A DNA stretch of 64,000 nt from the IMG/VR virus record IMGVR_UViG_3300046543_000082, positions 1 through 64,000 of that record; one strand, written 5' to 3'. Positions within the stretch are counted from its first letter, which is position 1. Every line of letters begins with the position of its first letter. Position numbers and translations under genes: made by a program. Source of the stretch: a virus. Below, piece after piece: positions 1 through 64,000 of this stretch. The notes below the pieces were generated by a model. It made no database searches. It saw only the letters and a list, made by a program, of their open reading frames with translations, and was not told where the DNA came from.

Positions 1-125
1 TGCACTGAAGAACAAGCAGCGCATCGGATAGCCCGGCAACGTGAGTTGGGAATGTCTAGCCCGAACTGCAATCGGGCCGACCGGATGACCTGGCGAAATC
101 GGAGCCAGCGACGCGACAGAGCCGA
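1..125 (+). ncRNA. Structured early-operon leader (copy 1)
   Basis: These 125 bases are identical to 40587-40711, while the sequences on the right diverge at once. No ORF with a ribosome site lies inside. A 6-bp stem (59-64 with 72-77, 7-base loop) and a 5-bp stem (90-94 with 104-108) can form, and a smaller CAAC/GTTG hairpin lies at 37-48. It precedes the first early gene, at 183. The window begins here, so the promoter that should lie to the left is not visible. A role as a regulatory or antitermination RNA is inference. Confidence 0.55.
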
Positions 126-182
126 AGGTTTTACTAGAGCGCCACGGGTTGACGCTCCACTAAGACCACACAGGGGATAGAA

Positions 183-392
183 ATGATCGACGCAAATAAG
201 AAGTGGCACGGCGGTGAAAAGGTGGTCATCAAACACATCAGCGAGATCGGCGCCAAGGCGCTTTACGAAGGGTTGACCGGGACTGTGGAGCTCGAATACG
301 ACACGCTGGTTTATGTGCTGGTGCGAGCCAAGGGACAGCGCAAGGATCGCAGCATCTGCGTACATCGCGACTCACTGACTGTGAAGCACTAA
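183..392 (+). CDS. Hypothetical early protein, 69 aa
   Basis: First gene of the phage X early operon. The ribosome site GGGGAT precedes ATG 183 within a sequence (ACCACA.AGGGGATAGA) that also precedes the first early gene of phage Y at 40772, though the two proteins are unrelated. The product is basic, rich in beta-forming residues and has no membrane segment; the alternating hydrophobic pattern resembles a small SH3-like barrel, but I cannot name a family. Confidence 0.6.
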   Translation: MIDANKKWHGGEKVVIKHISEIGAKALYEGLTGTVELEYDTLVYVLVRAKGQRKDRSICVHRDSLTVKH

Positions 393-402
393 GGAGACGG
401 AC

Positions 403-543
403 ATGAGCGACCTAGCACTCGATTTGATCGAACTGAAGCGCCTCTCTGCTGGCGGCATGGGCGCCTTGACCGAAAAACTGTTGCACGAAGTAGCAGCTCG
501 AATCATCGCATCCGGTATGCGAAACGAACTGGAGGGATGCTGA
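403..543 (+). CDS. Conserved small early protein, 46 aa
   Basis: Starts MSDLALDLIELKRLSAGG, with ribosome site GGAGACGG upstream. It is nearly identical to the phage Y product at 40864-41004 (GTG start there), differing mainly at the last few residues. Predicted as an amphipathic helical protein without membrane segment. Function unknown; conservation between otherwise mosaic early regions supports that it is a real gene. Confidence 0.65.
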   Translation: MSDLALDLIELKRLSAGGMGALTEKLLHEVAARIIASGMRNELEGC

Positions 544-544
544 A

Positions 545-613
545 ATGGAACTCGCAATCATATTCGCGGTACTCGGGTTTGGTGATTGGTTTATTTTCGG
601 GTGGACGCGATGA
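545..613 (+). CDS. Membrane microprotein, 22 aa
   Basis: Encodes MELAIIFAVLGFGDWFIFGW followed by TR. It starts two bases after the stop of the previous gene, with GGAGGG upstream, and its stop overlaps the next ATG (ATGA). The same peptide with one change (Ile to Leu) is encoded at 41346-41414 in phage Y, in the same place. It is almost entirely one hydrophobic segment with a basic end. Function unknown. Confidence 0.55.
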   Translation: MELAIIFAVLGFGDWFIFGWTR

Positions 614-768
614 AATACGGATGCACTGTGATCAACGCTACTCGGCTCGGCGAGTACGTCTTCGAGAAAGAGCTTGCCGAATACGACGATGAAGCGATTG
701 AAGACGACGGCGATAGAAGCGACGAGCAATTCGACCGGATGGACAGACAAACCGAACTGAGGGGATGA
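610..768 (+). CDS. Acidic small early protein, 52 aa
   Basis: Starts at the ATG overlapping the previous stop. The protein is strongly acidic in the second half (runs of D and E) and closely matches the phage Y protein at 41411-41575, which has a short insertion in the acidic part. An earlier GTG in frame lies inside the 22-aa gene and is not used here. An acidic DNA-mimic role is possible but unsupported. Confidence 0.6.
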   Translation: MKYGCTVINATRLGEYVFEKELAEYDDEAIEDDGDRSDEQFDRMDRQTELRG

Positions 769-770
769 GA

Positions 771-1076
771 ATGGCAACGACCAAAATCGAAGGCTTCATT
801 CTGGCGCAAGAGAACTGGAGCAAGAACGGGTACATCTACACATGGTCACCTGTGGAACTGAAGGACCACGGGTACATGACCGTCATGCCGAAAGTTCTTG
901 AATTCGAGTTGCCAGACGATTTCAATCCTGTGGCGGCAATGATGGATGCCCTCATGTCAAAGAGGAAAAAAATTCAAGCCGAGTTCACCGCCCGCATCGC
1001 CGAGATCAACGACCAAATCTCGAACCTGCAAGCGCTGACGTTCAATCCAACGGAGGTGGTATGCATGGATTCGTGA
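771..1076 (+). CDS. Hypothetical early protein, 101 aa
   Basis: ATG 771 is preferred over ATG 765 because the GAGGGG site sits at proper distance. The N-terminal half is beta-like with aromatic residues; residues about 60-90 form a charged helix that may be coiled coil. No counterpart in phage Y, where a TM microprotein and a 68-aa gene fill this slot. No family recognised. Confidence 0.6.
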   Translation: MATTKIEGFILAQENWSKNGYIYTWSPVELKDHGYMTVMPKVLEFELPDDFNPVAAMMDALMSKRKKIQAEFTARIAEINDQISNLQALTFNPTEVVCMDS

Positions 1077-1144
1077 TTGGCTGCATCAGCTACTTCGCCA
1101 TCGGATCGACACTGGCGATTGCGTTTATTCGGGGTGCGCGATGA
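1061..1144 (+). CDS. Membrane microprotein, 27 aa
   Basis: Overlaps the end of the previous gene; GGAGGT precedes ATG 1061. One hydrophobic segment ending in FIRGAR. The last 19 residues are encoded by sequence nearly identical to 41886-41957 in phage Y, while the first residues differ. The stop overlaps the next ATG. Confidence 0.5.
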   Translation: MHGFVIGCISYFAIGSTLAIAFIRGAR

Positions 1145-1284
1145 CACAAGAAGAATTCGACGATGTACTCAAAGCATATGGCGAAGAGCACAGGATCATC
1201 CCGCGAGCAGTCATGTACGCGATGCTGTCGGATGCTTACGGCGAATTGCTGCTCGCTAAAGACGAAAACAAGGAGAAGTCGTGA
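1141..1284 (+). CDS. Hypothetical small early protein, 47 aa
   Basis: Starts MTQEEFDDVLKAYGEEH at an ATG overlapping the previous stop; the product is acidic, helical and soluble. It is absent from phage Y, where the two flanking microprotein genes are directly adjacent, so it looks like a small insertion. Function unknown. Confidence 0.5.
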   Translation: MTQEEFDDVLKAYGEEHRIIPRAVMYAMLSDAYGELLLAKDENKEKS

Positions 1285-1406
1285 GAATCGTAACGGAGCA
1301 GGAATTGAATAAATGCGTAACGCTCAGCGATTTGGCGGTCGGCATTGCAGTCGGCGCACTGATGGGGCTTGTGTTCTACGGCGCGCTTCTCGTCGGGATC
1401 GGCTGA
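1281..1406 (+). CDS. Membrane microprotein, 41 aa
   Basis: GTG start overlapping the previous stop (GTGA) with AAGGAG upstream. An N-terminal amphipathic stretch is followed by one hydrophobic segment (about residues 19-40). Phage Y encodes the same protein at 41954-42079 with a few changes and an ATG start. Conserved gene order in both early operons; function unknown. Confidence 0.6.
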   Translation: MRIVTEQELNKCVTLSDLAVGIAVGALMGLVFYGALLVGIG

Positions 1407-1407
1407 C

Positions 1408-1533
1408 ATGTGGCAACTAGCGAAGATATGGGCCGCAACCATGCTTCTCGCGCTGCTCTACCTGATGGCAGGCGGAGTGATGGATAGCTTGGAGCAGCGT
1501 GCAGAACAGTGCCGCACCGTTCATTGCGCTTGA
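1408..1533 (+). CDS. Membrane or exported microprotein, 41 aa
   Basis: A single hydrophobic segment (about residues 9-23) is followed by an acidic/polar tail with two cysteines (CRTVHC). Nearly identical to 42081-42206 in phage Y. The tail could lie in the periplasm with a disulfide. It is the last member of the conserved microprotein group before the recombination genes. Function unknown. Confidence 0.6.
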   Translation: MWQLAKIWAATMLLALLYLMAGGVMDSLEQRAEQCRTVHCA

Positions 1534-1585
1534 GCGCGTAGTACAACTAACGCCCAACCTAGTCTTGGGCACATTGGAGAAATAA

Positions 1586-2374
1586 ATGAGTACAGCACTT
1601 GTAACACTTACATCGAAGTTGGCCGCACGTTTGGATATGGGTGACAGCTCGGGCTTGATGGAAACCCTGAAAGCGACCGCATTTAAGGGTCAAGTATCCG
1701 ACGCGCAGATGACCGCGCTGATGATCGTCGCGAATCAGTACGGTCTGAATCCGTGGACGAAGGAAATCTACGCCTTCCCGGACAAGAACAACGGCATTGT
1801 GCCGGTGGTCGGAGTCGACGGTTGGTCGCGGATCATCAACGAGAATGCTCAGTTTGATGGCATGGACTTCGAGCAAGATAACGAGTCCTGCACCTGCATC
1901 ATCTACCGGAAAGATCGCACGAGGCCGGTACGCATCACCGAATACATGTCCGAATGCAAGCGCGGTACAGGACCGTGGCAGTCACACCCGAAGCGGATGC
2001 TGCGCCACAAAGCAATGATCCAGTGCGCCCGTCTCGCCTTCGGATATGTCGGTATCTACGACCAAGACGAGGCAGAGCGCATCGTCGACATGGGCGCCGC
2101 GCAAGAGGTTAGGAAGAGCGCCACTGAGATTGCTCAGAAGGCCGCTGAAGACTCCCGACCGAAGCGAACCGAGTATCACGACGAGATCATCAAAAAGCTG
2201 GAGAAGGTCGCGAAGGATTTGGGCTTCGAGCCATTCAAGGAAGAGTGGAGCAAGTTGTCCGTCGAAGACCGCTCGGCGATCGGCTTGAACGAACGAAACC
2301 GGATCGGCGCAATCGCCAACTCGACGCCTGTCGAAACGACCGAACAACGCCAGCCAGGAGCCGACGATGAGTGA
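1586..2374 (+). CDS. bet: Single-strand annealing recombinase, Bet/RecT type
   Basis: 262 aa, close to the usual 260-270 aa of lambda Red beta relatives. It matches that family through the region around YGLNPWTKEIYAFP and the following PVVGVDGWSRIINEN, then RMLRHKAMIQCARLAFG. These proteins bind ssDNA and anneal complementary strands, working with a 5'-3' exonuclease in the cytoplasm. The exonuclease gene starts 8 bases before this stop, as expected for such a pair. TTGGAGA precedes ATG 1586. Phage Y has an unrelated gene in this slot (42223), with the homology break near 1549/42217. Confidence 0.9.
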   Translation: MSTALVTLTSKLAARLDMGDSSGLMETLKATAFKGQVSDAQMTALMIVANQYGLNPWTKEIYAFPDKNNGIVPVVGVDGWSRIINENAQFDGMDFEQDNESCTCIIYRKDRTRPVRITEYMSECKRGTGPWQSHPKRMLRHKAMIQCARLAFGYVGIYDQDEAERIVDMGAAQEVRKSATEIAQKAAEDSRPKRTEYHDEIIKKLEKVAKDLGFEPFKEEWSKLSVEDRSAIGLNERNRIGAIANSTPVETTEQRQPGADDE

Positions 2375-3047
2375 TGTGATCGAGCAGCGCAGCGATGCGT
2401 GGCGCGCCGAGCGCGCAGGGAAGCTGACCGCGTCGCGCTTCATCGACGCAATCGCGATGACCCGTCCGGAGCCGGGCGAGGTCTACAAGTCTGGCCCGCG
2501 CAAGGGCCAGCCGAAGCTTCCCGAGTCTTTGGCGCCGCGCGAGAAGTACAAGCGCGAGGTCGCTTTCGAGCGGATGGCCGGTATCCCGCGGCATGAGATC
2601 AGCGGACAGGCGCTGCGATACGGGACGGAGGTCGAGCAGTTTGCTCGTGAGGCGTACGAGCTGGCGACAGGAAACATCGCTGTCGAGGCGCAGTTCGTGT
2701 GCCACCCCGACTATCCGTTTATCGGTGCCTCGCCGGACTTCCTCGTCGACGACGACGGCGGCGGCGAAATGAAATGCCCGATGGATGAAGGCGTTCACAT
2801 CGGCACGTGGCTCGACGGCGTGCCGCCGGATCACCTTCCGCAGATTCAAGGCGGGATGCTCGTCACCGGCCGGCAGTGGTGGGACTTCGTCTCATACGAC
2901 CCGCGCCAGTGCGAAAAGCTCCGCCTGTTCGTCAAGCGCGTCCCGCGCGACAGCACCTACATCGACAAGATCCTCCTCCCCGGCCTGCTGCAGTTCAACG
3001 CAGAGGTCGATCAGATGATCGAAGAACTCAACCGCCGCGCAGCATGA
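2367..3047 (+). CDS. YqaJ-type phage exonuclease
   Basis: 226 aa. YqaJ/lambda-exonuclease fold: an N-terminal WRAERAGKLTAS motif, then D124 in GASPDFLVDD and the E134-x-K136 pair in GEMKCP, the metal-binding core of the PD-(D/E)XK nucleases. It resects dsDNA 5'-3' to give the ssDNA used by Bet, encoded just upstream with an 8-base overlap. The stop overlaps the ATG of a 24-aa membrane peptide, implying coupled translation. Confidence 0.9.
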   Translation: MSDVIEQRSDAWRAERAGKLTASRFIDAIAMTRPEPGEVYKSGPRKGQPKLPESLAPREKYKREVAFERMAGIPRHEISGQALRYGTEVEQFAREAYELATGNIAVEAQFVCHPDYPFIGASPDFLVDDDGGGEMKCPMDEGVHIGTWLDGVPPDHLPQIQGGMLVTGRQWWDFVSYDPRQCEKLRLFVKRVPRDSTYIDKILLPGLLQFNAEVDQMIEELNRRAA

Positions 3048-3118
3048 CCGGAAGCAACATCGTGCTTGCTGTAATCGCTGCGATGTATGTCTTGCATTTT
3101 TTAATCGAAAGGATATGA
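3044..3118 (+). CDS. Membrane microprotein coupled to exonuclease, 24 aa
   Basis: Encodes MTGSNIVLAVIAAMYVLHFL then IERI, at an ATGA overlap with the exonuclease stop. Phage Y has the same peptide (Asn to Asp) at 43428-43502, likewise directly after its exonuclease, although the two exonucleases are not alike. One membrane span. Function unknown; position suggests a link to the recombination genes or simply a module border. Confidence 0.6.
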   Translation: MTGSNIVLAVIAAMYVLHFLIERI

Positions 3119-3119
3119 G

Positions 3120-3326
3120 ATGAGCGAGAAGAACAACGGGGGCGCCGCCTTCCCTAATATCGAGTACATGGCTGAAGAGGGAATGTCATTGCGTGACTAC
3201 TTCGCGGGACAGGAGCTTGCGAAAACCATCGGCCCGGTGATGTGCGACGAGGCATCGTTTTATGACCGCCTCGCGGACCACTGCTACCGCATGGCCGATG
3301 CAATGATTCGCGCCCGTGACGCATGA
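3120..3326 (+). CDS. Hypothetical small phage protein, 68 aa
   Basis: Resembles a family of short phage proteins beginning with a GGAAFP.. segment followed by GMSLRDYFAGQ and an alpha-helical tail ending in ADAMIRAR. These are common in temperate phage early regions and have no known function. AAGGATATGAG supplies the ribosome site. Phage Y has the 12-bp-repeat gene (43504) in this slot. Confidence 0.75.
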   Translation: MSEKNNGGAAFPNIEYMAEEGMSLRDYFAGQELAKTIGPVMCDEASFYDRLADHCYRMADAMIRARDA

Positions 3327-3333
3327 CCCACCG

Positions 3334-3365
3334 CACAAAGACCGCCGCTCTCACGCACCTACGAG
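3334..3365 (+). repeat. 32-bp intercistronic box, copy 1
   Basis: Identical to 44428-44459 in phage Y; the inner part CTCACGCACCTAC also occurs at 4036-4048. All three lie in short gaps between early genes and just before a start site, at points where gene content changes. They may be recombination joints or transcript elements. Confidence 0.6.
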
Positions 3366-3387
3366 CGATAAACGATATGAGGTAAGA

Positions 3388-4035
3388 ATGAACGGGATCG
3401 TAGTCGACTTGTTCGATAAAACGGGGAACATGGCTAGACCGTGGGCAGAGGCAGGATACGAGTGCGTCTGTTACGACATCGCGCACGAGCATCCTCGATT
3501 CGAGCGCGTGGGCGCCGGTTCGATCATGTTCGTCCCGTTCGATCTGATGCACCGCGCGCCGCTCGTCACCGGGAAGGTTGCGATTGTGTTTGCCTTTCCG
3601 CCCTGCACTCACCTGGCTGTATCTGGTGCGCGCTGGTTCAAGGGAAAGGGACTACGCGCCTTGGCTGAGTCGGTGCAGATGTTCGCCACTGCTGCGGAGT
3701 TTGCAGAGGCCAGCGACGCGCCGTACTTGATCGAGAACCCGGTCAGCACTATCTCGACATACTGGCGAAGGGCTGATTACACGTTCCACCCGTTCGAATA
3801 CTCGGCGTTCGACCTGAACGACAACTACACAAAGAAAACTTGTCTTTGGACTGGTGGAGGATTCGTGATGCCAGAGCCAGAGATAAATCTCTATCTCGGC
3901 AAGCCAGACAATCGGATACATGCGGCGCCGCCGTCAGACGAACGCGCCGATTTCCGAAGCGCTACGCCGATGGGCTTTGCTCGGGCAGTGTTCGAATCGA
4001 ATCGCTCTCTGGTCGAAACGCGACTGGCAGCTTAA
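3388..4035 (+). CDS. C5 cytosine DNA methyltransferase-like protein
   Basis: 215 aa from ATG 3388, chosen because GAGGTAAG precedes it; upstream codons lie in the repeat box. Motif I-like VVDLFDKTGNMARPWAEAGY, motif IV PPC at 71-73 and motif VI ENPV at 116-119 fit the C5 methylase fold using S-adenosylmethionine. It is much shorter than usual stand-alone enzymes, so the target recognition part is small or missing. Likely protects phage DNA from host restriction. Phage Y lacks it. Catalysis is inferred from motifs only. Confidence 0.7.
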   Translation: MNGIVVDLFDKTGNMARPWAEAGYECVCYDIAHEHPRFERVGAGSIMFVPFDLMHRAPLVTGKVAIVFAFPPCTHLAVSGARWFKGKGLRALAESVQMFATAAEFAEASDAPYLIENPVSTISTYWRRADYTFHPFEYSAFDLNDNYTKKTCLWTGGGFVMPEPEINLYLGKPDNRIHAAPPSDERADFRSATPMGFARAVFESNRSLVETRLAA

Positions 4036-4074
4036 CTCACGCACCTACAACGAACGCGCAAAAAAGGAACAGAA

Positions 4075-4701
4075 ATGAGAGATGACCAGAAACGCGCCCT
4101 TCTATCCGATGGCGGCAAGGGTGAGGCGGTGTATCAGTACAAGGTCCGAGATTTGAGCGGCTGGCATGACTGCGATGCAGGGGCATATGAGCGGATCACG
4201 ACAAACATGCCTGAGCATGTGGAAGCGCGCACGCTATTCACCGCCCCGCAAGCCATCGGCAAGGGTGAGGCGCAGAACGTGATGAACATTCCGCTGGACG
4301 CTGCCGCTACGGTGGCTGATTACGCCCCGCAAGCCGAGTGCGCACCGCGTGAGGCGCAGCCGGTCGATCTTCTCGTCTGCTCGGAAACGATCCGCACGGC
4401 GATTTTGCGAGGCAATGCACATGCCGCTGGCCTTGCTGCTGGTCTTGCGTCGCTAGCGAAAGAAAAGGGATTCCCGAACTACGCCGCCCCTACGCCTGAG
4501 CGTGCGGACGCCATGCGGTATCGATTCCTACGCGCTGGCGCATCGTTCACAGCCGAACAAAGCGCTACGCTCCGGTTTCAACGATTCGTAGGCGTGGAGC
4601 ACGACTTTCACTCAGATTGGGTTGGCGAGCGTTTCGACGCCAGTGTTGATGCAGCAATCGACGCCGCTATCCTCGCCGCCAACAAGGAGCCGCAACCGTG
4701 A
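4075..4701 (+). CDS. Modular early protein with APQAECAPR repeats
   Basis: 208 aa, no recognised enzyme domain. It contains YAPQAECAPREAQ and a partial APQAIG copy, which match DNA repeats in the phage Y gene at 44470. About 74 bp (around 4272-4347) are nearly identical to 44930-45003, and the end ILAANKEPQP is shared, while the middle parts differ. Seems to be assembled by exchange at the repeats. The stop overlaps the next GTG. Confidence 0.65.
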   Translation: MRDDQKRALLSDGGKGEAVYQYKVRDLSGWHDCDAGAYERITTNMPEHVEARTLFTAPQAIGKGEAQNVMNIPLDAAATVADYAPQAECAPREAQPVDLLVCSETIRTAILRGNAHAAGLAAGLASLAKEKGFPNYAAPTPERADAMRYRFLRAGASFTAEQSATLRFQRFVGVEHDFHSDWVGERFDASVDAAIDAAILAANKEPQP

Positions 4702-5285
4702 CCGATCATACAAAGCTGCGCGAACTGGCGGAAGCCGCGACGCCAGGAGAATGGTTTCCGGAAACGTACAGCGATGGTCATCGACAGGTATGCGGAAATC
4801 AGCGTGTCGTTGACGATGACGAAGAGACGTATGCGACGATAGCCGATGTGCACAATCGCGCGGATCATGAGTATTTGGTAGCCGCCAATCCATTGATGAT
4901 CATCGCCCTGCTCGACGAAATCGGCTGCCTTCGCAAGAGTCTCGCCGAAGCCCTGCTATCCGCCGAGCGAGCGCGAGAAGAACGGAACCGCGAGCATGTC
5001 CGCCTCAATGCTGAGTGGATGGCGAAGTGCGAGGAGTTGCGGAAGGAGCGCGACCACTACCAGATGGCGGCCGAAGCTGAGGCCAAGTTCGCAGACGAGT
5101 TTCGAGAGAAAGCAGAGGAGTTGGCGGACAAGATGCGCATGGACATTATGAATATCCCGTGCAAAGAACCGGAGCATTTCGAAGATGCAGCAGTTCGGAT
5201 GGCCTATCGCGTAGGCCACCGAGACGCAAGGCACGCTGCGTTCGATATTGTTGGCTCGGTCGTGGCGAAGAAGGAGGGAGCGTAG
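4698..5285 (+). CDS. Ead/Ea22-like early protein, 195 aa
   Basis: GTG start overlapping the previous stop. The N-terminal part, with LRELAEAATPGEW and later EYLVAANP followed by a long charged coiled coil (about 75-150), follows the plan of Ead/Ea22-like phage proteins of unknown function. The coiled-coil segment AERAREERNREHVRLNAEW and the end VVAKKEGA are shared with the shorter phage Y gene at 45375. It lies just before xis. Confidence 0.75.
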   Translation: MTDHTKLRELAEAATPGEWFPETYSDGHRQVCGNQRVVDDDEETYATIADVHNRADHEYLVAANPLMIIALLDEIGCLRKSLAEALLSAERAREERNREHVRLNAEWMAKCEELRKERDHYQMAAEAEAKFADEFREKAEELADKMRMDIMNIPCKEPEHFEDAAVRMAYRVGHRDARHAAFDIVGSVVAKKEGA

Positions 5286-5483
5286 ATGAAGCTTCGACTC
5301 GACGAATGGTTGCGCCGGGAATTCGAGCCGGCGCCGGCCATCCGAACCGCGCGCCTGTGGATTCGTGACGGAAAAATATGGCCGGCGCCCGTGAAGGTCG
5401 GGCGAGCGTACTATGTCGATCAGAACGCCACGTTTCAGGACCGATCAACCCGGCCTTCACTGGCCCAGCGCATACAAAAATAA
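5286..5483 (+). CDS. xis: Excisionase, lambda Xis type
   Basis: 65 aa. The pattern LDEWLRREF..ARLWIRDGKIWPAPVKVGRAY resembles lambda Xis (winged helix, with the RxWxRxxxIxPxPxKxGR motif). Xis bends attP/attR DNA and steers integrase to excision. GGAGGGAGC precedes the ATG and the stop overlaps the int start (TAATG). Phage Y has an unrelated AlpA-like gene in this position. Confidence 0.8.
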   Translation: MKLRLDEWLRREFEPAPAIRTARLWIRDGKIWPAPVKVGRAYYVDQNATFQDRSTRPSLAQRIQK

Positions 5484-6592
5484 TGGCAGCCCGCCCACGG
5501 ATAAGACGCCGCGCCAACTGGCCGGCGAACCTGCATGAGCCGCGCCCCGGGTACTATACGTGGCTCGATCCGCGCGATAAGAAGACGCACATTCTTGGCC
5601 GCATTCCGCTCGCGCAGGCCATCCACGAGGCGCAAGAGGCGAACGTGATCGTGGAGAACGGGAAGCTGAATCGAACGCTTGCAGAGCGTCTATCAGCCCC
5701 GACGAACACGGTCGCCGACCTTATCAAACGTATGTCGACGGACGGCCAGAAGGCTTCGACGCTGAAAACGCGCGGGTATCTCGATGGAGCGATTGTCAAT
5801 GCAATCGGCACAGTCCCATGCAACGAACTGACGACAAAGCACGTCGCCGAGTTTATCGAGCCGCTTGTGGAGCAGGACAAAAAGCGCACGGCTCAGGCGA
5901 TTCGCAACCGCCTGATGTCAATTTGCCGGAAGGGAAAGCAACTCGGCTGGATGACAGAGAACCCGGTCACGGACACGGAACGGCCGAAGCCGAAGACGAA
6001 ACGGCGCCGGCTGAAGCTGGAAGAATTTCAGGCGATCTTCGAGAAGGCGCCGGAAGTGAACGACTGGTTGCAGAACGCGATGCTTCTGGCGCTCGTCTCA
6101 GGACAGGATCGGGCAACCATCGCGCGTTGGGAACGCTCGTTCTCGTCCGGAAGCGTCGTCCTTCTTCAGCGCTCGAAGACTTCGGTGAAGATCGAGATTC
6201 CAGTTGCGTTGCGACTCGACGCGATTGGTCTGTCGCTGGCTGATGTAATCGCGCGTTGCAAGTCGACCGGCGTCGTTAGCAAGTACCTGATCCACCATAT
6301 CAAGAATCAGGGGCGCGCCGTGCGTGGCTCGCATGTGAAGCTCGGCAGCATATCGATGGCGTTCGCCGCGGCGCGCGAGCTGGCGGGAATCACAGGCGAC
6401 GATCCGCCCACGTTTCACGAGATTCGCAGCCTGGCGAAGCGGCTTTACGACGAGCAGGGTGGCGTCGACACGAAAGCGTTGCTCGGCCACATGACCGACG
6501 CGATGGCGGAAATGTACGCCGACAGCCGGGGAATCGCGCCGATCAAAGTCACGATTGAGGAAAAAAATGGCGAGACCAAGAAGCAAGGGTAG
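5483..6592 (+). CDS. int: Tyrosine integrase, lambda Int type
   Basis: 369 aa from ATG 5483, which overlaps the xis stop; an upstream in-frame start would lie inside xis. Residues 1-60 form the arm-site-binding domain (LPPNL-like segment, GYYTWLDPR). A core-binding domain follows, then a catalytic domain with R210, K232, H312-x-x-R315, H336 and Y345, matching lambda Int closely in spacing. It integrates and, with Xis, excises phage X. Its attP should lie between here and 7435. The end overlaps the GIY-YIG gene by 26 bases. Confidence 0.93.
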   Translation: MAARPRIRRRANWPANLHEPRPGYYTWLDPRDKKTHILGRIPLAQAIHEAQEANVIVENGKLNRTLAERLSAPTNTVADLIKRMSTDGQKASTLKTRGYLDGAIVNAIGTVPCNELTTKHVAEFIEPLVEQDKKRTAQAIRNRLMSICRKGKQLGWMTENPVTDTERPKPKTKRRRLKLEEFQAIFEKAPEVNDWLQNAMLLALVSGQDRATIARWERSFSSGSVVLLQRSKTSVKIEIPVALRLDAIGLSLADVIARCKSTGVVSKYLIHHIKNQGRAVRGSHVKLGSISMAFAAARELAGITGDDPPTFHEIRSLAKRLYDEQGGVDTKALLGHMTDAMAEMYADSRGIAPIKVTIEEKNGETKKQG

Positions 6593-7145
6593 AACGGGGC
6601 TTCCGGAGAATCTATATTCTCAGATCAGAAACGGAAATGAGCATTTCAGATACCGAAGTCTTATAACTGGACGTACTAAATCAATTGGAACTGACCGCGA
6701 ACGCGCCGTCCAATATGCCGAAGAAGCCAATCGTGAAGTTGAAGGTAGGCGTGGTCTTAGAACTCACGCTCAGCAATCTGTTAAGCATGGCTATATAGAC
6801 TATCGTGGTCTTTTGGAGCAGGACACCATTGCCATGAAGGCACTGATGTTCGATCACATTTGCGGCGTCTATTTCCTATTGGATCAGGAAACGATAGTCT
6901 ATGTCGGTCAATCGCTGAACGTCATGGCACGTTTGTCAGATCACAGAAGAGAAGGACAAAAGCAGTTCAATCGAATTTTCGTCGTCGAATGCAAGATCGG
7001 AGAATTGACGCATCTGGAGGCACTATACATCGACAAGTTCAAGCCGATCTATAACCTAGCACGGCCGGCCGTTAACCCCGAGTCAACGGCATGGGATGCA
7101 TCTCTTTCAGACCTGCTTCGAGGGGCAGTGTATGAGCAGAATTAA
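6567..7145 (+). CDS. Integrase Arm-domain/GIY-YIG nuclease fusion
   Basis: 192 aa from ATG 6567, with TTGAGG six bases upstream. Residues 1-60 (LPENLY, YRSLITGRTKSIGTDRERA, AEEANREVEG) match the arm-site-binding domain that starts lambda-type integrases, including the int just upstream. Residues 99-165 form a GIY-YIG nuclease domain: GVY at 100-102, YVG at 112-114, R122/R127, catalytic E151 and N163. No recombinase catalytic domain follows. The gene overlaps int by 26 bases and is more AT-rich than its neighbours, suggesting late arrival. It should cut DNA at or near integrase arm sites; target and purpose are unknown. Confidence 0.8.
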   Translation: MARPRSKGRTGLPENLYSQIRNGNEHFRYRSLITGRTKSIGTDRERAVQYAEEANREVEGRRGLRTHAQQSVKHGYIDYRGLLEQDTIAMKALMFDHICGVYFLLDQETIVYVGQSLNVMARLSDHRREGQKQFNRIFVVECKIGELTHLEALYIDKFKPIYNLARPAVNPESTAWDASLSDLLRGAVYEQN

Positions 7146-7435
7146 CGACAAATATTCCACGCCTGTTCAACGCCCATCCGAAAAACGTTGCTGATAAAGG
7201 GATCTAGGTTAATCGGTACCACCTCGGAGATGTAGGCGCCTGAAGACGTTGATTTTCGCTTTATTTTCAAAGAATTATCTCCGTTTCAGCACGCAAAAAC
7301 ATGTGCCGAAATGAGCAATTACGTCCTAATGAAATCAAATACTTGCGCTTAGTTTTGAACAGATGAATATCGCGCTGTAGTAAAATCCGCGCGCTGACTG
7401 AATAAAAACTAAGCAAAAAATACCGAGAGGAGATT
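7146..7435. other. Gene-free gap; probable attP region of phage X
   Basis: 290 bases between the integration genes and the acyltransferase, AT-rich for this window. By analogy with xis-int-attP order the attachment site of phage X should lie here, but I see no clear core or arm repeat. The promoter of the next gene should be near its right end (TAAAAT at about 7381); its -35 is uncertain. A ribosome site GAGAGGAG is present at 7424-7431. Confidence 0.4.
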
Positions 7436-8587
7436 ATGGGCCTACTTCGAATAATCCTGGCGCTGTCCGTCTTCGCGGCGCATGCCTACGACGCCTTTGG
7501 CGGTGGCGCGCGGCTGATGGACTGGCATTCCCCAGCGTCGAGAAATGGCATGCACCTGTACGTCTGGTCGGGGCATGCCGTCTTCGCGTTCTTCATCCTG
7601 TCCGGCTTCTACATGGCGATGGTGATCAACGAGAAGTATTCGAAGATGCCCGACGGAACGCGACGCTTCTATTTCAACCGCGCGCTGCGGCTGTATCCGG
7701 CGAACTGGGTGATCCTGGCCGGGTTCGCGCTGGTCTATGTCGCGAGCGGTACGCCGTCGTTTCTCACATTCACCCACGGCGAATCGTGGATGACGCCGAT
7801 CGCGTTCTTCTGCAACCTGTTCTTCTTCGGCGCGGAGATCCTTCCATTCAAGCATCCGCAGAACTGGCAGTATGTCATCGGCCCGATCTGGTCGCTGAGT
7901 CTCGAAGCCTACTTCTACATCCTGGCGCCGTTCATCGTCACGCGGTCGCTGAAGTCGATTGCGCTGCTGGCTGCCGCGAGCGCTGCGCTGCGCCTCACGC
8001 TCTACCATACCGGCGTCGGTCCCGAGCCGTGGCGATACTTCTTCTTCCCGTCCGATCTCGTCTTCTTCCTGATGGGCGTGATCGCGTACCGCCTGTTTGC
8101 CTGCGTGAAGGATGCCGCGTGGACGAAGCCGGCCGGGATCTTCGCGGCTGCAGTGATCTTCGGTCTGATCGCGTTCCCGCCATTCTGGAAATATGCTTCC
8201 AATCTCGACTGCTGGCAGAGTTGGGCGTTCTATTTAACCGTCGCCGCGGGCACGCCGTTCCTGTTCAGCCTGACGAAGAACAGCGCGATCGACAACTTCA
8301 TCGGCCAGCTTTCATACCCGGTTTATCTCGGGCACATCTTGGTCTTCTCGGCGATGCTGTGCTTCTACAATGGCCCGATGGACAAGGGATTGCTGTCGCT
8401 GATCCTGACATTCATCATGGCAGTCGGCATTTATCTAGCCGTGGACAAGCCGATCGATTCCATCAGGCACAACATCGCTAGGCGGCGGGCGCCGGCGCAG
8501 GAGCCGCAACCGGACCGTACTGCGCCAGTGCTGCCGACAGAGCCGTCTGGAACGCGATCAGGCCAATCTGGATTGCGGTCTTCGTAG
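7436..8587 (+). CDS. Membrane acyltransferase (O-antigen acetylase type)
   Basis: 383 aa, with about ten hydrophobic segments, of the acyltransferase-3 family (OafA/WecH-like). Seen: LRIILALSVFAAHAYDAF at the N-terminus with the family histidine, RRFYFNRALRLYPANWV, WSLSLEAYFYILAPF and LSYPVYLGHILVF. Family members move acetyl groups onto lipopolysaccharide or other surface sugars. Placed between the integration genes and the lysis genes on the opposite strand, it is a typical lysogenic conversion gene likely blocking adsorption of related phages. The last 36 codons overlap the convergent lipoprotein gene. Confidence 0.85.
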   Translation: MGLLRIILALSVFAAHAYDAFGGGARLMDWHSPASRNGMHLYVWSGHAVFAFFILSGFYMAMVINEKYSKMPDGTRRFYFNRALRLYPANWVILAGFALVYVASGTPSFLTFTHGESWMTPIAFFCNLFFFGAEILPFKHPQNWQYVIGPIWSLSLEAYFYILAPFIVTRSLKSIALLAAASAALRLTLYHTGVGPEPWRYFFFPSDLVFFLMGVIAYRLFACVKDAAWTKPAGIFAAAVIFGLIAFPPFWKYASNLDCWQSWAFYLTVAAGTPFLFSLTKNSAIDNFIGQLSYPVYLGHILVFSAMLCFYNGPMDKGLLSLILTFIMAVGIYLAVDKPIDSIRHNIARRRAPAQEPQPDRTAPVLPTEPSGTRSGQSGLRSS

Positions 8588-8918
8588 CCGGGTCGACGGG
8601 AAGCAGCGCGACGCCCTGAATCGCCGCGGGGATGCTCGAATTGACGAGAGTCGCGACGCTGGCCGGGTCGATGGTTGCGGTGCCCGAGCAGACTGCGGCG
8701 TTGTCCTTCACGATCTCAGCGAAGAGAGCCTGTTTGGCCGCATCACCGGTCGTCAGCGCTTGCATCGAGAGCAATGTGGGCTGGACGACGCTACATGCCT
8801 TCGCGGCCTGTTGCTGAAGCATCTGGGCCTTCTGTGCCACGTCGGCCTGTTGGGTCGTGGTGCAGCCTGCAAAAGCGATAGACGCGGCAATTCCTGCCGC
8901 GAGCAGCATACGTTTCAT
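8478..8918 (-). CDS. Small phage lipoprotein, 146 aa
   Basis: An N-terminal signal MKRMLLAAGIAASIAFAGC with lipobox FAGC marks an outer or inner membrane lipoprotein. The mature part is Ala-rich and helical, ending in repeated AP pairs. It is the last gene of the leftward lysis/late operon; such genes may act as spanin-like or superinfection factors, but no Rz-type partner is clear. Its 3' end overlaps the acyltransferase gene by 110 bases, tail to tail. Confidence 0.75.
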   Translation of the reverse strand: MKRMLLAAGIAASIAFAGCTTTQQADVAQKAQMLQQQAAKACSVVQPTLLSMQALTTGDAAKQALFAEIVKDNAAVCSGTATIDPASVATLVNSSIPAAIQGVALLPVDPATKTAIQIGLIAFQTALSAALAQYGPVAAPAPAPAA

Positions 8919-8928
8919 GGTCTTTCCT

Positions 8929-9141
8929 TCAGGGCTTGAGGGTAGGTACTTCGGGGGTGCTACGGGCGTTGATGAGGTTGACGACGTAGTGCGCCGCGGT
9001 CAGGACGATTGCGCCCATTGTTCCTGCCACTTCAGCGGGAGGCGCGGGAAGCTTGCATGCTTGGCATAACCAGACAATGCAGCCGCCGAGCATTGCGCCG
9101 GTAACAGCCGATGCGCCGGTTGAGACGGGTGAGCTATTCAT
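8929..9141 (-). CDS. Putative holin, 70 aa
   Basis: Two hydrophobic stretches (about residues 10-27 and 38-58) with cysteines in the first and a proline-rich link between them. It lies directly after the lysozyme gene with a 4-base overlap. The size and position fit a class II holin. No family match I can name; the membrane proteins at 9612 and 10154 are other candidates. Confidence 0.5.
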   Translation of the reverse strand: MNSSPVSTGASAVTGAMLGGCIVWLCQACKLPAPPAEVAGTMGAIVLTAAHYVVNLINARSTPEVPTLKP

Positions 9142-9611
9142 TGCACGGCCTCCGGTTGGGCGTGAGCTTCCCCCGATAGATCGGCTCCGAGGGTGAACAG
9201 CGCGCGCTCGGCATTGCGCCGGCGCAGCAGGCCGGCGACGTGCTGGCCGCCCGATACGTCCCAGCGTTCAAATTCACCGATCGCGCCTTCGATGTCGTTC
9301 TCGTTGAGCAGTCGGAGCATCGTCGAATGCTGAAACGCGGTGATGCCGACGTTAAACGTAAAATCAACGAGAGAATCGAATTCTTCCTGCGTCAGACCGA
9401 TCTTGACTAGCAGGTTGACCGCGTTCACCGCGGCGGCAACGTCGTCGAGAAGCCATTTGTCGGCCTCTTCCTGCGTGCAGACCATGCCCGGATGCACGGC
9501 CAGCGTATGACCCCAGCCGATCGTCATCACGCCCTTGACATCGGGGTATGCCACGAGACGACAGCTTTCGAATTGCTCGGTGAGAGCCATTCCCTGTTTC
9601 GAGTACTGCAT
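9138..9611 (-). CDS. Endolysin, GH24 lysozyme
   Basis: 157 aa. The T4-lysozyme-type catalytic triad E15-(8)-D24-(5)-T30 is present in EQFESCRLVAYPDVKGVMTI, and GWGHT follows. It cleaves the glycan bonds of peptidoglycan for host lysis. No signal peptide or SAR anchor is obvious, so a holin is needed. Neighbours are membrane proteins of the lysis group. The phage Y endolysin at 49522 keeps the same catalytic spacing but differs in sequence. Confidence 0.92.
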   Translation of the reverse strand: MQYSKQGMALTEQFESCRLVAYPDVKGVMTIGWGHTLAVHPGMVCTQEEADKWLLDDVAAAVNAVNLLVKIGLTQEEFDSLVDFTFNVGITAFQHSTMLRLLNENDIEGAIGEFERWDVSGGQHVAGLLRRRNAERALFTLGADLSGEAHAQPEAVQ

Positions 9612-9977
9612 TCATTCCTCCCTTGCGGTGAGTGTTTTCAACCTGCGTTCTTCAATATCGCGAATCGCACGCAAATGCGTTCCATGCTCGATCGTCATTT
9701 CTCTCTGTGATTCGGCCATCGAAAGGAGCGCGTCGAGTTGTTTGCGCTGCATTTCCGCCATTTCGTCCTGTTTCCGAGATACCCCCTTCACCATCATTGA
9801 AGAGACGACGCCATAGATTGATGCTTCCATGGACAGAATCAGATTCGTCAGCCCGAGATCCGCGTCATATGCGCGCATGACGTGCGCGGTCAACGACATC
9901 GTGATGAACCCGCATAACACCGTCAGGAAGACTTTCGGCTCGCGGAATACCGCGTAGAGGCGCAGAAGGCTAGGCAT
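9612..9977 (-). CDS. Two-span membrane protein with coiled coil, 121 aa
   Basis: Two hydrophobic segments (about 16-35 and 43-64) are followed by a long charged helical tail likely to be coiled coil. Position right upstream of the lysozyme suggests a role in lysis or in the envelope of the lysogen, such as a holin. No family recognised. It abuts the lysozyme gene and overlaps the next upstream gene by eight bases. Confidence 0.6.
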   Translation of the reverse strand: MPSLLRLYAVFREPKVFLTVLCGFITMSLTAHVMRAYDADLGLTNLILSMEASIYGVVSSMMVKGVSRKQDEMAEMQRKQLDALLSMAESQREMTIEHGTHLRAIRDIEERRLKTLTAREE

Positions 9978-10161
9978 GTGGGTGGAAGTACATGAGGATT
10001 TCGAAGACCGCTTCGAGCGCGACGAGCACGATCACGATCCATTCGAGCCGCCGGCTATGACTCTGATCGCGCGCGCCTTCGAGCATGTCGATGCGCTCGC
10101 CGTAGTGGTCGAGCCGCTCGTCGTGAAGCTCGAAGCGGCCCTCTATGGTTTCGTCATCCAT
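9970..10161 (-). CDS. Small tail-anchored membrane protein, 63 aa
   Basis: Starts MDDETIEGRFELHDERLDHY at ATG 10161, which overlaps the stop of the upstream gene. Charged helical N-terminal half and one C-terminal membrane span (about 43-60). The layout resembles the adjacent 100-aa protein and lysis-related anti-holin-like proteins. Function unknown. Confidence 0.55.
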   Translation of the reverse strand: MDDETIEGRFELHDERLDHYGERIDMLEGARDQSHSRRLEWIVIVLVALEAVFEILMYFHPHA

Positions 10162-10456
10162 GATGCGCAAGGAACAGCGTGATCACCGCGATCAGCACCG
10201 AGCCGCCCGTCAGAAACAGGCCAATCTTTCCCGGTATCGAGTTGTGCGCATCGGTGAGTTGCTTGTTGAACTTCTCGTCGATGTTCCGGCTGAGGTGGAG
10301 AATATCGTCCTTCGTCGCGACGATCGCTATAGCTGTGCGCAACTCGGCCACCGTTTCATCCAGCTTCGCCAAGTGCTGATCATGCCTAGCAATATCTTCG
10401 TCATGCGCTCGAACCCGCTCGCGCAGTTCTACAATGGCAGCCATGTGTTGATCCAT
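10154..10456 (-). CDS. Coiled-coil tail-anchored membrane protein, 100 aa
   Basis: A long heptad-like helix (residues about 5-75) is followed by one C-terminal membrane span, IGLFLTGGSVLIAVITLFL. Phage Y has a protein of the same plan at 49938-50261, also between fibre and lysozyme genes. A holin or holin-regulator role is plausible from position alone. Confidence 0.6.
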   Translation of the reverse strand: MDQHMAAIVELRERVRAHDEDIARHDQHLAKLDETVAELRTAIAIVATKDDILHLSRNIDEKFNKQLTDAHNSIPGKIGLFLTGGSVLIAVITLFLAHHG

Positions 10457-10474
10457 GATTTCCCCGGTGATGGT

Positions 10475-11350
10475 CTATTTAGATTTCAGTGCGTCGACTT
10501 CCGCCGACAATTCCTTGATGGCTTCGACGAGCAGCCCGACGAGGTTCCCGTATGCGACCGACAGATAGCCGCCCGGACCTTCCTTGACCGCTTCAGGCGC
10601 CGCGCGCTGCACGTCCTGTGCAATCAGACCGATCTGCCGCACGTCGCCATCCTTGAGCCGGTACGTGATGCCGTTGAGCTTCTGGAGGCGCTTCAGAGCG
10701 TTGTCGATTGCCCTGATGTCGGTCTTGAGGCGCCTGTCCGAGTGCTGGGTGAGCGTCCCGGCAATGGTCATGTTCCCTTGGTCCGTCATCGTCGCGAACG
10801 TAGCGCCGAGCATCGTCTGATAGGCGAGCGTCCAGCCGGAGCCATCGCCGAAAGCGATTGGAGCCACAAAGGGGGAAACGATCTCGCTGAGTGTCAGGCC
10901 ATTACCGCCCGTGACGGTCAGGGACGCGCACGAGAAATTCGTGAAGCTCGGCAGCGATGAAAAGGCCGGATTCAGCAGACCGACGTCGACTTCTGACAAG
11001 CCGCTATCCAGAGCGCCCGAGTCCCATTTGACGGTGACGGTCGTGAGTGACGTGAACGCGGACGCGGAAATTGTTCCGTAGATCGTGCCCGCGCTCACCG
11101 TCGCGCGGACGCGGCGCCCGAGCGGGTAAATGACTCCCTGATTCCCAGCCATCGTGAACACGGTTGCGCTGACGTACGTCGGCGTGACGCCGTAGTTGAG
11201 CCATTCAGGACCGGCATACCATGTCGCGACATCGGCCATCATCTGGCGTGCACTGTCGTTGACCGTCGACGCGGGTTGCTGTTCAGCCCAGTTGATCGAA
11301 CCAGCCGACGCATTGTTGGCCGGCGTGGTGGACCACTGATACATTGCCAT
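10475..11350 (-). CDS. Tail fibre with S74 intramolecular chaperone
   Basis: 291 aa. The N-terminal part (WSTTPANNASAGSINWAEQQ) resembles the virion-attachment segment of podovirus fibres. The C-terminal part from SDRRLKTDIRAI to EAIKELSAEVDAL is a peptidase S74 chaperone domain, which trims itself off after trimer folding. The fibre binds the host surface. A leftward terminator-like hairpin lies just upstream (11369-11390), so it may be expressed separately from the ejection genes. Confidence 0.8.
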   Translation of the reverse strand: MAMYQWSTTPANNASAGSINWAEQQPASTVNDSARQMMADVATWYAGPEWLNYGVTPTYVSATVFTMAGNQGVIYPLGRRVRATVSAGTIYGTISASAFTSLTTVTVKWDSGALDSGLSEVDVGLLNPAFSSLPSFTNFSCASLTVTGGNGLTLSEIVSPFVAPIAFGDGSGWTLAYQTMLGATFATMTDQGNMTIAGTLTQHSDRRLKTDIRAIDNALKRLQKLNGITYRLKDGDVRQIGLIAQDVQRAAPEAVKEGPGGYLSVAYGNLVGLLVEAIKELSAEVDALKSK

Positions 11351-11368
11351 TTCGGTTCACCTATAATG

Positions 11369-11390
11369 AAAAACCCCGCGCGTGGCGGGG
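11369..11390 (-). terminator. Leftward terminator before the fibre gene
   Basis: A 6-bp GC stem (74-79 with 85-90 of 113xx, loop of 5) is followed on the minus strand by TTTTTC. A matching hairpin occupies the same place in phage Y (51880-51902). Confidence 0.65.
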
Positions 11391-11402
11391 TTCGGGGGAT
11401 TT

Positions 11403-11531
11403 ATGAACAACATTGGAATGATCGCGATCGGACCTCTTTTGTCGATCGCGATCTATCACTTGCTGTCTGGCAGTGTTTCAGCGATACGCCGCTGGCGCGG
11501 AAGACGGCAGGCCAAGCGGCAATGGCGGTAA
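11403..11531 (+). CDS. Antisense membrane microprotein, 42 aa
   Basis: ATG 11403 follows GGGGGATTT. The product starts MNNIGMIAIGPLLSIAIYHL, one hydrophobic span, then a strongly basic tail rich in R and W. It runs against the late operon and overlaps the 3' end of the ejection gene (11478) by 54 bases. Phage Y has a matching rightward gene at 51918 with the same MNN start, span and basic tail. That conservation is the main support; function unknown. Confidence 0.5.
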   Translation: MNNIGMIAIGPLLSIAIYHLLSGSVSAIRRWRGRRQAKRQWR

Positions 11532-13541
11532 CGGAGACGGCGGGACAGGAGCCGGCGCGTTGCCAAGTGACCCGGCAAGCGCTCGCGTCACGAATGCCCG
11601 GTTCTGCGCGCCTTGGATCAGTGGCCCGATGTACGGAACCTTCTTCACGCCTGTTCCGAGCAAGCCAGTGATCGCCGATGCCGTGTTCGAGGTATTGACG
11701 GGCGCGGCGCTTGGGAAGCTGTTCATGTAGCCGCCGACGCGGCCGATCGTGTGAAGCTGCGCGATCTCGTCTGGCGTATAAAAGGCACCCAATTTCGTAT
11801 CGCCTAGGTTGCTCAGCACATTCGCGTAACGGTTCGGAGCGAATGAGGCATCGCCGCCTGAATTCTGCCCGAACGCACCTTGAGACAGCCTGCCGCCGAC
11901 CTGTGCGCGCATTTCCGCGAGAGTTGCTGGCGAGTGCTGCTTCAGGAGATTCGACAGCCCTAGGACGCTGTTCGTATCGCCATTCAGCACGAAGCGATTC
12001 ACGAAGGCATCGGGCGTTACGCTTCCGCTTGACGCCGCTTCGAGCGCCGGAACCTGATCCTGAAGGGCGAAACGCTGCGCCGCCAAGGCGCGAGCCGGCG
12101 CAAAGACGCCGCCCTTGTCGTCAGCAGACAGGATTGCGTTTTTCACGCTATTGCGCAGTTGACCAAGCGCCGCGTTCGTCGCCGGATCGTTACTCTGGTT
12201 CGAGTTGATGACCTTTAGAAGATTTTCGGCGTTCTCAATCGAAAACGTCTTTTGCTGCGTACCACCCATCAGACCAAGCTGATTGAAGTTGTTTCGAACG
12301 CCACTCGGAACCTTGTCGCCGAAGTCGTTCATAACCTGCGCATAGTCCTGCGCTACGCCCGTAAGCGGCACATCGAGATTCTTGCCACTTGACGCGCGCG
12401 CGGCGTTATATGCCGCAGTGACCTGCGATCCCATCTGATTGTCGATGGATTTGAGCGTGTTCTGAAGCTGTGTACCCGCTGCGTAGGCATCGGCCGGCTG
12501 ACCGGCGAGGCTGAACAGGTTCTGCTGAAGCTGCGTGTTCTGTCCATTGAAACGCTGCGTGAGCGGCGCTCCCACTTCCGGGACGCCCCGCAAGTTCATC
12601 TCTTGCGCGAACTGCATCGGGTCGCGAGTGATCTGACCGAGAGTGGGTTGCATTCCGAGATTGCGGAAGTCCTGCGCGCGTACCGCCGCTGCCGGGCTCG
12701 CGGTCGGGAATTGCTGGATCTGACTTGCGACTTGCTGCTTGAGCGGATCGATTTCAGTCGGCGAGAACAGCGATCCGCCTTGCGGGCCAAGATCAGAGAT
12801 CGTTCGATCAACGCCCGCGTCGGCGCGAGCAGCGGCTTGCGGGCCGCTAAGCGGAGGCGCGGTGAAATTTCCTACCTTGCCAGCAATGCCCCGAGCGGCG
12901 GAAGTCAGCGCCGAACCGGCACCTACGCCAAGCGTGCTACCCAAGACACCGGCGCCAAGCTGCCACCACGGATTCAACCCGAGTTCCGCTGCGCCTTGTG
13001 AACCCGCGCCAGCGCCAGCCCCGCCGAAAATCTGCATGCCGGGAGCGATCTTCATGCCGTTCCCGACAGCTGCCACGACGGGAGATGCAGACCCCGACAA
13101 GATGCCGCCTAATCCCATAGATGTAGGCGCCGCAGCCATTCCAGCGGTCGCCGCCTGGACGACGCGCTCGGTCGGGTTTTGAGGCTGCGCGAATCCAGCG
13201 GAGTTCATTCCTTGCTGGATCACGTTCGAAGGCATCTGAAGCTGCGGGATATTCGAGCCGGCCGCGGAATTGACGCCGCGAATCCCGAGATTGACGCCCG
13301 AGTTCAGCGCATTGCCAACCATCGCCGGAAGTGCAGTTACGCCAGTCACGCCCGCGCGAGCTGTCAGCCCGAGTTGGTGGCCGACATCTCCCCAAAATGA
13401 CGAGCTATCTGGCACTTTAGGCGGAACAACCTGAGCAGGAGTATTCGGCGTCGCATCCCATTGCGCCGCCAGAGACGGCGCGGATGCTGATGCGGGCGCA
13501 CTGGCCGCCTGAATGGCGTCGAAATCATCCGCGAGGCTCAT
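11478..13541 (-). CDS. Large Ala-rich internal virion/ejection protein, 687 aa
   Basis: Begins MSLADDFDAIQAASAPASAS and is dominated by Ala, Gly and Gln, with long helical stretches and a glycine-rich possible membrane-active region (about 160-235). It is homologous in plan and position to phage Y 51987-53711. It lies with the muralytic and Gly-rich genes, a set that in podoviruses forms the internal proteins expelled into the host to build the DNA channel. Four-base overlap with the next gene upstream. Specific function inferred from context. Confidence 0.65.
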   Translation of the reverse strand: MSLADDFDAIQAASAPASASAPSLAAQWDATPNTPAQVVPPKVPDSSSFWGDVGHQLGLTARAGVTGVTALPAMVGNALNSGVNLGIRGVNSAAGSNIPQLQMPSNVIQQGMNSAGFAQPQNPTERVVQAATAGMAAAPTSMGLGGILSGSASPVVAAVGNGMKIAPGMQIFGGAGAGAGSQGAAELGLNPWWQLGAGVLGSTLGVGAGSALTSAARGIAGKVGNFTAPPLSGPQAAARADAGVDRTISDLGPQGGSLFSPTEIDPLKQQVASQIQQFPTASPAAAVRAQDFRNLGMQPTLGQITRDPMQFAQEMNLRGVPEVGAPLTQRFNGQNTQLQQNLFSLAGQPADAYAAGTQLQNTLKSIDNQMGSQVTAAYNAARASSGKNLDVPLTGVAQDYAQVMNDFGDKVPSGVRNNFNQLGLMGGTQQKTFSIENAENLLKVINSNQSNDPATNAALGQLRNSVKNAILSADDKGGVFAPARALAAQRFALQDQVPALEAASSGSVTPDAFVNRFVLNGDTNSVLGLSNLLKQHSPATLAEMRAQVGGRLSQGAFGQNSGGDASFAPNRYANVLSNLGDTKLGAFYTPDEIAQLHTIGRVGGYMNSFPSAAPVNTSNTASAITGLLGTGVKKVPYIGPLIQGAQNRAFVTRALAGSLGNAPAPVPPSPLPPLPLGLPSSAPAAYR

Positions 13542-15532
13542 TGAAACACCCCCAACGATTCAAGGTTGCGCATTTGCTTGCCGAACGAAGCCTGTTGCGC
13601 GGGGGTCATGCTGGCCTTGAACGCCTGCCTCTGCTGCGGGTTCATGTTCTGGAATTGCCAGATGCGCGGATCGGCGTTCTGGTCGAACGTCATTTCCTTC
13701 TGACTGTAGGCTTGCGGGTTGCGCGAGTTGAAGTCGCCTTGCAAGAGGCGCGCTTTCGCCTGCGTCATTTGGCTTGCGCCGACGAGGTTGTCTGCCGCCT
13801 CATTAATCGCGTCCTTATTCATGTGCGAATTCGGATAGGCGGATTGGAGGATAGAGCGCGCCGCATCCGTCCCAAGATCACCGGAGCCGAGGCGCGAGAC
13901 GATCTGGTTGCTGTATTTGTCAAGCAGGTTATTGGCAGTGACCGTATCCGTAGCCTTCTCGGAACCTGCCAGCGACAGCAGACCATTCACATAATTCAGT
14001 TTGTCCGACTGCTGACCGAGTGCCGCCTTTTGAGCAAGCGACCGGATGTTGTCCAGATATGAAACGGTTGTCTGAGCCTGCGAGTTCGCGCTATTTAGCG
14101 CCGTCCATTTCTTCGAGAGATCGCCTTGCAAATCCTCTTGGCCCCTGCTGTAGCCCGCCGGATTCTCCGGCGCCACCGCAGGAGCGCTGCCGCCCTGACC
14201 TGAAAAATTCTGCATCTGCGCGTGAACCTGCCCGACGTACGACTGAGTTTGGGGGGGAAGCATCTTCCACGGGCGCCCAGCAGAAATCCACTTGTCGGCG
14301 TTCTGCGGCCCCCAGTTGTACGCGACAGCCGCATCCGTGTCGTTGCCATAATGCTGCTGCATAGCATTCGCATAGTCGGCGCCGACGCGCTGCAATTCAT
14401 GAGGCGAGTTATTTGCTGCCGGCCGAACGCCGAAGCCCGGATTGGACGAACCCGCGCCGGTCGGCGTGACCTGCATGCTTCCGGCCGCGCCAGAAGCCGG
14501 ATTGACAGCAGCGGGACTGCCTTGGCTTTCGACCTGCCGAATCGCGTTCTGGAACGGCGTGAAGCCGGGCACGCCCGCGCCGGGAGACCCACCCGTCAAC
14601 TGATCCGAGAGAGCGCCCTGATTGACGAAGACCGGCTTGCCATTTGAATATCCGGTCGTGTTCGTGCCGTATGCCTTGCCGATTGCGCCAGCCGCCGCAT
14701 TGGCCTTCTCAACGTCGGTTGCCCCCGGCAAGCCGGTTACCCCGGTTATGCGACCGCCCTGAATATTGGGGATAGCATTATCCGGAATCTTCGGAGCCAT
14801 CGCCACGATATTGCCTTGATAGTCGTACATGGGCGCGCCGGCCCGTCCGGCCACCAATGGAATATTGGTGGCCTTCGTGACGCCCGCCAAATTCGCAGCC
14901 TGAAGTTGTGCTGGCGTCATCCCAGCTTGATAGCCCATCTTAGAGATGTCCGTCGGCATCTGCATCGCCAACGTCGGATCGTGCTCGACTGCCACGCGCA
15001 TGAGATCGCCGCCGCCCTGAATGCCGGCAACGTTCATCAGCATGCCCTGCTGGAACAGTTGCTGAGGCGAGCGCCCGTAGATGGTGCCGGCAGCGGAAGC
15101 GGGGCCGGCCGCCGGCGCTGCCTGCTGCGGCATCTGCGGCGCCATCCCGCCCATCCCGGCAGACAACCCGGACATCGGGCCGGCATTCGCCGCGCCCGTT
15201 ACCGGCGCGCCCTGCGCCATCGTCGGATTGGGCTGGCTCGGCTGTGCCGCAGGCGCACCGCCCATGCCCGTCGTATCGCCGCCCATCAACCCTTGCATCG
15301 CGCGCATCTTCAGCATCTGCTGCTGCATCTGAAACGCATTGCCGGCGCCCTGCTGCATGCCCTGCATACCCGCGCCCATCGCCTGACCCATCGATACAGG
15401 GATGCGCGACGGCCCCGAGGCCGACAGAAGCCCTTGCGACATGCCAAGCAACGCAGCCGTCTGCGGGTTGGCATACATGCCCATCAGGCCCATGCCACCG
15501 CTAGGATCGCCCGATCCGTCAAACAGTCCCAT
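13538..15532 (-). CDS. Internal virion protein with lytic transglycosylase domain
   Basis: 664 aa. A Met/Gln/Gly-rich N-terminal part precedes an SLT domain near residues 330-445, seen as IRQVESQGSPAAVNPASGAA, GSMQV and AVAYNWGP, with the catalytic glutamate in VESQG. The C-terminal part (KEMTFDQNADPRIWQF and following) is homologous to the phage Y protein at 53708, which has another muralytic domain instead. It locally opens peptidoglycan during DNA entry. Confidence 0.8.
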   Translation of the reverse strand: MGLFDGSGDPSGGMGLMGMYANPQTAALLGMSQGLLSASGPSRIPVSMGQAMGAGMQGMQQGAGNAFQMQQQMLKMRAMQGLMGGDTTGMGGAPAAQPSQPNPTMAQGAPVTGAANAGPMSGLSAGMGGMAPQMPQQAAPAAGPASAAGTIYGRSPQQLFQQGMLMNVAGIQGGGDLMRVAVEHDPTLAMQMPTDISKMGYQAGMTPAQLQAANLAGVTKATNIPLVAGRAGAPMYDYQGNIVAMAPKIPDNAIPNIQGGRITGVTGLPGATDVEKANAAAGAIGKAYGTNTTGYSNGKPVFVNQGALSDQLTGGSPGAGVPGFTPFQNAIRQVESQGSPAAVNPASGAAGSMQVTPTGAGSSNPGFGVRPAANNSPHELQRVGADYANAMQQHYGNDTDAAVAYNWGPQNADKWISAGRPWKMLPPQTQSYVGQVHAQMQNFSGQGGSAPAVAPENPAGYSRGQEDLQGDLSKKWTALNSANSQAQTTVSYLDNIRSLAQKAALGQQSDKLNYVNGLLSLAGSEKATDTVTANNLLDKYSNQIVSRLGSGDLGTDAARSILQSAYPNSHMNKDAINEAADNLVGASQMTQAKARLLQGDFNSRNPQAYSQKEMTFDQNADPRIWQFQNMNPQQRQAFKASMTPAQQASFGKQMRNLESLGVFQ

Positions 15533-16523
15533 ATGCGCTCCCGAATCCGAACGGATTGGTCATTCCAGGTTGTCCCGCCTGATTGAAGCTCGCGTAGGTC
15601 ATCGACGGACCAAGCGGCATTTGCTGCTGCGGGCGCTGATTACCGAATCTCTGCGGCTGCGGCATCTGGCCCATCATCTGGGGCTGCTGATTGCTCCGCT
15701 GCATCATGTTTTGCCCTTGGTTCATCATCTGGCCCATGTTGGGCGAGGGCGATCCGTTCAACAGGCCGCCCATCGTTGCGTCGCCCACCGGCGCAGCGCC
15801 GGCCACGTTTCCAGAGATGCCGCCACCGAGCGCGCCGGCTGAAGTGCCACTCATGCCGCCACCGGGTAGCAGGCCGCTAAACATCCCCGTCGGCGCGGAC
15901 CCGAGCGCGGCGCCCATGTCGCCCGCAGCACCGAGGCCCGAGCCGCCCGCACCGACTGCGCCCGTCAGCCCCGCGTCGCCAAGCGCCGCAGGACCGCCCA
16001 AGAGGCCAGTCATTCCGCCCGCGCCGGCGCCCGAACTGAACAGTCCGGCCGTGCCGCTGCCGACCACTGGGGACGCCGCTGCGCCGCCCCATGCCGCGCC
16101 TGTGCCAAGGCCGGCACCGCCAAGCCCCGAACCTATGCCGGCACTCCCGGCGTCCGCCACGCCTGCACCCGCTGCACCCGCGCCTGCACCGCCAGCACTC
16201 CCCAATGCCGCCCCGATGCCGGGAGCAGCAAAGTTGCCTGCAATCATCGGCGCGATCTTGTCCGCGATACCGTTGAGGCCGCTGAACATGTTGAGCGCAC
16301 CGGTATTGCCCGGGTTGTTGCGATACATGTCCTGCCACGCGCCTTGCGTGAAGTTTCCGGTCGGGCTGAACAACGCACCGCCGGAGCCGTTATTGAACAG
16401 ACCGCCGATCAGCGGGTCGTAGCCGGGGACGCCCGCGGCCGCGCCCAATGCTTGAAGCGGATGCCCGGCGATTTCCCCCAGACTGTCTTTCGCGAAATCG
16501 AAGACGTTACCGAATAAGGACAT
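15519..16523 (-). CDS. Gly/Ala-rich internal virion protein, 334 aa
   Basis: Begins MSLFGNVFDFAKDSLGEIAG; about residues 100-250 are almost all Gly and Ala with repeats such as GLLPGGGMSGTSAGALGGG, and the end is Gln/Met-rich. The same glycine-rich motif (SPTGLFSGLLPGGGMSGT..) occurs in phage Y 55593-56687. It overlaps both neighbouring genes. Likely part of the ejected inner complex; no enzymatic domain seen. Confidence 0.6.
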   Translation of the reverse strand: MSLFGNVFDFAKDSLGEIAGHPLQALGAAAGVPGYDPLIGGLFNNGSGGALFSPTGNFTQGAWQDMYRNNPGNTGALNMFSGLNGIADKIAPMIAGNFAAPGIGAALGSAGGAGAGAAGAGVADAGSAGIGSGLGGAGLGTGAAWGGAAASPVVGSGTAGLFSSGAGAGGMTGLLGGPAALGDAGLTGAVGAGGSGLGAAGDMGAALGSAPTGMFSGLLPGGGMSGTSAGALGGGISGNVAGAAPVGDATMGGLLNGSPSPNMGQMMNQGQNMMQRSNQQPQMMGQMPQPQRFGNQRPQQQMPLGPSMTYASFNQAGQPGMTNPFGFGSAYGTV

Positions 16524-17673
16524 GAGCGCCTCCGATCGCGTCGTAGTTCACCTTGTCGAAGCCGGTCGAATCCCGCTCGACTGCATGCGGCGCCACGCGG
16601 CGCACTTCGTCGGCCATGACGCCAAAGCGGCGCGTTTCCGGCGCATCCCACAGGTAGCGATAGCGATAGACCGGCAAACCGTTGTCGAGGCTTTCGTCGG
16701 TGAGTTCGATGTCCATCTTCAGGCGTCGATCGGAATAGGCACCCATGAGGCCACCGAGGGCCGCGCCCGCGCCGCTTCCATAGTTGGAACCGTTGCTGAT
16801 CATGCTGCCGAGCGCAGCACCGCCCATCGCCCCGCCCATCGCGCCCGCTGCCGGGTTCGTGTAGTACGGCGTCGTGGTGCTCGTGTTGCCGCCGTACTGA
16901 CCTTGGATCAGGTTCGAGAAGTTATTCAGCATCTGCCACGGCGCATTGATATACGACTGGTTCAGCGCCTGCTGATTGCCGCCCGTGTTGTAGAGGTTCG
17001 TCGCGGCCGAGTTGATCGAATTGACCACGTTCGGCGCGTTCGCCGAGCCAGCAAGCTGCTGCTGAGACGCCGTGTTGTAGTTGTTCGAAAGCCCCTGCGC
17101 GCCTTGCAGCATGTTGCCCATGTTCGTCTGGTACATGCTGTTCGCGAGCGTCGCATCGGTGTTGCCGAGCTGCGTCGCGAGGTTCTGCTGGTTCTGGCTG
17201 ACCGCGTTCTGATTGGCGCCCGAGCCGTACCGACCTGAAGCTTCCATTGCGCTCGTCGTCTGCGGTGCCGTCGCGGTCTGATAGGCGCGCGTGATCGAGT
17301 CGTTCGCGGCGTCCATCGCACCCGTCTGGTACGGGTTGTTCATCATCGAACCGTTGGCGAAATTCGAGAACGACGAATTGCCGGGGTTCGAGTTCAGGTA
17401 ATTGCCGTTCAGCAGGTTCTGCGTATAGCTGCCGGCCGAATTGTTGACGTTCGGCGCGAATCCGAACTGTGTCCCGTTCGCGATGTTCTGCGTATCCTGC
17501 ATCGACTGCTGCTGCATCGGCGTGAAGCCTGCAACGGAAGATGACGGGTTGCCTTGGAAGCCGGCGTACGTATTGTTCGCGTTGTTGAAAACGCTGCTCA
17601 GATACGACTGCTGCCCGGTCCAGGGAGTCGATACCGAATTGCTTGTGGTGCTGCCGCTGCCACCGGAACTCAT
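16507..17673 (-). CDS. Structural protein with C-terminal S74 chaperone-like domain
   Basis: 388 aa. Asn/Gln/Ser/Gly-rich N-terminal part, then a C-terminal domain from YSDRRLKMDIELTDESL through YRYRYLWDAP, FGVMADEVRRVAPHAV, typical of the S74 intramolecular chaperone. This domain is usual on trimeric fibres but here sits in the internal-protein gene group; phage Y 56688-58418 has the same end. Possibly a tail appendage or ejection-complex protein. Confidence 0.65.
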   Translation of the reverse strand: MSSGGSGSTTSNSVSTPWTGQQSYLSSVFNNANNTYAGFQGNPSSSVAGFTPMQQQSMQDTQNIANGTQFGFAPNVNNSAGSYTQNLLNGNYLNSNPGNSSFSNFANGSMMNNPYQTGAMDAANDSITRAYQTATAPQTTSAMEASGRYGSGANQNAVSQNQQNLATQLGNTDATLANSMYQTNMGNMLQGAQGLSNNYNTASQQQLAGSANAPNVVNSINSAATNLYNTGGNQQALNQSYINAPWQMLNNFSNLIQGQYGGNTSTTTPYYTNPAAGAMGGAMGGAALGSMISNGSNYGSGAGAALGGLMGAYSDRRLKMDIELTDESLDNGLPVYRYRYLWDAPETRRFGVMADEVRRVAPHAVERDSTGFDKVNYDAIGGAHVLIR

Positions 17674-18074
17674 AATGCTTTCTCCAGATAGAGATGTGTC
17701 GTTTCAAATCCCCGGCCGCGCATCCGGCGCGACCATCCGGGACGTGCACAAAGCTCCATCGCGTGACATCCGTTCGCCTTGGCCCAGCGCTCGATCGTTT
17801 CCATCGCCTGTTCCTGCCACTCGGCGGCATTCGTGCCGGTGACGATGCGGATCGTGCAGACGCGCTGCTTCGGGTAGTTCGCGAGACGGGTGATTCCGAT
17901 AGCGAATGCCGTCGGCGTCTTCCAAATCCACAACTGGTCTTCACCCGTCAAAAGACCAGCCTTGATATCGTTGGCGTCGTACTTGCCGCGATTTCTCTTG
18001 CACGCCGCTTCAATCCACGGGCGCACCTCTCCCCACACCGCTTCGATTTCGGCGGGTTGAATTCCAAAGAGCAT
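17670..18074 (-). CDS. GNAT-like acetyltransferase-fold protein, 134 aa
   Basis: The pattern of strands and helices, with TAFAIGITRLANYPKQRVCTIR and then GCHAMELCARPGWSRRMRGRGF, fits a shortened GNAT fold, though the acetyl-CoA loop is not classical. It holds the same slot as the clearer GNAT gene of phage Y (58393). Such proteins are common in podovirus tail gene clusters; substrate unknown. Confidence 0.6.
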   Translation of the reverse strand: MLFGIQPAEIEAVWGEVRPWIEAACKRNRGKYDANDIKAGLLTGEDQLWIWKTPTAFAIGITRLANYPKQRVCTIRIVTGTNAAEWQEQAMETIERWAKANGCHAMELCARPGWSRRMRGRGFETTHLYLEKAL

Positions 18075-18077
18075 TGG

Positions 18078-18404
18078 TTAGCCGATCAGGAGAACGTTGA
18101 AGGTGCGGTCGACGCTCGCAGTACTGGCGTGCGTAAGCGTCGCGTCGCCGTTGGCTTGCGAGGAGACGTAGAGGCTGCCGAGAGCCGCCGCCGCGTCTGC
18201 CGTCAGCGGCTGGAATCCGAAATACGTATTGGCGCCGATGCGCTTGTCGGTGACGGTCGTCGTGGTCGAGCTCGCCGTGAGCGTCATCTGAAGGACCGCG
18301 TTCAGCTTGCCGGTCAGTTGCTGGTTGACCGCCTGCGCGATCTGCCGGCGATGCTCTTTCTCATCGGGCATCATCACCGGCACGGCCGGATAACCCTTGT
18401 TCAT
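18078..18404 (-). CDS. Small virion structural protein, 108 aa
   Basis: An N-terminal charged helix (PDEKEHRRQIAQAVNQQL) is followed by a beta-rich Thr/Ala part. The arrangement resembles small podovirus tail proteins encoded beside the hub gene. Absent from the equivalent site in phage Y. Overlaps the gp10-like gene by four bases. Confidence 0.6.
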   Translation of the reverse strand: MNKGYPAVPVMMPDEKEHRRQIAQAVNQQLTGKLNAVLQMTLTASSTTTTVTDKRIGANTYFGFQPLTADAAAALGSLYVSSQANGDATLTHASTASVDRTFNVLLIG

Positions 18405-19915
18405 CGCGACCCCGAGACATGAACCGCGTTGTCAGGGATCTCGACGCCCTGAAGGTGCGAGAAGTTGCCGCTCGTCTGGATGCGCGCGCGCAGGTAGCGC
18501 CCGTCAGCACGCACCGGACACTCGCCGTTGTCGTTCAGCGAACTCGCCGTGGTGAATGCCGGCGCATCGACAAGCCGATTGCGCACGCCGATCTGCACCG
18601 AAGGCGCCGCGCCGTCGATCATCGGCCGCGTGGTGCTCAGAAACGCCCGTTTTCCCGTGCTGCCGAATGGCTCAATCTCCACCGTGTCCGCCGTGGCGGG
18701 CGCCGGCGAGCCGGTGAAATAGGCCAGTTTGTGATCTGGCGTGAACGCGCCCATCAGGACTTGGCCGCCCGTCCACACTCGCGAATCGAGCGAGAACGGC
18801 AGCGAATCGAGCGTGTAGCCGGTGCTGTCCAGCGAGTCGAGCGAGTAGCCTTGCGTGATCGCGCGGAAGATGTATTCGGCGTTGACATCGGCCGAACCCC
18901 ACTTATTCAGCGCCCAGTTGTAGACGAGGATCGAATCGGGAATCCCGCCAGGCGCCGATGTCGACGGATACAGCCACATCACCAGTCGGTTGATCGGATC
19001 GACCGCACCAATCACGTTCTGCAGATAGGCCGTGTTCACCGTGTTCCAGAACGTCTTGTCGACGCGATCTACACCGATCGGCATCGAGGTCGAGCCATCG
19101 AACGCATAGAACCCGTCTTCACCGAGGTAATAGACCAGCGCGCCCAATTGCGTGATGCTCTTGGGTGCGGGCGTGCCGCGCGCGCCTTCAGCCGGGTAGA
19201 AGCCGAAGATCGTCGGCGAACCCTGAAACACCACCCGGAAGATGCCGCGCTCGAAGAAGATCGCGCCGTCAGACGTGCCGAGGTTGCCGACGCCACCCAT
19301 GATCCAGCCCTGATCGCCGGGGATGATCTGAGAACCCGCGAGCAGTTGCGCCTCGGTCGTGCTGCCGGCCGTCGGCCAATTGGTCGGATCGTCGAGAGCA
19401 CACCACTGCACGCGCTGCGGCTGCTGTCCGTTCGTGCCATCGAACGTATTGCCGACCATCACGAAATCCTTGATGGTCCAGATGTAGCGCGCCTGCGGTG
19501 CCGCCGCGGCGAGATCGGCAAACGCGGTGCTCGAATTGAGAACGAACGATTGCAGGTTCTGCCCCTGCGCGGCCGCGATGACGCGCTGCCCGTATTGCGT
19601 GAAGTTCCAGCGCTCGCCGGCCGGGACCGTGTAGCCGCCGCCCTTGCTGACGTTCGTGAAGGTCGTATTGCCCGGGATCAGTTCGTACAGCTTCGCCGCG
19701 TCACCCGCAAACGTGTAGTTGTCGCCGCCCGAGTCGATCGCAACCGTGGCGCCAAGGCACTGCGTGTCGAGTCCGTTGCCGCTGAACTTCGACAGCGTGC
19801 CGACCGGTCCCCACGATTCTTTCGTCTTCGGGAACAGGTTGACGAGGTTCGCGGAGGCGCCCTGCTGATTGTTGACCGGAAGGTCCGGCGCGAAATCGGC
19901 AATCGACAGGATCAT
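18401..19915 (-). CDS. Tail hub/nozzle protein, P22 gp10-like
   Basis: 504 aa, all-beta with repeated strands: DFAPDLPVNNQQGASANLVN at the start, then LYELIPGNTTF, GDQGWIMGGVGNLG and LGALVYYLGEDGFYAFDG, as in the P22 gp10/packaged-DNA stabilisation family. These form the hexameric ring below the gp4-type adaptor. The gene overlaps the gp4-like gene by four bases. Phage Y 58836 is the diverged counterpart, sharing the plan of a beta-propeller-like body. Confidence 0.72.
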   Translation of the reverse strand: MILSIADFAPDLPVNNQQGASANLVNLFPKTKESWGPVGTLSKFSGNGLDTQCLGATVAIDSGGDNYTFAGDAAKLYELIPGNTTFTNVSKGGGYTVPAGERWNFTQYGQRVIAAAQGQNLQSFVLNSSTAFADLAAAAPQARYIWTIKDFVMVGNTFDGTNGQQPQRVQWCALDDPTNWPTAGSTTEAQLLAGSQIIPGDQGWIMGGVGNLGTSDGAIFFERGIFRVVFQGSPTIFGFYPAEGARGTPAPKSITQLGALVYYLGEDGFYAFDGSTSMPIGVDRVDKTFWNTVNTAYLQNVIGAVDPINRLVMWLYPSTSAPGGIPDSILVYNWALNKWGSADVNAEYIFRAITQGYSLDSLDSTGYTLDSLPFSLDSRVWTGGQVLMGAFTPDHKLAYFTGSPAPATADTVEIEPFGSTGKRAFLSTTRPMIDGAAPSVQIGVRNRLVDAPAFTTASSLNDNGECPVRADGRYLRARIQTSGNFSHLQGVEIPDNAVHVSGSR

Positions 19916-20595
19916 GCCGCCACCATCGCCAGCGACGAGCCGGATAGTTCTTCGGCCTTGTCGCCAAGGATGAAGCTATTCAACTGCATCTGGTAGACGC
20001 CATCCCACATCGACAGCGATTCCTGGTCCTTGTTGAACCGGGATGCCGCGCGCGCACACGCCGCGAGCAGGATGGTCGGGATGATATTGGTCATCCACGT
20101 GGTCGTGTTCGATGCCGTCAACTGGCTCGACTTCTGCCAGTACGTGCCCGAGAGCGAATAGTTCGCATCCGGGTACGGGCCGAACACGAACGTCTGCCCG
20201 AGGCGCGCGTAATACTGAGGCACGCCCGATGCGGTCTGATCGGGATACTGCGTGTAGATGAATTCTGGCGTGACGCGCTGCAATTCGAACGTTTGGCCAT
20301 TCGACGAGATCAGCAGAATCTTGATGCCGAGGTAGCCAGTCGGCAGTGCCGCCGACCCGCCGTTGATCGTCTCGCTGATCGCCGCTTCGAATGCTTGAAC
20401 GCCCTTGCCCTGATTGTTCGTGAAGATGTCGCGATAGATGTCCGCTTCCGCGATCTGGATAAAATAGTCGATCCAGTTGCCGAGATCGGAGCGCGCGAAC
20501 CAGTCTTGAATGGCCTGCTTCAGCGAGAAGTAGTCGTACACGCCCGCGACGCCGGCCGGGGTGCCCGAGCCTACCGGTTGGATGAAGATCGTCAT
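19912..20595 (-). CDS. Head-tail adaptor, P22 gp4-like
   Basis: 227 aa from ATG 20595; the longer open frame upstream lies inside the fibre gene and was rejected. Features: LKQAIQDWFARSDLG, then a helical ISETINGGSAALPTGY region and YTQYPDQTASGVPQYYARLG leading to a C-terminal helix. This is the pattern of the gp4/tail accessory family that docks to the portal. Functional counterpart of phage Y 60413. Confidence 0.7.
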   Translation of the reverse strand: MTIFIQPVGSGTPAGVAGVYDYFSLKQAIQDWFARSDLGNWIDYFIQIAEADIYRDIFTNNQGKGVQAFEAAISETINGGSAALPTGYLGIKILLISSNGQTFELQRVTPEFIYTQYPDQTASGVPQYYARLGQTFVFGPYPDANYSLSGTYWQKSSQLTASNTTTWMTNIIPTILLAACARAASRFNKDQESLSMWDGVYQMQLNSFILGDKAEELSGSSLAMVAA

Positions 20596-20603
20596 GGATG
20601 CCC

Positions 20604-22361
20604 CTATCGGATGCGGCGCGCGCGGATGAAACCGTTGATGGTCTGTGTGCTGCCACCGAAGCCCGAATTGGCGACGCAATAGACGTTGGAGGCTGTTGAG
20701 AGCAGCACGCGCGTGACTGGTGATGCGAGGGTTGGGCCGACACCTGCTGGCGTCGTCGGGTTGCTGATGACATACGCGCCCAATGCGCCCTGAGTCGCCG
20801 ATGTCGTGCTGACGCCGAGCGCCGCGCTCGTAACGGTCGTGCCGCCAGCAGGGACGAATGAAGCGACACACCCCACATCCCAATCGCCCGCGCTTAACGA
20901 CGTGATGCTCGTCGCGTTCATCGGCGTGGCGGTCGTCATGCTCGTGCCGCTCGTCGAGTTGGTGATGTACTCACCGACCGATCCCGCGTTCGCGTTGTTG
21001 TTGGTCGTGGTGCCAACGATGCCGTTAGTCTGAGACGGCGTGAGCGCACCCGTCACCAGCAAGGCGCCGCCGATCGACGCGCTATTCGTGACGCCGAGGC
21101 CCGTACCGGCCGCCGTGATCGAAACCGGGACGGATGCCCCTATCCCGGTCGACTTGACCGTAAAGGCAGTCGTGCTGTTCTGGACGAACTGCCATCCGTT
21201 CGTCGCGTTGTCAACGATCTCGTCGTTGCCGGGGTTCAGCGTGTTCGGGAACGTGCCGCTATTCGTGGCGTTGCCGTAGATGCCGACCCCCACCGGCAGA
21301 GCGATTCCGATGCCGCCGCCCGTCATGCCGCCAAGGTCAAGACCGATCGTCGCCGGACCTTTTCCCGAGAAGAATGCGTCGACCTGCTTCGAGCCGAGCG
21401 ATTGAACCCGCTGCCCGATCCACGTCTCACCGAGCGCGGCCGTGTTGACGGTGCGATCGAGGTTATAGACGCCACCGATACAGGCCGAATCGAACCCGCC
21501 ATCCACGCAGTCAAAGTCGCCGTTCGGCTCCATGAAGACGTGAGCCGCGCCGGCGGTGATCTGCCCGGAGATGATGTTCGCTGAGGGAGAAGCGAGGAAG
21601 TTGGTCGCGCCCGCCTGCGTCCCGCTCAGGAAGATGTTGCCGACCCATCCCGAAAAGTCACCTTGCCCCGCTTGCGTGCCGTAGAAGTAGTTCCCGCCCG
21701 CCATCGTGCGGCATTGCACGGAACCATTCAGTGAGCACTCGTAGCCGCTCGAATTGAACAGATACTCGGCCATGATCGCCGTTTCGGGGATCTCTGATTC
21801 ACCGCTGACCGGTTGCCCGAGCGTCGTCGACCCGGTGATGTAGTGCGCCGCGGCGAACGGCACATGCGACAGGTTGCCGTCGAATGCCGAGAGGATCGAA
21901 TTCCAGTTCCCTTGCGTCGGCGTGCTCGAAACGACGTCGTGAATCGGCGCCGAGAGATGGGCATCGGCCGACTTGACCTGGCCCGGGCCGCGCAGTGGCC
22001 CTGTGACGGCCGCGTTGGTCGCGAGCGTCGTCAGACAGGGATTGCCCGTGTACGGCAGGTAGCCCGGTCCGCCAAGCCCTTCGAGCGCCGTGATCGCGCT
22101 CGTGTCGTTCGTCGAGCCATTGCACGCCGCGCCCTGACTCTGCGGCGTTGGCTGGAACGACTGCCACTTCGACAGGGAAATGGCTGTGGTGCCGCCGGTC
22201 GCCGTGACAGTGCCAGCGCCAAGACTCGCCGCGCCCGTGCCGCCGCTACCAGAAGGCAGCGGAGTATCGAGCGTGATCGCGTGGAATCGGGGCGACGGAT
22301 AGGTTTGGGCGAGCGCCAGCAGCGGCACGAAGAGCGCCGCGATCAGGATTTTTTTTATCAT
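20604..22361 (-). CDS. Tail fibre/spike-like protein with N-terminal signal-like segment
   Basis: 585 aa. The first residues MIKKILIAALFVPLLALAQ look like a secretion signal, very unusual for a virion protein. The remainder is beta-rich, Gly/Thr/Ser-rich, with TYPSPRFHAITLDTPLPSGS after the signal and NGDFDCVDGGFDSACIGGVY in the middle, fibre- or beta-helix-like. It sits between tail adaptor genes. It may be a fibre whose leader anchors it, or an exported surface protein of the lysogen. Phage Y has no equivalent here. Confidence 0.6.
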   Translation of the reverse strand: MIKKILIAALFVPLLALAQTYPSPRFHAITLDTPLPSGSGGTGAASLGAGTVTATGGTTAISLSKWQSFQPTPQSQGAACNGSTNDTSAITALEGLGGPGYLPYTGNPCLTTLATNAAVTGPLRGPGQVKSADAHLSAPIHDVVSSTPTQGNWNSILSAFDGNLSHVPFAAAHYITGSTTLGQPVSGESEIPETAIMAEYLFNSSGYECSLNGSVQCRTMAGGNYFYGTQAGQGDFSGWVGNIFLSGTQAGATNFLASPSANIISGQITAGAAHVFMEPNGDFDCVDGGFDSACIGGVYNLDRTVNTAALGETWIGQRVQSLGSKQVDAFFSGKGPATIGLDLGGMTGGGIGIALPVGVGIYGNATNSGTFPNTLNPGNDEIVDNATNGWQFVQNSTTAFTVKSTGIGASVPVSITAAGTGLGVTNSASIGGALLVTGALTPSQTNGIVGTTTNNNANAGSVGEYITNSTSGTSMTTATPMNATSITSLSAGDWDVGCVASFVPAGGTTVTSAALGVSTTSATQGALGAYVISNPTTPAGVGPTLASPVTRVLLSTASNVYCVANSGFGGSTQTINGFIRARRIR

Positions 22362-22363
22362 GG

Positions 22364-22702
22364 TCAGGTAATCGAGACGACGCCGCCGTTGTCCCAGATG
22401 ACACCGGTCGACGCTGGCAAAGAAGTCGCAAGCGCCGTCAGGTCCGTCAACAGCACGTCGTTTAGCGTGGTCGTCTGGATGTTCAAGCCCGAGATGACGA
22501 GCTGGTAGTGACCATTGGCCGCGTAGAAGGAGAACGCGCCATTGACGTCGGTCGTGACCGGATTCGGCGCGGCAGTGATCCCGTTGTCGGAGAAGATCGA
22601 CGCGGGCGTGCCGCCTGGGAAGTTGTTGACCTGCACCAGCGCGCCAAGCACCGGCAGCCCGTTTGACCCCGCGATCGCGTTGACGTAGCGCTGCATGATC
22701 AA
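22364..22702 (-). CDS. Small fibre-associated protein, 112 aa
   Basis: Contains a carboxypeptidase-regulatory-like beta sandwich pattern (VNNFPGGTPASIFSDNG, then DVNGAFSFYAANGHYQLVIS) often found at the start of podovirus fibres and spikes. It may start at ATG 22702 or 22696; the stop of the upstream gene overlaps. Probably an adaptor for the fibre encoded immediately downstream. Confidence 0.6.
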   Translation of the reverse strand: MIMQRYVNAIAGSNGLPVLGALVQVNNFPGGTPASIFSDNGITAAPNPVTTDVNGAFSFYAANGHYQLVISGLNIQTTTLNDVLLTDLTALATSLPASTGVIWDNGGVVSIT

Positions 22703-23004
22703 ATCTGCCCGTCGTAGGTGCGGAACGCGGCGTATTCCGGGCGCTTCAGGATCTCAAGGATTTGCTTCGCATCCTCGGGATTGAAGAAGTCGAGGCCGGT
22801 CTGCTGCCCGATCTGCATCAGGACGACCGTCGGGACGCGCATGACGTGGTGCATGTCGCCCTTGCGCGCGAGCCGCGACGACATGGCGCGCTGCTCGTGA
22901 TTGACCTTCAGAACCGCCTCGATGTCCTGCTCATACGAGACGATCATCTTTCCTTCTTCTTCGTGATACGCCGTGCGCATCCCGTCGGGGCTGTTCGTGC
23001 TCAT
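22699..23004 (-). CDS. Hypothetical virion-region protein, 101 aa
   Basis: Start at ATG 23004 (MSTNSPDGMRTAYHEEEG) overlaps the upstream stop, and the longer frame upstream is rejected. The helical C-terminal part QTGLDFFNPEDAKQILEILK is typical of a conserved phage family of unknown function found near capsid genes. Soluble; no catalytic motif. Confidence 0.65.
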   Translation of the reverse strand: MSTNSPDGMRTAYHEEEGKMIVSYEQDIEAVLKVNHEQRAMSSRLARKGDMHHVMRVPTVVLMQIGQQTGLDFFNPEDAKQILEILKRPEYAAFRTYDGQI

Positions 23005-23306
23005 CAGTGCGTCATGGGAATGAGGTTGAGCGTGCCAGTCGACGACTGGTCCTGAATCGCCGCGATCTTTTCGCCCGGCGAGATCCGAATCAGAAACGGT
23101 GGATCGCTCGCCTTCACGAGCATGTCTGTACCCACGGCAACCGGAGCGGTCCCTACTGCGACATGGCAATTGCCGCCGATGGCAGACACGAGAACCGCCT
23201 GAACGGTCGAATCAAACGTCGTTGACGCGACCGACGCAGAGCCAATCGTGAGGTTCTGACCCGTGCCGGATACTGGCCGCCACGGTGAAATTGGTGCCCA
23301 TGTCAT
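23004..23306 (-). CDS. Small beta-rich structural protein, 100 aa
   Basis: MTWAPISPWRPVSGTGQN followed by alternating short strands, resembling small capsid decoration or head-tail proteins. Lies downstream of a terminator-like hairpin (23322-23346). No family recognised. Confidence 0.55.
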   Translation of the reverse strand: MTWAPISPWRPVSGTGQNLTIGSASVASTTFDSTVQAVLVSAIGGNCHVAVGTAPVAVGTDMLVKASDPPFLIRISPGEKIAAIQDQSSTGTLNLIPMTH

Positions 23307-23321
23307 TTCGTGACCTCAAAT

Positions 23322-23346
23322 AAAAAGGGCGCCCCGAAGGACGCCC
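23322..23346 (-). terminator. Leftward terminator after the beta-propeller gene
   Basis: GGGCG pairs with CGCCC around a small loop, followed on the minus strand by TTTTTA. It splits the late transcript between 23368 and 23306. Confidence 0.65.
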
Positions 23347-23367
23347 GAATCGCTGCTGGATGGTTGC

Positions 23368-25713
23368 TTAGCTGAACGTGCCGACGGCGACGTTCTGCAG
23401 GGTGATAGCCGACGCGCTGGTGACAGTCACTACGAACTCGCGCCATGTTGCCGTCGCGATAGTCATCGTGCCGGTGAGCGTCCAACCGGTCGCCGTCGTC
23501 ACCGTGATCGTCTGCCCCGTGTTCGTGTTCGTGATGCGCAGACGATAGGTGGTGCCAACCGCAGGACCATAGAGCGACTGCAACAGATTGGCAGCCGTCG
23601 GCAGGTTTGCGGTGATCGCGCCACCCTGCGCGCCGGTGATCGCCAGATCAACCGAGGCTTCGCCGCCCGAAATCTGTGCGGCGTTGAGGTTTAGTGTCGC
23701 CGCGCTGGCAACGGTGTTGAACGCTGCGGTCTGCGGAGCATCCAGCAGACACGTCCACGAACCCGGATTCGCCTCGATGAAGGTTGCCGACGAGTTCGGC
23801 GGCATGGCGACGCCCGTCGCGCCCGCAATGCCATTGATCGTGTCGGCCGTGCCGGACGAAACGTTGTAGCTGTAGACCTGAACCGGATTGGCCGTGTTGT
23901 TGATCAGGAACACCTTGTCGGTGCCCGAGCCGATCTGCGGCAGTGCTACGCCGTCGCCGAAGTTGGTGCCCGCCGTAGCGGCCGTGGAAGTGTTGACGGT
24001 CGTTACGTCCGCCGTGATCTGCGTTGCACCCGCTTGCGTGCGCGTGGTGCCCGCCGTAATTACGCTGCCTGCCATGACTGCTCCTTTGAATGTGACGACG
24101 GGGAACCCCACCGCCAGGGTTGTTTTGCCCCAGGGGGCGTTCTGTTGGCCGATCTGGATGTTCAGTCCGAGAGCCGGGCCGCTGACATTCGCGCCGCTAT
24201 GGAACAGACGCAGCGTTCCGTCACCTGCATCGACAATGAATGAATCGAAGTTCTGAGTGCTTTCCCACGAATACGCACCGGGCTGCCCAGCGCCAATTCG
24301 CCATGCCCATGTCACGCCGCCGTCGAGCGAAATGCCCTGCCCGATCCAGCGCGCAACAGCCGGATTGCCGGATTGAGTCTGCGGCACATAATCGAACGAG
24401 ATGAGGTACTGCTTGCCTTCCTGCCCAGGCGGGACATAGATAGAAGGCTCGCCAGCAGAGTCATTGCGGAACAGGCCCACGGGCGGAAGTGCAGCCGGAA
24501 TGACCGCACTTTGATCGACCCACGTCACGCCAAGGTCGCTCGACGCGAGCAACCCGAAGCGTCTGATGGAGTCGAGGCCGACGCCGCAGCACCACATCTC
24601 AATGACGTTGCTGCCCTGCCGGACGCGCAACATCGGATCGAATACACCTTGCGCCCGCCATGCACTGTTCGCCGCCGGAACGGTATTGCTGCATATCAAG
24701 CCGACTCTAGTCCACGTATGCAAGTCGGGGCTTGTCGCCCACCGTATATCCGTGCCGTTATCAGACACGTAGGCTTGGTAATACGTGCTGCCGATCAGAA
24801 TGGCGCCGCCGTTGAACGAATAGAAGCCATCCGTTCCATTCGCGAGCATCACCGGATTCGAAACGTCTGCGGTCCACGGCCCATCGATGGTCGTCGATGT
24901 CCACAGCCCGAGGTTCAGAATGTTCGAATTGGCCGCGTTCCCGTTCGTCGAATGCGCGGCAGCGGTGTAACCCGACACAAGCATCGCCCAGCGAGAATTT
25001 AGGCTGTCGTAGAACGGTTCCGGATTGGCGATGTCCGTTGCGTCCCAAGTGCCCGCTGAACCCTTGGGAATAACCGGAGCGCCGCCATTCGCCGAGATCG
25101 GCGTAAAGGCCGGCCAGTTGTAATTCAGCCCGAGCAAGGTCTGGACTTCTATAGGCCCCCAAGTGGCGTTTCCGCCTGATGGCCCGTTGACGCCCATGTA
25201 GATTCCGCACTTGGTCGCCGTCTGATAGAGCGTGGACACAAGCGATGAAACCTGCACACCGTTAACAAAGACTGTGATGTTCTGGCCCACGCAGTCGATG
25301 CGGACAGCGGTGACGGCGTTGTTAATCACCGTCGCATCGGCTATGTACATCTGATCGAACTGCGAGCCGCTCTGCTTGTTGTAGAGCGTGACGCGGTTAT
25401 ACCGAGGGTCTACCTGAATTCCCCAGTGATTGTTCGCGTCCACATAACGGAACAGAAGGACGGCGATAACGCACAGGTTGTTATCCGGCGAATACGACGA
25501 CATGGCGCATGAGACGGTGAAGTCTGATACGCCAGCGTCGAAAGTATTGGCGTTCGCATTAACCTGAATCGCCGCCTGCGCCTTCCCACTACCATTCAGC
25601 GTGAAGGCGCCGGCCGCGTTCGTGCTCCATGCTTTGTTGCCGATATTCGTCGGGCGGGATTCAACGAACGTTCCACTGGTCCCAAAGAAGTCGTCTTCCG
25701 CAAAAACGGTCAT
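23368..25713 (-). CDS. Large sugar-binding/beta-propeller virion protein, 781 aa
   Basis: Residues about 1-200 look like a concanavalin/laminin-G-type jelly roll (FRYVDANNHWGIQVDPRYNR, IDCVGQNITVFVNGVQV). Residues about 210-540 carry repeated blade motifs (WAMLVSGYT, GPWTADVSNPVMLANG, IRWATSPDLHTWTRVG, GVTWVDQS) as in five-bladed glycosidase-like propellers. The C-terminal 230 residues are Thr/Ala-rich beta. It lies next to the capsid gene. It could be a sugar-degrading decoration or tailspike; catalytic residues cannot be assigned. Confidence 0.6.
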   Translation of the reverse strand: MTVFAEDDFFGTSGTFVESRPTNIGNKAWSTNAAGAFTLNGSGKAQAAIQVNANANTFDAGVSDFTVSCAMSSYSPDNNLCVIAVLLFRYVDANNHWGIQVDPRYNRVTLYNKQSGSQFDQMYIADATVINNAVTAVRIDCVGQNITVFVNGVQVSSLVSTLYQTATKCGIYMGVNGPSGGNATWGPIEVQTLLGLNYNWPAFTPISANGGAPVIPKGSAGTWDATDIANPEPFYDSLNSRWAMLVSGYTAAAHSTNGNAANSNILNLGLWTSTTIDGPWTADVSNPVMLANGTDGFYSFNGGAILIGSTYYQAYVSDNGTDIRWATSPDLHTWTRVGLICSNTVPAANSAWRAQGVFDPMLRVRQGSNVIEMWCCGVGLDSIRRFGLLASSDLGVTWVDQSAVIPAALPPVGLFRNDSAGEPSIYVPPGQEGKQYLISFDYVPQTQSGNPAVARWIGQGISLDGGVTWAWRIGAGQPGAYSWESTQNFDSFIVDAGDGTLRLFHSGANVSGPALGLNIQIGQQNAPWGKTTLAVGFPVVTFKGAVMAGSVITAGTTRTQAGATQITADVTTVNTSTAATAGTNFGDGVALPQIGSGTDKVFLINNTANPVQVYSYNVSSGTADTINGIAGATGVAMPPNSSATFIEANPGSWTCLLDAPQTAAFNTVASAATLNLNAAQISGGEASVDLAITGAQGGAITANLPTAANLLQSLYGPAVGTTYRLRITNTNTGQTITVTTATGWTLTGTMTIATATWREFVVTVTSASAITLQNVAVGTFS

Positions 25714-25746
25714 TACTGCCCCTTATGCGCTATCGCCAGACAGCGA

Positions 25747-26727
25747 TCAGCCGTTCGTGTCGAAAATCGCGCCTTGGGCGTGCTCGTTGCCCAGTTCCAG
25801 CGTGTATTCGACGAGCAGTTCCTTCTTGTCCGAGTCACCCGTCTTTGCGAGCGGGATCGTCTGGAACGGGCGCAGGTACGCGACGCGCACGTAGTTCGGG
25901 TTGATGCCGAACACGTCGCCCGAGTGCGCCAAGAAGATGTCCGGGATGATCTTCACGTCGCCGAAGTCCGACTGGTAGATATCGACGGCGGTCTTCAGCG
26001 TCTTGTCTTCCACTTCGATGAAGCGCGTTCCCGGACCGGCGAAGGCCGAGATGTTCTGCTTGTTCGTCGGCGAGACCAGCATGTACTCGGGGCAGTCGCC
26101 GGACGACGAGAACACCTTCTGGATCATCGACTTGACCATTGCTTCGGTGATGGCCACGGTCGTGCCGTTGTAGGTGCGCGTGTTCGTGCCGTCGGTCCAG
26201 CCGTTCGAAGCCAGCGCCGGGTTCGCGCCCGACGGCGAGCCGCCCGTCTGGAACACGACGTTGGTCGTCAGGAAGGCCGGCAAGCCAGCGGAATTGCGCG
26301 CGACCGACGACGAACCGGCGCTCTTCGCCTGGTTGTAGGTCAGAATGCCTTCCATGTCGCGCTTCATTTCCTTCGACTTCTTGAGCAACTGGTAGCCCAT
26401 CTTGTTCGAGCCACCGGCAGCGACGACAGCCTGCGACGTGCCCGAGATCTGGACGACCTTCGTCGAGATCTGCGTGTTGTTGCCGATACGAGCCGTCGGC
26501 GTGAGCGTCTGAGCGGTCGGATCATCGCCTTCGATGGCCGCATTGCTCAGGTTCTGCGCGTCGAGCTTGTCGGTGTTCCACTCGTGATTCGTCTGCTTCG
26601 CTTCCGTCTTCTTGCACATGTTCAGGAAGGGCGTTTTAAACGGATCAACGTTGTAGATTGCGTTGATCAGGTCTTCGCGGATGTTCTTCTGCGTGTAGAC
26701 CTGGAAGGTATTTGCAGGTACGGACAT
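25747..26727 (-). CDS. Major capsid protein, SU10/DUF5309 type
   Basis: 326 aa. Matches the SU10-type family with the start FQVYTQKNIREDLINAIYNV, PFKTPFLNMCKK, then NHEWNTDKLDAQNLSNAAIEG and the end RVAYLRPFQTIPLAKTGDSD, KKELLVEYTLELGNEHA. HK97-like fold expected. It is preceded by the scaffold gene and the portal, the standard head order. The phage Y capsid protein belongs to another family. Confidence 0.88.
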   Translation of the reverse strand: MSVPANTFQVYTQKNIREDLINAIYNVDPFKTPFLNMCKKTEAKQTNHEWNTDKLDAQNLSNAAIEGDDPTAQTLTPTARIGNNTQISTKVVQISGTSQAVVAAGGSNKMGYQLLKKSKEMKRDMEGILTYNQAKSAGSSSVARNSAGLPAFLTTNVVFQTGGSPSGANPALASNGWTDGTNTRTYNGTTVAITEAMVKSMIQKVFSSSGDCPEYMLVSPTNKQNISAFAGPGTRFIEVEDKTLKTAVDIYQSDFGDVKIIPDIFLAHSGDVFGINPNYVRVAYLRPFQTIPLAKTGDSDKKELLVEYTLELGNEHAQGAIFDTNG

Positions 26728-26745
26728 TTTTAACTCCGGTATGGT

Positions 26746-27810
26746 TTAACCAAGCAAATCGAAGACAGCCGCTTGTGCGTCCATGTCTCTCGGGTTGCGG
26801 TTGAATCGTTCAAGAGCGGCCTGACGGCGCGTCTCGTTGGGGTTCGAATCCACCCGTGATCCCGGTTTCGCCACCACGGGCGCTTGCCGGACCTGCTTCA
26901 GTGCTTGGGGCTTCGATGCTTGGAGCGCCTGATAACGCGCCGCGTCGTGCAGAATTCGCATGTAGCGGTGGTCGTAGATCTGGTTCAACTCGGCATCCTG
27001 GAAGCCCAGACTGCGGGCGTACTGCGACATTGCATTTCGGTCTTGCGTGAAAACTTCGGTGTTGCGCCATTCGGGAATGACGCTGACGAGCTTCTCGCGC
27101 TCGCTGGCAATGGCTTGCTGCAATCCCTGCTGGTGCCGCTCGGCTTCCTGATGGGCTTGCTGCTGCACTGCCGACAGATAGTTCTGGATCTGGCCTTGGC
27201 GCTGCTGGAACTCGGTGTTCAGCGCGGCGAACTCAGCCGGGTTCTGCGCGCGGAGAGCGTTCCAATCGATCGTCTGGTATTCGTGCGTCAGCATCTGCAT
27301 CGCGAGATTGCCGAGCGCGCTGTTCTGCTGGATTTGCTGCTGGAAAAGCGTGCGCGCGGCCGTGCGCTCTTGATCGAACTGCGTGCGCTGGTTCGAAAGG
27401 TCGATCGACTTGTTGTTGACGTGACCTTCGAGCTGGTACGACTTGAGCACGTCCTGCAGCGGAACCTGCGTTTCAACGCCGTCGATCTTGGTCGTGACGT
27501 GCAAGTTCATGACCGATTCGGGATCGACCTTCATCGAGGTTAGAAGCTCGTCGAGGCTTTTGTATGCCGGCGCTTCTTCCTGCGCCGCTTCCTTGGCTTC
27601 GGGTGCTTCGGTGTTCTCTTGGGCTTGGCGTTGCTCGCCGTCGTCTACAGCGCGGTTCTCGTCCGTGGACGACGCATGATCCTGTCCGCCTTCCTCGCGC
27701 GGAGGAATGCCCTTCGGATCGAATGCGCCCGAATCCCACAAGCCTTGGAACTGGTCTTCACCGCTCGACTCAACGCCCATGGATTGGGTGGTTGCAACGA
27801 CATCGCTCAT
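26746..27810 (-). CDS. Scaffolding protein, 354 aa
   Basis: Acidic, disordered N-terminal part (EEGGQDHASSTDENRAV, EAPEAKEAAQEE), then long Gln/Glu-rich helices and a basic C-terminal end, the usual make-up of a scaffold that guides capsid assembly and then leaves. It is directly upstream of the capsid gene with 18 bases between. Hairpin 27826-27848 lies just before its start. Confidence 0.8.
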   Translation of the reverse strand: MSDVVATTQSMGVESSGEDQFQGLWDSGAFDPKGIPPREEGGQDHASSTDENRAVDDGEQRQAQENTEAPEAKEAAQEEAPAYKSLDELLTSMKVDPESVMNLHVTTKIDGVETQVPLQDVLKSYQLEGHVNNKSIDLSNQRTQFDQERTAARTLFQQQIQQNSALGNLAMQMLTHEYQTIDWNALRAQNPAEFAALNTEFQQRQGQIQNYLSAVQQQAHQEAERHQQGLQQAIASEREKLVSVIPEWRNTEVFTQDRNAMSQYARSLGFQDAELNQIYDHRYMRILHDAARYQALQASKPQALKQVRQAPVVAKPGSRVDSNPNETRRQAALERFNRNPRDMDAQAAVFDLLG

Positions 27811-27825
27811 TTGCTGGCCTCAATG

Positions 27826-27848
27826 AAAAAGGCCACCCGAAGGTGGCC
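27826..27848 (-). terminator. Leftward terminator between portal group and scaffold
   Basis: A 7-bp stem GGCCACC/GGTGGCC with loop CGAA, followed on the minus strand by TTTTTC. Probably reduces readthrough from packaging genes or sets scaffold and capsid levels. Confidence 0.7.
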
Positions 27849-27868
27849 TGTGTGGAAAGTGGTGTTGG

Positions 27869-28150
27869 TTATCCGAAAATCTTGAACCGCTTCTTCGCTT
27901 CTTCCTGCTGCGTCACCTGAAACTGTGCGATCTCGCCCGTCTGCTTGATCTGCTCGAAATACGATTCGAGCGTGTTCCACAGTTGCAGGACCGTGATCAG
28001 CCGCGTATGCATGATCTGGTCGGAGAGCGGGACCGCTTCCATCTGGCGCTGAATTCCTTCGAGCACGGCTTTCTTTGCCTCGACGAAGATCGGCGCATCG
28101 AGAACCTGTGCGGCATGACCGCCACGGACGATTTCTTCGTCATTGCCCAC
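27869..28150 (-). CDS. Small helical head-region protein, 93 aa
   Basis: Overlaps the portal stop by 11 bases. Helical and charged, with HTRLITVLQLWNTLESYFEQ and a C-terminal EEAKKRFKIFG. Position between portal and scaffold is typical of a small head protein of unknown function. Confidence 0.6.
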   Translation of the reverse strand: MGNDEEIVRGGHAAQVLDAPIFVEAKKAVLEGIQRQMEAVPLSDQIMHTRLITVLQLWNTLESYFEQIKQTGEIAQFQVTQQEEAKKRFKIFG

Positions 28151-30356
28151 GCTGCACCTCGCTCACGTCGTGATTGACCATCTGGCCGGCGTCGGCCGCC
28201 GCGTTCTGCTTCAACTGCGACGCGACGATCTGGCCGATGATCTTCACGACCGTCTGCCATTCCTGCGACTGGATCTGTGCGACCTGAATGTCGCGGTCTG
28301 CGCCGCCCTGCTGCGCCGCGTGCATCAGTTCGGCCTGCGCCTTCAGTTGCGCCGAGCGCTCGCCAGCCTGCGCCTGGATCAGATCGCCCAGGAGGCGGTT
28401 GTTCTCCGTCGCCTGCTTGCTCTGAGTTTGCATCTGCACCGTCTGCGCGCGCTGCCCTTCCGACTGGGCCTTGATCTGCGCGACCTGAACGTGCGGATCG
28501 GGCGGCGCATGCTGCTTCTGCTGCATCGCCTGCTGGTATTCCTGCGAGTCCGGGTCCATCGCGAATTCAGACGGGTTCTCGAAGCCGAGCAGGTGCGACA
28601 CCTTGCGGAACGTGTTGTAGGCTTGCTTCGGGCCAACCAGACCGAACACGGCCAGTTCCTTCTGCGCCTGACCCAGCAGCATCACGTTCGCGCGCGCTTC
28701 CTCGCGGTTGCCCGAGCCGAGGCCGACGTTGATCACCAGTTCGGACCGCTCGCGCCACTCAGCCGGATTCGTCGACAGCCATTGCTTGTTGGTCAGCATG
28801 ACCGTCATCTCTTCGTCCTGATGCCGGCGCAAGAGATTGTGGATCTTCTGGAACACGTCTTTGACGCCCTCAGCGAGCAGCCGCGCGACCAGTTCGACCT
28901 TGGCTGCCGCCGCCGACATCGAAGCCAACTGGCCGCCCTTGGTGACGTCCTGCAACGCATCTGCGTCGACGCCCATCGTGTCCTTGCCGATGCCTGTTCG
29001 CATCTCGCGCTGCAAGTCGCAGTACTCCATCGCCGGCAGGATCTGCGCCATCAGGTTCGACGGCTGCACAAACGGCATGATGTTGTCACCGATCGGCCCG
29101 TCGACGCGGATAATCCCGCCCGGACGCGACACAAGCAAGTCCTGCACGTTCACGTTGCGCCAGTTCACCGCGGTGCGCTGGTTGTTCGAAATGTAGATGT
29201 TGTCGAGCGCCTGGCGAAACAGCGTCGTCTTGCTGACCTGCAGATCGTTCAACAGGTCGTAGTAGCTGATGCCCACGTGCCTATGCGGCATGCGGATCGG
29301 CGAGCAGTACGAGAACGAGCCTTCCTCGATCTCCTCGTTTTCGAGGATCTTGTCGCCGCCCACCACCACGCGCCGAAACTCGGCGATGCCGTCGCCGTCG
29401 AAGTCGACGCGGATGTAGTTCGTCCGCACGTCGATCATCTGGCTGGCCGGATCGCTCGGATTCTCTTCCGAAAGTTGGTCGGTGACTTCGTTCCGCGCCA
29501 GCGAGATCAGGTCGAGCCATTCCGGCCGCGCCACGGTGATGGCGTCGATCATGTCCTTGTCGAAGCCCAGTTCCTTCGCCTCGGTGCGCGACATCGTGCG
29601 CATGTGCTGCGTGAATGGAGATTCGTCCAGACCGTGCCGAGCCTGCGGAGACACGCGCATTTCCTCGGGCGGAACACACTCGACCTTGACGCATCCTTTC
29701 TTCGACGTGCGCCGGATCTTGATGTCGAACGATGTCGACTGCTGGGGCGGCCCGCCCATCGGGTTCGTGATGATGTCGATCGTCTCTTTCTGCTCGAGAA
29801 CCTCGATCTCATCCTTCGTCTGAAGCAGCATAGCTACTTCGTTCTCGTTCAGGCCGGTGTACGACTCGACGCTCGTCTTGGTCTTCTTCACCCAATACGA
29901 GTTGACGTAGCCGTTGCGCAGCAGCAGCGCGTCCTTGAACATGTCGTGCAGGATGAAGAAGCCGGGGTTCTGCTTCATGAACACCCAGTTGACGACTTCC
30001 GTTTCCTGCTCGGCCTGTTCCTCGTCGCCCGGCGCTTCCGGATCGAACTGCACCGGCTTGCCCGAGCCGACGAACATGCGCATCAGCGTCGGCATGATCC
30101 ACTCGACCGTATCGCGCAACTCAGGCAGCACGATCTGCGAGCGATCCTCGACCTCGTTGCCCATCGGGCGGCCGAAATAGGCGTTCAGCGCGTTGTAGCG
30201 GTCGATCTCAAGCGTGGTCATCGTCTGACCGGCCGGCTTGATGTTGCCGCCGACAGACGGGCCGGCAGCGACGGACGAGCCGAGGGACGAGCGTTCGTAC
30301 TGCCCGATCAGCCCGAGCAATTCGTCGTCCGACATGCCCTTCTTCGTCTCAGCCAT
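28140..30356 (-). CDS. Portal protein, 738 aa
   Basis: Start MAETKKGMSDDELLGLIGQY at ATG 30356, preferred over a start further upstream inside the 59-aa gene. Portal hallmarks: DTVEWIMPTLMRMFVGSGKP, VQFDPEAPGDEEQAE near the start, VKVECVPPEEMRVSPQAR, IEEGSFSYCSPIRMPHRHVG, and a Gln-rich C-terminal barrel helix. Length fits P22/SU10-type portals. The dodecamer forms the DNA gate and docks terminase. Gene order TerS-TerL-portal-scaffold-capsid supports it. Confidence 0.9.
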   Translation of the reverse strand: MAETKKGMSDDELLGLIGQYERSSLGSSVAAGPSVGGNIKPAGQTMTTLEIDRYNALNAYFGRPMGNEVEDRSQIVLPELRDTVEWIMPTLMRMFVGSGKPVQFDPEAPGDEEQAEQETEVVNWVFMKQNPGFFILHDMFKDALLLRNGYVNSYWVKKTKTSVESYTGLNENEVAMLLQTKDEIEVLEQKETIDIITNPMGGPPQQSTSFDIKIRRTSKKGCVKVECVPPEEMRVSPQARHGLDESPFTQHMRTMSRTEAKELGFDKDMIDAITVARPEWLDLISLARNEVTDQLSEENPSDPASQMIDVRTNYIRVDFDGDGIAEFRRVVVGGDKILENEEIEEGSFSYCSPIRMPHRHVGISYYDLLNDLQVSKTTLFRQALDNIYISNNQRTAVNWRNVNVQDLLVSRPGGIIRVDGPIGDNIMPFVQPSNLMAQILPAMEYCDLQREMRTGIGKDTMGVDADALQDVTKGGQLASMSAAAAKVELVARLLAEGVKDVFQKIHNLLRRHQDEEMTVMLTNKQWLSTNPAEWRERSELVINVGLGSGNREEARANVMLLGQAQKELAVFGLVGPKQAYNTFRKVSHLLGFENPSEFAMDPDSQEYQQAMQQKQHAPPDPHVQVAQIKAQSEGQRAQTVQMQTQSKQATENNRLLGDLIQAQAGERSAQLKAQAELMHAAQQGGADRDIQVAQIQSQEWQTVVKIIGQIVASQLKQNAAADAGQMVNHDVSEVQRGQ

Positions 30357-30528
30357 TTGCGTCCTTGGGTTTCGGGCCGGGTTTGCGGGCCTCAATGCGT
30401 TCGATGCGGAGTTCAAGCTGTGCGATGTACGCGAGCAGTTCGACGCGCGTCATGCCGCCGAGACCTTGCTCAAGCGTATTGATGCGATGTTCGAGAACCG
30501 CGACTTTCGCGTTCAGCGCAATGCTCAT
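30349..30528 (-). CDS. Small coiled-coil protein upstream of portal, 59 aa
   Basis: Starts MSIALNAKVAVLEHRINTLE at 30528 with GAGG upstream; its stop overlaps the portal ATG. Leu heptads form a short coiled coil, ending in a basic tail KPGPKPKDANG. Probably a real small gene, as translational overlap links it to the portal. Function unknown. Confidence 0.55.
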   Translation of the reverse strand: MSIALNAKVAVLEHRINTLEQGLGGMTRVELLAYIAQLELRIERIEARKPGPKPKDANG

Positions 30529-30593
30529 TTCGTTTTTCGCCTCATTTTGGGCAGTTCATTTCTTCCAGACCCGCGGGCGTCGCGCGGAATCTG

Positions 30594-31907
30594 CTACGCG
30601 ATCGACAATTTCGGGTAATTGATGGGCTTCATCTCGACCGGTTCCTGCCACGCGATGCACATCAGGCCGAAGCCGTCTGCGCTGTGGCTTGACCAGTCGT
30701 GATCAGGACCGAGGCCGATGCCGCGCTCAAGGTCACGCTTCTCGTGATACCAACCGAGCGCCGAGCGTCCTGCCTCAGTCGTCACGTCGTTGAACCGGAT
30801 CTGCGGGAACAGCACGCGCGCGCGCTCGATACGAGCCATCGCAGCGCCCTTGCCCTGATTCGGCACGACCGTGACGCTGTAGCCAGCCTTCCTCAGCGCC
30901 GACTCATACGACACGTCGTACACCTTGTCCTGCGTCGAGCCGTCGTGCGGCAGCCATATCTGCGCCCTGGACGGCTCGTAACCCTGCGACCGTGCCCAGG
31001 CAAGGTGAGCGTCGACGGGCTGCCCTACGGCCTCGTAGTGGTTCACAACGCGCACTTCGCGCCCGATGAACTGCGCCGCCCAAATGGCGAACGCGTCAGC
31101 CTTGGCGCCTGTCCCGCCGATGTCGCAGAACAGCCGAATCGTCATCAGCGGATCAGCCGGGAAGAATCCGATGCGTCCTTCTTCCTTCGCCTTCTGAAGA
31201 TGCTTGGCGAAGTACGCGCCCTCAAGCGCTGTGACGAAGCCGCCTTCCCAGATGTGGTCGTACTGCTCAGGCCGCTCTTCGAGATCGCGCTGCCTGTCGC
31301 GCTCAAGCTTGGCCGGGAACTTCGGATTGTCGCGCCAGTTCAGCACAACAATCTTGATGCGCGGATCGTTGCTGTTGACCGTGAAACGCTTCTCGACCGG
31401 CGCCGTCTTGCGCTTCGGGTTCCATGTGATCCACAACTCTGCGTTCCAGCCCTCGCCTTCCTCACGCAGCGTCGGAATCAGCGTCGTCCAGGCTTCGTCT
31501 GTGACCGGCTCGGCCTCGTCCACCCAGCAGACCAGAATCCGGCCTTTCGACTTGATGCTGGCGATGTTCCGATCCAAGCCCGCGAACACGAACGAGATTC
31601 GCCCGTCGCGGCTCCTGATGTACCGATCGCCGATCTCGTAATACGACTTCAGGAACGGCTCGTCCTCGATCGCGCGCTTGCATTCCTCAAGCGACGAGTC
31701 TTCGAGCGAGTTCATGTACTGCCGACCGCACAGCAGAATGCCGCTGATGCCGGACATACCGAAGATGTAGCCCTTCACGGCCACCATCTTGGCGAAACTG
31801 CGCGTCTTGGCCGAGCCGCGACCACCCTTGGCGCCGCGCACGTCGGCCTCGCCCTCGAAGACTGGAATTAGCTTCTCGGGGAGCGCGATATGCGCCGTTG
31901 CGCTCAC
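30594..31907 (-). CDS. terL: Terminase large subunit
   Basis: 437 aa. Walker A GAKGGRGSAKT at 25-35, Walker B VDEAE at 129-133, and the C-terminal nuclease with its first acidic residue in RLFCDIGGTGAKADAFA and a late DWSSHSADGFG segment. It translocates DNA into the prohead and cuts concatemers. Four-base overlap with the small subunit gene. Terminase_3-like family. Confidence 0.93.
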   Translation of the reverse strand: MSATAHIALPEKLIPVFEGEADVRGAKGGRGSAKTRSFAKMVAVKGYIFGMSGISGILLCGRQYMNSLEDSSLEECKRAIEDEPFLKSYYEIGDRYIRSRDGRISFVFAGLDRNIASIKSKGRILVCWVDEAEPVTDEAWTTLIPTLREEGEGWNAELWITWNPKRKTAPVEKRFTVNSNDPRIKIVVLNWRDNPKFPAKLERDRQRDLEERPEQYDHIWEGGFVTALEGAYFAKHLQKAKEEGRIGFFPADPLMTIRLFCDIGGTGAKADAFAIWAAQFIGREVRVVNHYEAVGQPVDAHLAWARSQGYEPSRAQIWLPHDGSTQDKVYDVSYESALRKAGYSVTVVPNQGKGAAMARIERARVLFPQIRFNDVTTEAGRSALGWYHEKRDLERGIGLGPDHDWSSHSADGFGLMCIAWQEPVEMKPINYPKLSIA

Positions 31908-32245
31908 TGTTCGCCCTTCAGCGCGACCAGCGTTACCTGAGTGACTGTCTCGATCGGGCCACCGTTCGGGCCGCTTGCCTCGACCGGCTGCACCGGCTTG
32001 CCGTATCCGCGCTCAATGATCGCCATCGCTGCGGAGAGCTTGTTCCGCTCGTTCTCGCCTTCCATCATGATGGACTCGATCACCGCGAGCGCTGCGGGCG
32101 TTCTGCCCTTACAGGCTGCGATCAGATCAAGCTCTTCTGCGGTGCGCTTCGGCCGGCCGCCCGGATTGCCTGATACGCCCTTTTTGAACGCAGTTTTCGG
32201 TGCGGCTCGCTTTGGCTTGTCTGTTACCTTTCTGTTTTGAGGCAT
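31904..32245 (-). CDS. terS: Putative terminase small subunit
   Basis: 113 aa. N-terminal basic part with GVSGNPGGRPK (DUF5681-like motif) and a helical region LDLIAACKGRTPAALAVIES. Directly upstream of terL with overlapping stop/start, the usual place of the DNA-recognition subunit. The family assignment rests on the GNPGGRPK motif and position. Confidence 0.75.
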   Translation of the reverse strand: MPQNRKVTDKPKRAAPKTAFKKGVSGNPGGRPKRTAEELDLIAACKGRTPAALAVIESIMMEGENERNKLSAAMAIIERGYGKPVQPVEASGPNGGPIETVTQVTLVALKGEQ

Positions 32246-32279
32246 ATCGAGCCGCGTCCTTTCGGGTAGCGCTCCAGTT

Positions 32280-32375
32280 TCAACAGGTGCTTAATTTCGT
32301 TCTGAGGTATCCCATCGCGACGATCAGCCCGCACAGAACGAGCGCGGCTATCAGTCGGATGAGGGCTTTCCACAT
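32280..32375 (-). CDS. Membrane microprotein, 31 aa
   Basis: Starts MWKALIRLIAALVLCGLIVA; one membrane span with basic ends. Located between the 61-aa basic protein and terS, nearly abutting both. It lacks a strong ribosome site, so it is tentative. Confidence 0.4.
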   Translation of the reverse strand: MWKALIRLIAALVLCGLIVAMGYLRTKLSTC

Positions 32376-32376
32376 T

Positions 32377-32562
32377 TCAATCGCTGCCCATCTTTTCCCA
32401 AGCGTCGTGACTTGCCGGGTGCCGTGCGTCGCTCGTGCGCTTGTTCGTTGCGGTGCGCTCGCCGCGCTCGGGCATCTTCTTCCCAGTGGGTGCTTTGGCG
32501 GCAGGCATAGCCTCGGCCTTCGGTGCGGCCATCATGGGCTTGCGGGTGCTGAACTTGGCCAT
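32377..32562 (-). CDS. Small basic protein, 61 aa
   Basis: Starts MAKFSTRKPMMAAPKAEAMP. Rich in K, R, A and M, likely disordered and nucleic-acid binding. Lies just upstream of the terminase genes. Function unknown. Confidence 0.5.
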   Translation of the reverse strand: MAKFSTRKPMMAAPKAEAMPAAKAPTGKKMPERGERTATNKRTSDARHPASHDAWEKMGSD

Positions 32563-32578
32563 TGCGGTTCCAGTAGGG

Positions 32579-32656
32579 TTAGAAGTGCTTCTCGTGCGGA
32601 TTGCAGCAGGTCGTCCCGAGCGGGATCAGCCTTGAGCACCAGAAACAGCGATACAT
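32579..32656 (-). CDS. Cys-rich zinc-knuckle-like microprotein, 25 aa
   Basis: MYRCFWCSRLIPLGTTCCNP then HEKHF. CxxC and CC..H spacing could hold one zinc ion. GGAG lies six bases before the ATG, right after a terminator hairpin. Too short for certainty, but cysteine pairs of this type in phages often belong to small DNA-binding or host-takeover proteins. Confidence 0.4.
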   Translation of the reverse strand: MYRCFWCSRLIPLGTTCCNPHEKHF

Positions 32657-32669
32657 TTCTGGCTCCAAA

Positions 32670-32693
32670 TAAAAACGCCCGCGCGTGGCGGGC
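32670..32693 (-). terminator. Leftward terminator before the late genes
   Basis: GCCCGC/GCGGGC stem with a 5-base loop followed on the minus strand by TTTTTA. It lies between the Q-like regulator and the late genes, where an antiterminator would be needed for late expression. Confidence 0.65.
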
Positions 32694-32801
32694 AAACCCT
32701 GCGGAGGAGAATCGCAGGGGGAGGAGGCAAAAACTCAATCTAGCAAAATTGTACGTTTTAAGAGGGTATGTGTGAACTAGCGAGACGTGAACGTTAGATG
32801 T

Positions 32802-32996
32802 TCACACTGACTCTTTGATATCCCATAGGTAGTTCGACATATCTTGAACGCTGTCAAGTTCGCTTTCTAGCGCGCCTTTGAGTTCTGCTGCGGATTCGGA
32901 AAACTCGCTACCGAGAGTCGCCTTCTCGATTTCCGACCTCAGCAGCATCGAATATCGAATCAGCTTCCCAGCAATCTCACGCGTGTTGTAGCTCAT
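32802..32996 (-). CDS. Hypothetical small helical protein, 64 aa
   Basis: Start MSYNTREIAGKLIRYSMLLR at 32996 has GAGGAAG upstream; an earlier ATG is less well placed. Acidic, helical, no membrane segment. Lies after the Q-like gene. No family known to me. Confidence 0.55.
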   Translation of the reverse strand: MSYNTREIAGKLIRYSMLLRSEIEKATLGSEFSESAAELKGALESELDSVQDMSNYLWDIKESV

Positions 32997-33384
32997 TTTC
33001 TTCCTCACGCTCTGCCACAGGTTGGCCTTCCATCATAGCCCGATATGCGCGGTGCGCCTCAGCGCGGAACGTGCGGAGCAGCCGATAGAAGTATGAGGTC
33101 GAGAATCCCATCTCGTGCGCGATCGCCTTGATGTTCTTGGCGCGGTGCAGGTAGAAGAGATAGAAGATGAACTTCGACTGGCTTTCCTTCTGAGCGAGAA
33201 CTGACAAGTTGAAGTAGCTCAGGTTCGCGCTCAGCAGCGCGTCAGGCACTTCGCCGCCTCCAGATGGTCCGCGCATACGTGCGAGGATGTTGGCAGGCAC
33301 AGGAGGCGCGAATAGGCGCCGGGAACGATGCCATTCGGCCCAGCGGAGGCAGAACAGGTGCAATTCTTGGTTTTCTTCGGTCAT
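32977..33384 (-). CDS. Putative late regulator, Q-like HTH protein
   Basis: 135 aa. N-terminal WAEWHRSRRLFAPPVPANI, then a helix-turn-helix KAIAHEMGFSTSYFYRLLRTF (about 93-113). The position right before the terminator and terminase genes is that of an antitermination or late-activator protein. It overlaps the HNH gene by four bases. The sequence similarity is to antitermination-type sigma-like HTH proteins in general, so the call is contextual. Confidence 0.55.
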   Translation of the reverse strand: MTEENQELHLFCLRWAEWHRSRRLFAPPVPANILARMRGPSGGGEVPDALLSANLSYFNLSVLAQKESQSKFIFYLFYLHRAKNIKAIAHEMGFSTSYFYRLLRTFRAEAHRAYRAMMEGQPVAEREEENELQHA

Positions 33385-33659
33385 TTTCTACCCCCGTAAA
33401 GTCGTTCGATCGTCGCCGCTAGGCAATCTAGTTCGCTTACTTTCACCACTTCCCACATGCGGCGCTGGCCGTGGATTCCGTTGAAGCTTCCCTGATGACA
33501 GTCTTTGCAGAGAGGAATCACGCAGAATCCTGGGCTTTTCCTTCCTGGCGTGCGGCCGGCGAGGATGTGATGCGCATCGCTCGGGCCATGCGTGCCGCAT
33601 ACTGCGCAGTCGAGTTCCTTCACGCGCGCAATGTGAAGTCGTTCGGCTGCGGCGGTCAT
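33381..33659 (-). CDS. Ref-type HNH nuclease
   Basis: 92 aa from ATG 33659 (GGGAG upstream); longer frame rejected. Zinc and HNH residues C18, C21, H30-H31, C51, C54, H55 and H63, with LCKDCHQGSFNGIHG matching P1 Ref-like RecA-dependent nucleases. Probably cuts recombination intermediates. It overlaps ninB, with which it forms a recombination group. Confidence 0.75.
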   Translation of the reverse strand: MTAAAERLHIARVKELDCAVCGTHGPSDAHHILAGRTPGRKSPGFCVIPLCKDCHQGSFNGIHGQRRMWEVVKVSELDCLAATIERLYGGRK

Positions 33660-34057
33660 CCCTCGCTCCCGGAAAACCTCACCTCGTTGTCCGCTGCCCA
33701 TGCCGTCACATATTCAATCAGGCTGTTCAGCCGCTTCACGCCCATCTGCGCCGACGATTCCCGAATATTCACGAACTCGCCTTCCAAGCCTGGGACGATA
33801 TCGGCGCCCAGCCCAGTCGCCACGGCGTGACCAGAGATAAAGATCACCTTCCATTCTGCGGGGGTACGCCTCTTGCCGTGAAAACCTATTTGCCTAGCGA
33901 TGTCGGTGAACATGGCGTGAAGCTTGGCGTTTTGATCCAGCGTGCGCGTCTTGGGCTTCACTTCCACCACATAACCGGCCGGCGCTCGCGTAACCGCTCT
34001 GACAGCCATCTGACGAGCGGTATCGTGCACGAGCGAGAAGAACTGGCGGTCGCTCAT
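33656..34057 (-). CDS. ninB: NinB-like recombination protein
   Basis: 133 aa from ATG 34057. Matches the NinB/Orf family: VEVKPKTRTLDQNAKLHAMF, DIARQIGFHGKRRTPAEWKV and RLNSLIEYVTAWAADN. Orf proteins bind ssDNA/SSB and help RecA-type recombination in place of RecFOR. Overlaps the Ref-like gene and the next upstream gene. Confidence 0.85.
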   Translation of the reverse strand: MSDRQFFSLVHDTARQMAVRAVTRAPAGYVVEVKPKTRTLDQNAKLHAMFTDIARQIGFHGKRRTPAEWKVIFISGHAVATGLGADIVPGLEGEFVNIRESSAQMGVKRLNSLIEYVTAWAADNEVRFSGSEG

Positions 34058-34266
34058 GTCGGCTCCTGCATCGCCATCCGAGTAGGCCATTTCGCCTGAA
34101 GGAAACGCTGGCCTTCTTCCTTCCCGTATCCGTAGGCGGTTCGAAGCCTGTCCTTTTCCTCGTATGGCAGTCCATTCCAGTTCATGAAATTGAGGAAGTG
34201 CTCGAACAGGCAATCTGTCGTGTGCGAATATTTCCCCGGTTCAGCGCAGCCAGCGCAATCAGTCAT
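34054..34266 (-). CDS. Hypothetical protein with Cys cluster, 70 aa
   Basis: Starts MTDCAGCAEPGKYSHTTDCL; C4/C7/C19 with a histidine might bind zinc. The remainder is helical and aromatic. Overlaps ninB by four bases. Function unknown. Confidence 0.6.
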   Translation of the reverse strand: MTDCAGCAEPGKYSHTTDCLFEHFLNFMNWNGLPYEEKDRLRTAYGYGKEEGQRFLQAKWPTRMAMQEPT

Positions 34267-34439
34267 TCCGCCTTCTCCTCAAGCACGCGAATCTCAACTG
34301 CCGGCCCGTGCGCCTCAAGCAGCGCGACCTGCGCCGCCAGCCATGTCTGCCAGTGCTTTTCCTTCACCGACGCCAGAAGGCAGCCGCCGGCTTCACGATA
34401 AAACTTCTCGAATTGCTCTCTTCCATTTAACGCGCTCAT
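34263..34439 (-). CDS. Hypothetical small protein, 58 aa
   Basis: Start MSALNGREQFEKFYREAGGC at 34439 has GGAG upstream and overlaps the upstream stop. Contains WQTWLAAQVALLEAHG; similar short proteins recur in Burkholderia-type phages next to DUF551-like genes. Function unknown. Confidence 0.55.
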   Translation of the reverse strand: MSALNGREQFEKFYREAGGCLLASVKEKHWQTWLAAQVALLEAHGPAVEIRVLEEKAE

Positions 34440-34648
34440 TTCTGCTCCTCTGTAAGACCACGCCAACGGTCCATTTCGTAGATGATCGGCGCACGAAGCA
34501 TGTCGCGGTCGCTCAGCCGAAAGTCGCCAAGTTTCCAGTAGTAGCGGCGGTTCTTTTCGTCCGCTCCGTTCTGGTAAATAATCTCCACGTCGTACCAACC
34601 CTCTCGGATTGGCGGTGTAGCGCATGGAATCCATTCGGTAAGGTTCAT
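34436..34648 (-). CDS. DUF551-like small protein, 70 aa
   Basis: MNLTEWIPCATPPIREGWYD then a RRYYWKLGDFRL segment: the W..C..PP..G.Y/W pattern resembles the beta-rich DUF551-type phage proteins of unknown function. Overlaps both neighbours by four bases. Confidence 0.55.
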   Translation of the reverse strand: MNLTEWIPCATPPIREGWYDVEIIYQNGADEKNRRYYWKLGDFRLSDRDMLRAPIIYEMDRWRGLTEEQK

Positions 34649-34731
34649 TTCTGCTCCGGTGCGGGCTTGGTCCAGTCACGGCGTTTCACGCCCATGACGG
34701 CGAAGTACGGATCGAAAGTGTCGGGAATCAT
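34645..34731 (-). CDS. Hypothetical micro-ORF, 28 aa
   Basis: MIPDTFDPYFAVMGVKRRDW then TKPAPEQK; GGAGG lies upstream, and both its start and stop overlap neighbouring genes (ATGA), which supports translation. No known family. Confidence 0.5.
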   Translation of the reverse strand: MIPDTFDPYFAVMGVKRRDWTKPAPEQK

Positions 34732-35333
34732 GCTGCCTCCTCGAAATCGCGCAAAGACATGGACTGCTGGTACACGCGGCTTTCGTAGCGCCCTTTGATT
34801 GGTTTTGGCGGTTCCGCATCCAGAATCTGCGCCATCGCGACGGCAAAAACGTTGCTAACCAATTTCCCTTCCTTCATCCGTTGCTTGATCCAGCGGCGAC
34901 GGTTGTATTCCTTACTCGTCTTGGCTGCGGGGCGCACGGCATCAGGTTTGTTGCCCCATGCGTAGACAGCCAAATAGGGGCCCGCCGTCCGGGTTCGGAT
35001 CCATTCCGCGACGTGAATCTCTGCACGGTTACGCGATGCCTTCAGGAGTTCGCCTGCATGCTTGACATGGCATGAGTACTTGGCTACCACGTCGAGAGAC
35101 GACATGGACGCGCCGGATTTCATCTCGCGATGCACGAGCGAAAGGATCGTCGAACGAGCATGCTCGTCTATCTTTCTGTTTCCAGAGATGCCGAGCGCCT
35201 GGGCGTGAAGCACAATCGCCCGCTCACCGCGATTCGGCAGGCGATGAAATCCTTCCTTGACCGGGCGCGAGCTCGCCCAAATTTCACGAAGGATCGCGTT
35301 TTCTTCTTCGCTCCAAAGCTTATGCTTGCTCAT
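34728..35333 (-). CDS. Putative SANT/Myb-like DNA-binding protein, 201 aa
   Basis: Start MSKHKLWSEEENAILREIWA at 35333; residues 5-50 (LWSEEENAILREIWASSRPV and then RAIVLHAQALGI) resemble a Myb/SANT or GcrA-like helix-turn-helix. A second helical basic part follows. Found in the leftward delayed-early region between recombination and replication genes, so a regulator of phage transcription is possible. Confidence 0.55.
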   Translation of the reverse strand: MSKHKLWSEEENAILREIWASSRPVKEGFHRLPNRGERAIVLHAQALGISGNRKIDEHARSTILSLVHREMKSGASMSSLDVVAKYSCHVKHAGELLKASRNRAEIHVAEWIRTRTAGPYLAVYAWGNKPDAVRPAAKTSKEYNRRRWIKQRMKEGKLVSNVFAVAMAQILDAEPPKPIKGRYESRVYQQSMSLRDFEEAA

Positions 35334-35842
35334 GCTGCGCTCCTGAATTCGTACCGTGCCGTTTTCTTCATCGGCGCCACGCCGACCACCTGGCCATCCC
35401 GCATCCGCTTCTCGATCTGATCCGACGCCCAAACGTATTTTCGCTTGCTCACCGTCTCCACCAGTTCCTCGAAGACGTGAATCCCGCCATTGACGGCCGT
35501 CAGCTCGTCGCCGGTACTTACCCTGCGACCCATCGCGAAGAACCGCTCCTGCACCGAAATAAGCGCGTTGCTGGCGTCATATACGGCTTGCAGACCGATG
35601 TGCTTATTTTTGGCTTGCTCGCACAACACGAGGCACACGTTGCAGGCGGTCACGAGCGCGCCCCAGTCGTCTTGTGTCGCTTCGCCCTTGGAGAGCGCCA
35701 GCGCGGCCATGTGCGTCGTCAGCAGTACTTTGTCCTTCAGTTCGCCCTTCAGCGGTTCGTCGCCTTCGAATAGCGTCGTGACCGTATCCTTAACTCCGGT
35801 TTTCGGCACATACTTACGTCTCGGTTTCCGATTTCCTGCCAT
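35330..35842 (-). CDS. Conserved phage hypothetical protein, 170 aa
   Basis: Basic N-terminus (MAGNRKPRRKYVPKTG), a helical body with ALVTACNVCLVLCEQAKNKH and a basic end. I recognise this type from temperate phages of Burkholderia-like hosts but know no function. Four-base overlap with the next gene. Confidence 0.6.
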   Translation of the reverse strand: MAGNRKPRRKYVPKTGVKDTVTTLFEGDEPLKGELKDKVLLTTHMAALALSKGEATQDDWGALVTACNVCLVLCEQAKNKHIGLQAVYDASNALISVQERFFAMGRRVSTGDELTAVNGGIHVFEELVETVSKRKYVWASDQIEKRMRDGQVVGVAPMKKTARYEFRSAA

Positions 35843-35857
35843 TTCTCCCTCCCCCGT

Positions 35858-36086
35858 TTAGTCTTCAAGCCCTGCCAGATAATCGATTGAGCATTCCAAC
35901 ACTTGAGCCATTTCCACCACGATCAAGAATTTCGGCATCGTGCCGCGGTTCTCGACTGCAGTGATCGTGGAAACGTGAACTCCAACCTGAGCCGCGAAAA
36001 TCGCGCAACGCGAACCCGCGTCGGACCCTTTCGGCTTTGAGCCGCTTTCCAAACTCGCCGAATCCAGGCTTGCGTGCGAATGCCAT
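35858..36086 (-). pseudogene. XRE-family regulator broken by a one-base frameshift
   Basis: From ATG 36086 the frame reads FGKRLKAERVRRGFALRDF, the start of an XRE helix-turn-helix. It then leaves the family pattern. One base further the other frame reads AAQVGVHVSTITAVENRGTM and runs to a proper end, CSIDYLAGLED, at 35858. One extra T in the TTTT run (A run at 35997-36000 on the plus strand) explains the break. It may be a real mutation, a slippery site, or a homopolymer error. Confidence 0.65.
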
Positions 36087-36095
36087 GACTGATCC

Positions 36096-36416
36096 TTATG
36101 ACATGTCCGTAATGCGATGAATCCAGTTCTTAGTCTTGGGGCACCATTTCCAGCCTATGACCCAAACTCCCCATCCGATCTTTCGAACCAGCGGCAGATT
36201 CGGTGATTCCGTGATCTTCGCTACCCGCGCTGCTACGTTCGTCCAACTCGTCGCCTGAACCGCCAACACTTCGCCATCTTTGAAACAGAGCTGGTCTATA
36301 AACCCGAGCAAGTCTTTTCGAATGTTGGCGCCCGGAATCCATCTCTCAGTCGTTTCGACCAGCCAGCCTTGCTCCTTCAGCAGTTCGGCAGTTAAAGCGG
36401 AAGGACTACGTTTCAT
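36096..36416 (-). CDS. Putative PD-(D/E)XK-like nuclease, 106 aa
   Basis: ATG 36416 is chosen because GGAGG lies six bases upstream. Residues IRKDLLGFIDQLCFKDGEVL followed by AVQATSW fit the small VSR/restriction-endonuclease-like fold seen in phage proteins (D...D..Q.T core). DNA processing role likely; the lysine is replaced by glutamine (VQAT), so activity is uncertain. Confidence 0.5.
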   Translation of the reverse strand: MKRSPSALTAELLKEQGWLVETTERWIPGANIRKDLLGFIDQLCFKDGEVLAVQATSWTNVAARVAKITESPNLPLVRKIGWGVWVIGWKWCPKTKNWIHRITDMS

Positions 36417-36555
36417 CCTCATCCTCCGGGTCGGGCTGCTCCTCCCATTTCTCGAAGGCCCGTCGATCTCGCTCGCGCTGATTTTCCAATGGCTTACCAG
36501 CTTCGAAGGCGCCCAATATTTCGGCCATGTAGTCCTGGACGGGAATCAAACTCAT
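36406..36555 (-). CDS. Small acidic protein, 49 aa
   Basis: Start MSLIPVQDYMAEILGAFEAG at 36555 overlaps the helicase-primase stop; the tail is EEQPDPEDEDET. Helical and acidic. Overlaps the nuclease-like gene by 11 bases. Function unknown. Confidence 0.5.
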   Translation of the reverse strand: MSLIPVQDYMAEILGAFEAGKPLENQRERDRRAFEKWEEQPDPEDEDET

Positions 36556-38330
36556 GCGGCCTCCGCTTTTGAGAAATGAAAAGCCGGACGCGGGTGCCAA
36601 TCTGCACTCTGCGTGAACGTCAGCGAATCCTTATGGAACCAGAGCTTTAGCGCGCCTTCATAACCCGTCGCGCGCTGTTTATGGCAGTACAGGCGCGCAT
36701 CTTCGGTATCTGGGCTAGGCTCACGCTCGATTTCCTTCTTCTTGTTCCGCCACACCGTGAAGACGTTATCGGCAAGGTCGGAAATTGCCCCGGTCCCCTT
36801 GATGTCGAGCTTGCCGGGTGCCTTCTCTTCCGATTCGCCTTTCCGTGCGTGTGCGATCAGGTGGACGTGCACGTTGAAATCGTTCTTGAAGTCGCACAGA
36901 GCGTCGACGAACTGTTTCTGTCCCTTGTAATCGTCTTCTGCGATGCCGCATTTCATCAACGAGTCGACAACGAAATGCGTAACGCGGTAACGCTTGGCGG
37001 CATAACGGAACGCCTCCATAAGCTTCTCTTGGCTGACGCTCCCCACATGGTCATAAAGCCACAGCGAGCCCGTCATCCACTCCGTAGCAGCCTTGACGAA
37101 CGGAATCGGAGCTTTAAGCGTGGCGCAAGCCTGCGCGGTCAGTCTAAAGAGCAGCATCTTCGGCTTGATTTCGCCCGAGAAAATGCAAATCCGCTCGCCG
37201 TTATTCATCAGGTTCACGAGAACGTTCCCTAGCAGGTCGCTCTTTCCGTGCCCGTTTATCCCGGTCCAGATCGACAATTCAGCCGGGCGCAGACGCACCC
37301 GATCCTGCCAAGTCGGCCACGGCATCGGCGAGCCAGTCATTCCGAGCGGCTGGCCGCTGAACATCTCTATCACGTCATCCAGGTACGCTTCGGGCGTCTT
37401 CAGGTCGGACGGCTCGATTCGCTTTGCCGCTGCAATCGCTTGGATGATCTCGTCACGGTCGACGCCGGCCTGTAATGCCTCGTTTGCATCCTTCAGGCGG
37501 AAATCGACGATTCGGCAGCGCTCAATACCGAGGCGCGCGGCAACCTCACGCACACCCTTCTGCCCTGCCTCGTCGGCATCGAACCACAAGAAAATCTCTT
37601 GGAAGCGTTCCAGACGCTCGAAGTCCTGGTCGATCCACTGGTGATTGCCAGCGCCCTGATTAATCGACAGCGCGTCGAATCCCCACTGGTACAGGCTCAT
37701 CGCATCGATCTCGCCTTCGACGATCAGAACCGCCTTCACGTCGTCCGTGATCAGGTCCCAACCGAACAAGCACGGCTCTGCGTTCGCAGCCTGCCACGTC
37801 TTTTTCTTGCCGTTCTCGTCACGCTTCAGCGCGAGGTGCTTGACGTTCACTAGTTCGTCGTCACGCAGGAACGGGAACACAATCGCGTCGTCTTCCTTCG
37901 AAGCGCCAACCTTGAACGCCTGGATCGTCTCCAGCGTCAGCTTTCGATCTTCGGTCAGGTAGGAAAGCACCCGACCTACGGGTTTCGTGACGGGCGGCTT
38001 AGACGGCTTCGCATAGACGCGCTTCGGGCCGGCAAAAGCCGGTTCGGAGATGCCGAGGTAGTTGCGGCACGCTTCGAACGCGTCACGCTTCGTAGACCCG
38101 TTCACCGCTGCCCAAAGGTCGATCAGATCGCCACCTTCACCAGTCGCGAAATCCTTCCAGACGCCAGCCTTGTTCCCGTTGATTCGTACCTTGAGCGAAT
38201 CTCCTGCTTCGCCCTGCACGCTGCCAACGCACCACTCTGCCCCTGCGCGCTTTCCGTTCGGAAGCAACATGCCGGCAATAGCTTCAGCCTCTTGTGCGAG
38301 TCGATACGATGTTTCTGTCCAGTTGCTCAT
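36552..38330 (-). CDS. Replicative primase-helicase, T7 gp4-like
   Basis: 592 aa. N-terminal primase: WKDFATGEGGDLIDLW (57-72) typical of phage primases, TOPRIM with VEGEIDA at 204-210 and DADEAG at 251-256. C-terminal DnaB/RecA-like helicase with Walker A GINGHGKS at 357-364, then AHARKGESEEKAPGKLDIKG and RATGYEG near the end. One cytoplasmic protein primes and unwinds at the phage fork. Paired with the replication protein upstream. The N-terminal zinc ribbon is reduced: few cysteines are seen. Confidence 0.9.
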   Translation of the reverse strand: MSNWTETSYRLAQEAEAIAGMLLPNGKRAGAEWCVGSVQGEAGDSLKVRINGNKAGVWKDFATGEGGDLIDLWAAVNGSTKRDAFEACRNYLGISEPAFAGPKRVYAKPSKPPVTKPVGRVLSYLTEDRKLTLETIQAFKVGASKEDDAIVFPFLRDDELVNVKHLALKRDENGKKKTWQAANAEPCLFGWDLITDDVKAVLIVEGEIDAMSLYQWGFDALSINQGAGNHQWIDQDFERLERFQEIFLWFDADEAGQKGVREVAARLGIERCRIVDFRLKDANEALQAGVDRDEIIQAIAAAKRIEPSDLKTPEAYLDDVIEMFSGQPLGMTGSPMPWPTWQDRVRLRPAELSIWTGINGHGKSDLLGNVLVNLMNNGERICIFSGEIKPKMLLFRLTAQACATLKAPIPFVKAATEWMTGSLWLYDHVGSVSQEKLMEAFRYAAKRYRVTHFVVDSLMKCGIAEDDYKGQKQFVDALCDFKNDFNVHVHLIAHARKGESEEKAPGKLDIKGTGAISDLADNVFTVWRNKKKEIEREPSPDTEDARLYCHKQRATGYEGALKLWFHKDSLTFTQSADWHPRPAFHFSKAEAA

Positions 38331-38332
38331 GA

Positions 38333-39049
38333 TCAGTTGTCGAACCGAATTCCGTTTTCGTCACGATCGCGTGCATATTCGCGATGCCCGTTCATCTGCC
38401 CTGCGTACTGCGCGAACTTTCTTGCTCCGAACAGCGTTTCCGGTCTCAGGAATTCGGCCATCTTCGGATCGTTCCCCCAGGCCCTTACCTTTCCGTCGAT
38501 TACTGCCTTGATCTCGTCGACCGTGGCGCCTTCCCTGATTCGTGCCATCACAAGCTCTGTGTTCGCCTTCACATTCCTGAAAGATCGCCCTGACTTCTCA
38601 TTCAGGTAATCGATGATTTCGGATGCAGGGTCCGGCTTGCCGGGCAATGTCTTTTCTGTCTCTGTCTCTGTCTCTGTCTCTGTCTCTTGTGCGGAAGCGC
38701 TACGCTTTGCTAGCGGCTTGCTAGCATCAGCTTGAGACTTGCTTGCATCAGACGCAAAGTCTTGATCCGTAAGCACTTCTAAAAAGCCGACTTCAATAAG
38801 AGGACCGAAATCAGGAGGGCCGCTCAGATATGCAACTCGCTGGATATAGCGAGGGTTATCCGGAATCTGATTGTCCGTAGCAGCTGCTAGCAACATGCAA
38901 GCAATTGCTAGCACCCTGCTAGCATCGTCTACAGAAACCCACGTTTCGCTAGCAAGAAGGTCGCGATGGAGTTTGATCCAAGGAGGATTTCTGTCCTTGT
39001 AGTGCTGGAAGCGCTCCCAGTTCTTGATGCGGTAGTACGTACCCATCAT
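38333..39049 (-). CDS. Phage replication initiation protein (O-like)
   Basis: 238 aa. An N-terminal winged-helix replication-organiser part (MGTYYRIKNWERFQHYKDRN) is followed by an acidic ET-repeat linker and a C-terminal conserved phage domain (IIDYLNEKSGRSFRNVKANT, DPKMAEFLRPETLFGARKF). Such proteins bind the origin and load the helicase encoded next. The gene itself carries six GCTAGC copies (38709-38953), reminiscent of origins located inside the lambda O gene. The ET linker comes from a tctctg tandem repeat around 38656-38690. Confidence 0.8.
   Translation of the reverse strand: MMGTYYRIKNWERFQHYKDRNPPWIKLHRDLLASETWVSVDDASRVLAIACMLLAAATDNQIPDNPRYIQRVAYLSGPPDFGPLIEVGFLEVLTDQDFASDASKSQADASKPLAKRSASAQETETETETETEKTLPGKPDPASEIIDYLNEKSGRSFRNVKANTELVMARIREGATVDEIKAVIDGKVRAWGNDPKMAEFLRPETLFGARKFAQYAGQMNGHREYARDRDENGIRFDN
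38709..38953. repeat. GCTAGC cluster; candidate replication origin
   Basis: GCTAGC occurs at 38709, 38720, 38886, 38907, 38918 and 38948, often as TTGCTAGC, with looser variants such as TTGCTTGC near 38739. A 6-base site is expected about once in 4 kb. Clustered short repeats inside a replication-initiator gene suggest iterons. Confidence 0.45.
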
Positions 39050-39153
39050 TCCCCCTTCAGGTCAAACAGACTGAATGCCTTTACGACCGTGGTTGAGGAA
39101 ATCCACCCCAGGCAGTACGCGCGCATCACGACTCGCTTCAAAACACTTTTCAT
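39046..39153 (-). CDS. Hypothetical small protein, 35 aa
   Basis: MKSVLKRVVMRAYCLGWISS and following; mildly hydrophobic with basic N-terminus. The stop overlaps the start of the replication protein (ATGATG), suggesting coupling. The ribosome site is weak. Function unknown. Confidence 0.4.
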   Translation of the reverse strand: MKSVLKRVVMRAYCLGWISSTTVVKAFSLFDLKGE

Positions 39154-39202
39154 GGCTACCCCAAGCTTTTTCTATGTGACGATCCGACTTTAGAGGGGTC
39201 CT

Positions 39203-39466
39203 TCAATCGCCCTCTTCAGGACCCATTCCAGCGACCATGAACATGCGGGTTTTATATAACCTAGCTACATGTTCACGCCCATACACCCGAATCATCATCA
39301 ATTCACGAATGAACTCGGAGGTTCCCATGCCTGCTTCGTAAGCCAGTCGGTCAAGTTCGTCTTTGGTCTCTTCGTCGACCCGAACCTTGACTTCAGCCGT
39401 CAATTTCCCGAGCGTGGTGGTGCGCCGTCCTAGTGCCATGCCTTCCCCTATTTGGTTGTCGTCCAT
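39203..39466 (-). CDS. Ribbon-helix-helix-like regulator, 87 aa
   Basis: TAEVKVRVDEETKDELDRLA then GMGTSEFIRELMMIRVYG follow the ribbon-helix-helix (Arc/MetJ) pattern of one strand and two helices (about 22-65). Start may be codon 1 or M10. It lies after the Cro-like gene and before replication, the place of CII-type or other early regulators. Confidence 0.6.
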   Translation of the reverse strand: MDDNQIGEGMALGRRTTTLGKLTAEVKVRVDEETKDELDRLAYEAGMGTSEFIRELMMIRVYGREHVARLYKTRMFMVAGMGPEEGD

Positions 39467-39470
39467 GTGA

Positions 39471-39534
39471 CCTCGTAGTACTAAGGGCCGCTGTACGGCT
39501 CTGGCTATTGCTGTTGCGTGTGGGTGCTACGAGG
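39471..39534 (-). repeat. Long inverted repeat between two regulator genes
   Basis: CCTCGTAG at 39471-39478 pairs exactly with CTACGAGG at 39527-39534, and the interval holds an inner GCCG/CGGC hairpin. In the leftward transcript it would form a stem before the RHH gene. A nut- or attenuator-like site is possible. Confidence 0.35.
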
Positions 39535-39541
39535 CTGCGGG

Positions 39542-39742
39542 TTATGCCGCTGCTTGTTCTGTTGCGTGTTCTTCCAGGTCGGCGAAAAGCTCGGGCCTGA
39601 CGAGTCGGAGCCATTGCAGACGCAGTTTCGGGATGCCCTTCTTGCGCCATCCGGAGATCGACGCGGGTTCGATCTCGAAGTAATTAGCGGCCGCAGTCGT
39701 GCCGCCCATGCGGTCAATCACGGTGTTGGCTAAGGAAATCAT
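39542..39742 (-). CDS. Cro-like YdaS-family regulator, 66 aa
   Basis: Matches the YdaS/Cro type: ANTVIDRMGGTTAAANYFEI then EPASISGWRKKGIPKLRLQW, where the helix-turn-helix recognises operator DNA, followed by LRLVRPELF. It faces the repressor gene across 138 bases of operators and is the first gene of the leftward operon, the place of Cro. Confidence 0.8.
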   Translation of the reverse strand: MISLANTVIDRMGGTTAAANYFEIEPASISGWRKKGIPKLRLQWLRLVRPELFADLEEHATEQAAA

Positions 39743-39770
39743 GGGGTGCCTCGCTGTTTAACTAGCCCCT

Positions 39771-39799
39771 ATGTTAGCCAAACCTAATCCAGAAAGCAA
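39771..39799 (-). promoter_or_regulatory. Leftward early promoter
   Basis: On the minus strand: -35 TTGCTT (39799-39794), 17-base spacer, -10 TAACAT (39776-39771). An operator-like TTAG......CTAA palindrome (39774-39787) covers the spacer and -10, so repressor binding would block it. It would drive the Cro-like gene and replication genes. Confidence 0.6.
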
Positions 39800-39881
39800 G
39801 TCATACCTAACTATAAAGTTGCCCACGCCTAATTATTCGGACGCGAGCATACCTAAGATGCCACCTGATAGGCTTGCCTAA
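39774..39881. promoter_or_regulatory. Operator array between Cro-like gene and repressor
   Basis: CCTAA recurs at 39783, 39806, 39828, 39852 and 39877, spaced 22-25 bases, about two helix turns. Two copies form palindromes: TTAGCCAAACCTAA (39774-39787) and TAGGCTTGCCTA (39869-39880), the latter touching the repressor start codon. This suggests cooperative binding of the repressor and Cro-like protein on one DNA face. Confidence 0.55.
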
Positions 39882-40348
39882 TGAACTGGAACCGAAGAAT
39901 TACTGAAGCCAGAGAAGCCCGCTCGATGTCCAAGGCGGAGTTGGCGCGCGCCTGTAATGTGTCGGCGCCGACCGTGACCGACTGGGAAAGCGGGAAAATA
40001 AAAAACCTCGACGCGGCCAATATGCTGACGATCTGCGAGGTTTTGGGAGTCGAACCCCGGTGGCTAGTGTGGGGATTTGAGAGCGGCAAATCGCCGAACA
40101 GAGGGGACTTCGTGCCTATTACCGGCGAAGCAAAAAAGCTAATTCAGTGCGTCATGCGTCTGGACAAGGGGGGGCCAAAAGTACGACAAACGTTTGCTTA
40201 CACTCTCGGCATCCTTGAAATTGTCGAAAGATTGGGATTGGTACATGATGCCGATGTGGTGGCCGAGCTTGCAGAACAGGAGCAGCTCTTGGCACTCCAC
40301 GCCGAGCCATCTAGGGTTTTAAAACATGCCCCCCGCAAGCACAAATGA
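39881..40348 (+). CDS. Lysogeny repressor, XRE family without peptidase domain
   Basis: 155 aa. A helix-turn-helix at about 13-40 (SMSKAELARACNVSAPTVTD, WESGKIKNL) and LTICEVLGVEPRWLVWG identify a CI-like repressor. The remaining 80 residues are helical and lack the LexA-type Ser/Lys catalytic part, so RecA-stimulated self-cleavage is unlikely. Divergent from the Cro-like gene. Induction must use another route. Confidence 0.8.
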   Translation: MNWNRRITEAREARSMSKAELARACNVSAPTVTDWESGKIKNLDAANMLTICEVLGVEPRWLVWGFESGKSPNRGDFVPITGEAKKLIQCVMRLDKGGPKVRQTFAYTLGILEIVERLGLVHDADVVAELAEQEQLLALHAEPSRVLKHAPRKHK

Positions 40349-40499
40349 AAAAACCATCGTCAGCATGGACCTTTACCGGCAGCGTCGAACTGTCGAATCC
40401 AAGCAGAAGGAGTCAACCGATCCGGCCGAAGAAGCGTTAAACGAAATCGCCCGATACCTTCTGATGGCCGTTCGCGTCATCACGGCTAGGCGTCACTGA
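40326..40499 (+). CDS. Hypothetical small protein after repressor, 57 aa
   Basis: Starts MPPASTNEKTIVSMDLYRQR, in another frame, overlapping the repressor end by 23 bases; AAAACATG precedes. Charged, with a helical C-terminal part EALNEIARYLLMAVRVI. The transcript ends at the terminator 40508-40530. Likely co-expressed in the lysogen; function unknown. Confidence 0.5.
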   Translation: MPPASTNEKTIVSMDLYRQRRTVESKQKESTDPAEEALNEIARYLLMAVRVITARRH

Positions 40500-40507
40500 A
40501 TTCCCCT

Positions 40508-40530
40508 CCCGCTTCGGCGGGATTTTTTTT
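40508..40530 (+). terminator. Terminator of the repressor transcript
   Basis: CCCGC-TTCG-GCGGG stem-loop followed by ATTTTTTTT. Strong rho-independent terminator that separates repressor transcription from the early promoter at 40551. Confidence 0.85.
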
Positions 40531-40550
40531 GTCTTTTCGGTATAGAACGC

Positions 40551-40579
40551 TTGACTCTACCGGTGTAGCGTCCTACACT
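40551..40579 (+). promoter_or_regulatory. Rightward early promoter with palindromic operator
   Basis: -35 TTGACT (40551-40556), 17-base spacer, -10 TACACT (40574-40579). The perfect palindrome GTGTAG-CGTC-CTACAC (40563-40578) covers spacer and -10. It differs from the CCTAA-type operators at the switch, implying a second regulator or another DNA half-site. The expected start is about 40586-40587, exactly where the conserved leader begins. Confidence 0.75.
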
Positions 40580-40586
40580 ACATCCA

Positions 40587-40711
40587 TGCACTGAAGAACA
40601 AGCAGCGCATCGGATAGCCCGGCAACGTGAGTTGGGAATGTCTAGCCCGAACTGCAATCGGGCCGACCGGATGACCTGGCGAAATCGGAGCCAGCGACGC
40701 GACAGAGCCGA
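40587..40711 (+). ncRNA. Structured early-operon leader (copy 2)
   Basis: Identical over 125 bases to 1-125 and begins about 7-8 bases after the -10 box, so it should be the 5' end of the early transcript. GCCCGA/TCGGGC and CTGGC/GCCAG hairpins are present. Right of 40711 the two phages differ until the ribosome site of the first gene. An antitermination (put-like) or small-RNA role is inferred. Confidence 0.6.
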
Positions 40712-40771
40712 TGAAGTTTTATCAAGGCGTCTTGCTAAGGGCGCCGTGACAAAACCACAAAGGGGATAGAT

Positions 40772-40867
40772 ATGACGATCAAATTCCGCACGTTTAACGT
40801 TGTTCGTGGCACACACAACCTTCGCGTGAAGGTCTGGCTTAAACAACTGCGCTCGGAGGCTATGTGA
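40772..40867 (+). CDS. Hypothetical early microprotein, 31 aa
   Basis: MTIKFRTFNVVRGTHNLRVK and following, basic. AGGGGATAGAT before the ATG matches the first early gene of X. The stop overlaps the next GTG (ATGTGA), indicating coupling. No counterpart in X. Confidence 0.5.
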   Translation: MTIKFRTFNVVRGTHNLRVKVWLKQLRSEAM

Positions 40868-41004
40868 GCGACCTCGCACTTGACTTAATCGAACTGAAGC
40901 GCCTCGCTGCTGGCGGCATGGGCGCTTTGACCGAAAAACTGTTGCACGAAGTAGCGGCTCGGATCATCGCTTCGGGGCTGCGTGACTTTCGGGAGGGATG
41001 CTGA
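40864..41004 (+). CDS. Conserved small early protein, 46 aa (Y copy)
   Basis: GTG start in the GTGA overlap; sequence is nearly that of 403-543 (SDLALDLIELKRLAAGG..). The change from ATG to GTG and overlap with an inserted upstream gene suggests recombination at the start codon. Function unknown. Confidence 0.65.
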   Translation: MSDLALDLIELKRLAAGGMGALTEKLLHEVAARIIASGLRDFREGC

Positions 41005-41005
41005 C

Positions 41006-41344
41006 ATGGAAGCGAAAGAAAGGCTTACCGCACGCATGGAACGCGTCTACACCGCAGACGGCAAACACATCGTCACTGTATGGGCCGAGTCCGTCGACTG
41101 CAAGGCGCAGACGGGCGAATCTTATCTCGGCATGCGCGATCGCACGGAACCGATGCGGATTTCGGCTCAGCAGCAGACGTTTGACCGTGCTCGTCTGTTC
41201 GCCGCCGCTCCTGACCTTCTCGAAGCGCTGATCTTGCTTGAAGCGGAAATGGTTCTTTCCGGCAATGCCGGGGCGACTGATTACGGATGGAAGCCTGCGA
41301 TCGAAAAGACGCGCGCCGCTATCGCCAAAGCCACCGGAGACTGA
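41006..41344 (+). CDS. Hypothetical phage protein, 112 aa
   Basis: ATG 41006 has GGAGGG upstream and is preferred to a start at 40982 within the previous gene. A beta N-terminal part, then LFAAAPDLLEALILLEAEMV and a C-terminal helix ending EKTRAAIAKATGD, a pattern widespread in temperate phages of proteobacteria with unknown function. Confidence 0.7.
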   Translation: MEAKERLTARMERVYTADGKHIVTVWAESVDCKAQTGESYLGMRDRTEPMRISAQQQTFDRARLFAAAPDLLEALILLEAEMVLSGNAGATDYGWKPAIEKTRAAIAKATGD

Positions 41345-41345
41345 C

Positions 41346-41414
41346 ATGGAACTCGCAATCATATTCGCGGTACTCGGGTTTGGTGATTGGTTTCTTTTCG
41401 GGTGGACGCGATGA
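41346..41414 (+). CDS. Membrane microprotein, 22 aa (Y copy)
   Basis: Same peptide as 545-613 with Leu for Ile at position 17, and the same overlaps with its neighbours. Conserved at nearly every base. Confidence 0.55.
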   Translation: MELAIIFAVLGFGDWFLFGWTR

Positions 41415-41575
41415 GATACGGATGCACTGTGATCAACGCGACCCGGCTCGGCGAGTTTCTCTACGACAAAGAGCTTGCCGAGTACGACGACGAAGGATAC
41501 GACGGTTGGATCGACGACGGCGATAGAAGCGACGAGCAATTCGACCGGATGGACAGACAAAACGAACTGAGGTGA
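41411..41575 (+). CDS. Acidic small early protein, 54 aa (Y copy)
   Basis: Counterpart of 610-768; the acidic stretch YDDEGYDGWIDDGDRSDEQF has a small insertion. Overlaps the previous stop. Confidence 0.6.
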   Translation: MRYGCTVINATRLGEFLYDKELAEYDDEGYDGWIDDGDRSDEQFDRMDRQNELR

Positions 41576-41578
41576 GCG

Positions 41579-41674
41579 ATGAAACATCCGTTATTGGCTT
41601 GGGTGGCTGCGGTTAGTGTCGGTCTTCTCTCGGGAAGCGTGATTGTGATGTCGGCGACGGGCTTGGGGTTCTGA
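41579..41674 (+). CDS. Membrane microprotein, 31 aa
   Basis: MKHPLLAWVAAVSVGLLSGS followed by VIVMSATGLGF; one span, GAGGTGAGCG as ribosome site. Not present in X. Directly followed by the 68-aa gene. Function unknown. Confidence 0.5.
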   Translation: MKHPLLAWVAAVSVGLLSGSVIVMSATGLGF

Positions 41675-41675
41675 G

Positions 41676-41882
41676 ATGAAGACATACCACTACGCCGACA
41701 AGCGGCCAAGCATCTACCCGCAATTCATGATGGATGATTTCGGCGACGAGATCATGACGGTTCATGAAGTGACGCCGGACATCGATAGCTTCCAGATCAA
41801 GATGCATCCGGATACGTATTGGCACATTTTCGACTTGTCCGGAAAAGTGCTTGAGTGGGCAGACGGCCACGATGAGGAATAG
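41676..41882 (+). CDS. Hypothetical acidic protein, 68 aa
   Basis: Starts MKTYHYADKRPSIYPQFMMD; soluble, His/Asp-rich with a beta pattern. One base after the previous gene. No counterpart in X and no family known to me. Confidence 0.55.
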   Translation: MKTYHYADKRPSIYPQFMMDDFGDEIMTVHEVTPDIDSFQIKMHPDTYWHIFDLSGKVLEWADGHDEE

Positions 41883-41885
41883 ATC

Positions 41886-41957
41886 ATGTGGATGCTAATT
41901 GGCTACTTCGCCATCGGATCGACACTGGCGATTGCGTTTATTCGGGGTGCGCGATGA
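41886..41957 (+). CDS. Membrane microprotein, 23 aa (Y copy)
   Basis: MWMLIGYFAIGSTLAIAFIR then GAR. The part from YFAIGST to the end equals that of 1061-1144 in X; the stop overlaps the next ATG. Confidence 0.5.
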   Translation: MWMLIGYFAIGSTLAIAFIRGAR

Positions 41958-42079
41958 AACTTGTAACGGAGCAAGAATTGAATAAATGCGTAACGCTGAG
42001 CGATTTGGCGGTCGGCATTGCAGTAGGCGCGATCATGGGCCTCGTGTTCTACGGTGCGCTTCTCGTCGGGATCGGATGA
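41954..42079 (+). CDS. Membrane microprotein, 41 aa (Y copy)
   Basis: Counterpart of 1281-1406; starts MKLVTEQELNKCVTLSDLAV and has one span. In Y it follows the 23-aa gene directly, without the 47-aa gene present in X. Confidence 0.6.
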   Translation: MKLVTEQELNKCVTLSDLAVGIAVGAIMGLVFYGALLVGIG

Positions 42080-42080
42080 G

Positions 42081-42206
42081 ATGCTCAAACTCGCGAAGAT
42101 ATGGGCCGCAACCATGCTTCTCGCGCTGCTCTACCTGATGGCAGGCGGCTTGATGGATAGCTTGGAGCAGCGTGCAGAACAGTGCCGCACCGTTCATTGC
42201 ACGTAG
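42081..42206 (+). CDS. Membrane or exported microprotein, 41 aa (Y copy)
   Basis: Counterpart of 1408-1533, again with one span and the Cys pair CRTVHC near the end. The last conserved gene before the recombination block; homology to X ends about 10 bases after its stop. Confidence 0.6.
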   Translation: MLKLAKIWAATMLLALLYLMAGGLMDSLEQRAEQCRTVHCT

Positions 42207-42222
42207 GCGCGTAGTACAACTA

Positions 42223-42762
42223 ATGTCGGAATCACGGTCAACTTGGATAACCGTAATGGACGAAAAATTAACGCATTGGAAGAGATTGGTTAACCCGGAT
42301 TACATAGGCGCCTACGCGCTTGATCCGGATCAGGACCTGACCGTGACTATCGACTATGTGACACGGGAAGCAGTTAAGGGGACTGGGGGGAAGTCGGAAG
42401 AGTGCACTGTGGCGCACCTAGTCGGTCAGAAGCCGTTGATTCTCAACGCGACGAATTCGAAGTCGATCCATCGCTTGTATGGACCCTACATAGAACAATG
42501 GAGCGGAAAGCAGATTACTTTGTTCGCCAGCACCACGCGCATGGGCGGTGAGACTGTTGAGTGTCTTCGCATCCGCGCCACGGTAGCCAAGCCAGCTAAG
42601 AAGCGAATCGATGACGCTCGGTTGAACAAGGCGATTGAATCAATCAAGGGTGGCCAGTATACGACTGGAAAGCTCCGCGCTCAGTTCGATCTGACACAAG
42701 AGCAAGAAACGAAGGTTGACGAAGAGATAAAAGCGCATATGGAGTCCAGCCATGAAGAATGA
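42223..42762 (+). CDS. Unknown protein replacing Bet; probable recombination partner
   Basis: 179 aa if ATG 42223 is used; ATG 42256 (MDEKLTHWKRLVNP) is an alternative, neither with a strong ribosome site. It contains GAYALDPDQDLTVTIDYVT, then NATNSKSIHRLYGPYIEQW and ITLFASTTRMGGETVECLRI, a pattern I have seen in phage proteins beside exonucleases but cannot name. The C-terminal 60 residues are helical. It occupies the place of bet, so an ssDNA-binding or annealing role is inferred. Confidence 0.6.
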   Translation: MSESRSTWITVMDEKLTHWKRLVNPDYIGAYALDPDQDLTVTIDYVTREAVKGTGGKSEECTVAHLVGQKPLILNATNSKSIHRLYGPYIEQWSGKQITLFASTTRMGGETVECLRIRATVAKPAKKRIDDARLNKAIESIKGGQYTTGKLRAQFDLTQEQETKVDEEIKAHMESSHEE

Positions 42763-42798
42763 CAGAACAAGCCGAAAGAAGAAAACTTGGAGGCATGT

Positions 42799-43428
42799 AT
42801 GACGTTCCGAATCCGCGCAAGCTCACTTGGGAAAATAATGGCCGAGCCGAAGAACAAGGGCGAAATACTTTCCGTGGGAGCGAAAACCTACGTTGAGGAA
42901 CTGGCTAAAGAGTTTGTTTATGGGTTTCAGCGCGTCATCACATCAAAGGAAATGGACAAAGGAATCATCGTTGAAAACGCCTCCATTGCGTTGCTCAACG
43001 ATGTGATGTTCGCCAGCTATGTGAAGAACGCCGAGCGGAAGAACAATGATTGGCTGACCGGTGAGTGCGACATCTTCACAGGCTCGAAGATCATCGATAT
43101 CAAGTCGTCGTGGTCGCTCCAGACATTCCCCGCTACGGTGTTTGCCGGACGTGATACGGGCTACGAATGGCAACTTCGTTCGTACATGATGCTATGGGAT
43201 GTTGATGAGGCAGAGATCGCCTACTGTCTCGTCACGACGCCCGATGAACTGATCCGGTTCGAACCAACCGAGATTCATTACGTCGATCACATCGATCCGG
43301 CTCTGCGCGTTACTCGCGTCCCGTACCAGCGCGACAAGGCGCTCGAAGAGAAGATCAAGGCGAAAGTCGAAGCGGCTCGTGCGTACTTCGATGAGGTAGT
43401 CGAACTGATCGCAATCGAGCACGCGTAA
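42799..43428 (+). CDS. PD-(D/E)XK phage exonuclease
   Basis: 209 aa from ATG 42799, TTGGAGG upstream. The N-terminal IRASSLGKIMAEPKN resembles recombinase-type nucleases; E51/E59 in SKEMDKGIIVEN, D91 in GECDIF, and D100-x-K102 in IIDIKSSW make the nuclease core. It replaces the YqaJ-type enzyme of X. The stop overlaps the 24-aa microprotein start. Confidence 0.75.
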   Translation: MTFRIRASSLGKIMAEPKNKGEILSVGAKTYVEELAKEFVYGFQRVITSKEMDKGIIVENASIALLNDVMFASYVKNAERKNNDWLTGECDIFTGSKIIDIKSSWSLQTFPATVFAGRDTGYEWQLRSYMMLWDVDEAEIAYCLVTTPDELIRFEPTEIHYVDHIDPALRVTRVPYQRDKALEEKIKAKVEAARAYFDEVVELIAIEHA

Positions 43429-43502
43429 TGACCGGAAGCGACATCGTGCTTGCTGTAATCGCTGCGATGTATGTCTTGCATTTTTTAATCGAAAGGATAT
43501 GA
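43428..43502 (+). CDS. Membrane microprotein coupled to exonuclease, 24 aa (Y copy)
   Basis: MTGSDIVLAVIAAMYVLHFL then IERI; one residue differs from 3044-3118. TAATG overlap with the exonuclease stop. Kept while the gene upstream was exchanged. Confidence 0.6.
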   Translation: MTGSDIVLAVIAAMYVLHFLIERI

Positions 43503-43503
43503 G

Positions 43504-44304
43504 ATGACGAAGATTGATCTTGAGTCGGTAGTTCTGAAGAGTGGCGCACATGAGTCGCCGGAAGACGGTATGTGTCTGCTCGAAGTCGTGAGCATGTTTG
43601 CCGATGAGGATTTCGGAGACTCGCCGGCGTGCGTTGATTCGATCCTCGCTCAGTTTGGGCGGTCATGGAATGACGGAATGCGCTCCGACGCTGAGCGCGC
43701 CCAATTGAAGCAATACATCGCACGGCTACCCGGCACGAACAAGGGTTCGGCGCTCTCGCAAAAGCGAGGATGGATGGCGCTTGACTGGCTTATTCGTGTG
43801 CACACGGCAGCGTGGCTCGCTTTGAATCCCGGCCTCGTGCATCACGCCGAAACGCTCAAAATGCTACCGCCGATTACCTGCTCGGCCGATCTCGTTGCGG
43901 CACAACCGAAGCTCGATGCAGCAAAGAAAGATGCGGCCGCCGCATGGGCCGCCGCAGGGGCCGCCGCACGGGACGCCGCATGGGACGCCGCATGGGCCGC
44001 CGCACGGGCCGCCGCACGGGACGCCGCATGGGCCGCCGCATGGGCCGCCGCACGGGACGCCGCAGGGGACGCCGCACGGGCCGCCGCACGGGACGCCGCA
44101 TGGGACGCCGCATGGGCCGCCGCAGGGGCCGCCGCACGGGCCGCCGCACGGGACGCCGCATGGGCCGCCGCATGGGACGCCGCAGGGGCCGCCGCACGGG
44201 ACGCCGCAGGGGACGCCGCAGGGGCGAAACTTGAACCCACCGTTATTGAATTGCAGGCGAGCGCCCACGAACTATTTTCGCGGATGATCGAAGCAACCGA
44301 ATAA
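43504..44304 (+). CDS. Early protein with 12-bp/tetrapeptide tandem repeats
   Basis: 266 aa. The N-terminal 140 residues form a normal domain (SPEDGMCLLEVVSMFADEDF, ARLPGTNKG, RGWMALDWLIRVHTAAWLAL) known in some bacterial and phage proteins of unknown function. Residues about 147-241 are tetrapeptides A-(W/R/G)-(A/D)-A in tandem, giving a long Ala helix with periodic Trp/Arg/Asp. A unique 26-residue end follows (VIELQASAHELFSRM). Repeat number can change without frameshift. Confidence 0.65.
   Translation: MTKIDLESVVLKSGAHESPEDGMCLLEVVSMFADEDFGDSPACVDSILAQFGRSWNDGMRSDAERAQLKQYIARLPGTNKGSALSQKRGWMALDWLIRVHTAAWLALNPGLVHHAETLKMLPPITCSADLVAAQPKLDAAKKDAAAAWAAAGAAARDAAWDAAWAAARAAARDAAWAAAWAAARDAAGDAARAAARDAAWDAAWAAAGAAARAAARDAAWAAAWDAAGAAARDAAGDAAGAKLEPTVIELQASAHELFSRMIEATE
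43942..44226 (+). repeat. Tandem 12-bp repeat, about 23 units
   Basis: Unit GCA-NGG-GMC-GCC, where only two positions vary (T/C/G at base 4, C/A at base 8). 23 full units and one partial unit lie within the gene at 43504. All units keep the frame. Such arrays change length by slippage. Confidence 0.9.
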
Positions 44305-44336
44305 CCAAAGCGCATCGCGCCGGACACGATAGAAGG

Positions 44337-44420
44337 ATGGTTCGCACGATACGCGCCGATGGCTCGCTGGGCGCCCTGAAGGAACTACCTTGGTGGCGCA
44401 AACCTTCGGTTGTCGTCTAA
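44337..44420 (+). CDS. Hypothetical microprotein, 27 aa
   Basis: MVRTIRADGSLGALKELPWW then RKPSVVV; AGAAGG upstream. Basic and short, no counterpart in X. The stop lies seven bases before the 32-bp box. Confidence 0.4.
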   Translation: MVRTIRADGSLGALKELPWWRKPSVVV

Positions 44421-44427
44421 CTCACCC

Positions 44428-44459
44428 CACAAAGACCGCCGCTCTCACGCACCTACGAG
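44428..44459 (+). repeat. 32-bp intercistronic box, copy 2
   Basis: Identical to 3334-3365. It lies between the microprotein and the repeat-containing early gene, again directly before a ribosome site. Confidence 0.6.
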
Positions 44460-44469
44460 GATTGAAGAC

Positions 44470-45378
44470 ATGACCAACGGAAATAGCGCGGAGCGGGAAC
44501 GCTTCGAAGAATGGGCTTTCGATATGGGCTACCGTAACTTCACGTATAGCGAGGAGTTCCACGGATATACGGAGGAAAGCATTCAACGCGTCTGGTTTGG
44601 CTGGAAAGGTGCGCTGTCGGTTTTCGCCGATGGCGGCAAAGAGCAGGTGACTGCGACTATGGGTGAGGTGGTGTATCAGGTTCAGACAGGCGATTGCTGG
44701 CTCGACATGACGCAGGAGCAATACGAGCAGCACTCAAAAACGCGGCCGACACGAGTCTTGTACACCGCCCCGCAAGCCGAGTGCGCACCGCGTGGGGCGG
44801 TTGGTTACGCAGAGGTGTGTGATGGAAGTGGTGGCGATTTCACTATGGCGGTATTCAATTCCTCAGACGTTCCCGAGGGTGCCGCACTATTCACCGCCCC
44901 GCAAGCCGAGTGCGCACCGCGTGAGAAACAGAACGTGATGAACATTCCGCTTGACGCTGCCGCTACGATGGCTGATTACGCCCCGCAAGCCGAGTGCGCA
45001 CCGCTGCCGAAGCAGGAACCGCTTGGCGAACCGTTTCAAACGGTGCTGGACGAGAACCGATGGAATCTCTATGCCGAGTGCACACCGCGTGAGGCGCATC
45101 CGGTGGCGTATTTGGTCGATCCGGGCGCAGGTTCCGCCGTAGATAAGTTCCAGACCAACAAGCCGGATTATTTGCAGTTGGTGGACATCAAGCGGCGCGG
45201 GGGAAGCGTTACGCCGCTATACGCAGCCCCTACGCCTGAGCGTGCGCAGGAATCGGAAGGCGTGTTGACGGACGGAGAATTAATTGCGATTAGCAACGCA
45301 TTGCAAGGAACCGGATACGCACATATCGCGGATAAATTGCGCGCCATTCTCGCCGCCAACAAGGAGCCGCAACCGTGA
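44470..45378 (+). CDS. Modular early protein with APQAECAPR repeats, 302 aa
   Basis: ATG 44470 is preceded by GAGGATTGAAG. The N-terminal part (FEEWAFDMGYRNFTYSEEFH, VWFGWKGAL) resembles phage proteins seen beside ead genes. Then APQAECAPR occurs three times with a fourth weaker copy (YAECTPREA), each on an approximately 28-30 bp DNA repeat. Segments between repeats are unrelated. The C-terminal ILAANKEPQP is shared with 4075-4701. The stop overlaps the next GTG. Confidence 0.65.
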   Translation: MTNGNSAERERFEEWAFDMGYRNFTYSEEFHGYTEESIQRVWFGWKGALSVFADGGKEQVTATMGEVVYQVQTGDCWLDMTQEQYEQHSKTRPTRVLYTAPQAECAPRGAVGYAEVCDGSGGDFTMAVFNSSDVPEGAALFTAPQAECAPREKQNVMNIPLDAAATMADYAPQAECAPLPKQEPLGEPFQTVLDENRWNLYAECTPREAHPVAYLVDPGAGSAVDKFQTNKPDYLQLVDIKRRGGSVTPLYAAPTPERAQESEGVLTDGELIAISNALQGTGYAHIADKLRAILAANKEPQP

Positions 45379-45680
45379 CCAAAGCATTTACCGCAGTCTT
45401 TCTGAATGTCACGCCGGAAGAAGCCGGAGAAATTACGAACCACCCAAAATGGTCGGCAGGCTCATGGAGCCACGCGCTTGACGACAGAAATGCGGCGCAG
45501 ATCGACGCCGAGCGAGCGCGTGAAGAACGGAACCGCGAGCATGTCCGCCTCAATGCTGAGTGGATGGCGAAGTGCGAGGAGTTGCGGAAGTTCGTCGAAG
45601 AGATCGCCTTGGGGAATATCGACCCGGACAAGATCGCTGGTAAAGCCCGGAGTCTGGTGGCGAAGAAGGAGGGAGCGTAG
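45375..45680 (+). CDS. Ead-like coiled-coil protein, 101 aa
   Basis: GTG start overlapping the previous stop. The coiled-coil middle AERAREERNREHVRLNAEW and the end VAKKEGA equal those of 4698-5285, but the N-terminal part differs and about half the length is missing. Looks like a shorter recombinant relative. Confidence 0.65.
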   Translation: MTKAFTAVFLNVTPEEAGEITNHPKWSAGSWSHALDDRNAAQIDAERAREERNREHVRLNAEWMAKCEELRKFVEEIALGNIDPDKIAGKARSLVAKKEGA

Positions 45681-45866
45681 ATGAGCGAGCTTCTCACACC
45701 TGACGAAGTGGCTTCGAAATTGAAGATCGAACGCCGCTCTTTCTTGCGTACAGTAGCCAAGCAGCCGGACTTCCCGGCGCCGATTCGGATCGGTCCAAGA
45801 ATCCTACGCTGGCATGCAGAGCATGTTGCTCAGTGGATCGAGCGAAGCACGCGCCGTGCGGCCTAG
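45681..45866 (+). CDS. AlpA-type excisionase/HTH protein, 61 aa
   Basis: LLTPDEVASKLKIERRSFLR then FPAPIRIGPRILRWHAEHVA and QWIERS: a MerR/AlpA-like winged helix of excisionases. GGAGGGAGCG precedes the ATG. The integrase gene runs in the opposite direction and overlaps by four bases. It likely directs excision of phage Y. Confidence 0.8.
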   Translation: MSELLTPDEVASKLKIERRSFLRTVAKQPDFPAPIRIGPRILRWHAEHVAQWIERSTRRAA

Positions 45867-46858
45867 TCCAGTTTGGCCGCCAACTCTTCGGGCGTCGGGT
45901 TGTAGTAGATCAGCAATGATTTCAAATCCCGATGCCCGATCACGCGCGCAAGCTCCAAGACGGTCAACTTATTGGAAAGCCGAGTACAAGCCTCGTGGCG
46001 GCTGTCGTGAAAATGCAGAGTTGTGATACTTGGCATTTCCTTTGCGGCCTTCTGGCGCGCCTTTCTGAAAAGCGTACCGAGCGATTGGCCGTGGAACGTG
46101 AAAACATTCGTTTCGTGGCGACCCCGGAGTTTTGCGATTAGATCGACAGCTCGCTTTGATAGCGGAACATGGCGCTCATCATAGTTCTTCGTCTTGCTCA
46201 GGTGGACGCTTCTTGGGCTGACTTCCGGCCAATGTAGAGAGCATAGTTCACCGACGCGCATCCCTGTTTCGATTGCCAGCATGAAAGCGACAGCCATTTC
46301 CTGCTGTTTTGTCGTAACCGGTTGATCTTCCGAATAACCCAATGCCGAGCACATGATTTTTATTTCCGACTCGGAAACACGTCTGTTGCGTGGCTTCGGA
46401 TCGCGCGGACGCTTCACGTCTTCAAATGGGATCGAATCGAGCCATCGCCATTCTTTCCTCGCTATCTGGAAGACGGACATAAGCAGGTTCCATTCTCGAT
46501 TCACGCTGGCTGCTGATACCTCTTTCAATCGAGCGTCGCGCCAAATGGCAATGTCAGTCTGCGTGACCTCGCTGATTATCTTGTTCCTGAATGGAAGTTC
46601 TCGACCGAGCTTGGCGAGGCGGACACGTTCCCATCGCTCGCCTTTCTTGGTCGGCGCCACTTCCTCTGCGTACTTGACGAGCGCTTCTGAGACGAAACGC
46701 TTTGGCAAATCACCTCTGACGCCTGCTAGTATTTCCGCCTCGCGAGCAGTCGCCCATGCGACAGCCTGGGCCTTGGTCGGGAACGTGTCAGAATCCCGCA
46801 CACCGGCCTTCTCGATCTCTGCCCGCCATCCCTTGGAACGCTTCCTGTAGTACGCCAT
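45863..46858 (-). CDS. int: Tyrosine integrase of phage Y
   Basis: 331 aa. Short N-terminal arm domain (YYRKRSKGWRAEIEKAGVRD), SAM-like core domain, and a catalytic domain with R201 in ETGMRVGEL, K near 222-224, H284-x-x-R287 in HDSRH, H309 in IGHRD and Tyr at 318 or 319. It is unlike the lambda-type Int of X and faces the opposite way. attP lies directly upstream (46868-47097). Confidence 0.92.
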   Translation of the reverse strand: MAYYRKRSKGWRAEIEKAGVRDSDTFPTKAQAVAWATAREAEILAGVRGDLPKRFVSEALVKYAEEVAPTKKGERWERVRLAKLGRELPFRNKIISEVTQTDIAIWRDARLKEVSAASVNREWNLLMSVFQIARKEWRWLDSIPFEDVKRPRDPKPRNRRVSESEIKIMCSALGYSEDQPVTTKQQEMAVAFMLAIETGMRVGELCSLHWPEVSPRSVHLSKTKNYDERHVPLSKRAVDLIAKLRGRHETNVFTFHGQSLGTLFRKARQKAAKEMPSITTLHFHDSRHEACTRLSNKLTVLELARVIGHRDLKSLLIYYNPTPEELAAKLD

Positions 46859-46867
46859 AGCCGCTCC

Positions 46868-47097
46868 TTGGCGGGAAAATGGCGGGATTCTATCGTAAAC
46901 AGATTCGGATATTGGCCTGTAGCGGATCGATTAGGCTTTTGTGATCACGCCGCAACTCGTTGAAAACGTTATCTAAACGCTCGTATTGGCGCGAGATGTG
47001 TTTTGATGTACCATTCAATCTCAAGTCCGGTCCCCGGCACCACGACATCTATAGTTCATAAGGGATTCCGTCATGCTTGGCGGGATGGTGGCGGGAT
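46868..47097. other. attP of phage Y with tRNA-like core and paired arm repeats
   Basis: Two 21-bp copies of TTGGCGGGA-NNN-TGGCGGGAT, 46868-46888 and 47077-47097, flank a core at 47021-47042 that reads like the end of a tRNA: T-loop TCAAGT, CCGGT, acceptor CCCCGGC and ACCA. The 5' half of a tRNA is missing, so it is not a gene but a typical attachment core; the acceptor would suit a leucine tRNA. Both arms on one molecule mean an intact attP. The remaining bases to 47110 contain no ORF. Confidence 0.7.
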
Positions 47098-47110
47098 CGA
47101 CTCTCTAACC

Positions 47111-48388
47111 CTACGCCGTGCCCTGCCGCAAACCATTCATGAAATAGCGCTGCTTGGCGGCCGGCGCTGCGGTGCCCGCGACCATCAGATTGATCCCCGA
47201 TGAATCGATGTCGCCATGGAATCGGATATCGAAAAATGGGATCGTCGAGCCAGAAACGGCATTGAAATATGCGACGTTCGGCGTTGACGCGCTGTCGAAC
47301 AGAAACTCGCAATTTCGGAACTGTTGCATCGTCGGCGCTGTGCCTTTGGTGGCGTAAAGATACGTCCCAGCGGCGTAGACCGTTCCGGGCGTAATGACGT
47401 TGAAGTTCGAATTCTTGACCGTCGAGCCGTTGAAAAATGCGATTGCAGGCTGGCCGTTCGACGGCGGGTTGGCGCCCGGAAAGCAGATACCGGAAATGTC
47501 CAGCCGTTCGTTGGCTCCGTTCAGATAGAGCAGATATGGGAAATAATCGTTCTCTACCTTGATGCGAAGGTCAACGCAGTTGTCGATCTGGATCGCATAC
47601 CCGCAACCGGAATATGACGGCTGCCCGACTCCTACGTAGACCGTGTAAAGCTGCACGAAATCATTGTCGTTTGCATACTCCAGCCACAGGGCCGGGTTCG
47701 TCCCGTAATTCAAAAGGCAGCAACCTATGAACGTGTTGCCGTCACTCTGCACCACCGGACCGAAGGTAGCAAATGGGCTGGCAAGATTCAGAACATTGTT
47801 AGAGCATAGGACGACGCCATACTTCCCCGCCGTCGTGACGTTATTGAAGCGCGAGATGTTGACGTTATTAAGATAGATCGGGATCGATGCGCCAGCATTC
47901 TGCATGCACACAGCGACGTTTTCCATGATTATGTTCGAACCGCCAGGCGCACCGAGGCGCTGATCTGTGGAAGTACCGCCGATGATCCCGACCGACGAAG
48001 GATTGGACGAAACGCCGAGCGCGGAAATGTTGAAATTCCGCAGCGTAATGTTGTTTGAGCCGGTAATGTCGAGCAGGACGCCTCCCGTCCCTGCGAGAAG
48101 CGTGCTGCCCGACGGAGGCAGAATGTAGACCAAGCCCCAGTCAGGCGCAATCATGCCGGCGCCTTCGATGGTCAACTGATCGAGATTCGTCGCATTCAGC
48201 GGATGGCGGATCATGTAGCCCGCTGACGTTTTTGGAATACGGACGAAACCGCTGTTGATCGCAGCCTGAAACGCGGCGCTATCGTCCGTTATGCCGTCGC
48301 CCTTGGCTCCATAGTCGATTACGGTCGGCAGACGGTCGGTCGGCTTGTAACAGAAGCCCTCGAAAGGATCGATCCATCTTGCTAACAT
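47111..48388 (-). CDS. Tailspike, pectate-lyase-like beta-helix
   Basis: 425 aa. Starts MLARWIDPFEGFCYKPTDRL; then PTVIDYGAKGDGITDDSAAF, the classic pectate-lyase-3 motif, followed by right-handed beta-helix rungs (NITLRNFNI, IIMENVAV, NVNISRFNNV). Such spikes bind and often cleave surface polysaccharide. The N-terminal head-binding domain is very short. Located at the far end of the late operon beside attP, a place open to exchange; X has an acyltransferase there. Confidence 0.8.
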   Translation of the reverse strand: MLARWIDPFEGFCYKPTDRLPTVIDYGAKGDGITDDSAAFQAAINSGFVRIPKTSAGYMIRHPLNATNLDQLTIEGAGMIAPDWGLVYILPPSGSTLLAGTGGVLLDITGSNNITLRNFNISALGVSSNPSSVGIIGGTSTDQRLGAPGGSNIIMENVAVCMQNAGASIPIYLNNVNISRFNNVTTAGKYGVVLCSNNVLNLASPFATFGPVVQSDGNTFIGCCLLNYGTNPALWLEYANDNDFVQLYTVYVGVGQPSYSGCGYAIQIDNCVDLRIKVENDYFPYLLYLNGANERLDISGICFPGANPPSNGQPAIAFFNGSTVKNSNFNVITPGTVYAAGTYLYATKGTAPTMQQFRNCEFLFDSASTPNVAYFNAVSGSTIPFFDIRFHGDIDSSGINLMVAGTAAPAAKQRYFMNGLRQGTA

Positions 48389-48910
48389 TTAAAAAGTTGG
48401 CGTAAAGCAGATCGGTAGACGGTTATCAGGTCCGCGCGATGTCGGAAGCTTGTCGATCAACTTCCAGTTCTCATCGAGCGCCCACCAGAGCTTGTACCCG
48501 AGTTTGAGGCCCGCGCTGGTCGTATGGCAGAAATGCTTGCCGTCGGCTGTGTGCGCCTTGAACTCCGTCAGCGTCGTGCCGTCATGCGTCAGTAGATCGA
48601 CAACCCATGTGGCCGGATCGTAGGGCAAGCCGAGCGGCCAATAACAGAAGCCGTATGCCGGGTTTCGCCATAGCCAGCGCGTACGAAGCCACCACTTCTC
48701 CCACCCGATCGGAGCGGGAGCGCCTGCTGGCTGGAAATAGCCGTCGATCCAACCCGAATCGAGCGGAGCATCGAACGTCTGAAACCAGCACAGCCAGTTC
48801 GGCAGGTAGCCGTCATCCTTGCAGAAAAGCGCGATGAGCGGTGCGAGCGGTACCGCAAGCAGGTACGTGAAAAGCACCTGAGCGATCGTAGCCAATACAT
48901 AGCGAATCAT
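48389..48910 (-). CDS. DUF7338-like membrane protein, 173 aa
   Basis: Start MIRYVLATIAQVLFTYLLAV at 48910; longer frame rejected. One or two N-terminal spans, then GYLPNWLCWFQTFDAPLDSG and RTRWLWRNPAYGF, which I know as a widespread phage family of unknown function near tail and lysis genes. One base before the spike. Confidence 0.7.
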   Translation of the reverse strand: MIRYVLATIAQVLFTYLLAVPLAPLIALFCKDDGYLPNWLCWFQTFDAPLDSGWIDGYFQPAGAPAPIGWEKWWLRTRWLWRNPAYGFCYWPLGLPYDPATWVVDLLTHDGTTLTEFKAHTADGKHFCHTTSAGLKLGYKLWWALDENWKLIDKLPTSRGPDNRLPICFTPTF

Positions 48911-48911
48911 C

Positions 48912-49520
48912 TCAGTGCCCCTTGAACAAGCTTGTTTCAGGGAGCGACGCCGGCGCGATAGGATCGGCGGCTGCCTGCGTATGAATGTTGATAGGAGCAT
49001 TCGCCGCTGCGTACCCGACATCAGCGATCATCTTCGTCTGACCAGCGCTTTCCTTGCTAGAGCCGAAATAATAGGAAATGATGGCTACCCACGCGGTTTG
49101 CAGGGTTCCCGTCATAACCAGCATCAGATTCTGCGCTGCGCCTTCCAGATGAGCGAACATCACCAATCCGAGCGTCCCGAAGAAGCCCAATGTGACGCCA
49201 ACCGCGAGGAACTGAAGCGTGTAGTCTTTTGGGTTCGCCGTTTGACGCGCTCGAGCGTTCTGGACATCTGCGAGACGATTGGCCTCTGCGGTAATCACGA
49301 GGCTCTGCATCTGCACTTTGTTCGCCATCTCCGCCTCTTTTAGCTTCTCGAGTGCGGTAGGATCGGCGGCAATAGCTGTGTTGACTGAATCGGCATCGTT
49401 GGACGTTCCGAGCACGCTCGAGATCAGTGCGCCGGCTACTCCGCCGAGCGGACCGCCGAGGGCCGTCCCGAGGAGAGGAGCAGCCTTTCCGACTACACTT
49501 GCGATATCAGACCATTGCAT
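48912..49520 (-). CDS. Holin, three-TM (GTA holin-like) family, 202 aa
   Basis: A Gly/Ala-rich hydrophobic N-terminal part, a helical middle with ALEKLKEAEMANKVQMQSLV, then two strong spans (YTLQFLAVGVTLGFFGTLGL, VMTGTLQTAWVAIISYYFG). This is the pattern of the 3TM holin family of gene transfer agents and phages. It lies next to the lysozyme gene and releases it through the inner membrane. Confidence 0.75.
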   Translation of the reverse strand: MQWSDIASVVGKAAPLLGTALGGPLGGVAGALISSVLGTSNDADSVNTAIAADPTALEKLKEAEMANKVQMQSLVITAEANRLADVQNARARQTANPKDYTLQFLAVGVTLGFFGTLGLVMFAHLEGAAQNLMLVMTGTLQTAWVAIISYYFGSSKESAGQTKMIADVGYAAANAPINIHTQAAADPIAPASLPETSLFKGH

Positions 49521-49521
49521 A

Positions 49522-49941
49522 TCAGGCTCCGTTTCTCATCATGTCGGCGAGACGCGTAGCGCGAGCGCCAACTTGCGTCGCCCATTTACTGGCGAGCATC
49601 CCGTTAGCTGCGGCCGCATAGTCGCCCCGCTGCACCGCCGCAAGCGTGTTCGCGAACGACAGCAGACCGCCCCCCATGTTGAACGCCATGTTGACCAGCA
49701 CGCGCTGACGAACCGGATCGAGTGTCGACCACCACGGCAGGTTTCGATCAAGCCATGCCGTCGTCCTACCGATGTCGTTCTCAAGCAGCGCGTTGCATTC
49801 ATCCTGCGAGATTCCGACATCGGTCAAGTTTCTGCCAACGCCGATGGTCGTCTTACCTACCGTGTCTACATACGGTTTGAGTCTCACGCCTTCGTCCCGG
49901 CATAGTTCCGAGACAAGCGTTGGCATGTCGAAATTGCTCAT
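49522..49941 (-). CDS. Endolysin, T4-type lysozyme (GH24)
   Basis: 139 aa from ATG 49941, upstream frame rejected. Catalytic E17-(8)-D26-(5)-T32 in DEGVRLKPYVDTVGKTTIGV, then GRNL. Helical C-terminal RQRVLVNMAFNMGGGLLSF as in phage lysozymes. It overlaps the upstream membrane-protein gene by four bases. Confidence 0.92.
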   Translation of the reverse strand: MSNFDMPTLVSELCRDEGVRLKPYVDTVGKTTIGVGRNLTDVGISQDECNALLENDIGRTTAWLDRNLPWWSTLDPVRQRVLVNMAFNMGGGLLSFANTLAAVQRGDYAAAANGMLASKWATQVGARATRLADMMRNGA

Positions 49942-50261
49942 GTGTTCACCTTGGCTCGGAAGTAGTACCAAACGGCCGTAGCAAGCCCGACAATAAGCGC
50001 CCACAGCCCTTTCTGCGCGAGATCCACGCGAAGTTCTTCATAGAACCTCGCCTTTGCCTCATGCCGCGCGATCATCGCCTCATGTGCTCTGCGATGCCCG
50101 TCCCAATCGCCGTTGGGGAATGCGTTGTGTAAGTCATCCACTCTGCGTATAACCTCGTCAACTTTGAGATCAGTTACACGCTGTTGTGTAACGTTCTCGG
50201 AGTGCCGCTGGTCCATGTCGGCTGAAAGGGCGTGAATCGCCGCGACTATGTCTTCGTGCAT
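49938..50261 (-). CDS. Coiled-coil tail-anchored membrane protein, 107 aa
   Basis: A charged helical body with one C-terminal span (GLWALIVGLATAVWYYF) and a basic end. Same plan and place as 10154-10456 of X. A second lysis protein or holin regulator is possible. Confidence 0.6.
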   Translation of the reverse strand: MHEDIVAAIHALSADMDQRHSENVTQQRVTDLKVDEVIRRVDDLHNAFPNGDWDGHRRAHEAMIARHEAKARFYEELRVDLAQKGLWALIVGLATAVWYYFRAKVNT

Positions 50262-50273
50262 TCGAAGCCCCGT

Positions 50274-50306
50274 AAAAAAGCCGCTCTAGGCGGCTATTGT
50301 TTTTTG
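50274..50306. terminator. Bidirectional terminator between lysis and fibre genes
   Basis: AGCCGC/GCGGCT stem with TTTTTT on the minus strand side and a T-rich ATTGTTTTTTG on the plus side. Placed between the fibre stop and the membrane gene start. Confidence 0.7.
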
Positions 50307-50310
50307 TGCG

Positions 50311-51864
50311 TCACACTCGCGCGTCCGCAATCAACAAGGCGCTTGTGCTGAGTCTCAAAATTCCGGCTTGACCCGTAGTCGCGCCAGCCACCGTGCAGTT
50401 CACGAGCAGCCCTGTCGTCGACGATGAGGCAGTCACTAACGACATAGCGGAGATCGCGAAGCTTGATCCTGCTACGGCAACAAATGCCGCTGCGGTGCCG
50501 GAAACGAATGTCAAGACAGGCTGCAGCCGCATAGGTGCGGCGAGAGGAATCAGCGCCTGGAAGTTTGTCGCAGACGTGAAGACGCCCGTTCCGATCACTT
50601 CCTGAGTGAATGCGACGGGATCGGTAAGGTTCTGGACATTCCGATTCACGCGCCCCAATTCGGCATCCGCTCCCCTATATTCGAACGGCGTCGGGAGACC
50701 TGCGGCCGGAGCATTGGGCGGGCTTTCTTCAAGTTGCCATTGGGCCGTATTGACAGCGAACGTGACGTTCACAGGCAAATTAATTCTGATAGACAGATTG
50801 TCCGAAAAATCCGTACCTATAGTTTTTCCCGAAATAGAGGGGATAGCCAACGAGACAGAGAAGAATGTTGGAACCGTCGTGATATTCCAATTTACTGTGT
50901 TGGTCGTTGTTACTGAAGAACTCCCCCCGGCGCCGAAGTTTTGAGTAGTAGCCACGGTAGGAATGGTGATCGTTCCGGAGTCAGTCCATAGCCACATGCC
51001 CAGGGTTGCAGTATGGTTCTCAAGCGTGCGAACACTTGGGATATGTTGACTAATTGCGCTTCCGGTAACGCTTGCTGCGACCGTCTGAGATAACTTCATG
51101 AAAGAAGAAGCGGGCGTTGTCATCCCTACAGGCGTACCGCCCGCTGTAAATGCCGTCTTCGATACCGTGATAGAAGATGACCCGGCGCCAGAAACACAAA
51201 TCCACATATCGGCGGTGAACGGGAAAAGGCCCGAGGCGATCGTGAACGAAGTACCGGAGCGCCAGAAATCGAAATTGCCATCCGCAATATAGTTGCGATG
51301 GCTCGTGCGGCTCTGATAGTACGGAATTCCCTGCGCGAGTTGCCCCGTCTGAACGCGGAAATTCGTGCCGTCGTAATATAGTTGATACGGCGTTCCTACC
51401 GCTAGTGCGCCTGACCACAGACCAAGGCCGTTCGATTGTGTAATCGTCTTGGCGCCTACCGACGAAATGTTGATAGTCGGATTGGTCAGCGTGTTAGTCG
51501 ATGTCGGCGTGTAGGTGAACTCTTGACCAACCGTGTAGGCAGTAATCGCAGGAGCCGAGCCGGCAATGATCGCATCGCCTGTTCCGCTGATCGAACTGAG
51601 TACGGTAGAAGTGCTGTTCTGGATTTGGCTAAGATTCGCAGCGTCTGTGAGCGCCGTACCGTTGCCGAGGTTGGTGATCCGGAAGCCACCAAGCGGGATG
51701 TTCGCGATCGGAGTCTGCTGGCCGTCCTTCGTCAAACAATTCGTGAGGCCATTGTTTGCGATGTCAGAAAGCGTATTATTGGCCCAGGTCGAGCTAATGG
51801 TAGTTCCTGTAACTACAGGATTACCCGAAATTAACGAGAACACGCCGGAGCCGTTGTAGGCCAT
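50311..51864 (-). CDS. Tail fibre, 517 aa
   Basis: N-terminal AYNGSGVFSLISGNPVVTGT, then TLSDIANNGLTNCLTKDGQQ: the virion-binding start typical of podovirus fibres. The body is beta-rich; NYIADGNFDFWRSGTSFTIA marks a carbohydrate-binding-like module found in receptor-binding proteins. No S74 domain, unlike the X fibre. Terminator hairpins lie on both sides. Confidence 0.78.
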   Translation of the reverse strand: MAYNGSGVFSLISGNPVVTGTTISSTWANNTLSDIANNGLTNCLTKDGQQTPIANIPLGGFRITNLGNGTALTDAANLSQIQNSTSTVLSSISGTGDAIIAGSAPAITAYTVGQEFTYTPTSTNTLTNPTINISSVGAKTITQSNGLGLWSGALAVGTPYQLYYDGTNFRVQTGQLAQGIPYYQSRTSHRNYIADGNFDFWRSGTSFTIASGLFPFTADMWICVSGAGSSSITVSKTAFTAGGTPVGMTTPASSFMKLSQTVAASVTGSAISQHIPSVRTLENHTATLGMWLWTDSGTITIPTVATTQNFGAGGSSSVTTTNTVNWNITTVPTFFSVSLAIPSISGKTIGTDFSDNLSIRINLPVNVTFAVNTAQWQLEESPPNAPAAGLPTPFEYRGADAELGRVNRNVQNLTDPVAFTQEVIGTGVFTSATNFQALIPLAAPMRLQPVLTFVSGTAAAFVAVAGSSFAISAMSLVTASSSTTGLLVNCTVAGATTGQAGILRLSTSALLIADARV

Positions 51865-51879
51865 CTTGTCACCTAAAAT

Positions 51880-51902
51880 GAAAAAGGCCGCGCTTGGCGG
51901 CC
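51880..51902 (-). terminator. Leftward terminator before fibre gene (phage Y)
   Basis: GGCCGC/GCGGCC stem, 5-base loop, followed on the minus strand by TTTTTC. Same place as 11369-11390. Confidence 0.65.
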
Positions 51903-51917
51903 CTTAAAGGGAGAAAT

Positions 51918-52139
51918 ATGAACAACAGTCAGTTCTGGCAGATCGCGATTTCGTCTGCCGTTGTCGGTGCCATACCGGCTATCAAATCAGTGGTTAGCGA
52001 GTGCCGCGCCAAGCGCCGCCGCGAAGGGAGACGCCCCTTTCTGTACGAATTGGCCTACCGGTTGGGCAAACGCTGGTCGAGCCATAAGAGCCGCCTGCGT
52101 AGCTCGTTGCCCGATGCCGGTATAGGGAAGCGCGGATAG
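51918..52139 (+). CDS. Antisense membrane microprotein, 73 aa (Y copy)
   Basis: ATG 51918 after GGGAGAAAT. MNNSQFWQIAISSAVVGAIP is one span, followed by a very basic tail (RAKRRREGRR...). It overlaps the ejection gene (51987) by 153 bases. The X counterpart at 11403 is shorter, but start motif, span, charge and hairpin-leader context are the same. An earlier in-frame start lies within the hairpin and was not chosen. Confidence 0.5.
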   Translation: MNNSQFWQIAISSAVVGAIPAIKSVVSECRAKRRREGRRPFLYELAYRLGKRWSSHKSRLRSSLPDAGIGKRG

Positions 52140-53711
52140 CCCTGCTGCCGCGGCTGCCGCAAGGGTAGGAACACCAAATCCCGCTGCCGTCGCTCCGCCG
52201 CCACCTAATGCGCCGATAATTCCCATCAGCGCCGCGCGACCCGGCGTCCCGCTATCAGGATATTTCGAGCCGAGCACTTTTTGGCCAGCGCTCGACAAAT
52301 CCTGCATGAGCGCATTCCCCGTTGCTGTCGCGCCCTTTCCGACCGACTTATCGGAGCTGCGCACGGCGTTCTGGAGTTGCCCGGCGGTGAAAATGCCGTC
52401 ATTATTCATTGCACCTTGCGATCCGGCTGCAGCTCGAAGGCGCACGAATTTCGCATACGCCGCGTTGGCGTTCGAAAGATTCTGCACATCGGCAGGCGCG
52501 TTATAGCGCGTTAGCGATGTATCGATGGCGTTCTTAATTTCGCCGACAGCCTGGCCGAGTTGGCGATTATCGAACGACGCATCTCCGGTGTAGCCGCTTG
52601 CTATGCGCGACAATTCGCTCTGAGCACCCTTGAGCGTCGGTCCATCCATTTGTCCCTGCGGCCCAAGCTTACCCATCACCTGAGTTTTAAGGATATTCAT
52701 GAACGTCTGCTGCTGCGGAGCGGGAAGGTTCTGAACCATTCCCGTAAGATTCGAGATGTCCGATTGGAAGTGTGGATCGGTCGCCTTGAACGTCATGTTA
52801 GAAAGCGCGCCATCATAGGCATTGCTGATCTGAGACTTTACGGCTTGCACCGCGTCCTGCCCTACAGGCCCATCATAAGTCTTGCCAATCGGCGCTAGAA
52901 CGTCGTTGTAGACAGCTTTATTGAAGCTTTGAACTGATCGCTGCTGAGCGTTCTTTATCATGTCGCCGAGGATCGGGACGCTCGTGAGTTTGTCCTCGGT
53001 ACGTGCGAATCCGCCGCCGAGCGTTTGGCCGGGCGTCATCGTCACGCCAGCATCTGCCAACGTCCTTTGCGCGGTTCCATTGGCGCCAGAAATGACCTTC
53101 CCCAGTGCATTTGCCAGCGTTGCGCCGACCGCGCCGAAAGCTGCGCCGGTGCCTGCTTGAGTGCCTTTCTGTTGCCAATAGCCTTCCTGGCTATTCGGAT
53201 CAGAAGGCGTCATCGCCCCGCTTGCAGCACCTACAGCCGCGCCGGTTCCAATTCGACCGAGTGCAGTTGCCGTAGCGGCGGCCGGCGCTAGAGTCGCCAA
53301 CGGAGCAGTCGCAACGATATTGCCGCCGATCTTGCCCGCGGTATTCGTGAGCGGGTTCGCTGCCGCATAAGGCTGATTCTGAGTGTCTAAGTTCTTGACG
53401 CCCTGCTGCGCATCGTTGACGAGCCACGGACCAACATTGTCCGATCCCACCGCGCTCAGCCCTTTTCCAAGCAATTCTTGAGCGCCGAGAACGGTGTTTC
53501 CGAACCCATGTCCCAAGCCTGCGCCGAGCGATGCCAGATATCCAGGCGCTCCTTGTTGCGGAGGCTGCGGCGGTTGAGGCGGCTGAGCCGGAGGAGCAGA
53601 TGCAGGTTGAGCACCAGATGCGGCTTGCGCATTGTTCGCAATCAGCGCATCCAGCGGAGACGCCTGCTGAGGCGCGGCATTACTCGCAATAAGATCATCC
53701 AAGGCGCTCAT
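51987..53711 (-). CDS. Large Ala-rich internal virion/ejection protein, 574 aa
   Basis: Start MSALDDLIASNAAPQQASPL at 53711, overlapping the upstream stop. Contains two copies of a DLIASNA/DALIANNA motif near the N-terminus, then Gly/Ala-rich helical stretches (GHGFGNTVLGAQELLGKGL, VGAASGAMTP). Counterpart of 11478-13541, diverged in the middle. Presumed channel-forming ejection protein. Confidence 0.65.
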   Translation of the reverse strand: MSALDDLIASNAAPQQASPLDALIANNAQAASGAQPASAPPAQPPQPPQPPQQGAPGYLASLGAGLGHGFGNTVLGAQELLGKGLSAVGSDNVGPWLVNDAQQGVKNLDTQNQPYAAANPLTNTAGKIGGNIVATAPLATLAPAAATATALGRIGTGAAVGAASGAMTPSDPNSQEGYWQQKGTQAGTGAAFGAVGATLANALGKVISGANGTAQRTLADAGVTMTPGQTLGGGFARTEDKLTSVPILGDMIKNAQQRSVQSFNKAVYNDVLAPIGKTYDGPVGQDAVQAVKSQISNAYDGALSNMTFKATDPHFQSDISNLTGMVQNLPAPQQQTFMNILKTQVMGKLGPQGQMDGPTLKGAQSELSRIASGYTGDASFDNRQLGQAVGEIKNAIDTSLTRYNAPADVQNLSNANAAYAKFVRLRAAAGSQGAMNNDGIFTAGQLQNAVRSSDKSVGKGATATGNALMQDLSSAGQKVLGSKYPDSGTPGRAALMGIIGALGGGGATAAGFGVPTLAAAAAAGLSALPYTGIGQRATQAALMARPAFAQPVGQFVQKGASPFAAALGAALANH

Positions 53712-55600
53712 TTCAGAATCCCGTTCGAGACAGCCCATTCAAGCCGCTGACGCAATTGCGGATTAGATGCCGCAGCTTTCAAAGCCTGCGCTTTTGCTGG
53801 ACCGGTTGGCATGGAATTGAAGCTCGACACCTGATTGGCGACCGCGGGCGTCATGTTCTGATCGAACTGGTTTTCCTTCTGGTTGTATGCCTTGGCATCA
53901 CCAGAGGTATAGGCGCCGGACAAGTAATCGGACTTCAGCAGACGCGTTTGAATCTGTCCGCGCAGTGTGTCAAGACCATTTTGAACCGCTTGTTTCGGTG
54001 CACCATACGAAGGAATCGAGCCGTAGACGAGATCGCGCGCTGCGTCTGAATTGATGCCGAGCTGAGAGCCGAGATTCGTCACAAGGTTGTCGCGCGACTT
54101 CTCATATTCGGCTGCGTTGGCGCTGAACAGGCCGGCGAACTTTGCTCCCGCAGGGCCGATTGTAGCCATCGAAGCACCCTGCGCAAGCTTCGACATGTTG
54201 TCCACGTCTTGAAGGGCTGCTGGCGCGCCAGAGCGAACTGTTTGCAGGTTCTGATACGACTTCTGCATCGTATCCACTTGTCCTTTGACGGTTGCCTCGG
54301 CGTTGGCTTGGGCGCCCATCGGAGCACTTGCCGCAGGCCGGCCGGACGGCGCACTACCTTGTCCGCTCCCGAAAACTCCGCTCGGGCCATTCTCGTGCAG
54401 CGCGATCGCCGTCGACAGAGCCTGGCGCTGAAGCGGGTTGGTCAGGTCGATTTTCTGGTTCGGCGGGATGCCAAGACGTTGCGAAACGTCTTTGATATAC
54501 GCCTGCGTGTCGTTCTCGTTCGGAGGAGCCCATTTCGAGATAACATCGGAAATCGTGTTGACGCCCTGCTTACCGTAGCTCGCGAGATTGCCATCGAGAG
54601 CAGCCAAGCCCGTTTGCATGTCCGGGTATTGCGCCAGTTTCCCACCGGGCATCATCGCGCCGGGGTTGTTGTTGCGCACCGGAGCAGGAGCGCTCGGATT
54701 CGTTACCTGCGCCTCATTCGAATACTCCATTTGCTGCGTTTGCGGGTTATACACTTGAACCGGCTTGAACTGAGCGCCACCAGCCGCATTCGCTGAGGCG
54801 TTGCCCTGCATGACCCCCTGAGCGCCTTGAATCGGCTGCACCTTGGCGACGTTGCCAGATGCGTCGAAAAGAGGCGTCGAGCCGTCCGGGATCGCGGGAT
54901 TGAATGCGACCGGTTGCTGAGTGAACGGATTACGCATGATGCCGGGGCCGGTAGTCGGCGCGACATAGCTGTCTTTTTGGAACTGAGCTTGATTTGCCTT
55001 CACCGGGTCGAAGCCGCCCTGTCGGGCCTGCATTGTAGCTGCGGTCGGCGCATATGCCGCAACAGTCGACTTGAACAGTTCCTTTTGCCCTTCCGGCGTC
55101 ATATACATCATTGCTGCTGCGGTCGTCGGGATGCCGTTCGGATTCAGCGGACCACCGGGCGAAAGCAATCCTCCGCTCTGTTGCGGGGCAGCAGTTTGTG
55201 CCGGCGCCGTTGATCCGCTGCTGCCAAGTGCGCTTGCCAGCGCTTGCGGATTCGCGCTCGACGAGTCACTTGACCCATCCGAAGTGCCGCCAGTGCCAGA
55301 CGATGCAGGAGGTGAACCAGTAAGAGCAGCCCATTGATTCTGTCCAAGCTGGTTGTACCCCTGCGCGACGTTTTGCTGCATCTTCGCTGCCATCAGCGCT
55401 TGGCCCAATTGAGCCAACCCACCGACCGCACTGTACTTCGGCACGATCGAATATTGGCCCGATCCGACAGCCTGGGTGTTCTGCGGCTGGAAGGATTGCT
55501 GCATCAGAGCCTGCGCTAACGCCTGCTGCTGCTGAAGCTGATATGCGTTCCCCTGAAACTGCGGAAGAACCGTCATTCCCGGCATTGCTGCGCTAGCCAT
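53708..55600 (-). CDS. Internal virion protein with a muralytic-like domain
   Basis: 630 aa. Gln-rich N-terminal part, then a domain around residues 310-410: VRNNNPGAMMPGGKLAQYPD, MQTGLAALDGNLASYGKQGV, ISKWAPPNENDTQAYIKDVS. This pattern recurs in podovirus structural proteins presumed to act on peptidoglycan. It replaces the SLT domain of X (13538), while the end (YNQKENQFDQNMTPAVANQV) is homologous. Confidence 0.7.
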   Translation of the reverse strand: MASAAMPGMTVLPQFQGNAYQLQQQQALAQALMQQSFQPQNTQAVGSGQYSIVPKYSAVGGLAQLGQALMAAKMQQNVAQGYNQLGQNQWAALTGSPPASSGTGGTSDGSSDSSSANPQALASALGSSGSTAPAQTAAPQQSGGLLSPGGPLNPNGIPTTAAAMMYMTPEGQKELFKSTVAAYAPTAATMQARQGGFDPVKANQAQFQKDSYVAPTTGPGIMRNPFTQQPVAFNPAIPDGSTPLFDASGNVAKVQPIQGAQGVMQGNASANAAGGAQFKPVQVYNPQTQQMEYSNEAQVTNPSAPAPVRNNNPGAMMPGGKLAQYPDMQTGLAALDGNLASYGKQGVNTISDVISKWAPPNENDTQAYIKDVSQRLGIPPNQKIDLTNPLQRQALSTAIALHENGPSGVFGSGQGSAPSGRPAASAPMGAQANAEATVKGQVDTMQKSYQNLQTVRSGAPAALQDVDNMSKLAQGASMATIGPAGAKFAGLFSANAAEYEKSRDNLVTNLGSQLGINSDAARDLVYGSIPSYGAPKQAVQNGLDTLRGQIQTRLLKSDYLSGAYTSGDAKAYNQKENQFDQNMTPAVANQVSSFNSMPTGPAKAQALKAAASNPQLRQRLEWAVSNGILK

Positions 55601-56687
55601 AGATGTTCCCCTGATTCAATGCGTATGCAAGTGCTTGCCTGCGCTGCTGATCGCGCGCGAGGTTTTGCTGAAGCGATTGCGTATTCGCCACGTTTTGCTG
55701 ATTCATCGCGTAGTTCATCAGCGCAGCGTTACTCGGGCTGAAGTTATTTTGGTTCGCCGCCTGCTGATTCTGTTGCGATTGCTGCTGATTGTTCTTGCTC
55801 TGCTGGCTTAGCATCTGCTGCGCCATGTTCATGAAGGTGCTGTTATTCAGCAATCCGCCCATCGACGCGCCACCGATCGACGAGCCGCCTGCGGACGCAC
55901 CAGACAGGCCGCCTCCGAGCGCACCGCTGGCCGTGCCGCTCATGCCGCCACCAGGAAGCAAGCCGCTAAATAGACCGGTAGGTGACGACCCGAGAGCGCC
56001 CCCCATATCGCCGGCCATTGCCCCGCCAAGCCCTGAGCCGCCCGCCGAGACAGTGCCGGTCAAGCCAGCGTCGCCGAATGCAGCCGGGCCGCTGAACAAG
56101 CCTGTCAATCCGCCAGCACCGCCCGTAATCCCACCGGTCGCGGCGGCATCTGTTCCTAGACCAGTCCCTAATGCAGTCCCAGCAGTCGTGCTGCCACCCA
56201 AGCCACCAGCGCCGAATAGACCAGATAAGCCGCCGCCTCCGAACAGTCCGCCGCCCCCAGCCGCCGCAGCGCCTCCGATACCTGCATCAGCGGCGCCCGC
56301 AGCACCTGCGCCGGCTGCTGCACCCGCTCCGCTTCCTCCTGCTGCGCCCAATGCACCACCCAATGCGCCGCCAGTGAACGCCGAGCCGATCCCGATCCCG
56401 ATCGCATCGCCGGGCTTCGCATATGCCGTGTTTGCTAGGTTGTTGACGATTCCAATTTTGCGCAACGGATTGACAGCAGAATCCATCTTGTTAATCGGCT
56501 GCGCGATCGGCTGGAGCACCTGATTCGTCATCTTCGGAATCTGATGCGACGTGAGGTTCACCCACTTATCGCCGATCCCGCCGGGAATCCATGCGATAGG
56601 ATCAGTCCACTTTTGGATTTTCCCGCCGATAGCGCCAATCGGCGAATCTTGGTTGCCAGCGCTGAGCGAATTTCCGAAGACGCCCAT
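55593..56687 (-). CDS. Gly/Ala-rich internal virion protein, 364 aa
   Basis: Starts MGVFGNSLSAGNQDSPIGAI; residues about 100-270 are dense in Gly and Ala, with SSPTGLFSGLLPGGGMSGTA as in 15519-16523. Gln/Asn-rich end. Overlaps its neighbours. Structural, no enzymatic motif. Confidence 0.6.
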   Translation of the reverse strand: MGVFGNSLSAGNQDSPIGAIGGKIQKWTDPIAWIPGGIGDKWVNLTSHQIPKMTNQVLQPIAQPINKMDSAVNPLRKIGIVNNLANTAYAKPGDAIGIGIGSAFTGGALGGALGAAGGSGAGAAAGAGAAGAADAGIGGAAAAGGGGLFGGGGLSGLFGAGGLGGSTTAGTALGTGLGTDAAATGGITGGAGGLTGLFSGPAAFGDAGLTGTVSAGGSGLGGAMAGDMGGALGSSPTGLFSGLLPGGGMSGTASGALGGGLSGASAGGSSIGGASMGGLLNNSTFMNMAQQMLSQQSKNNQQQSQQNQQAANQNNFSPSNAALMNYAMNQQNVANTQSLQQNLARDQQRRQALAYALNQGNIYG

Positions 56688-58418
56688 TTAAGCCGCCATT
56701 TGGTAGTTGACGCGATCGAAGCCGTCGGCGCCGCGGCGCACAGCCTGCGGAGCAATCTTGCGCACCTCGTCTGCCATGAACCCAAGATGCCGGACGTTCT
56801 TCGGTTCCCACATGTACCGGTAGGTATAGACGCCCAACCCATTCGCCCATGTCCCAACGCGCCTGATGGAGCGCTTTGCGCGACGATCGGACATCATCAT
56901 GCCCATGATGCCGGCAGAGCCAAGACCGAATAGACCGCTCATCATGTTGTTGGAACTAGCTTGTCCTGCGTTGTAACCAGCGAGTTGACCTTGATACTGG
57001 TTGTTGTAGAGGCCGGCCATGTCCGCTGGAGCCGCACTGCTCTGTCCGGTGCCCGAATACCCTGGGATCAGGCTCGCGATACTGCCGAGTTGCGAGTATG
57101 GGAGGTTCGCATTCGAGGAAAGCTGGCCCATTAACCCGGATTGCGCGCCATATGTGTTGCCTTGCTGACCGTACAAAGCGCCAGCGTTGGAAATGTTGCT
57201 ACCCTGAAGGCCGTACAATCCGGCCTGCTGCCCGGTGAGTCCTGCCTGCTGCCCGTAGAGTCCTGCCTGCTGGCCCGTGATCCCCGTCTGTTGGCCGACA
57301 AGACCTGCCTGTTGACCGGTAAGCCCGCTTTGCTGGCCGATAAGACCGGCCTGAGCGCCAAGCATGTTTCCTTGCTGACCATACAGATTCGCCGAGTTCA
57401 TCAGGTTCGAACCCTGCTGGCCGAGCAATCCGGCTTGGGTATTGATGCCGGAAATCTGATTTTGCAAATTCTGGGCGCCGAGTTGCGATCCGGTCATGAT
57501 CGCTTGGTTCTGCGCGTTGCTATATGCCTGCTGCTTCGTGTTATTGAAGTTCGTCTGAGCGTTGTTGTACGCCTCTGAACCTGGGGTCAGTCCTTGATTG
57601 GCAAGCTGCGCGCTCAGCGATTCGCCCTGCTGGGAGAATTGTGGATTCAGATATTGCGTCTGCGCCGCATAGGCCGCGTTTTGCCCCTGCTGCTGCGCGG
57701 CCTTGGCTGCTCCCTGATCGAGTTGCGACCCGAGGCCGCCAAGCTGACCATTGATGCCGCCTAATTGAGACTGAAGCGAATTCAGCCCCCCGCCGAGCGA
57801 TGCATATTGAGAGCCTAGATTCCCCAACCCTTGGGACTGTCCAGCGTAGGCTCCGTTGAGTCCATAAAGCGATTGCGTTTGATCGCCGTAGTTATTGTTC
57901 AGCCCGTTAAGACCGTGGCTGATGTCGCCGTACTGGTTATTTAGATTGCTAATACCTTGGTTAAGCCCAAGCTGCTGCTGCGCCAAGCCGGAGAACTGGT
58001 AACCGAGGCCGTTGTAATTGTTGTTAAGCGAATAAAGACCGGTGAGAGCATCCTGATTCACCTGTCCACTATTCGATGCCTGCCCGAGAAGACCATTAAG
58101 GGCGCCGGTGAGTTGCGGGTTAGCGCTTACCTGAGTGTTGTAGATCGGTGCGCCGGTCTTCGGATCGGTGCCGGTCTGCGTGGTCTGTTGAGAACCAAAC
58201 GGATTGTTATAGTTGTTGAGATTCAGCGCTTTGTTGTAGGCGGCAGTATCCGTATTCGTCTGTGTTGTGGCTGCTGCGACCTTCGCAGGATCAGGCGGCG
58301 GTGGCGCGCTTCCACCGCCGCCGCCGCTCTTGCCTTCCAATGTTTCCGGGCGATTCTTGAACAGCGCTCGGCGAAATGCGAGCGCCGGCAAATCAGGCTG
58401 ATCGAAGTAATGCCGCAT
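56688..58418 (-). CDS. Tail/ejection protein with GLxGQQ repeats and S74-like end
   Basis: 576 aa. The N-terminal PPPPDPAKVAAATTQTNTDT and LNNYNNPFGSQQTTQ match podovirus tail proteins. The middle (about 350-440) has about a dozen heptads of the form GLxGQQx. The end SDRRAKRSIRRVGTWANGLG with VYTYRYMWEP and FMADEVRKIAPQAV is an S74 chaperone-like domain, as in 16507-17673 of X. Role unknown. Confidence 0.7.
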   Translation of the reverse strand: MRHYFDQPDLPALAFRRALFKNRPETLEGKSGGGGGSAPPPPDPAKVAAATTQTNTDTAAYNKALNLNNYNNPFGSQQTTQTGTDPKTGAPIYNTQVSANPQLTGALNGLLGQASNSGQVNQDALTGLYSLNNNYNGLGYQFSGLAQQQLGLNQGISNLNNQYGDISHGLNGLNNNYGDQTQSLYGLNGAYAGQSQGLGNLGSQYASLGGGLNSLQSQLGGINGQLGGLGSQLDQGAAKAAQQQGQNAAYAAQTQYLNPQFSQQGESLSAQLANQGLTPGSEAYNNAQTNFNNTKQQAYSNAQNQAIMTGSQLGAQNLQNQISGINTQAGLLGQQGSNLMNSANLYGQQGNMLGAQAGLIGQQSGLTGQQAGLVGQQTGITGQQAGLYGQQAGLTGQQAGLYGLQGSNISNAGALYGQQGNTYGAQSGLMGQLSSNANLPYSQLGSIASLIPGYSGTGQSSAAPADMAGLYNNQYQGQLAGYNAGQASSNNMMSGLFGLGSAGIMGMMMSDRRAKRSIRRVGTWANGLGVYTYRYMWEPKNVRHLGFMADEVRKIAPQAVRRGADGFDRVNYQMAA

Positions 58419-58839
58419 GATGTTTCCCTTCTAGGAAGCGGCACTCTCGTTTGAGCATGCCATAAATTATAAGATCAGAACCGTCAGCGCATCCTTCCCG
58501 CATGATGCCTTCCTGCATAAAACCAAGATGCTGTACGAAGCGGCGCGAATCACAATTATCGGCACGCACGTTTGCAGTAATGCGAGAGCATCGGATTTGT
58601 AGAAATGGATACCGGAAGATGGAAGACAGGTATGCCGGCGTTAGCCAATGGCGCGACCCGTCAGAAGCGATATGCGTATGAACGGAGATGCCGGTATAGC
58701 ATTCGTATAAAACCCCAGCGACGAGTTCGCCGTCTTTCTCAAGTCCTATCGCCGTGTAGTTGAATAGCTCTTTCTCGCCGACGCGCTCAGCCACGAAGCG
58801 CATGACGCGCTCCGGTTGATCCCACACAATTCGCTTCAT
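58393..58839 (-). CDS. GNAT acetyltransferase, 148 aa
   Basis: Begins MKRIVWDQPERVMRFVAERV. GNAT fold with the acyl-CoA-binding region near ITANVRADNCDSRRFVQHLG then FMQEGIMREG, as in podovirus tail-cluster GNAT proteins. The start overlaps the gp10-like gene stop by four bases. Substrate unknown; it fills the same slot as 17670 in X. Confidence 0.8.
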   Translation of the reverse strand: MKRIVWDQPERVMRFVAERVGEKELFNYTAIGLEKDGELVAGVLYECYTGISVHTHIASDGSRHWLTPAYLSSIFRYPFLQIRCSRITANVRADNCDSRRFVQHLGFMQEGIMREGCADGSDLIIYGMLKRECRFLEGKHHAALLRSA

Positions 58840-60416
58840 ACGGTCCAGCCGGTCTCAAACACGATGTCAGAGGCCGCCCAGTGCGTCTCTGTACCGTTGA
58901 TGGCTGCCTTGAGGGTTGGCGATCCAGTCATGCCGACGCCAACGACGCCCTGCCATGCCTTGGCGATCTGAAGCGAGCCGCCCCAGATGCCAGAATCCCA
59001 AATGGCGCTATCCCATATGCCGAAGTTGGTCGGGAGGTAATTTAGCGTTGAATTCGGGATGTTCTGGTCATAGTCGACGTTGATTCCGGCCGCTAGGGCT
59101 GGCGCACCGTTCGTCCACAGGATCGGTCGCATCATCGTGAAGCGCTTCTGAAGCGGCGTCCCGAACTCGTTGAATGCCTGCTGCGCTATGGTGTTGATGT
59201 TCGTGCTGTTGTCAGATAAGCCATTCCATGCAAGGCCGACATATCCAGTGCTCGCGAAGTAAATCTGATCTTTGTAGCGTTCCCAATGATTCGCGTTCCA
59301 ACCCGTGAAGTTGCACCACGCGCCGGTGATCGTGTTCATGACGTATTGCTGCTGCTGCCCTGACCCAATAGGGATATTCAGAATCAGCATGTTCTCCAGA
59401 GGAAAGAGAACGAGACACCACCCGTAATTGTTCGGGTAAAGGCTAGTCGCTTGGGAAATCGCGCCCTGAATCTTCCCGGTCAGGTTCAAGTTGCTGTTGA
59501 CGCGGGTCGAACCAAGCAATGCAGAGATCGGGCCAAGGCCGTCTTTGCCGATGTAGAGCAGATCGCCGCCGTACTTCATGAACGATCGGAAGCCCATCGG
59601 CGTACCGACCTGATATGTGCCTTTCTTCGCGAATGTGGATGCCTGGGAAGGGTCTGTGCCGCCATAGACGGCAATCTCGCCTTCGCTGGTCGCGAGCACG
59701 AGATAATCCTGCATTCCTTCGCCACCGTCGACAGTCCAGATACCCATCGCGACAAGGAAGCCGCCTCGCTTGAAGATCGGCGAAAAGTCGAATTGTGACG
59801 CCGCACCGCCAACCTGGCCGACCGGGAGATACCATGCGTGGAGGGTATTCTTTTCGATAAACCAGACGCGCGAGGCGAAGACTTCGACAAATGACAGATT
59901 GTTCGGATTGACGCCGGTGATCGAAATAGGCGTCGAACTCGAAGTGACGTTCTGCCAAGTCGTGCCGTTATAGACGTAATATCCATCCTGCCCATTCACA
60001 AGACACATGAACGGGCCGGCGCTCGTCGCAAAGTTGGTGTATGACCATTTGTCGTTAGTGAATCCGGTAACGGAAGGCGCGCCGATTGCGCCGCCGCCGC
60101 TGATGTCGTAGATGGACGCACCAGACGCCGCGAATAGCTTGCTGGTGCCTGTTGCCGGGTTGAACGGCATGACCGTGTTGACGTCGCCCGCAAACCCAGT
60201 CGCCCACTTCGTGAAGCCTGCGCGACCCATCACATCGGAAGTCGTAGGAAACCAGTTCGTGAGCGTTACGGCATCTTCGGGCGGCATCTGTGCGAGCGAA
60301 TCACGCGCATTCCAGCCACCAATAGGCGCCGGGAGATTGACCGTGGTCGAGCGCTGCCCTTGGGCCTGCCTGCGCGCGCGCTGGGCCGCTGCTGCAATAC
60401 CCGTGATATTGGTCAT
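58836..60416 (-). CDS. Tail hub/nozzle protein, P22 gp10-like, 526 aa
   Basis: All-beta: PAPIGGWNARDSLAQMPPED, AVTLTNWFPTTSDVMGRAGF and later GDLLYIGKDGLGPISALLGS recall the gp10-like nozzle family of many podoviruses. Overlaps the adaptor gene by four bases. The first 25 residues are a basic Ala/Arg helix absent from the X protein. Confidence 0.72.
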   Translation of the reverse strand: MTNITGIAAAAQRARRQAQGQRSTTVNLPAPIGGWNARDSLAQMPPEDAVTLTNWFPTTSDVMGRAGFTKWATGFAGDVNTVMPFNPATGTSKLFAASGASIYDISGGGAIGAPSVTGFTNDKWSYTNFATSAGPFMCLVNGQDGYYVYNGTTWQNVTSSSTPISITGVNPNNLSFVEVFASRVWFIEKNTLHAWYLPVGQVGGAASQFDFSPIFKRGGFLVAMGIWTVDGGEGMQDYLVLATSEGEIAVYGGTDPSQASTFAKKGTYQVGTPMGFRSFMKYGGDLLYIGKDGLGPISALLGSTRVNSNLNLTGKIQGAISQATSLYPNNYGWCLVLFPLENMLILNIPIGSGQQQQYVMNTITGAWCNFTGWNANHWERYKDQIYFASTGYVGLAWNGLSDNSTNINTIAQQAFNEFGTPLQKRFTMMRPILWTNGAPALAAGINVDYDQNIPNSTLNYLPTNFGIWDSAIWDSGIWGGSLQIAKAWQGVVGVGMTGSPTLKAAINGTETHWAASDIVFETGWTV

Positions 60417-61333
60417 TGAGTCATGCCGTAGTTCGAGTCCGGGATGTTCTCCGGCCCAAGCAGGACTTGGCTAAGCCGCGGCGCGAACGAAAGCATCGGC
60501 GCGCCTTGTTCTTCGCCCTTGATCGACGAAAGGATGGCGTCGTATTCCGCCTGCAAAATCTGCGTCTCGAAGCCCTTGATGCCGAAGTACTTCAGCTTCA
60601 GACCGGCGACCATCAGCCTGTCATCGAACTGGCACGTATCGGTGTCGCTCGTGAACGAGCCTTTCGGCGTCCCGCTGACATCCGTCACCCAGTATTTCGA
60701 GACATACTCGAAGCCGAGGTATTCAGACGTGCTAACGCCCGGCCAAATCTGAAAGGTGTTGCCGAGGATTCGCCAACGGATGCGCGGGCCGGTCGCGATA
60801 TAGCCGGATTTCAGCCATTGCCACTGTTGCGGGCTTTCCGGCCCGAGCATTTCCCAGTGCTTCGACTTATCCCATTGCGTACGGTCGATGATGCGCTGGT
60901 AGTCCGCCGGGAACGCGTACTTGGTCTGCGCGAACGTCAGCGTTACGCCAGTTCCACTCGCCGCGGCCGCCTGGCTCATCGTCACCTGCGTCGACGAATC
61001 AACCGATTGGACGTACGTGTCCTGATTGATGCCGCTTCCGGTCACCATGTACGTGCCGGCGACAATCCCGGCTGTCGATGGAATGCCCGTGATGACGGCC
61101 GAGCCGCCCGTCACGTTGCCGGTCTGGATCGCCCATTGACTGGTGAAACGGTATTCGGTCGTCAGAGCCTGCCAATTGAATGCAGGCTCGCGAATCAAGT
61201 CGTAGCCGACCGCGTTGAGCAACGCAAGCTGCTGCGTCGTGTCTTGGGCTGTATTGCCCGCAACTGAAAACGGCACAGCAAGCCCCAATTCTCCGGTAGC
61301 CTGCTGCACAAGCTGCAACATGGTCGACGACAT
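60413..61333 (-). CDS. Head-tail adaptor, P22 gp4-like, 306 aa
   Basis: MLQLVQQATGELGLAVPFSV at the start, then WQALTTEYRF, YAFPADYQRIIDRTQWD and a C-terminal DDRLMVAGLKLKYFGIKGFE helix. These elements fit the family that joins portal to the tail hub. A beta insert (about 70-135) is extra relative to the X protein. Confidence 0.72.
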   Translation of the reverse strand: MSSTMLQLVQQATGELGLAVPFSVAGNTAQDTTQQLALLNAVGYDLIREPAFNWQALTTEYRFTSQWAIQTGNVTGGSAVITGIPSTAGIVAGTYMVTGSGINQDTYVQSVDSSTQVTMSQAAAASGTGVTLTFAQTKYAFPADYQRIIDRTQWDKSKHWEMLGPESPQQWQWLKSGYIATGPRIRWRILGNTFQIWPGVSTSEYLGFEYVSKYWVTDVSGTPKGSFTSDTDTCQFDDRLMVAGLKLKYFGIKGFETQILQAEYDAILSSIKGEEQGAPMLSFAPRLSQVLLGPENIPDSNYGMTQ

Positions 61334-61336
61334 GGA

Positions 61337-61933
61337 TTACGCCTCTTTCCGGGGACGGCCGGGACCGCGCTTTTCGGGGTCCATCGCTTGCATTGCTTCG
61401 AGTTGCGAGCCGAGCCGCAGCACAGTCGCCTTCAGGTCTTCGATTTCCTGATTGCGGAGCATGAGGTCTTCGGCCTGCTTCTGAGCGAGGGACGAGTCTT
61501 TCGCCGAAGCGATGTAGGCTGCCGCCTTCGTGCGCATCTCGTAGCAGCCCATGCCGATGCGCTGGCATTGCTGGTCGGAGCATTCGGCCAATTGCTCGAC
61601 CGTATGGAATTCGAGCGCCTTCAGCTTCGCCACCGTCGCAACATCCAGGCGCGGCCAATCTTCAATCGGCGTGCCGGATTCAGGGCGATAGGTCGTGCGG
61701 CGCTCGTATGCCGCCCACTGATGCGGCCATTCGTCCTTGTCCTCGTCGCGCATCGGCCGCTCGATGACGTTCGTTGGATCGCCCGGATTGCACTTCTTGA
61801 TCATGGGAATCAGATCGAATTCGGGCTTTCCGCTCTCTTTGCTGCGGAATTCGTTGAAGCGCTTGCCAGGGTAAAACTCGACCCACAGACCAGCCTTCGG
61901 GTTCTGCGAATCACTTTCCAGTGCTTGGTACAT
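61337..61933 (-). CDS. Head-region protein with AT-hook-like end, 198 aa
   Basis: Starts MYQALESDSQNPKAGLWVEF. Middle IDWPRLDVATVAKLKALEFH-like HhH segment (TVEQLAECSDQQCQRIGMG), a C-terminal coiled coil, and the tail EKRGPGRPRKEA, an AT-hook core (GRPRK). Found beside capsid genes in several phages; the role is unknown, with DNA contact suggested by the tail. Confidence 0.6.
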   Translation of the reverse strand: MYQALESDSQNPKAGLWVEFYPGKRFNEFRSKESGKPEFDLIPMIKKCNPGDPTNVIERPMRDEDKDEWPHQWAAYERRTTYRPESGTPIEDWPRLDVATVAKLKALEFHTVEQLAECSDQQCQRIGMGCYEMRTKAAAYIASAKDSSLAQKQAEDLMLRNQEIEDLKATVLRLGSQLEAMQAMDPEKRGPGRPRKEA

Positions 61934-61957
61934 GCTTTTCTCCGTGGGTATGTCTTG

Positions 61958-62155
61958 TTATGCGGCCGGCGTTTCAACCGATGCGACTACAGCCTCGACT
62001 TCTGTCTTCACCGCTTCGACAGGCTTGGCTGCTTCTGCGACGGCATGTTCTAGAACCGTGTCGGCAAACGGGATCGGATTCAAAGAACCATTCACCTTCG
62101 CCAGTGCGCGCGCCATCAGATGCACGAAATCCTTCATCTCTTGGGTCAGATTCAT
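61958..62155 (-). CDS. Small helical protein, 65 aa
   Basis: Start MNLTQEMKDFVHLMARALAK at 62155; earlier codons lie in the terminator. Acidic, Ala/Val-rich C-terminal helix. Directly after the capsid-decoration gene and terminator. Function unknown. Confidence 0.55.
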   Translation of the reverse strand: MNLTQEMKDFVHLMARALAKVNGSLNPIPFADTVLEHAVAEAAKPVEAVKTEVEAVVASVETPAA

Positions 62156-62165
62156 TTCAAGCTCC

Positions 62166-62193
62166 AAAAAAAGGGGCGCCATATAGACGCCCC
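62166..62193 (-). terminator. Leftward terminator after the capsid group
   Basis: GGGGCG/CGCCCC stem with a 9-base loop, followed on the minus strand by TTTTTTT. It ends transcripts of capsid and decoration genes. Confidence 0.75.
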
Positions 62194-62215
62194 AAAGGTG
62201 CCACGGGAGAAACTG

Positions 62216-62512
62216 TTAGACCGATGCCTTCGAGAACCAGCCGTAATCGCCGGTCGACATGTTGGTTGCCGGCGACGTGTATGCGCCCGCCGATGCCGTC
62301 ACGAGGAAGGTCACCGGGTCGACCGTGCAAGCGGTCGTGGATGCAGTGATCGAAGCATTGGCCTTGCCAAAGACGTAGCGCAAGCCGTTGCTGCCGAAGA
62401 CTTGCTCGCCGAGGTTGACGGGCACAGTCCGAGCGCCCGATGCAATGTCGGTTGCAAGGATCGTGTTAATCAGATCGAAGCCGATCTGGGGAGTGACTGA
62501 GAAAGCTGGCAT
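62216..62512 (-). CDS. Capsid decoration-like protein, 98 aa
   Basis: MPAFSVTPQIGFDLINTILA then an all-beta Ala/Thr body ending in DYGWFSKASV. Size and place after the capsid gene suggest a head decoration or fibre. A free-standing HNH gene separates it from the capsid gene. Confidence 0.6.
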   Translation of the reverse strand: MPAFSVTPQIGFDLINTILATDIASGARTVPVNLGEQVFGSNGLRYVFGKANASITASTTACTVDPVTFLVTASAGAYTSPATNMSTGDYGWFSKASV

Positions 62513-62513
62513 T

Positions 62514-62975
62514 TCACTGCTCCTTGAATTTGGTTGTCTTGCCGAGATCGATTCTGCTGATAGTCGTCTGATGAACGCCGAACTTATCCGCTACCTCTTG
62601 TTGACTAGCGCCGGCTTCCAACAAATCCAAGATTTCCGCGACTTGTGCCCGCGTAAACCGGCTTTTGGTGCCTCGCCTGCCCTTCGCATCCATATCTGCA
62701 ACGTTGTCGGCCAAGCTACCCAAAGCAAGATGCTCGGGGTTGACGCACAGCCGGTTGTCGCATCTATGCATGACGACCATCCCATTAGGAATGGTTCCCT
62801 TGAAAAACGCGTAAGAGGCGCGATGGGCGGTAAGTGTCCTGTGATTTTCATCCATGAACTTACCGTAGCCACCGCGAGCCAAACCCGCTTGCCACTCATG
62901 ACAACCAGATTCGACTTGCTTCACTTTGTCCAGAAATCGCTTAACAGGATCGACAGGGGGTCTACCGCCGGGCAT
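62514..62975 (-). CDS. HNH homing endonuclease with C-terminal HTH
   Basis: 153 aa. The HNH core is AHRASYAFFKGTIPNGMVVM with HRCDNRLCVNPEHL, typical of free-standing phage homing nucleases (HNH_3). A helix-turn-helix follows at about 110-145 (AEILDLLEAGASQQEVADKF, GVHQTTISRI). It is inserted between capsid and decoration genes, probably as a self-spreading element; X has none there. Confidence 0.88.
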   Translation of the reverse strand: MPGGRPPVDPVKRFLDKVKQVESGCHEWQAGLARGGYGKFMDENHRTLTAHRASYAFFKGTIPNGMVVMHRCDNRLCVNPEHLALGSLADNVADMDAKGRRGTKSRFTRAQVAEILDLLEAGASQQEVADKFGVHQTTISRIDLGKTTKFKEQ

Positions 62976-63035
62976 GGAAAACTCCTAAGGGTTAGTTAGG
63001 ATATTTTACCATTTATGCGAGTAAACCCCGCATAA

Positions 63036-64000
63036 TCACGCGATCAAAACTCCGCTGAACTGCGGACCACGGGACGTCAAGTTGCCGGCCCACCCGATCA
63101 ATTTGGTGACCGCATCCTGGTTGACTGCCTGACGCTCGCCACCGATCGGCACGAAGTTGCGGTCACGGTGCGGCCGGAACGAGATGTACTTCGTGTTGAG
63201 ACCCCACATGTGATTCGCCGTCGCGTTGGCGCCGATACCGCCATCAAGCACGACATCCGAAGCCATGCCGCCGCCGTAGAACTTGACAGCCGGGAAGCCA
63301 GCGCCTGCGAGCTTCGTGTTGCCGTCGCTCATGACGCGCTGCTGAGCAACCATCGATGCGATGTACATCGAGTAGTAGTTGTTATCAGCAACAAACAGGT
63401 CCATACGGTCACGACCGCGAACCGCCTTGAGAGCGAGCTGCGTCATGTAGTTCTGGATGTTCGCAGCAGAGACAGCAGCACCGCCGTTGGTCGTACCCGA
63501 GAACACCTGCGATTGCCAGAAGGCGAACGATGCGCGATTGATACCGCCATACGTGCCCGAGGTCGGCGCATCCGGAATAGCCGCAGCCAGACCGGTGATG
63601 TTCTTGCCGCTATTGCCCGTGCCATCGAGATAGATGTCGGCCGCAATACGGTTGATCAGTTGCGATTCGGCGATGTCCATACGCGAATCGAGCAGGTCGA
63701 TGATTGCCTCTTTCGACGAGTTCTGAAGCATTTCCAGACCCGAGATGGTCACAGCCGCCGCGTACTGCTGGATCGAGAACTGAGCCGCCGAAATCGGGCT
63801 GTTCGGCGCGATGTTCAGAACTTCGTAGCCCGAGTACGAGTTGACGTTGGTCGTCGTCGCGTCGGTGTACATGATTTCTTCCAAAATCACGTTACCGCCG
63901 CCGAACGGACGGACATTCCCACGCTCACGCAGAACCATGAGCAGGGCGTTGTTGTTTGTTACGTTGTCAGCGAGTTCGCCGCTACGAGATTGGATGGTCG
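63036..64000 (-). CDS. Major capsid protein of phage Y (5' end outside window)
   Basis: The frame is open to the right window edge, so the N-terminus is missing; at least 320 residues are seen. Features: YSGYEVLNIAPNSPISAAQF, SRMDIAESQLINRIAADIYL, DGTGNSGKNITGL and a C-terminal FRPHRDRNFVPIGGERQAVN. It fits a phage capsid family of HK97-like fold that is distinct from the SU10-type capsid of X. Confidence 0.8.
   Translation of the reverse strand, partial: TIQSRSGELADNVTNNNALLMVLRERGNVRPFGGGNVILEEIMYTDATTTNVNSYSGYEVLNIAPNSPISAAQFSIQQYAAAVTISGLEMLQNSSKEAIIDLLDSRMDIAESQLINRIAADIYLDGTGNSGKNITGLAAAIPDAPTSGTYGGINRASFAFWQSQVFSGTTNGGAAVSAANIQNYMTQLALKAVRGRDRMDLFVADNNYYSMYIASMVAQQRVMSDGNTKLAGAGFPAVKFYGGGMASDVVLDGGIGANATANHMWGLNTKYISFRPHRDRNFVPIGGERQAVNQDAVTKLIGWAGNLTSRGPQFSGVLIA

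Follow-up and report, generated by a model that had tools for sequence, protein, structure and literature searches.

The gene at positions 6567-7145 of the window (the whole 64,000-nucleotide stretch of IMG/VR virus record IMGVR_UViG_3300046543_000082 analyzed here) encodes a lambda-type integrase arm domain fused to a GIY-YIG nuclease domain (about residues 99-163), an architecture confirmed by sequence profiles and a predicted structure. With confidence just above even, we interpret the product as a free-standing homing-type nuclease that has captured an integrase head and is aimed at arm sites in the attP of other phages. Features of the locus, and the contigs carrying related chimeras, are collected in Table 1.

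Table 1. Features of the int-attP region of the window, and contigs grouped by nuclease head class and gene arrangement
Feature	Position or contigs	Strand	Basis or remark
xis-like excisionase gene (65 aa)	5286-5483	+	Pfam Exc PF07825, E 2.4e-15
int, lambda-type tyrosine integrase (369 aa)	5483-6592	+	Pfam Phage_integrase 1e-10, Phage_int_M 2.4e-9, Arm-DNA-bind_1 1.5e-7
Arm-binding domain of int	5483-5689	+	PF09003 match
GAGG, likely ribosome-binding site of nuclease gene	6557-6560	+	6 bases before ATG 6567
596-bp insertion relative to nuclease-free relatives, essentially the nuclease gene alone	6558-7153	+	Alignment with L449/L450/L451
Chimeric nuclease gene (192 aa), integrase arm-binding domain and GIY-YIG	6567-7145	+	Profile, residue conservation, predicted fold
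Arm-binding head, residues 1-60	6567-6746	+	PF09003, E 1.5e-10; model beta-beta-beta-alpha; 1kjk TM 0.78
GIY-YIG catalytic domain, residues 100-163	6864-7055	+	PF01541, E 5.5e-4; invariant residues; UvrC fold matches
Non-coding region (290 bp), likely attP	7146-7435		Downstream of int; no convincing ORF; conserved in relatives
Candidate arm-type repeat ACGCCTGTTC	7159-7168	+	Weak
Further candidate arm-type repeats	7297-7306, 7357-7366	-	Weak
Conserved 23-mer GCAATTACGTCCTAATGAAATCA, candidate att core	7315-7337	+	Identical in L325/L326
Lambda-arm head lineages	window, L325/L326, L308, L458, L011/L012, L169, L010, L489, L305
'MASI' head lineages	L062, L063, L069/L070/L088, L096/L097, L352, L047, L496
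Single-member head classes	L068; L170		Each head matches neighbor integrase only
Nuclease downstream of int, overlapping or close	window, L325, L308, L458, L011, L068, L169
Nuclease upstream of int	L096, L170
Nuclease divergent from int	L010, L489, L062, L063, L069, L305, L352, L496

Assignment of the first 60 residues to the integrase arm family, proposed in a preliminary description made from the sequence alone, was upheld by Pfam (Arm-DNA-bind_1, residues 1-60, 41.4 bits against a cut-off of 22) and by phmmer matches to the lambda Int N-domain structures 1kjk and 2wcc in the PDB. Structure prediction, also suggested in that description, recovered both folds. The AlphaFold model of the head was beta-beta-beta-alpha, with block means of 86-92 across residues 11-60, and Foldseek matched the protein model to 1kjk (TM 0.78 by target, 41% identity) and to 2wcc. 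The GIY-YIG match, over residues 99-159, scored 20.6 bits against a Pfam cut-off of 22.6; the modeled domain was beta-beta-alpha-beta-alpha, mostly at 91-97 (whole-protein mean pLDDT 81.6), and Foldseek matched the UvrC GIY-YIG domain with an E of 4e-4. The chimera of contig L010 exceeded both Pfam cut-offs (Arm-DNA-bind_1 33.6 bits, GIY-YIG 23.4 bits), and that of L011 scored 22.1 bits for Arm-DNA-bind_1.

The GIY-YIG domain of the window protein carries G100/Y102, Y112/G114, R122, H126, E151, and N163, all of which, together with V111, are invariant in 15 of 15 chimeras. Among the catalytic residues originally named, only R127 was not borne out, the conserved second basic position being H126. 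Loss of the catalytic arginine or glutamate in relatives, named beforehand as grounds for abandoning the reading, was not seen at R122 or E151. The open reading frame runs from an ATG to a TAA stop and, as first reported, overlaps the 3' end of int by 26 bp (6567 to 6592), so the nuclease is probably co-translated with int. Its GC content is 47.5%, versus 60.0% for int and 58.5% for the window; the higher AT content remarked on earlier was thus confirmed, and the suggestion of recent capture holds up. An identical nuclease protein is encoded by L001, the sister contig of the window record.

Alignment with nuclease-free relatives showed the gene to be a clean, sporadic insertion of about 600 bp between int and attP. 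Contigs L449, L450, and L451 aligned over xis and int (5263-6557) at 87-88% DNA identity with the nuclease absent, and for L449 and L450 the alignment picked up again at 7224-7338. The flanks GTCACGATTG (6548-6557) and ATTCCACGCCTGTT (7154-7167) are common to the window and L449; their spacing is 22 bp in L449 versus 596 bp in the window, where the interval is taken up by the nuclease gene with its ribosome-binding site. In the empty allele, int reads to a terminal VTIGG, and the window int extends into inserted sequence. A scan with the window integrase gathered 37 contigs of its family, and the nuclease was present in 4 of the 28 that could be assessed, representing three lineages. In 12 of 14 chimera lineages the nuclease lay 6-20 points below the neighboring int in GC. 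A nuclease-only insertion missing from close relatives, as found here, is a trait of free-standing homing endonucleases.

The start of int was placed at ATG 5483, the Met at which its relatives also start; a start at 5378 was rejected, since in the longer ORF Arm-DNA-bind_1 begins only at residue 36. In lambda, attP is located downstream of int, and the likely attP of the window is conserved in L325/L326 and in the nuclease-free L449-L451. The 23-mer GCAATTACGTCCTAATGAAATCA recurs with 1-2 mismatches in L449, L450, L451, L461-L463, and L475. This candidate core lies about 163-174 nt past the int stop in nuclease-free contigs (174 nt in L449) and 722 nt past int in the window's sister. A search for attB with a 20-mer core found none in 399 genomes. 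At two or fewer mismatches GCACCTGTTC occurs three times in the window and five times in L326, barely above shuffled controls; it was rejected as an arm-site motif, being marginally above shuffles and, in L010, at chance level.

Beside the presumed attP, an ORF at 7436-8587 is membrane acyltransferase-like, and different cargo genes occupy this place in L011, L012, and L449 (lipoprotein or hydrolase-like; all named from reading of the sequence), making this a moron site. The full IMG/VR record of 80,256 bases (G000) holds two different but related phages of about 40 kb joined head to tail, and a separate int belongs to each (5483-6592, and 45863-46858 on the minus strand). Repeats in the record pair 1-133 with 40587-40721 (98%) and 40138-40300 with 79997-80159 (97%), and the arrangement represents either tandem prophages or an assembly join.

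Profile scans of viral contigs recovered 18 lineages of chimeras joining an integrase N-domain to GIY-YIG, with heads from four integrase classes, and many GIY-YIG relatives with other N-termini. This spread over four classes, like the mismatch between heads and their own integrases presented below, is absent from the preliminary description. MASI heads follow the pattern MASITxxNGKWRAQVYVKGxRD and matched no Pfam arm family at gathering score; the modeled head is again beta-beta-beta-alpha, weakly resembling AP2 and dsRBD-like folds. The chimeras, known mostly from metagenome contigs and with heads of about 60 aa, keep their frames intact, begin at start codons of their own that mostly have a plausible ribosome-binding site, and occupy several insertion positions around int. 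The search for arm and GIY-YIG pairs beside int that had been suggested earlier was positive throughout: among representatives with enough flank, int lay within 1 kb in 14 of 14 chimeras versus 8 of 62 relatives with other heads (Fisher p 4.7e-10), and although the head class of L068 and L170 was recognized via the neighboring int, the contrast without both is still 12 of 12.

Searches of 50,697 phage and 72,556 plasmid records found no full-length chimera, only separate arm or GIY-YIG matches. L169 and L170 were the only chimeras in the genome contig collection, and further Burkholderiales-type and gammaproteobacterial genomes yielded only L169's own chimera, the other matches being UvrC-like proteins and integrase N-domains. 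In a 107-row GIY-YIG tree the arm class seems to have arisen two or more times, and a smaller, quick tree placed all chimeras on one side and did not reject a single clade (p-AU 0.22), both trees using 77-78 columns.

Several related nucleases and loci were also recorded. L346 (3992-4429) encodes a nuclease close to that of L010 with the arm domain missing, and the int of this contig lies at its far end. In L308 (2844-4008) the neighboring int is apparently frameshifted, its arm domain and catalytic part falling in different ORFs. GIY-YIG nucleases of the same superfamily with HTH or Xis-like heads occur in L005 (2448-4333; Sinorhizobium phage NV1.1.1), L357, L365, L366, and L074, and those of L005, L357, and L365 adjoin int, making up three of the eight int-adjacent exceptions. 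The L005 head matched Pfam HTH_17 at E 0.06. These are possibly excisionase-headed analogues that carry another att-binding head. In L144 and L172 (Vreelandella andesensis), the same RPDF-type GIY-YIG nuclease lies upstream, at 217 bp, of an integrase whose N-domain is unrelated.

To relate heads to integrases, every head was compared with every integrase N-domain by local alignment scores. Head class matches the class of the neighboring int (permutation p 1e-4 over 14 loci; 5e-6 with 8 others), but within a class a head scores no better with its own int than with one taken at random (p 0.68 for the lambda class, 0.125 for the MASI class). Ranked among 31 distinct lambda-arm integrases, the own int came 29th for the window head, 28th for L325, and 13th for L308, ranks that are not independent because the three form one sub-lineage; it came 11th for L458, 15th for L305, and first for L011 and L169, and L010 and L489 have an own int of a different class from the head. 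Among 51 MASI-type integrases the ranks of the own int were 3, 22, 22, 24, 47, and 8. The own int was the best match in 4 of 17 lineages, namely L011, L169, L068, and L170, of which the last two are without competitor in the integrase set. Copying of the window head from its own int was rejected, the score being 46 for that int versus 113 for the int of L169. The notion that a head always mirrors the neighboring int holds for the class and fails for the individual pair.

L010 and L062 offer direct clues that heads were borrowed from another phage. Over 52 aa, the head of L010 shares 54% identity with the arm of the window's integrase, including a ten-residue identical run (NLHEPRPGYY), and the sole integrase found on the 40-kb L010 contig is of the MASI class. 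The two phages are related: the counterpart of window 30594-31907 (probably the large terminase) is 76% identical, a putative structural protein 72%, another protein 73%, and the protein matching 9138-9611 67%. L489 repeats the L010 arrangement. At the DNA level, the L062 head scored 41 against the int of L010, 40 against that of L500, and 26 against its own, with a shuffled maximum of 14-16. That heads are often closer to the integrase of another phage suggests that the enzyme is directed against competitors at their integration site.

Under the favored interpretation, the targeting domain of a GIY-YIG homing endonuclease would have been replaced by a phage integrase arm-binding domain, and this head would bind the arm-type sites of attP in those related temperate phages that use that integrase type. 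The GIY-YIG domain would nick or cut at the bound attP, the cut would spoil the competitor's circularized genome or its integration, and repair from the nuclease-bearing phage would transfer the nuclease, along with the int-att module, to the rival's genome by intronless homing or marker exclusion. The phage's own DNA, we propose, may be spared because its own integrase uses differently recognized arm sites. A tentative generalization, whose chances we place somewhat short of even, is that the chimeras are modular 'anti-integration' nucleases, in which a GIY-YIG lineage swaps in the arm domain of a competing integrase, cuts that attP, blocks rival lysogeny, and drives int-att replacement. We infer arm-site binding and nearby cutting by analogy with lambda Int, whose N-domain binds arm-type sites (PMC4880445), and with GIY-YIG biology; rival interference and int-att replacement are suggested by analogy with Odn (PMC8263062) and with the nuclease genes that occur at borders of exchange (PMC10448857).

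Three functions were put forward in the preliminary description. The cutting of rival phages and homing at integrase loci fit best, the former on the frequent closeness of heads to other phages' integrases and the latter on the clean, sporadic insertion between int and attP. Pure interference needs no linkage to int, so the linkage favors the homing part, and its steadiness favors homing or co-conversion; interference is favored by the disagreement between heads and own int. Specificity for arm sites rests on few residues, so that binding to the phage's own arm sites may persist despite a mismatched arm sequence, and in the four lineages whose own int is the best match the nuclease might act on its own attP.

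The third function, tuning of integration versus excision, is the weakest of the three, the own int ranking only 29th of 31 for the window head. In this scenario, which we consider quite unlikely, the nuclease acts on its own attP or attL/attR, either competing with Int for arm sites or working as a nickase. Overlap with int and probable co-translation, agreement in class between head and neighboring int in most loci, and the best matches to the own int in L011, L169, L068, and L170 are in keeping with it, yet another integrase is closer in 13 of 17 lineages, the heads of L010 and L489 differ in class from their own int, and close relatives whose int and att region are 88% identical do without the nuclease. 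That the gene has no function, as the product of a chance fusion or a remnant in decay, seems extremely unlikely: low GC, sporadic presence, and one arm-less relative (L346) might be expected of a remnant, but the reading frames are intact in 18 lineages, the catalytic residues do not vary, the heads come from four classes, and the genes have start codons of their own and, for the most part, plausible ribosome-binding sites.

A protein that binds DNA at arm sites as a repressor or roadblock, and cuts only secondarily or not at all, would recall I-TevI, which doubles as an autorepressor. We hold this role to be very improbable, since the catalytic GIY-YIG residues are all kept across 15 divergent members, even though the lambda Int arm domain alone binds DNA (solved with DNA, 2wcc; PMC4880445). 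Finally, the gene may encode a homing endonuclease that is purely selfish, resides in the int-attP spacer, and spreads by intronless homing, the head being an aid to reaching a conserved target and the phage gaining nothing. This is unlikely but carries some weight, given the clean one-gene insertion, sporadic presence, low GC, several insertion positions near int, and the standing of GIY-YIG as the classic free-standing homing class (PMC1564403). Such an element, however, predicts a head that fits its own empty allele, whereas heads often fit other integrase families, and the empty-allele site of the window has a W-type int poorly matched by its own head (score 46).

If the anti-rival interpretation is true, temperate phages contest lysogeny at the attachment site with a rival's integrase domain as the aiming device, and the Odn principle (PMC8263062) is carried from satellite origins to phage integration. 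It would also supply a reason for the frequent exchange of phage integration modules, and would identify natural nucleases that are readdressed through a head of roughly 60 residues. Literature searches found no paper joining GIY-YIG with an integrase arm-binding domain or attP, in agreement with the earlier statement that no described system of this architecture is known, although a clear conceptual precedent exists in ICP1 Odn (PMC8263062).

Odn (Gp88) and the RepA_N-T5orf172 nucleases likewise combine a homing-type nuclease of the GIY-YIG superfamily with a head captured from a DNA-handling protein of a competing element, and their heads also vary and mirror their targets (PMC8263062, PMC10448857). 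The Odn head is 42% identical to PLE RepA_N, and Odn cuts the PLE origin (PMC8263062). The same principle is seen in L010, whose head is homologous to a DNA-handling protein of another phage (the arm of the window's int, 54%), albeit a different protein. Odn has a RepA replication-initiator head and a T5orf172 domain, targets a satellite replication origin, and belongs to a lytic phage; the chimera has an integrase arm head and a canonical GIY-YIG domain (PF01541), and lies at the int-attP of temperate phages with attP as its presumed target. Pfam gave no T5orf172 match in the window protein (head PF09003, nuclease PF01541), and the chimera, lacking both RepA_N and T5orf172, is not classed as Odn. 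Free-standing GIY-YIG homing endonucleases (T4 Seg family, I-TevI; PMC1564403) share the catalytic domain, single-gene insertion, and sporadic distribution, but orthodox members have NUMOD-type heads C-terminal to GIY-YIG, in contrast to the N-terminal integrase arm domain of the chimera. The lambda integrase N-domain (PF09003, 1kjk/2wcc) belongs to the same sequence family and predicted fold as the head, and in the chimera a nuclease stands in place of the core-binding and catalytic domains of that integrase.
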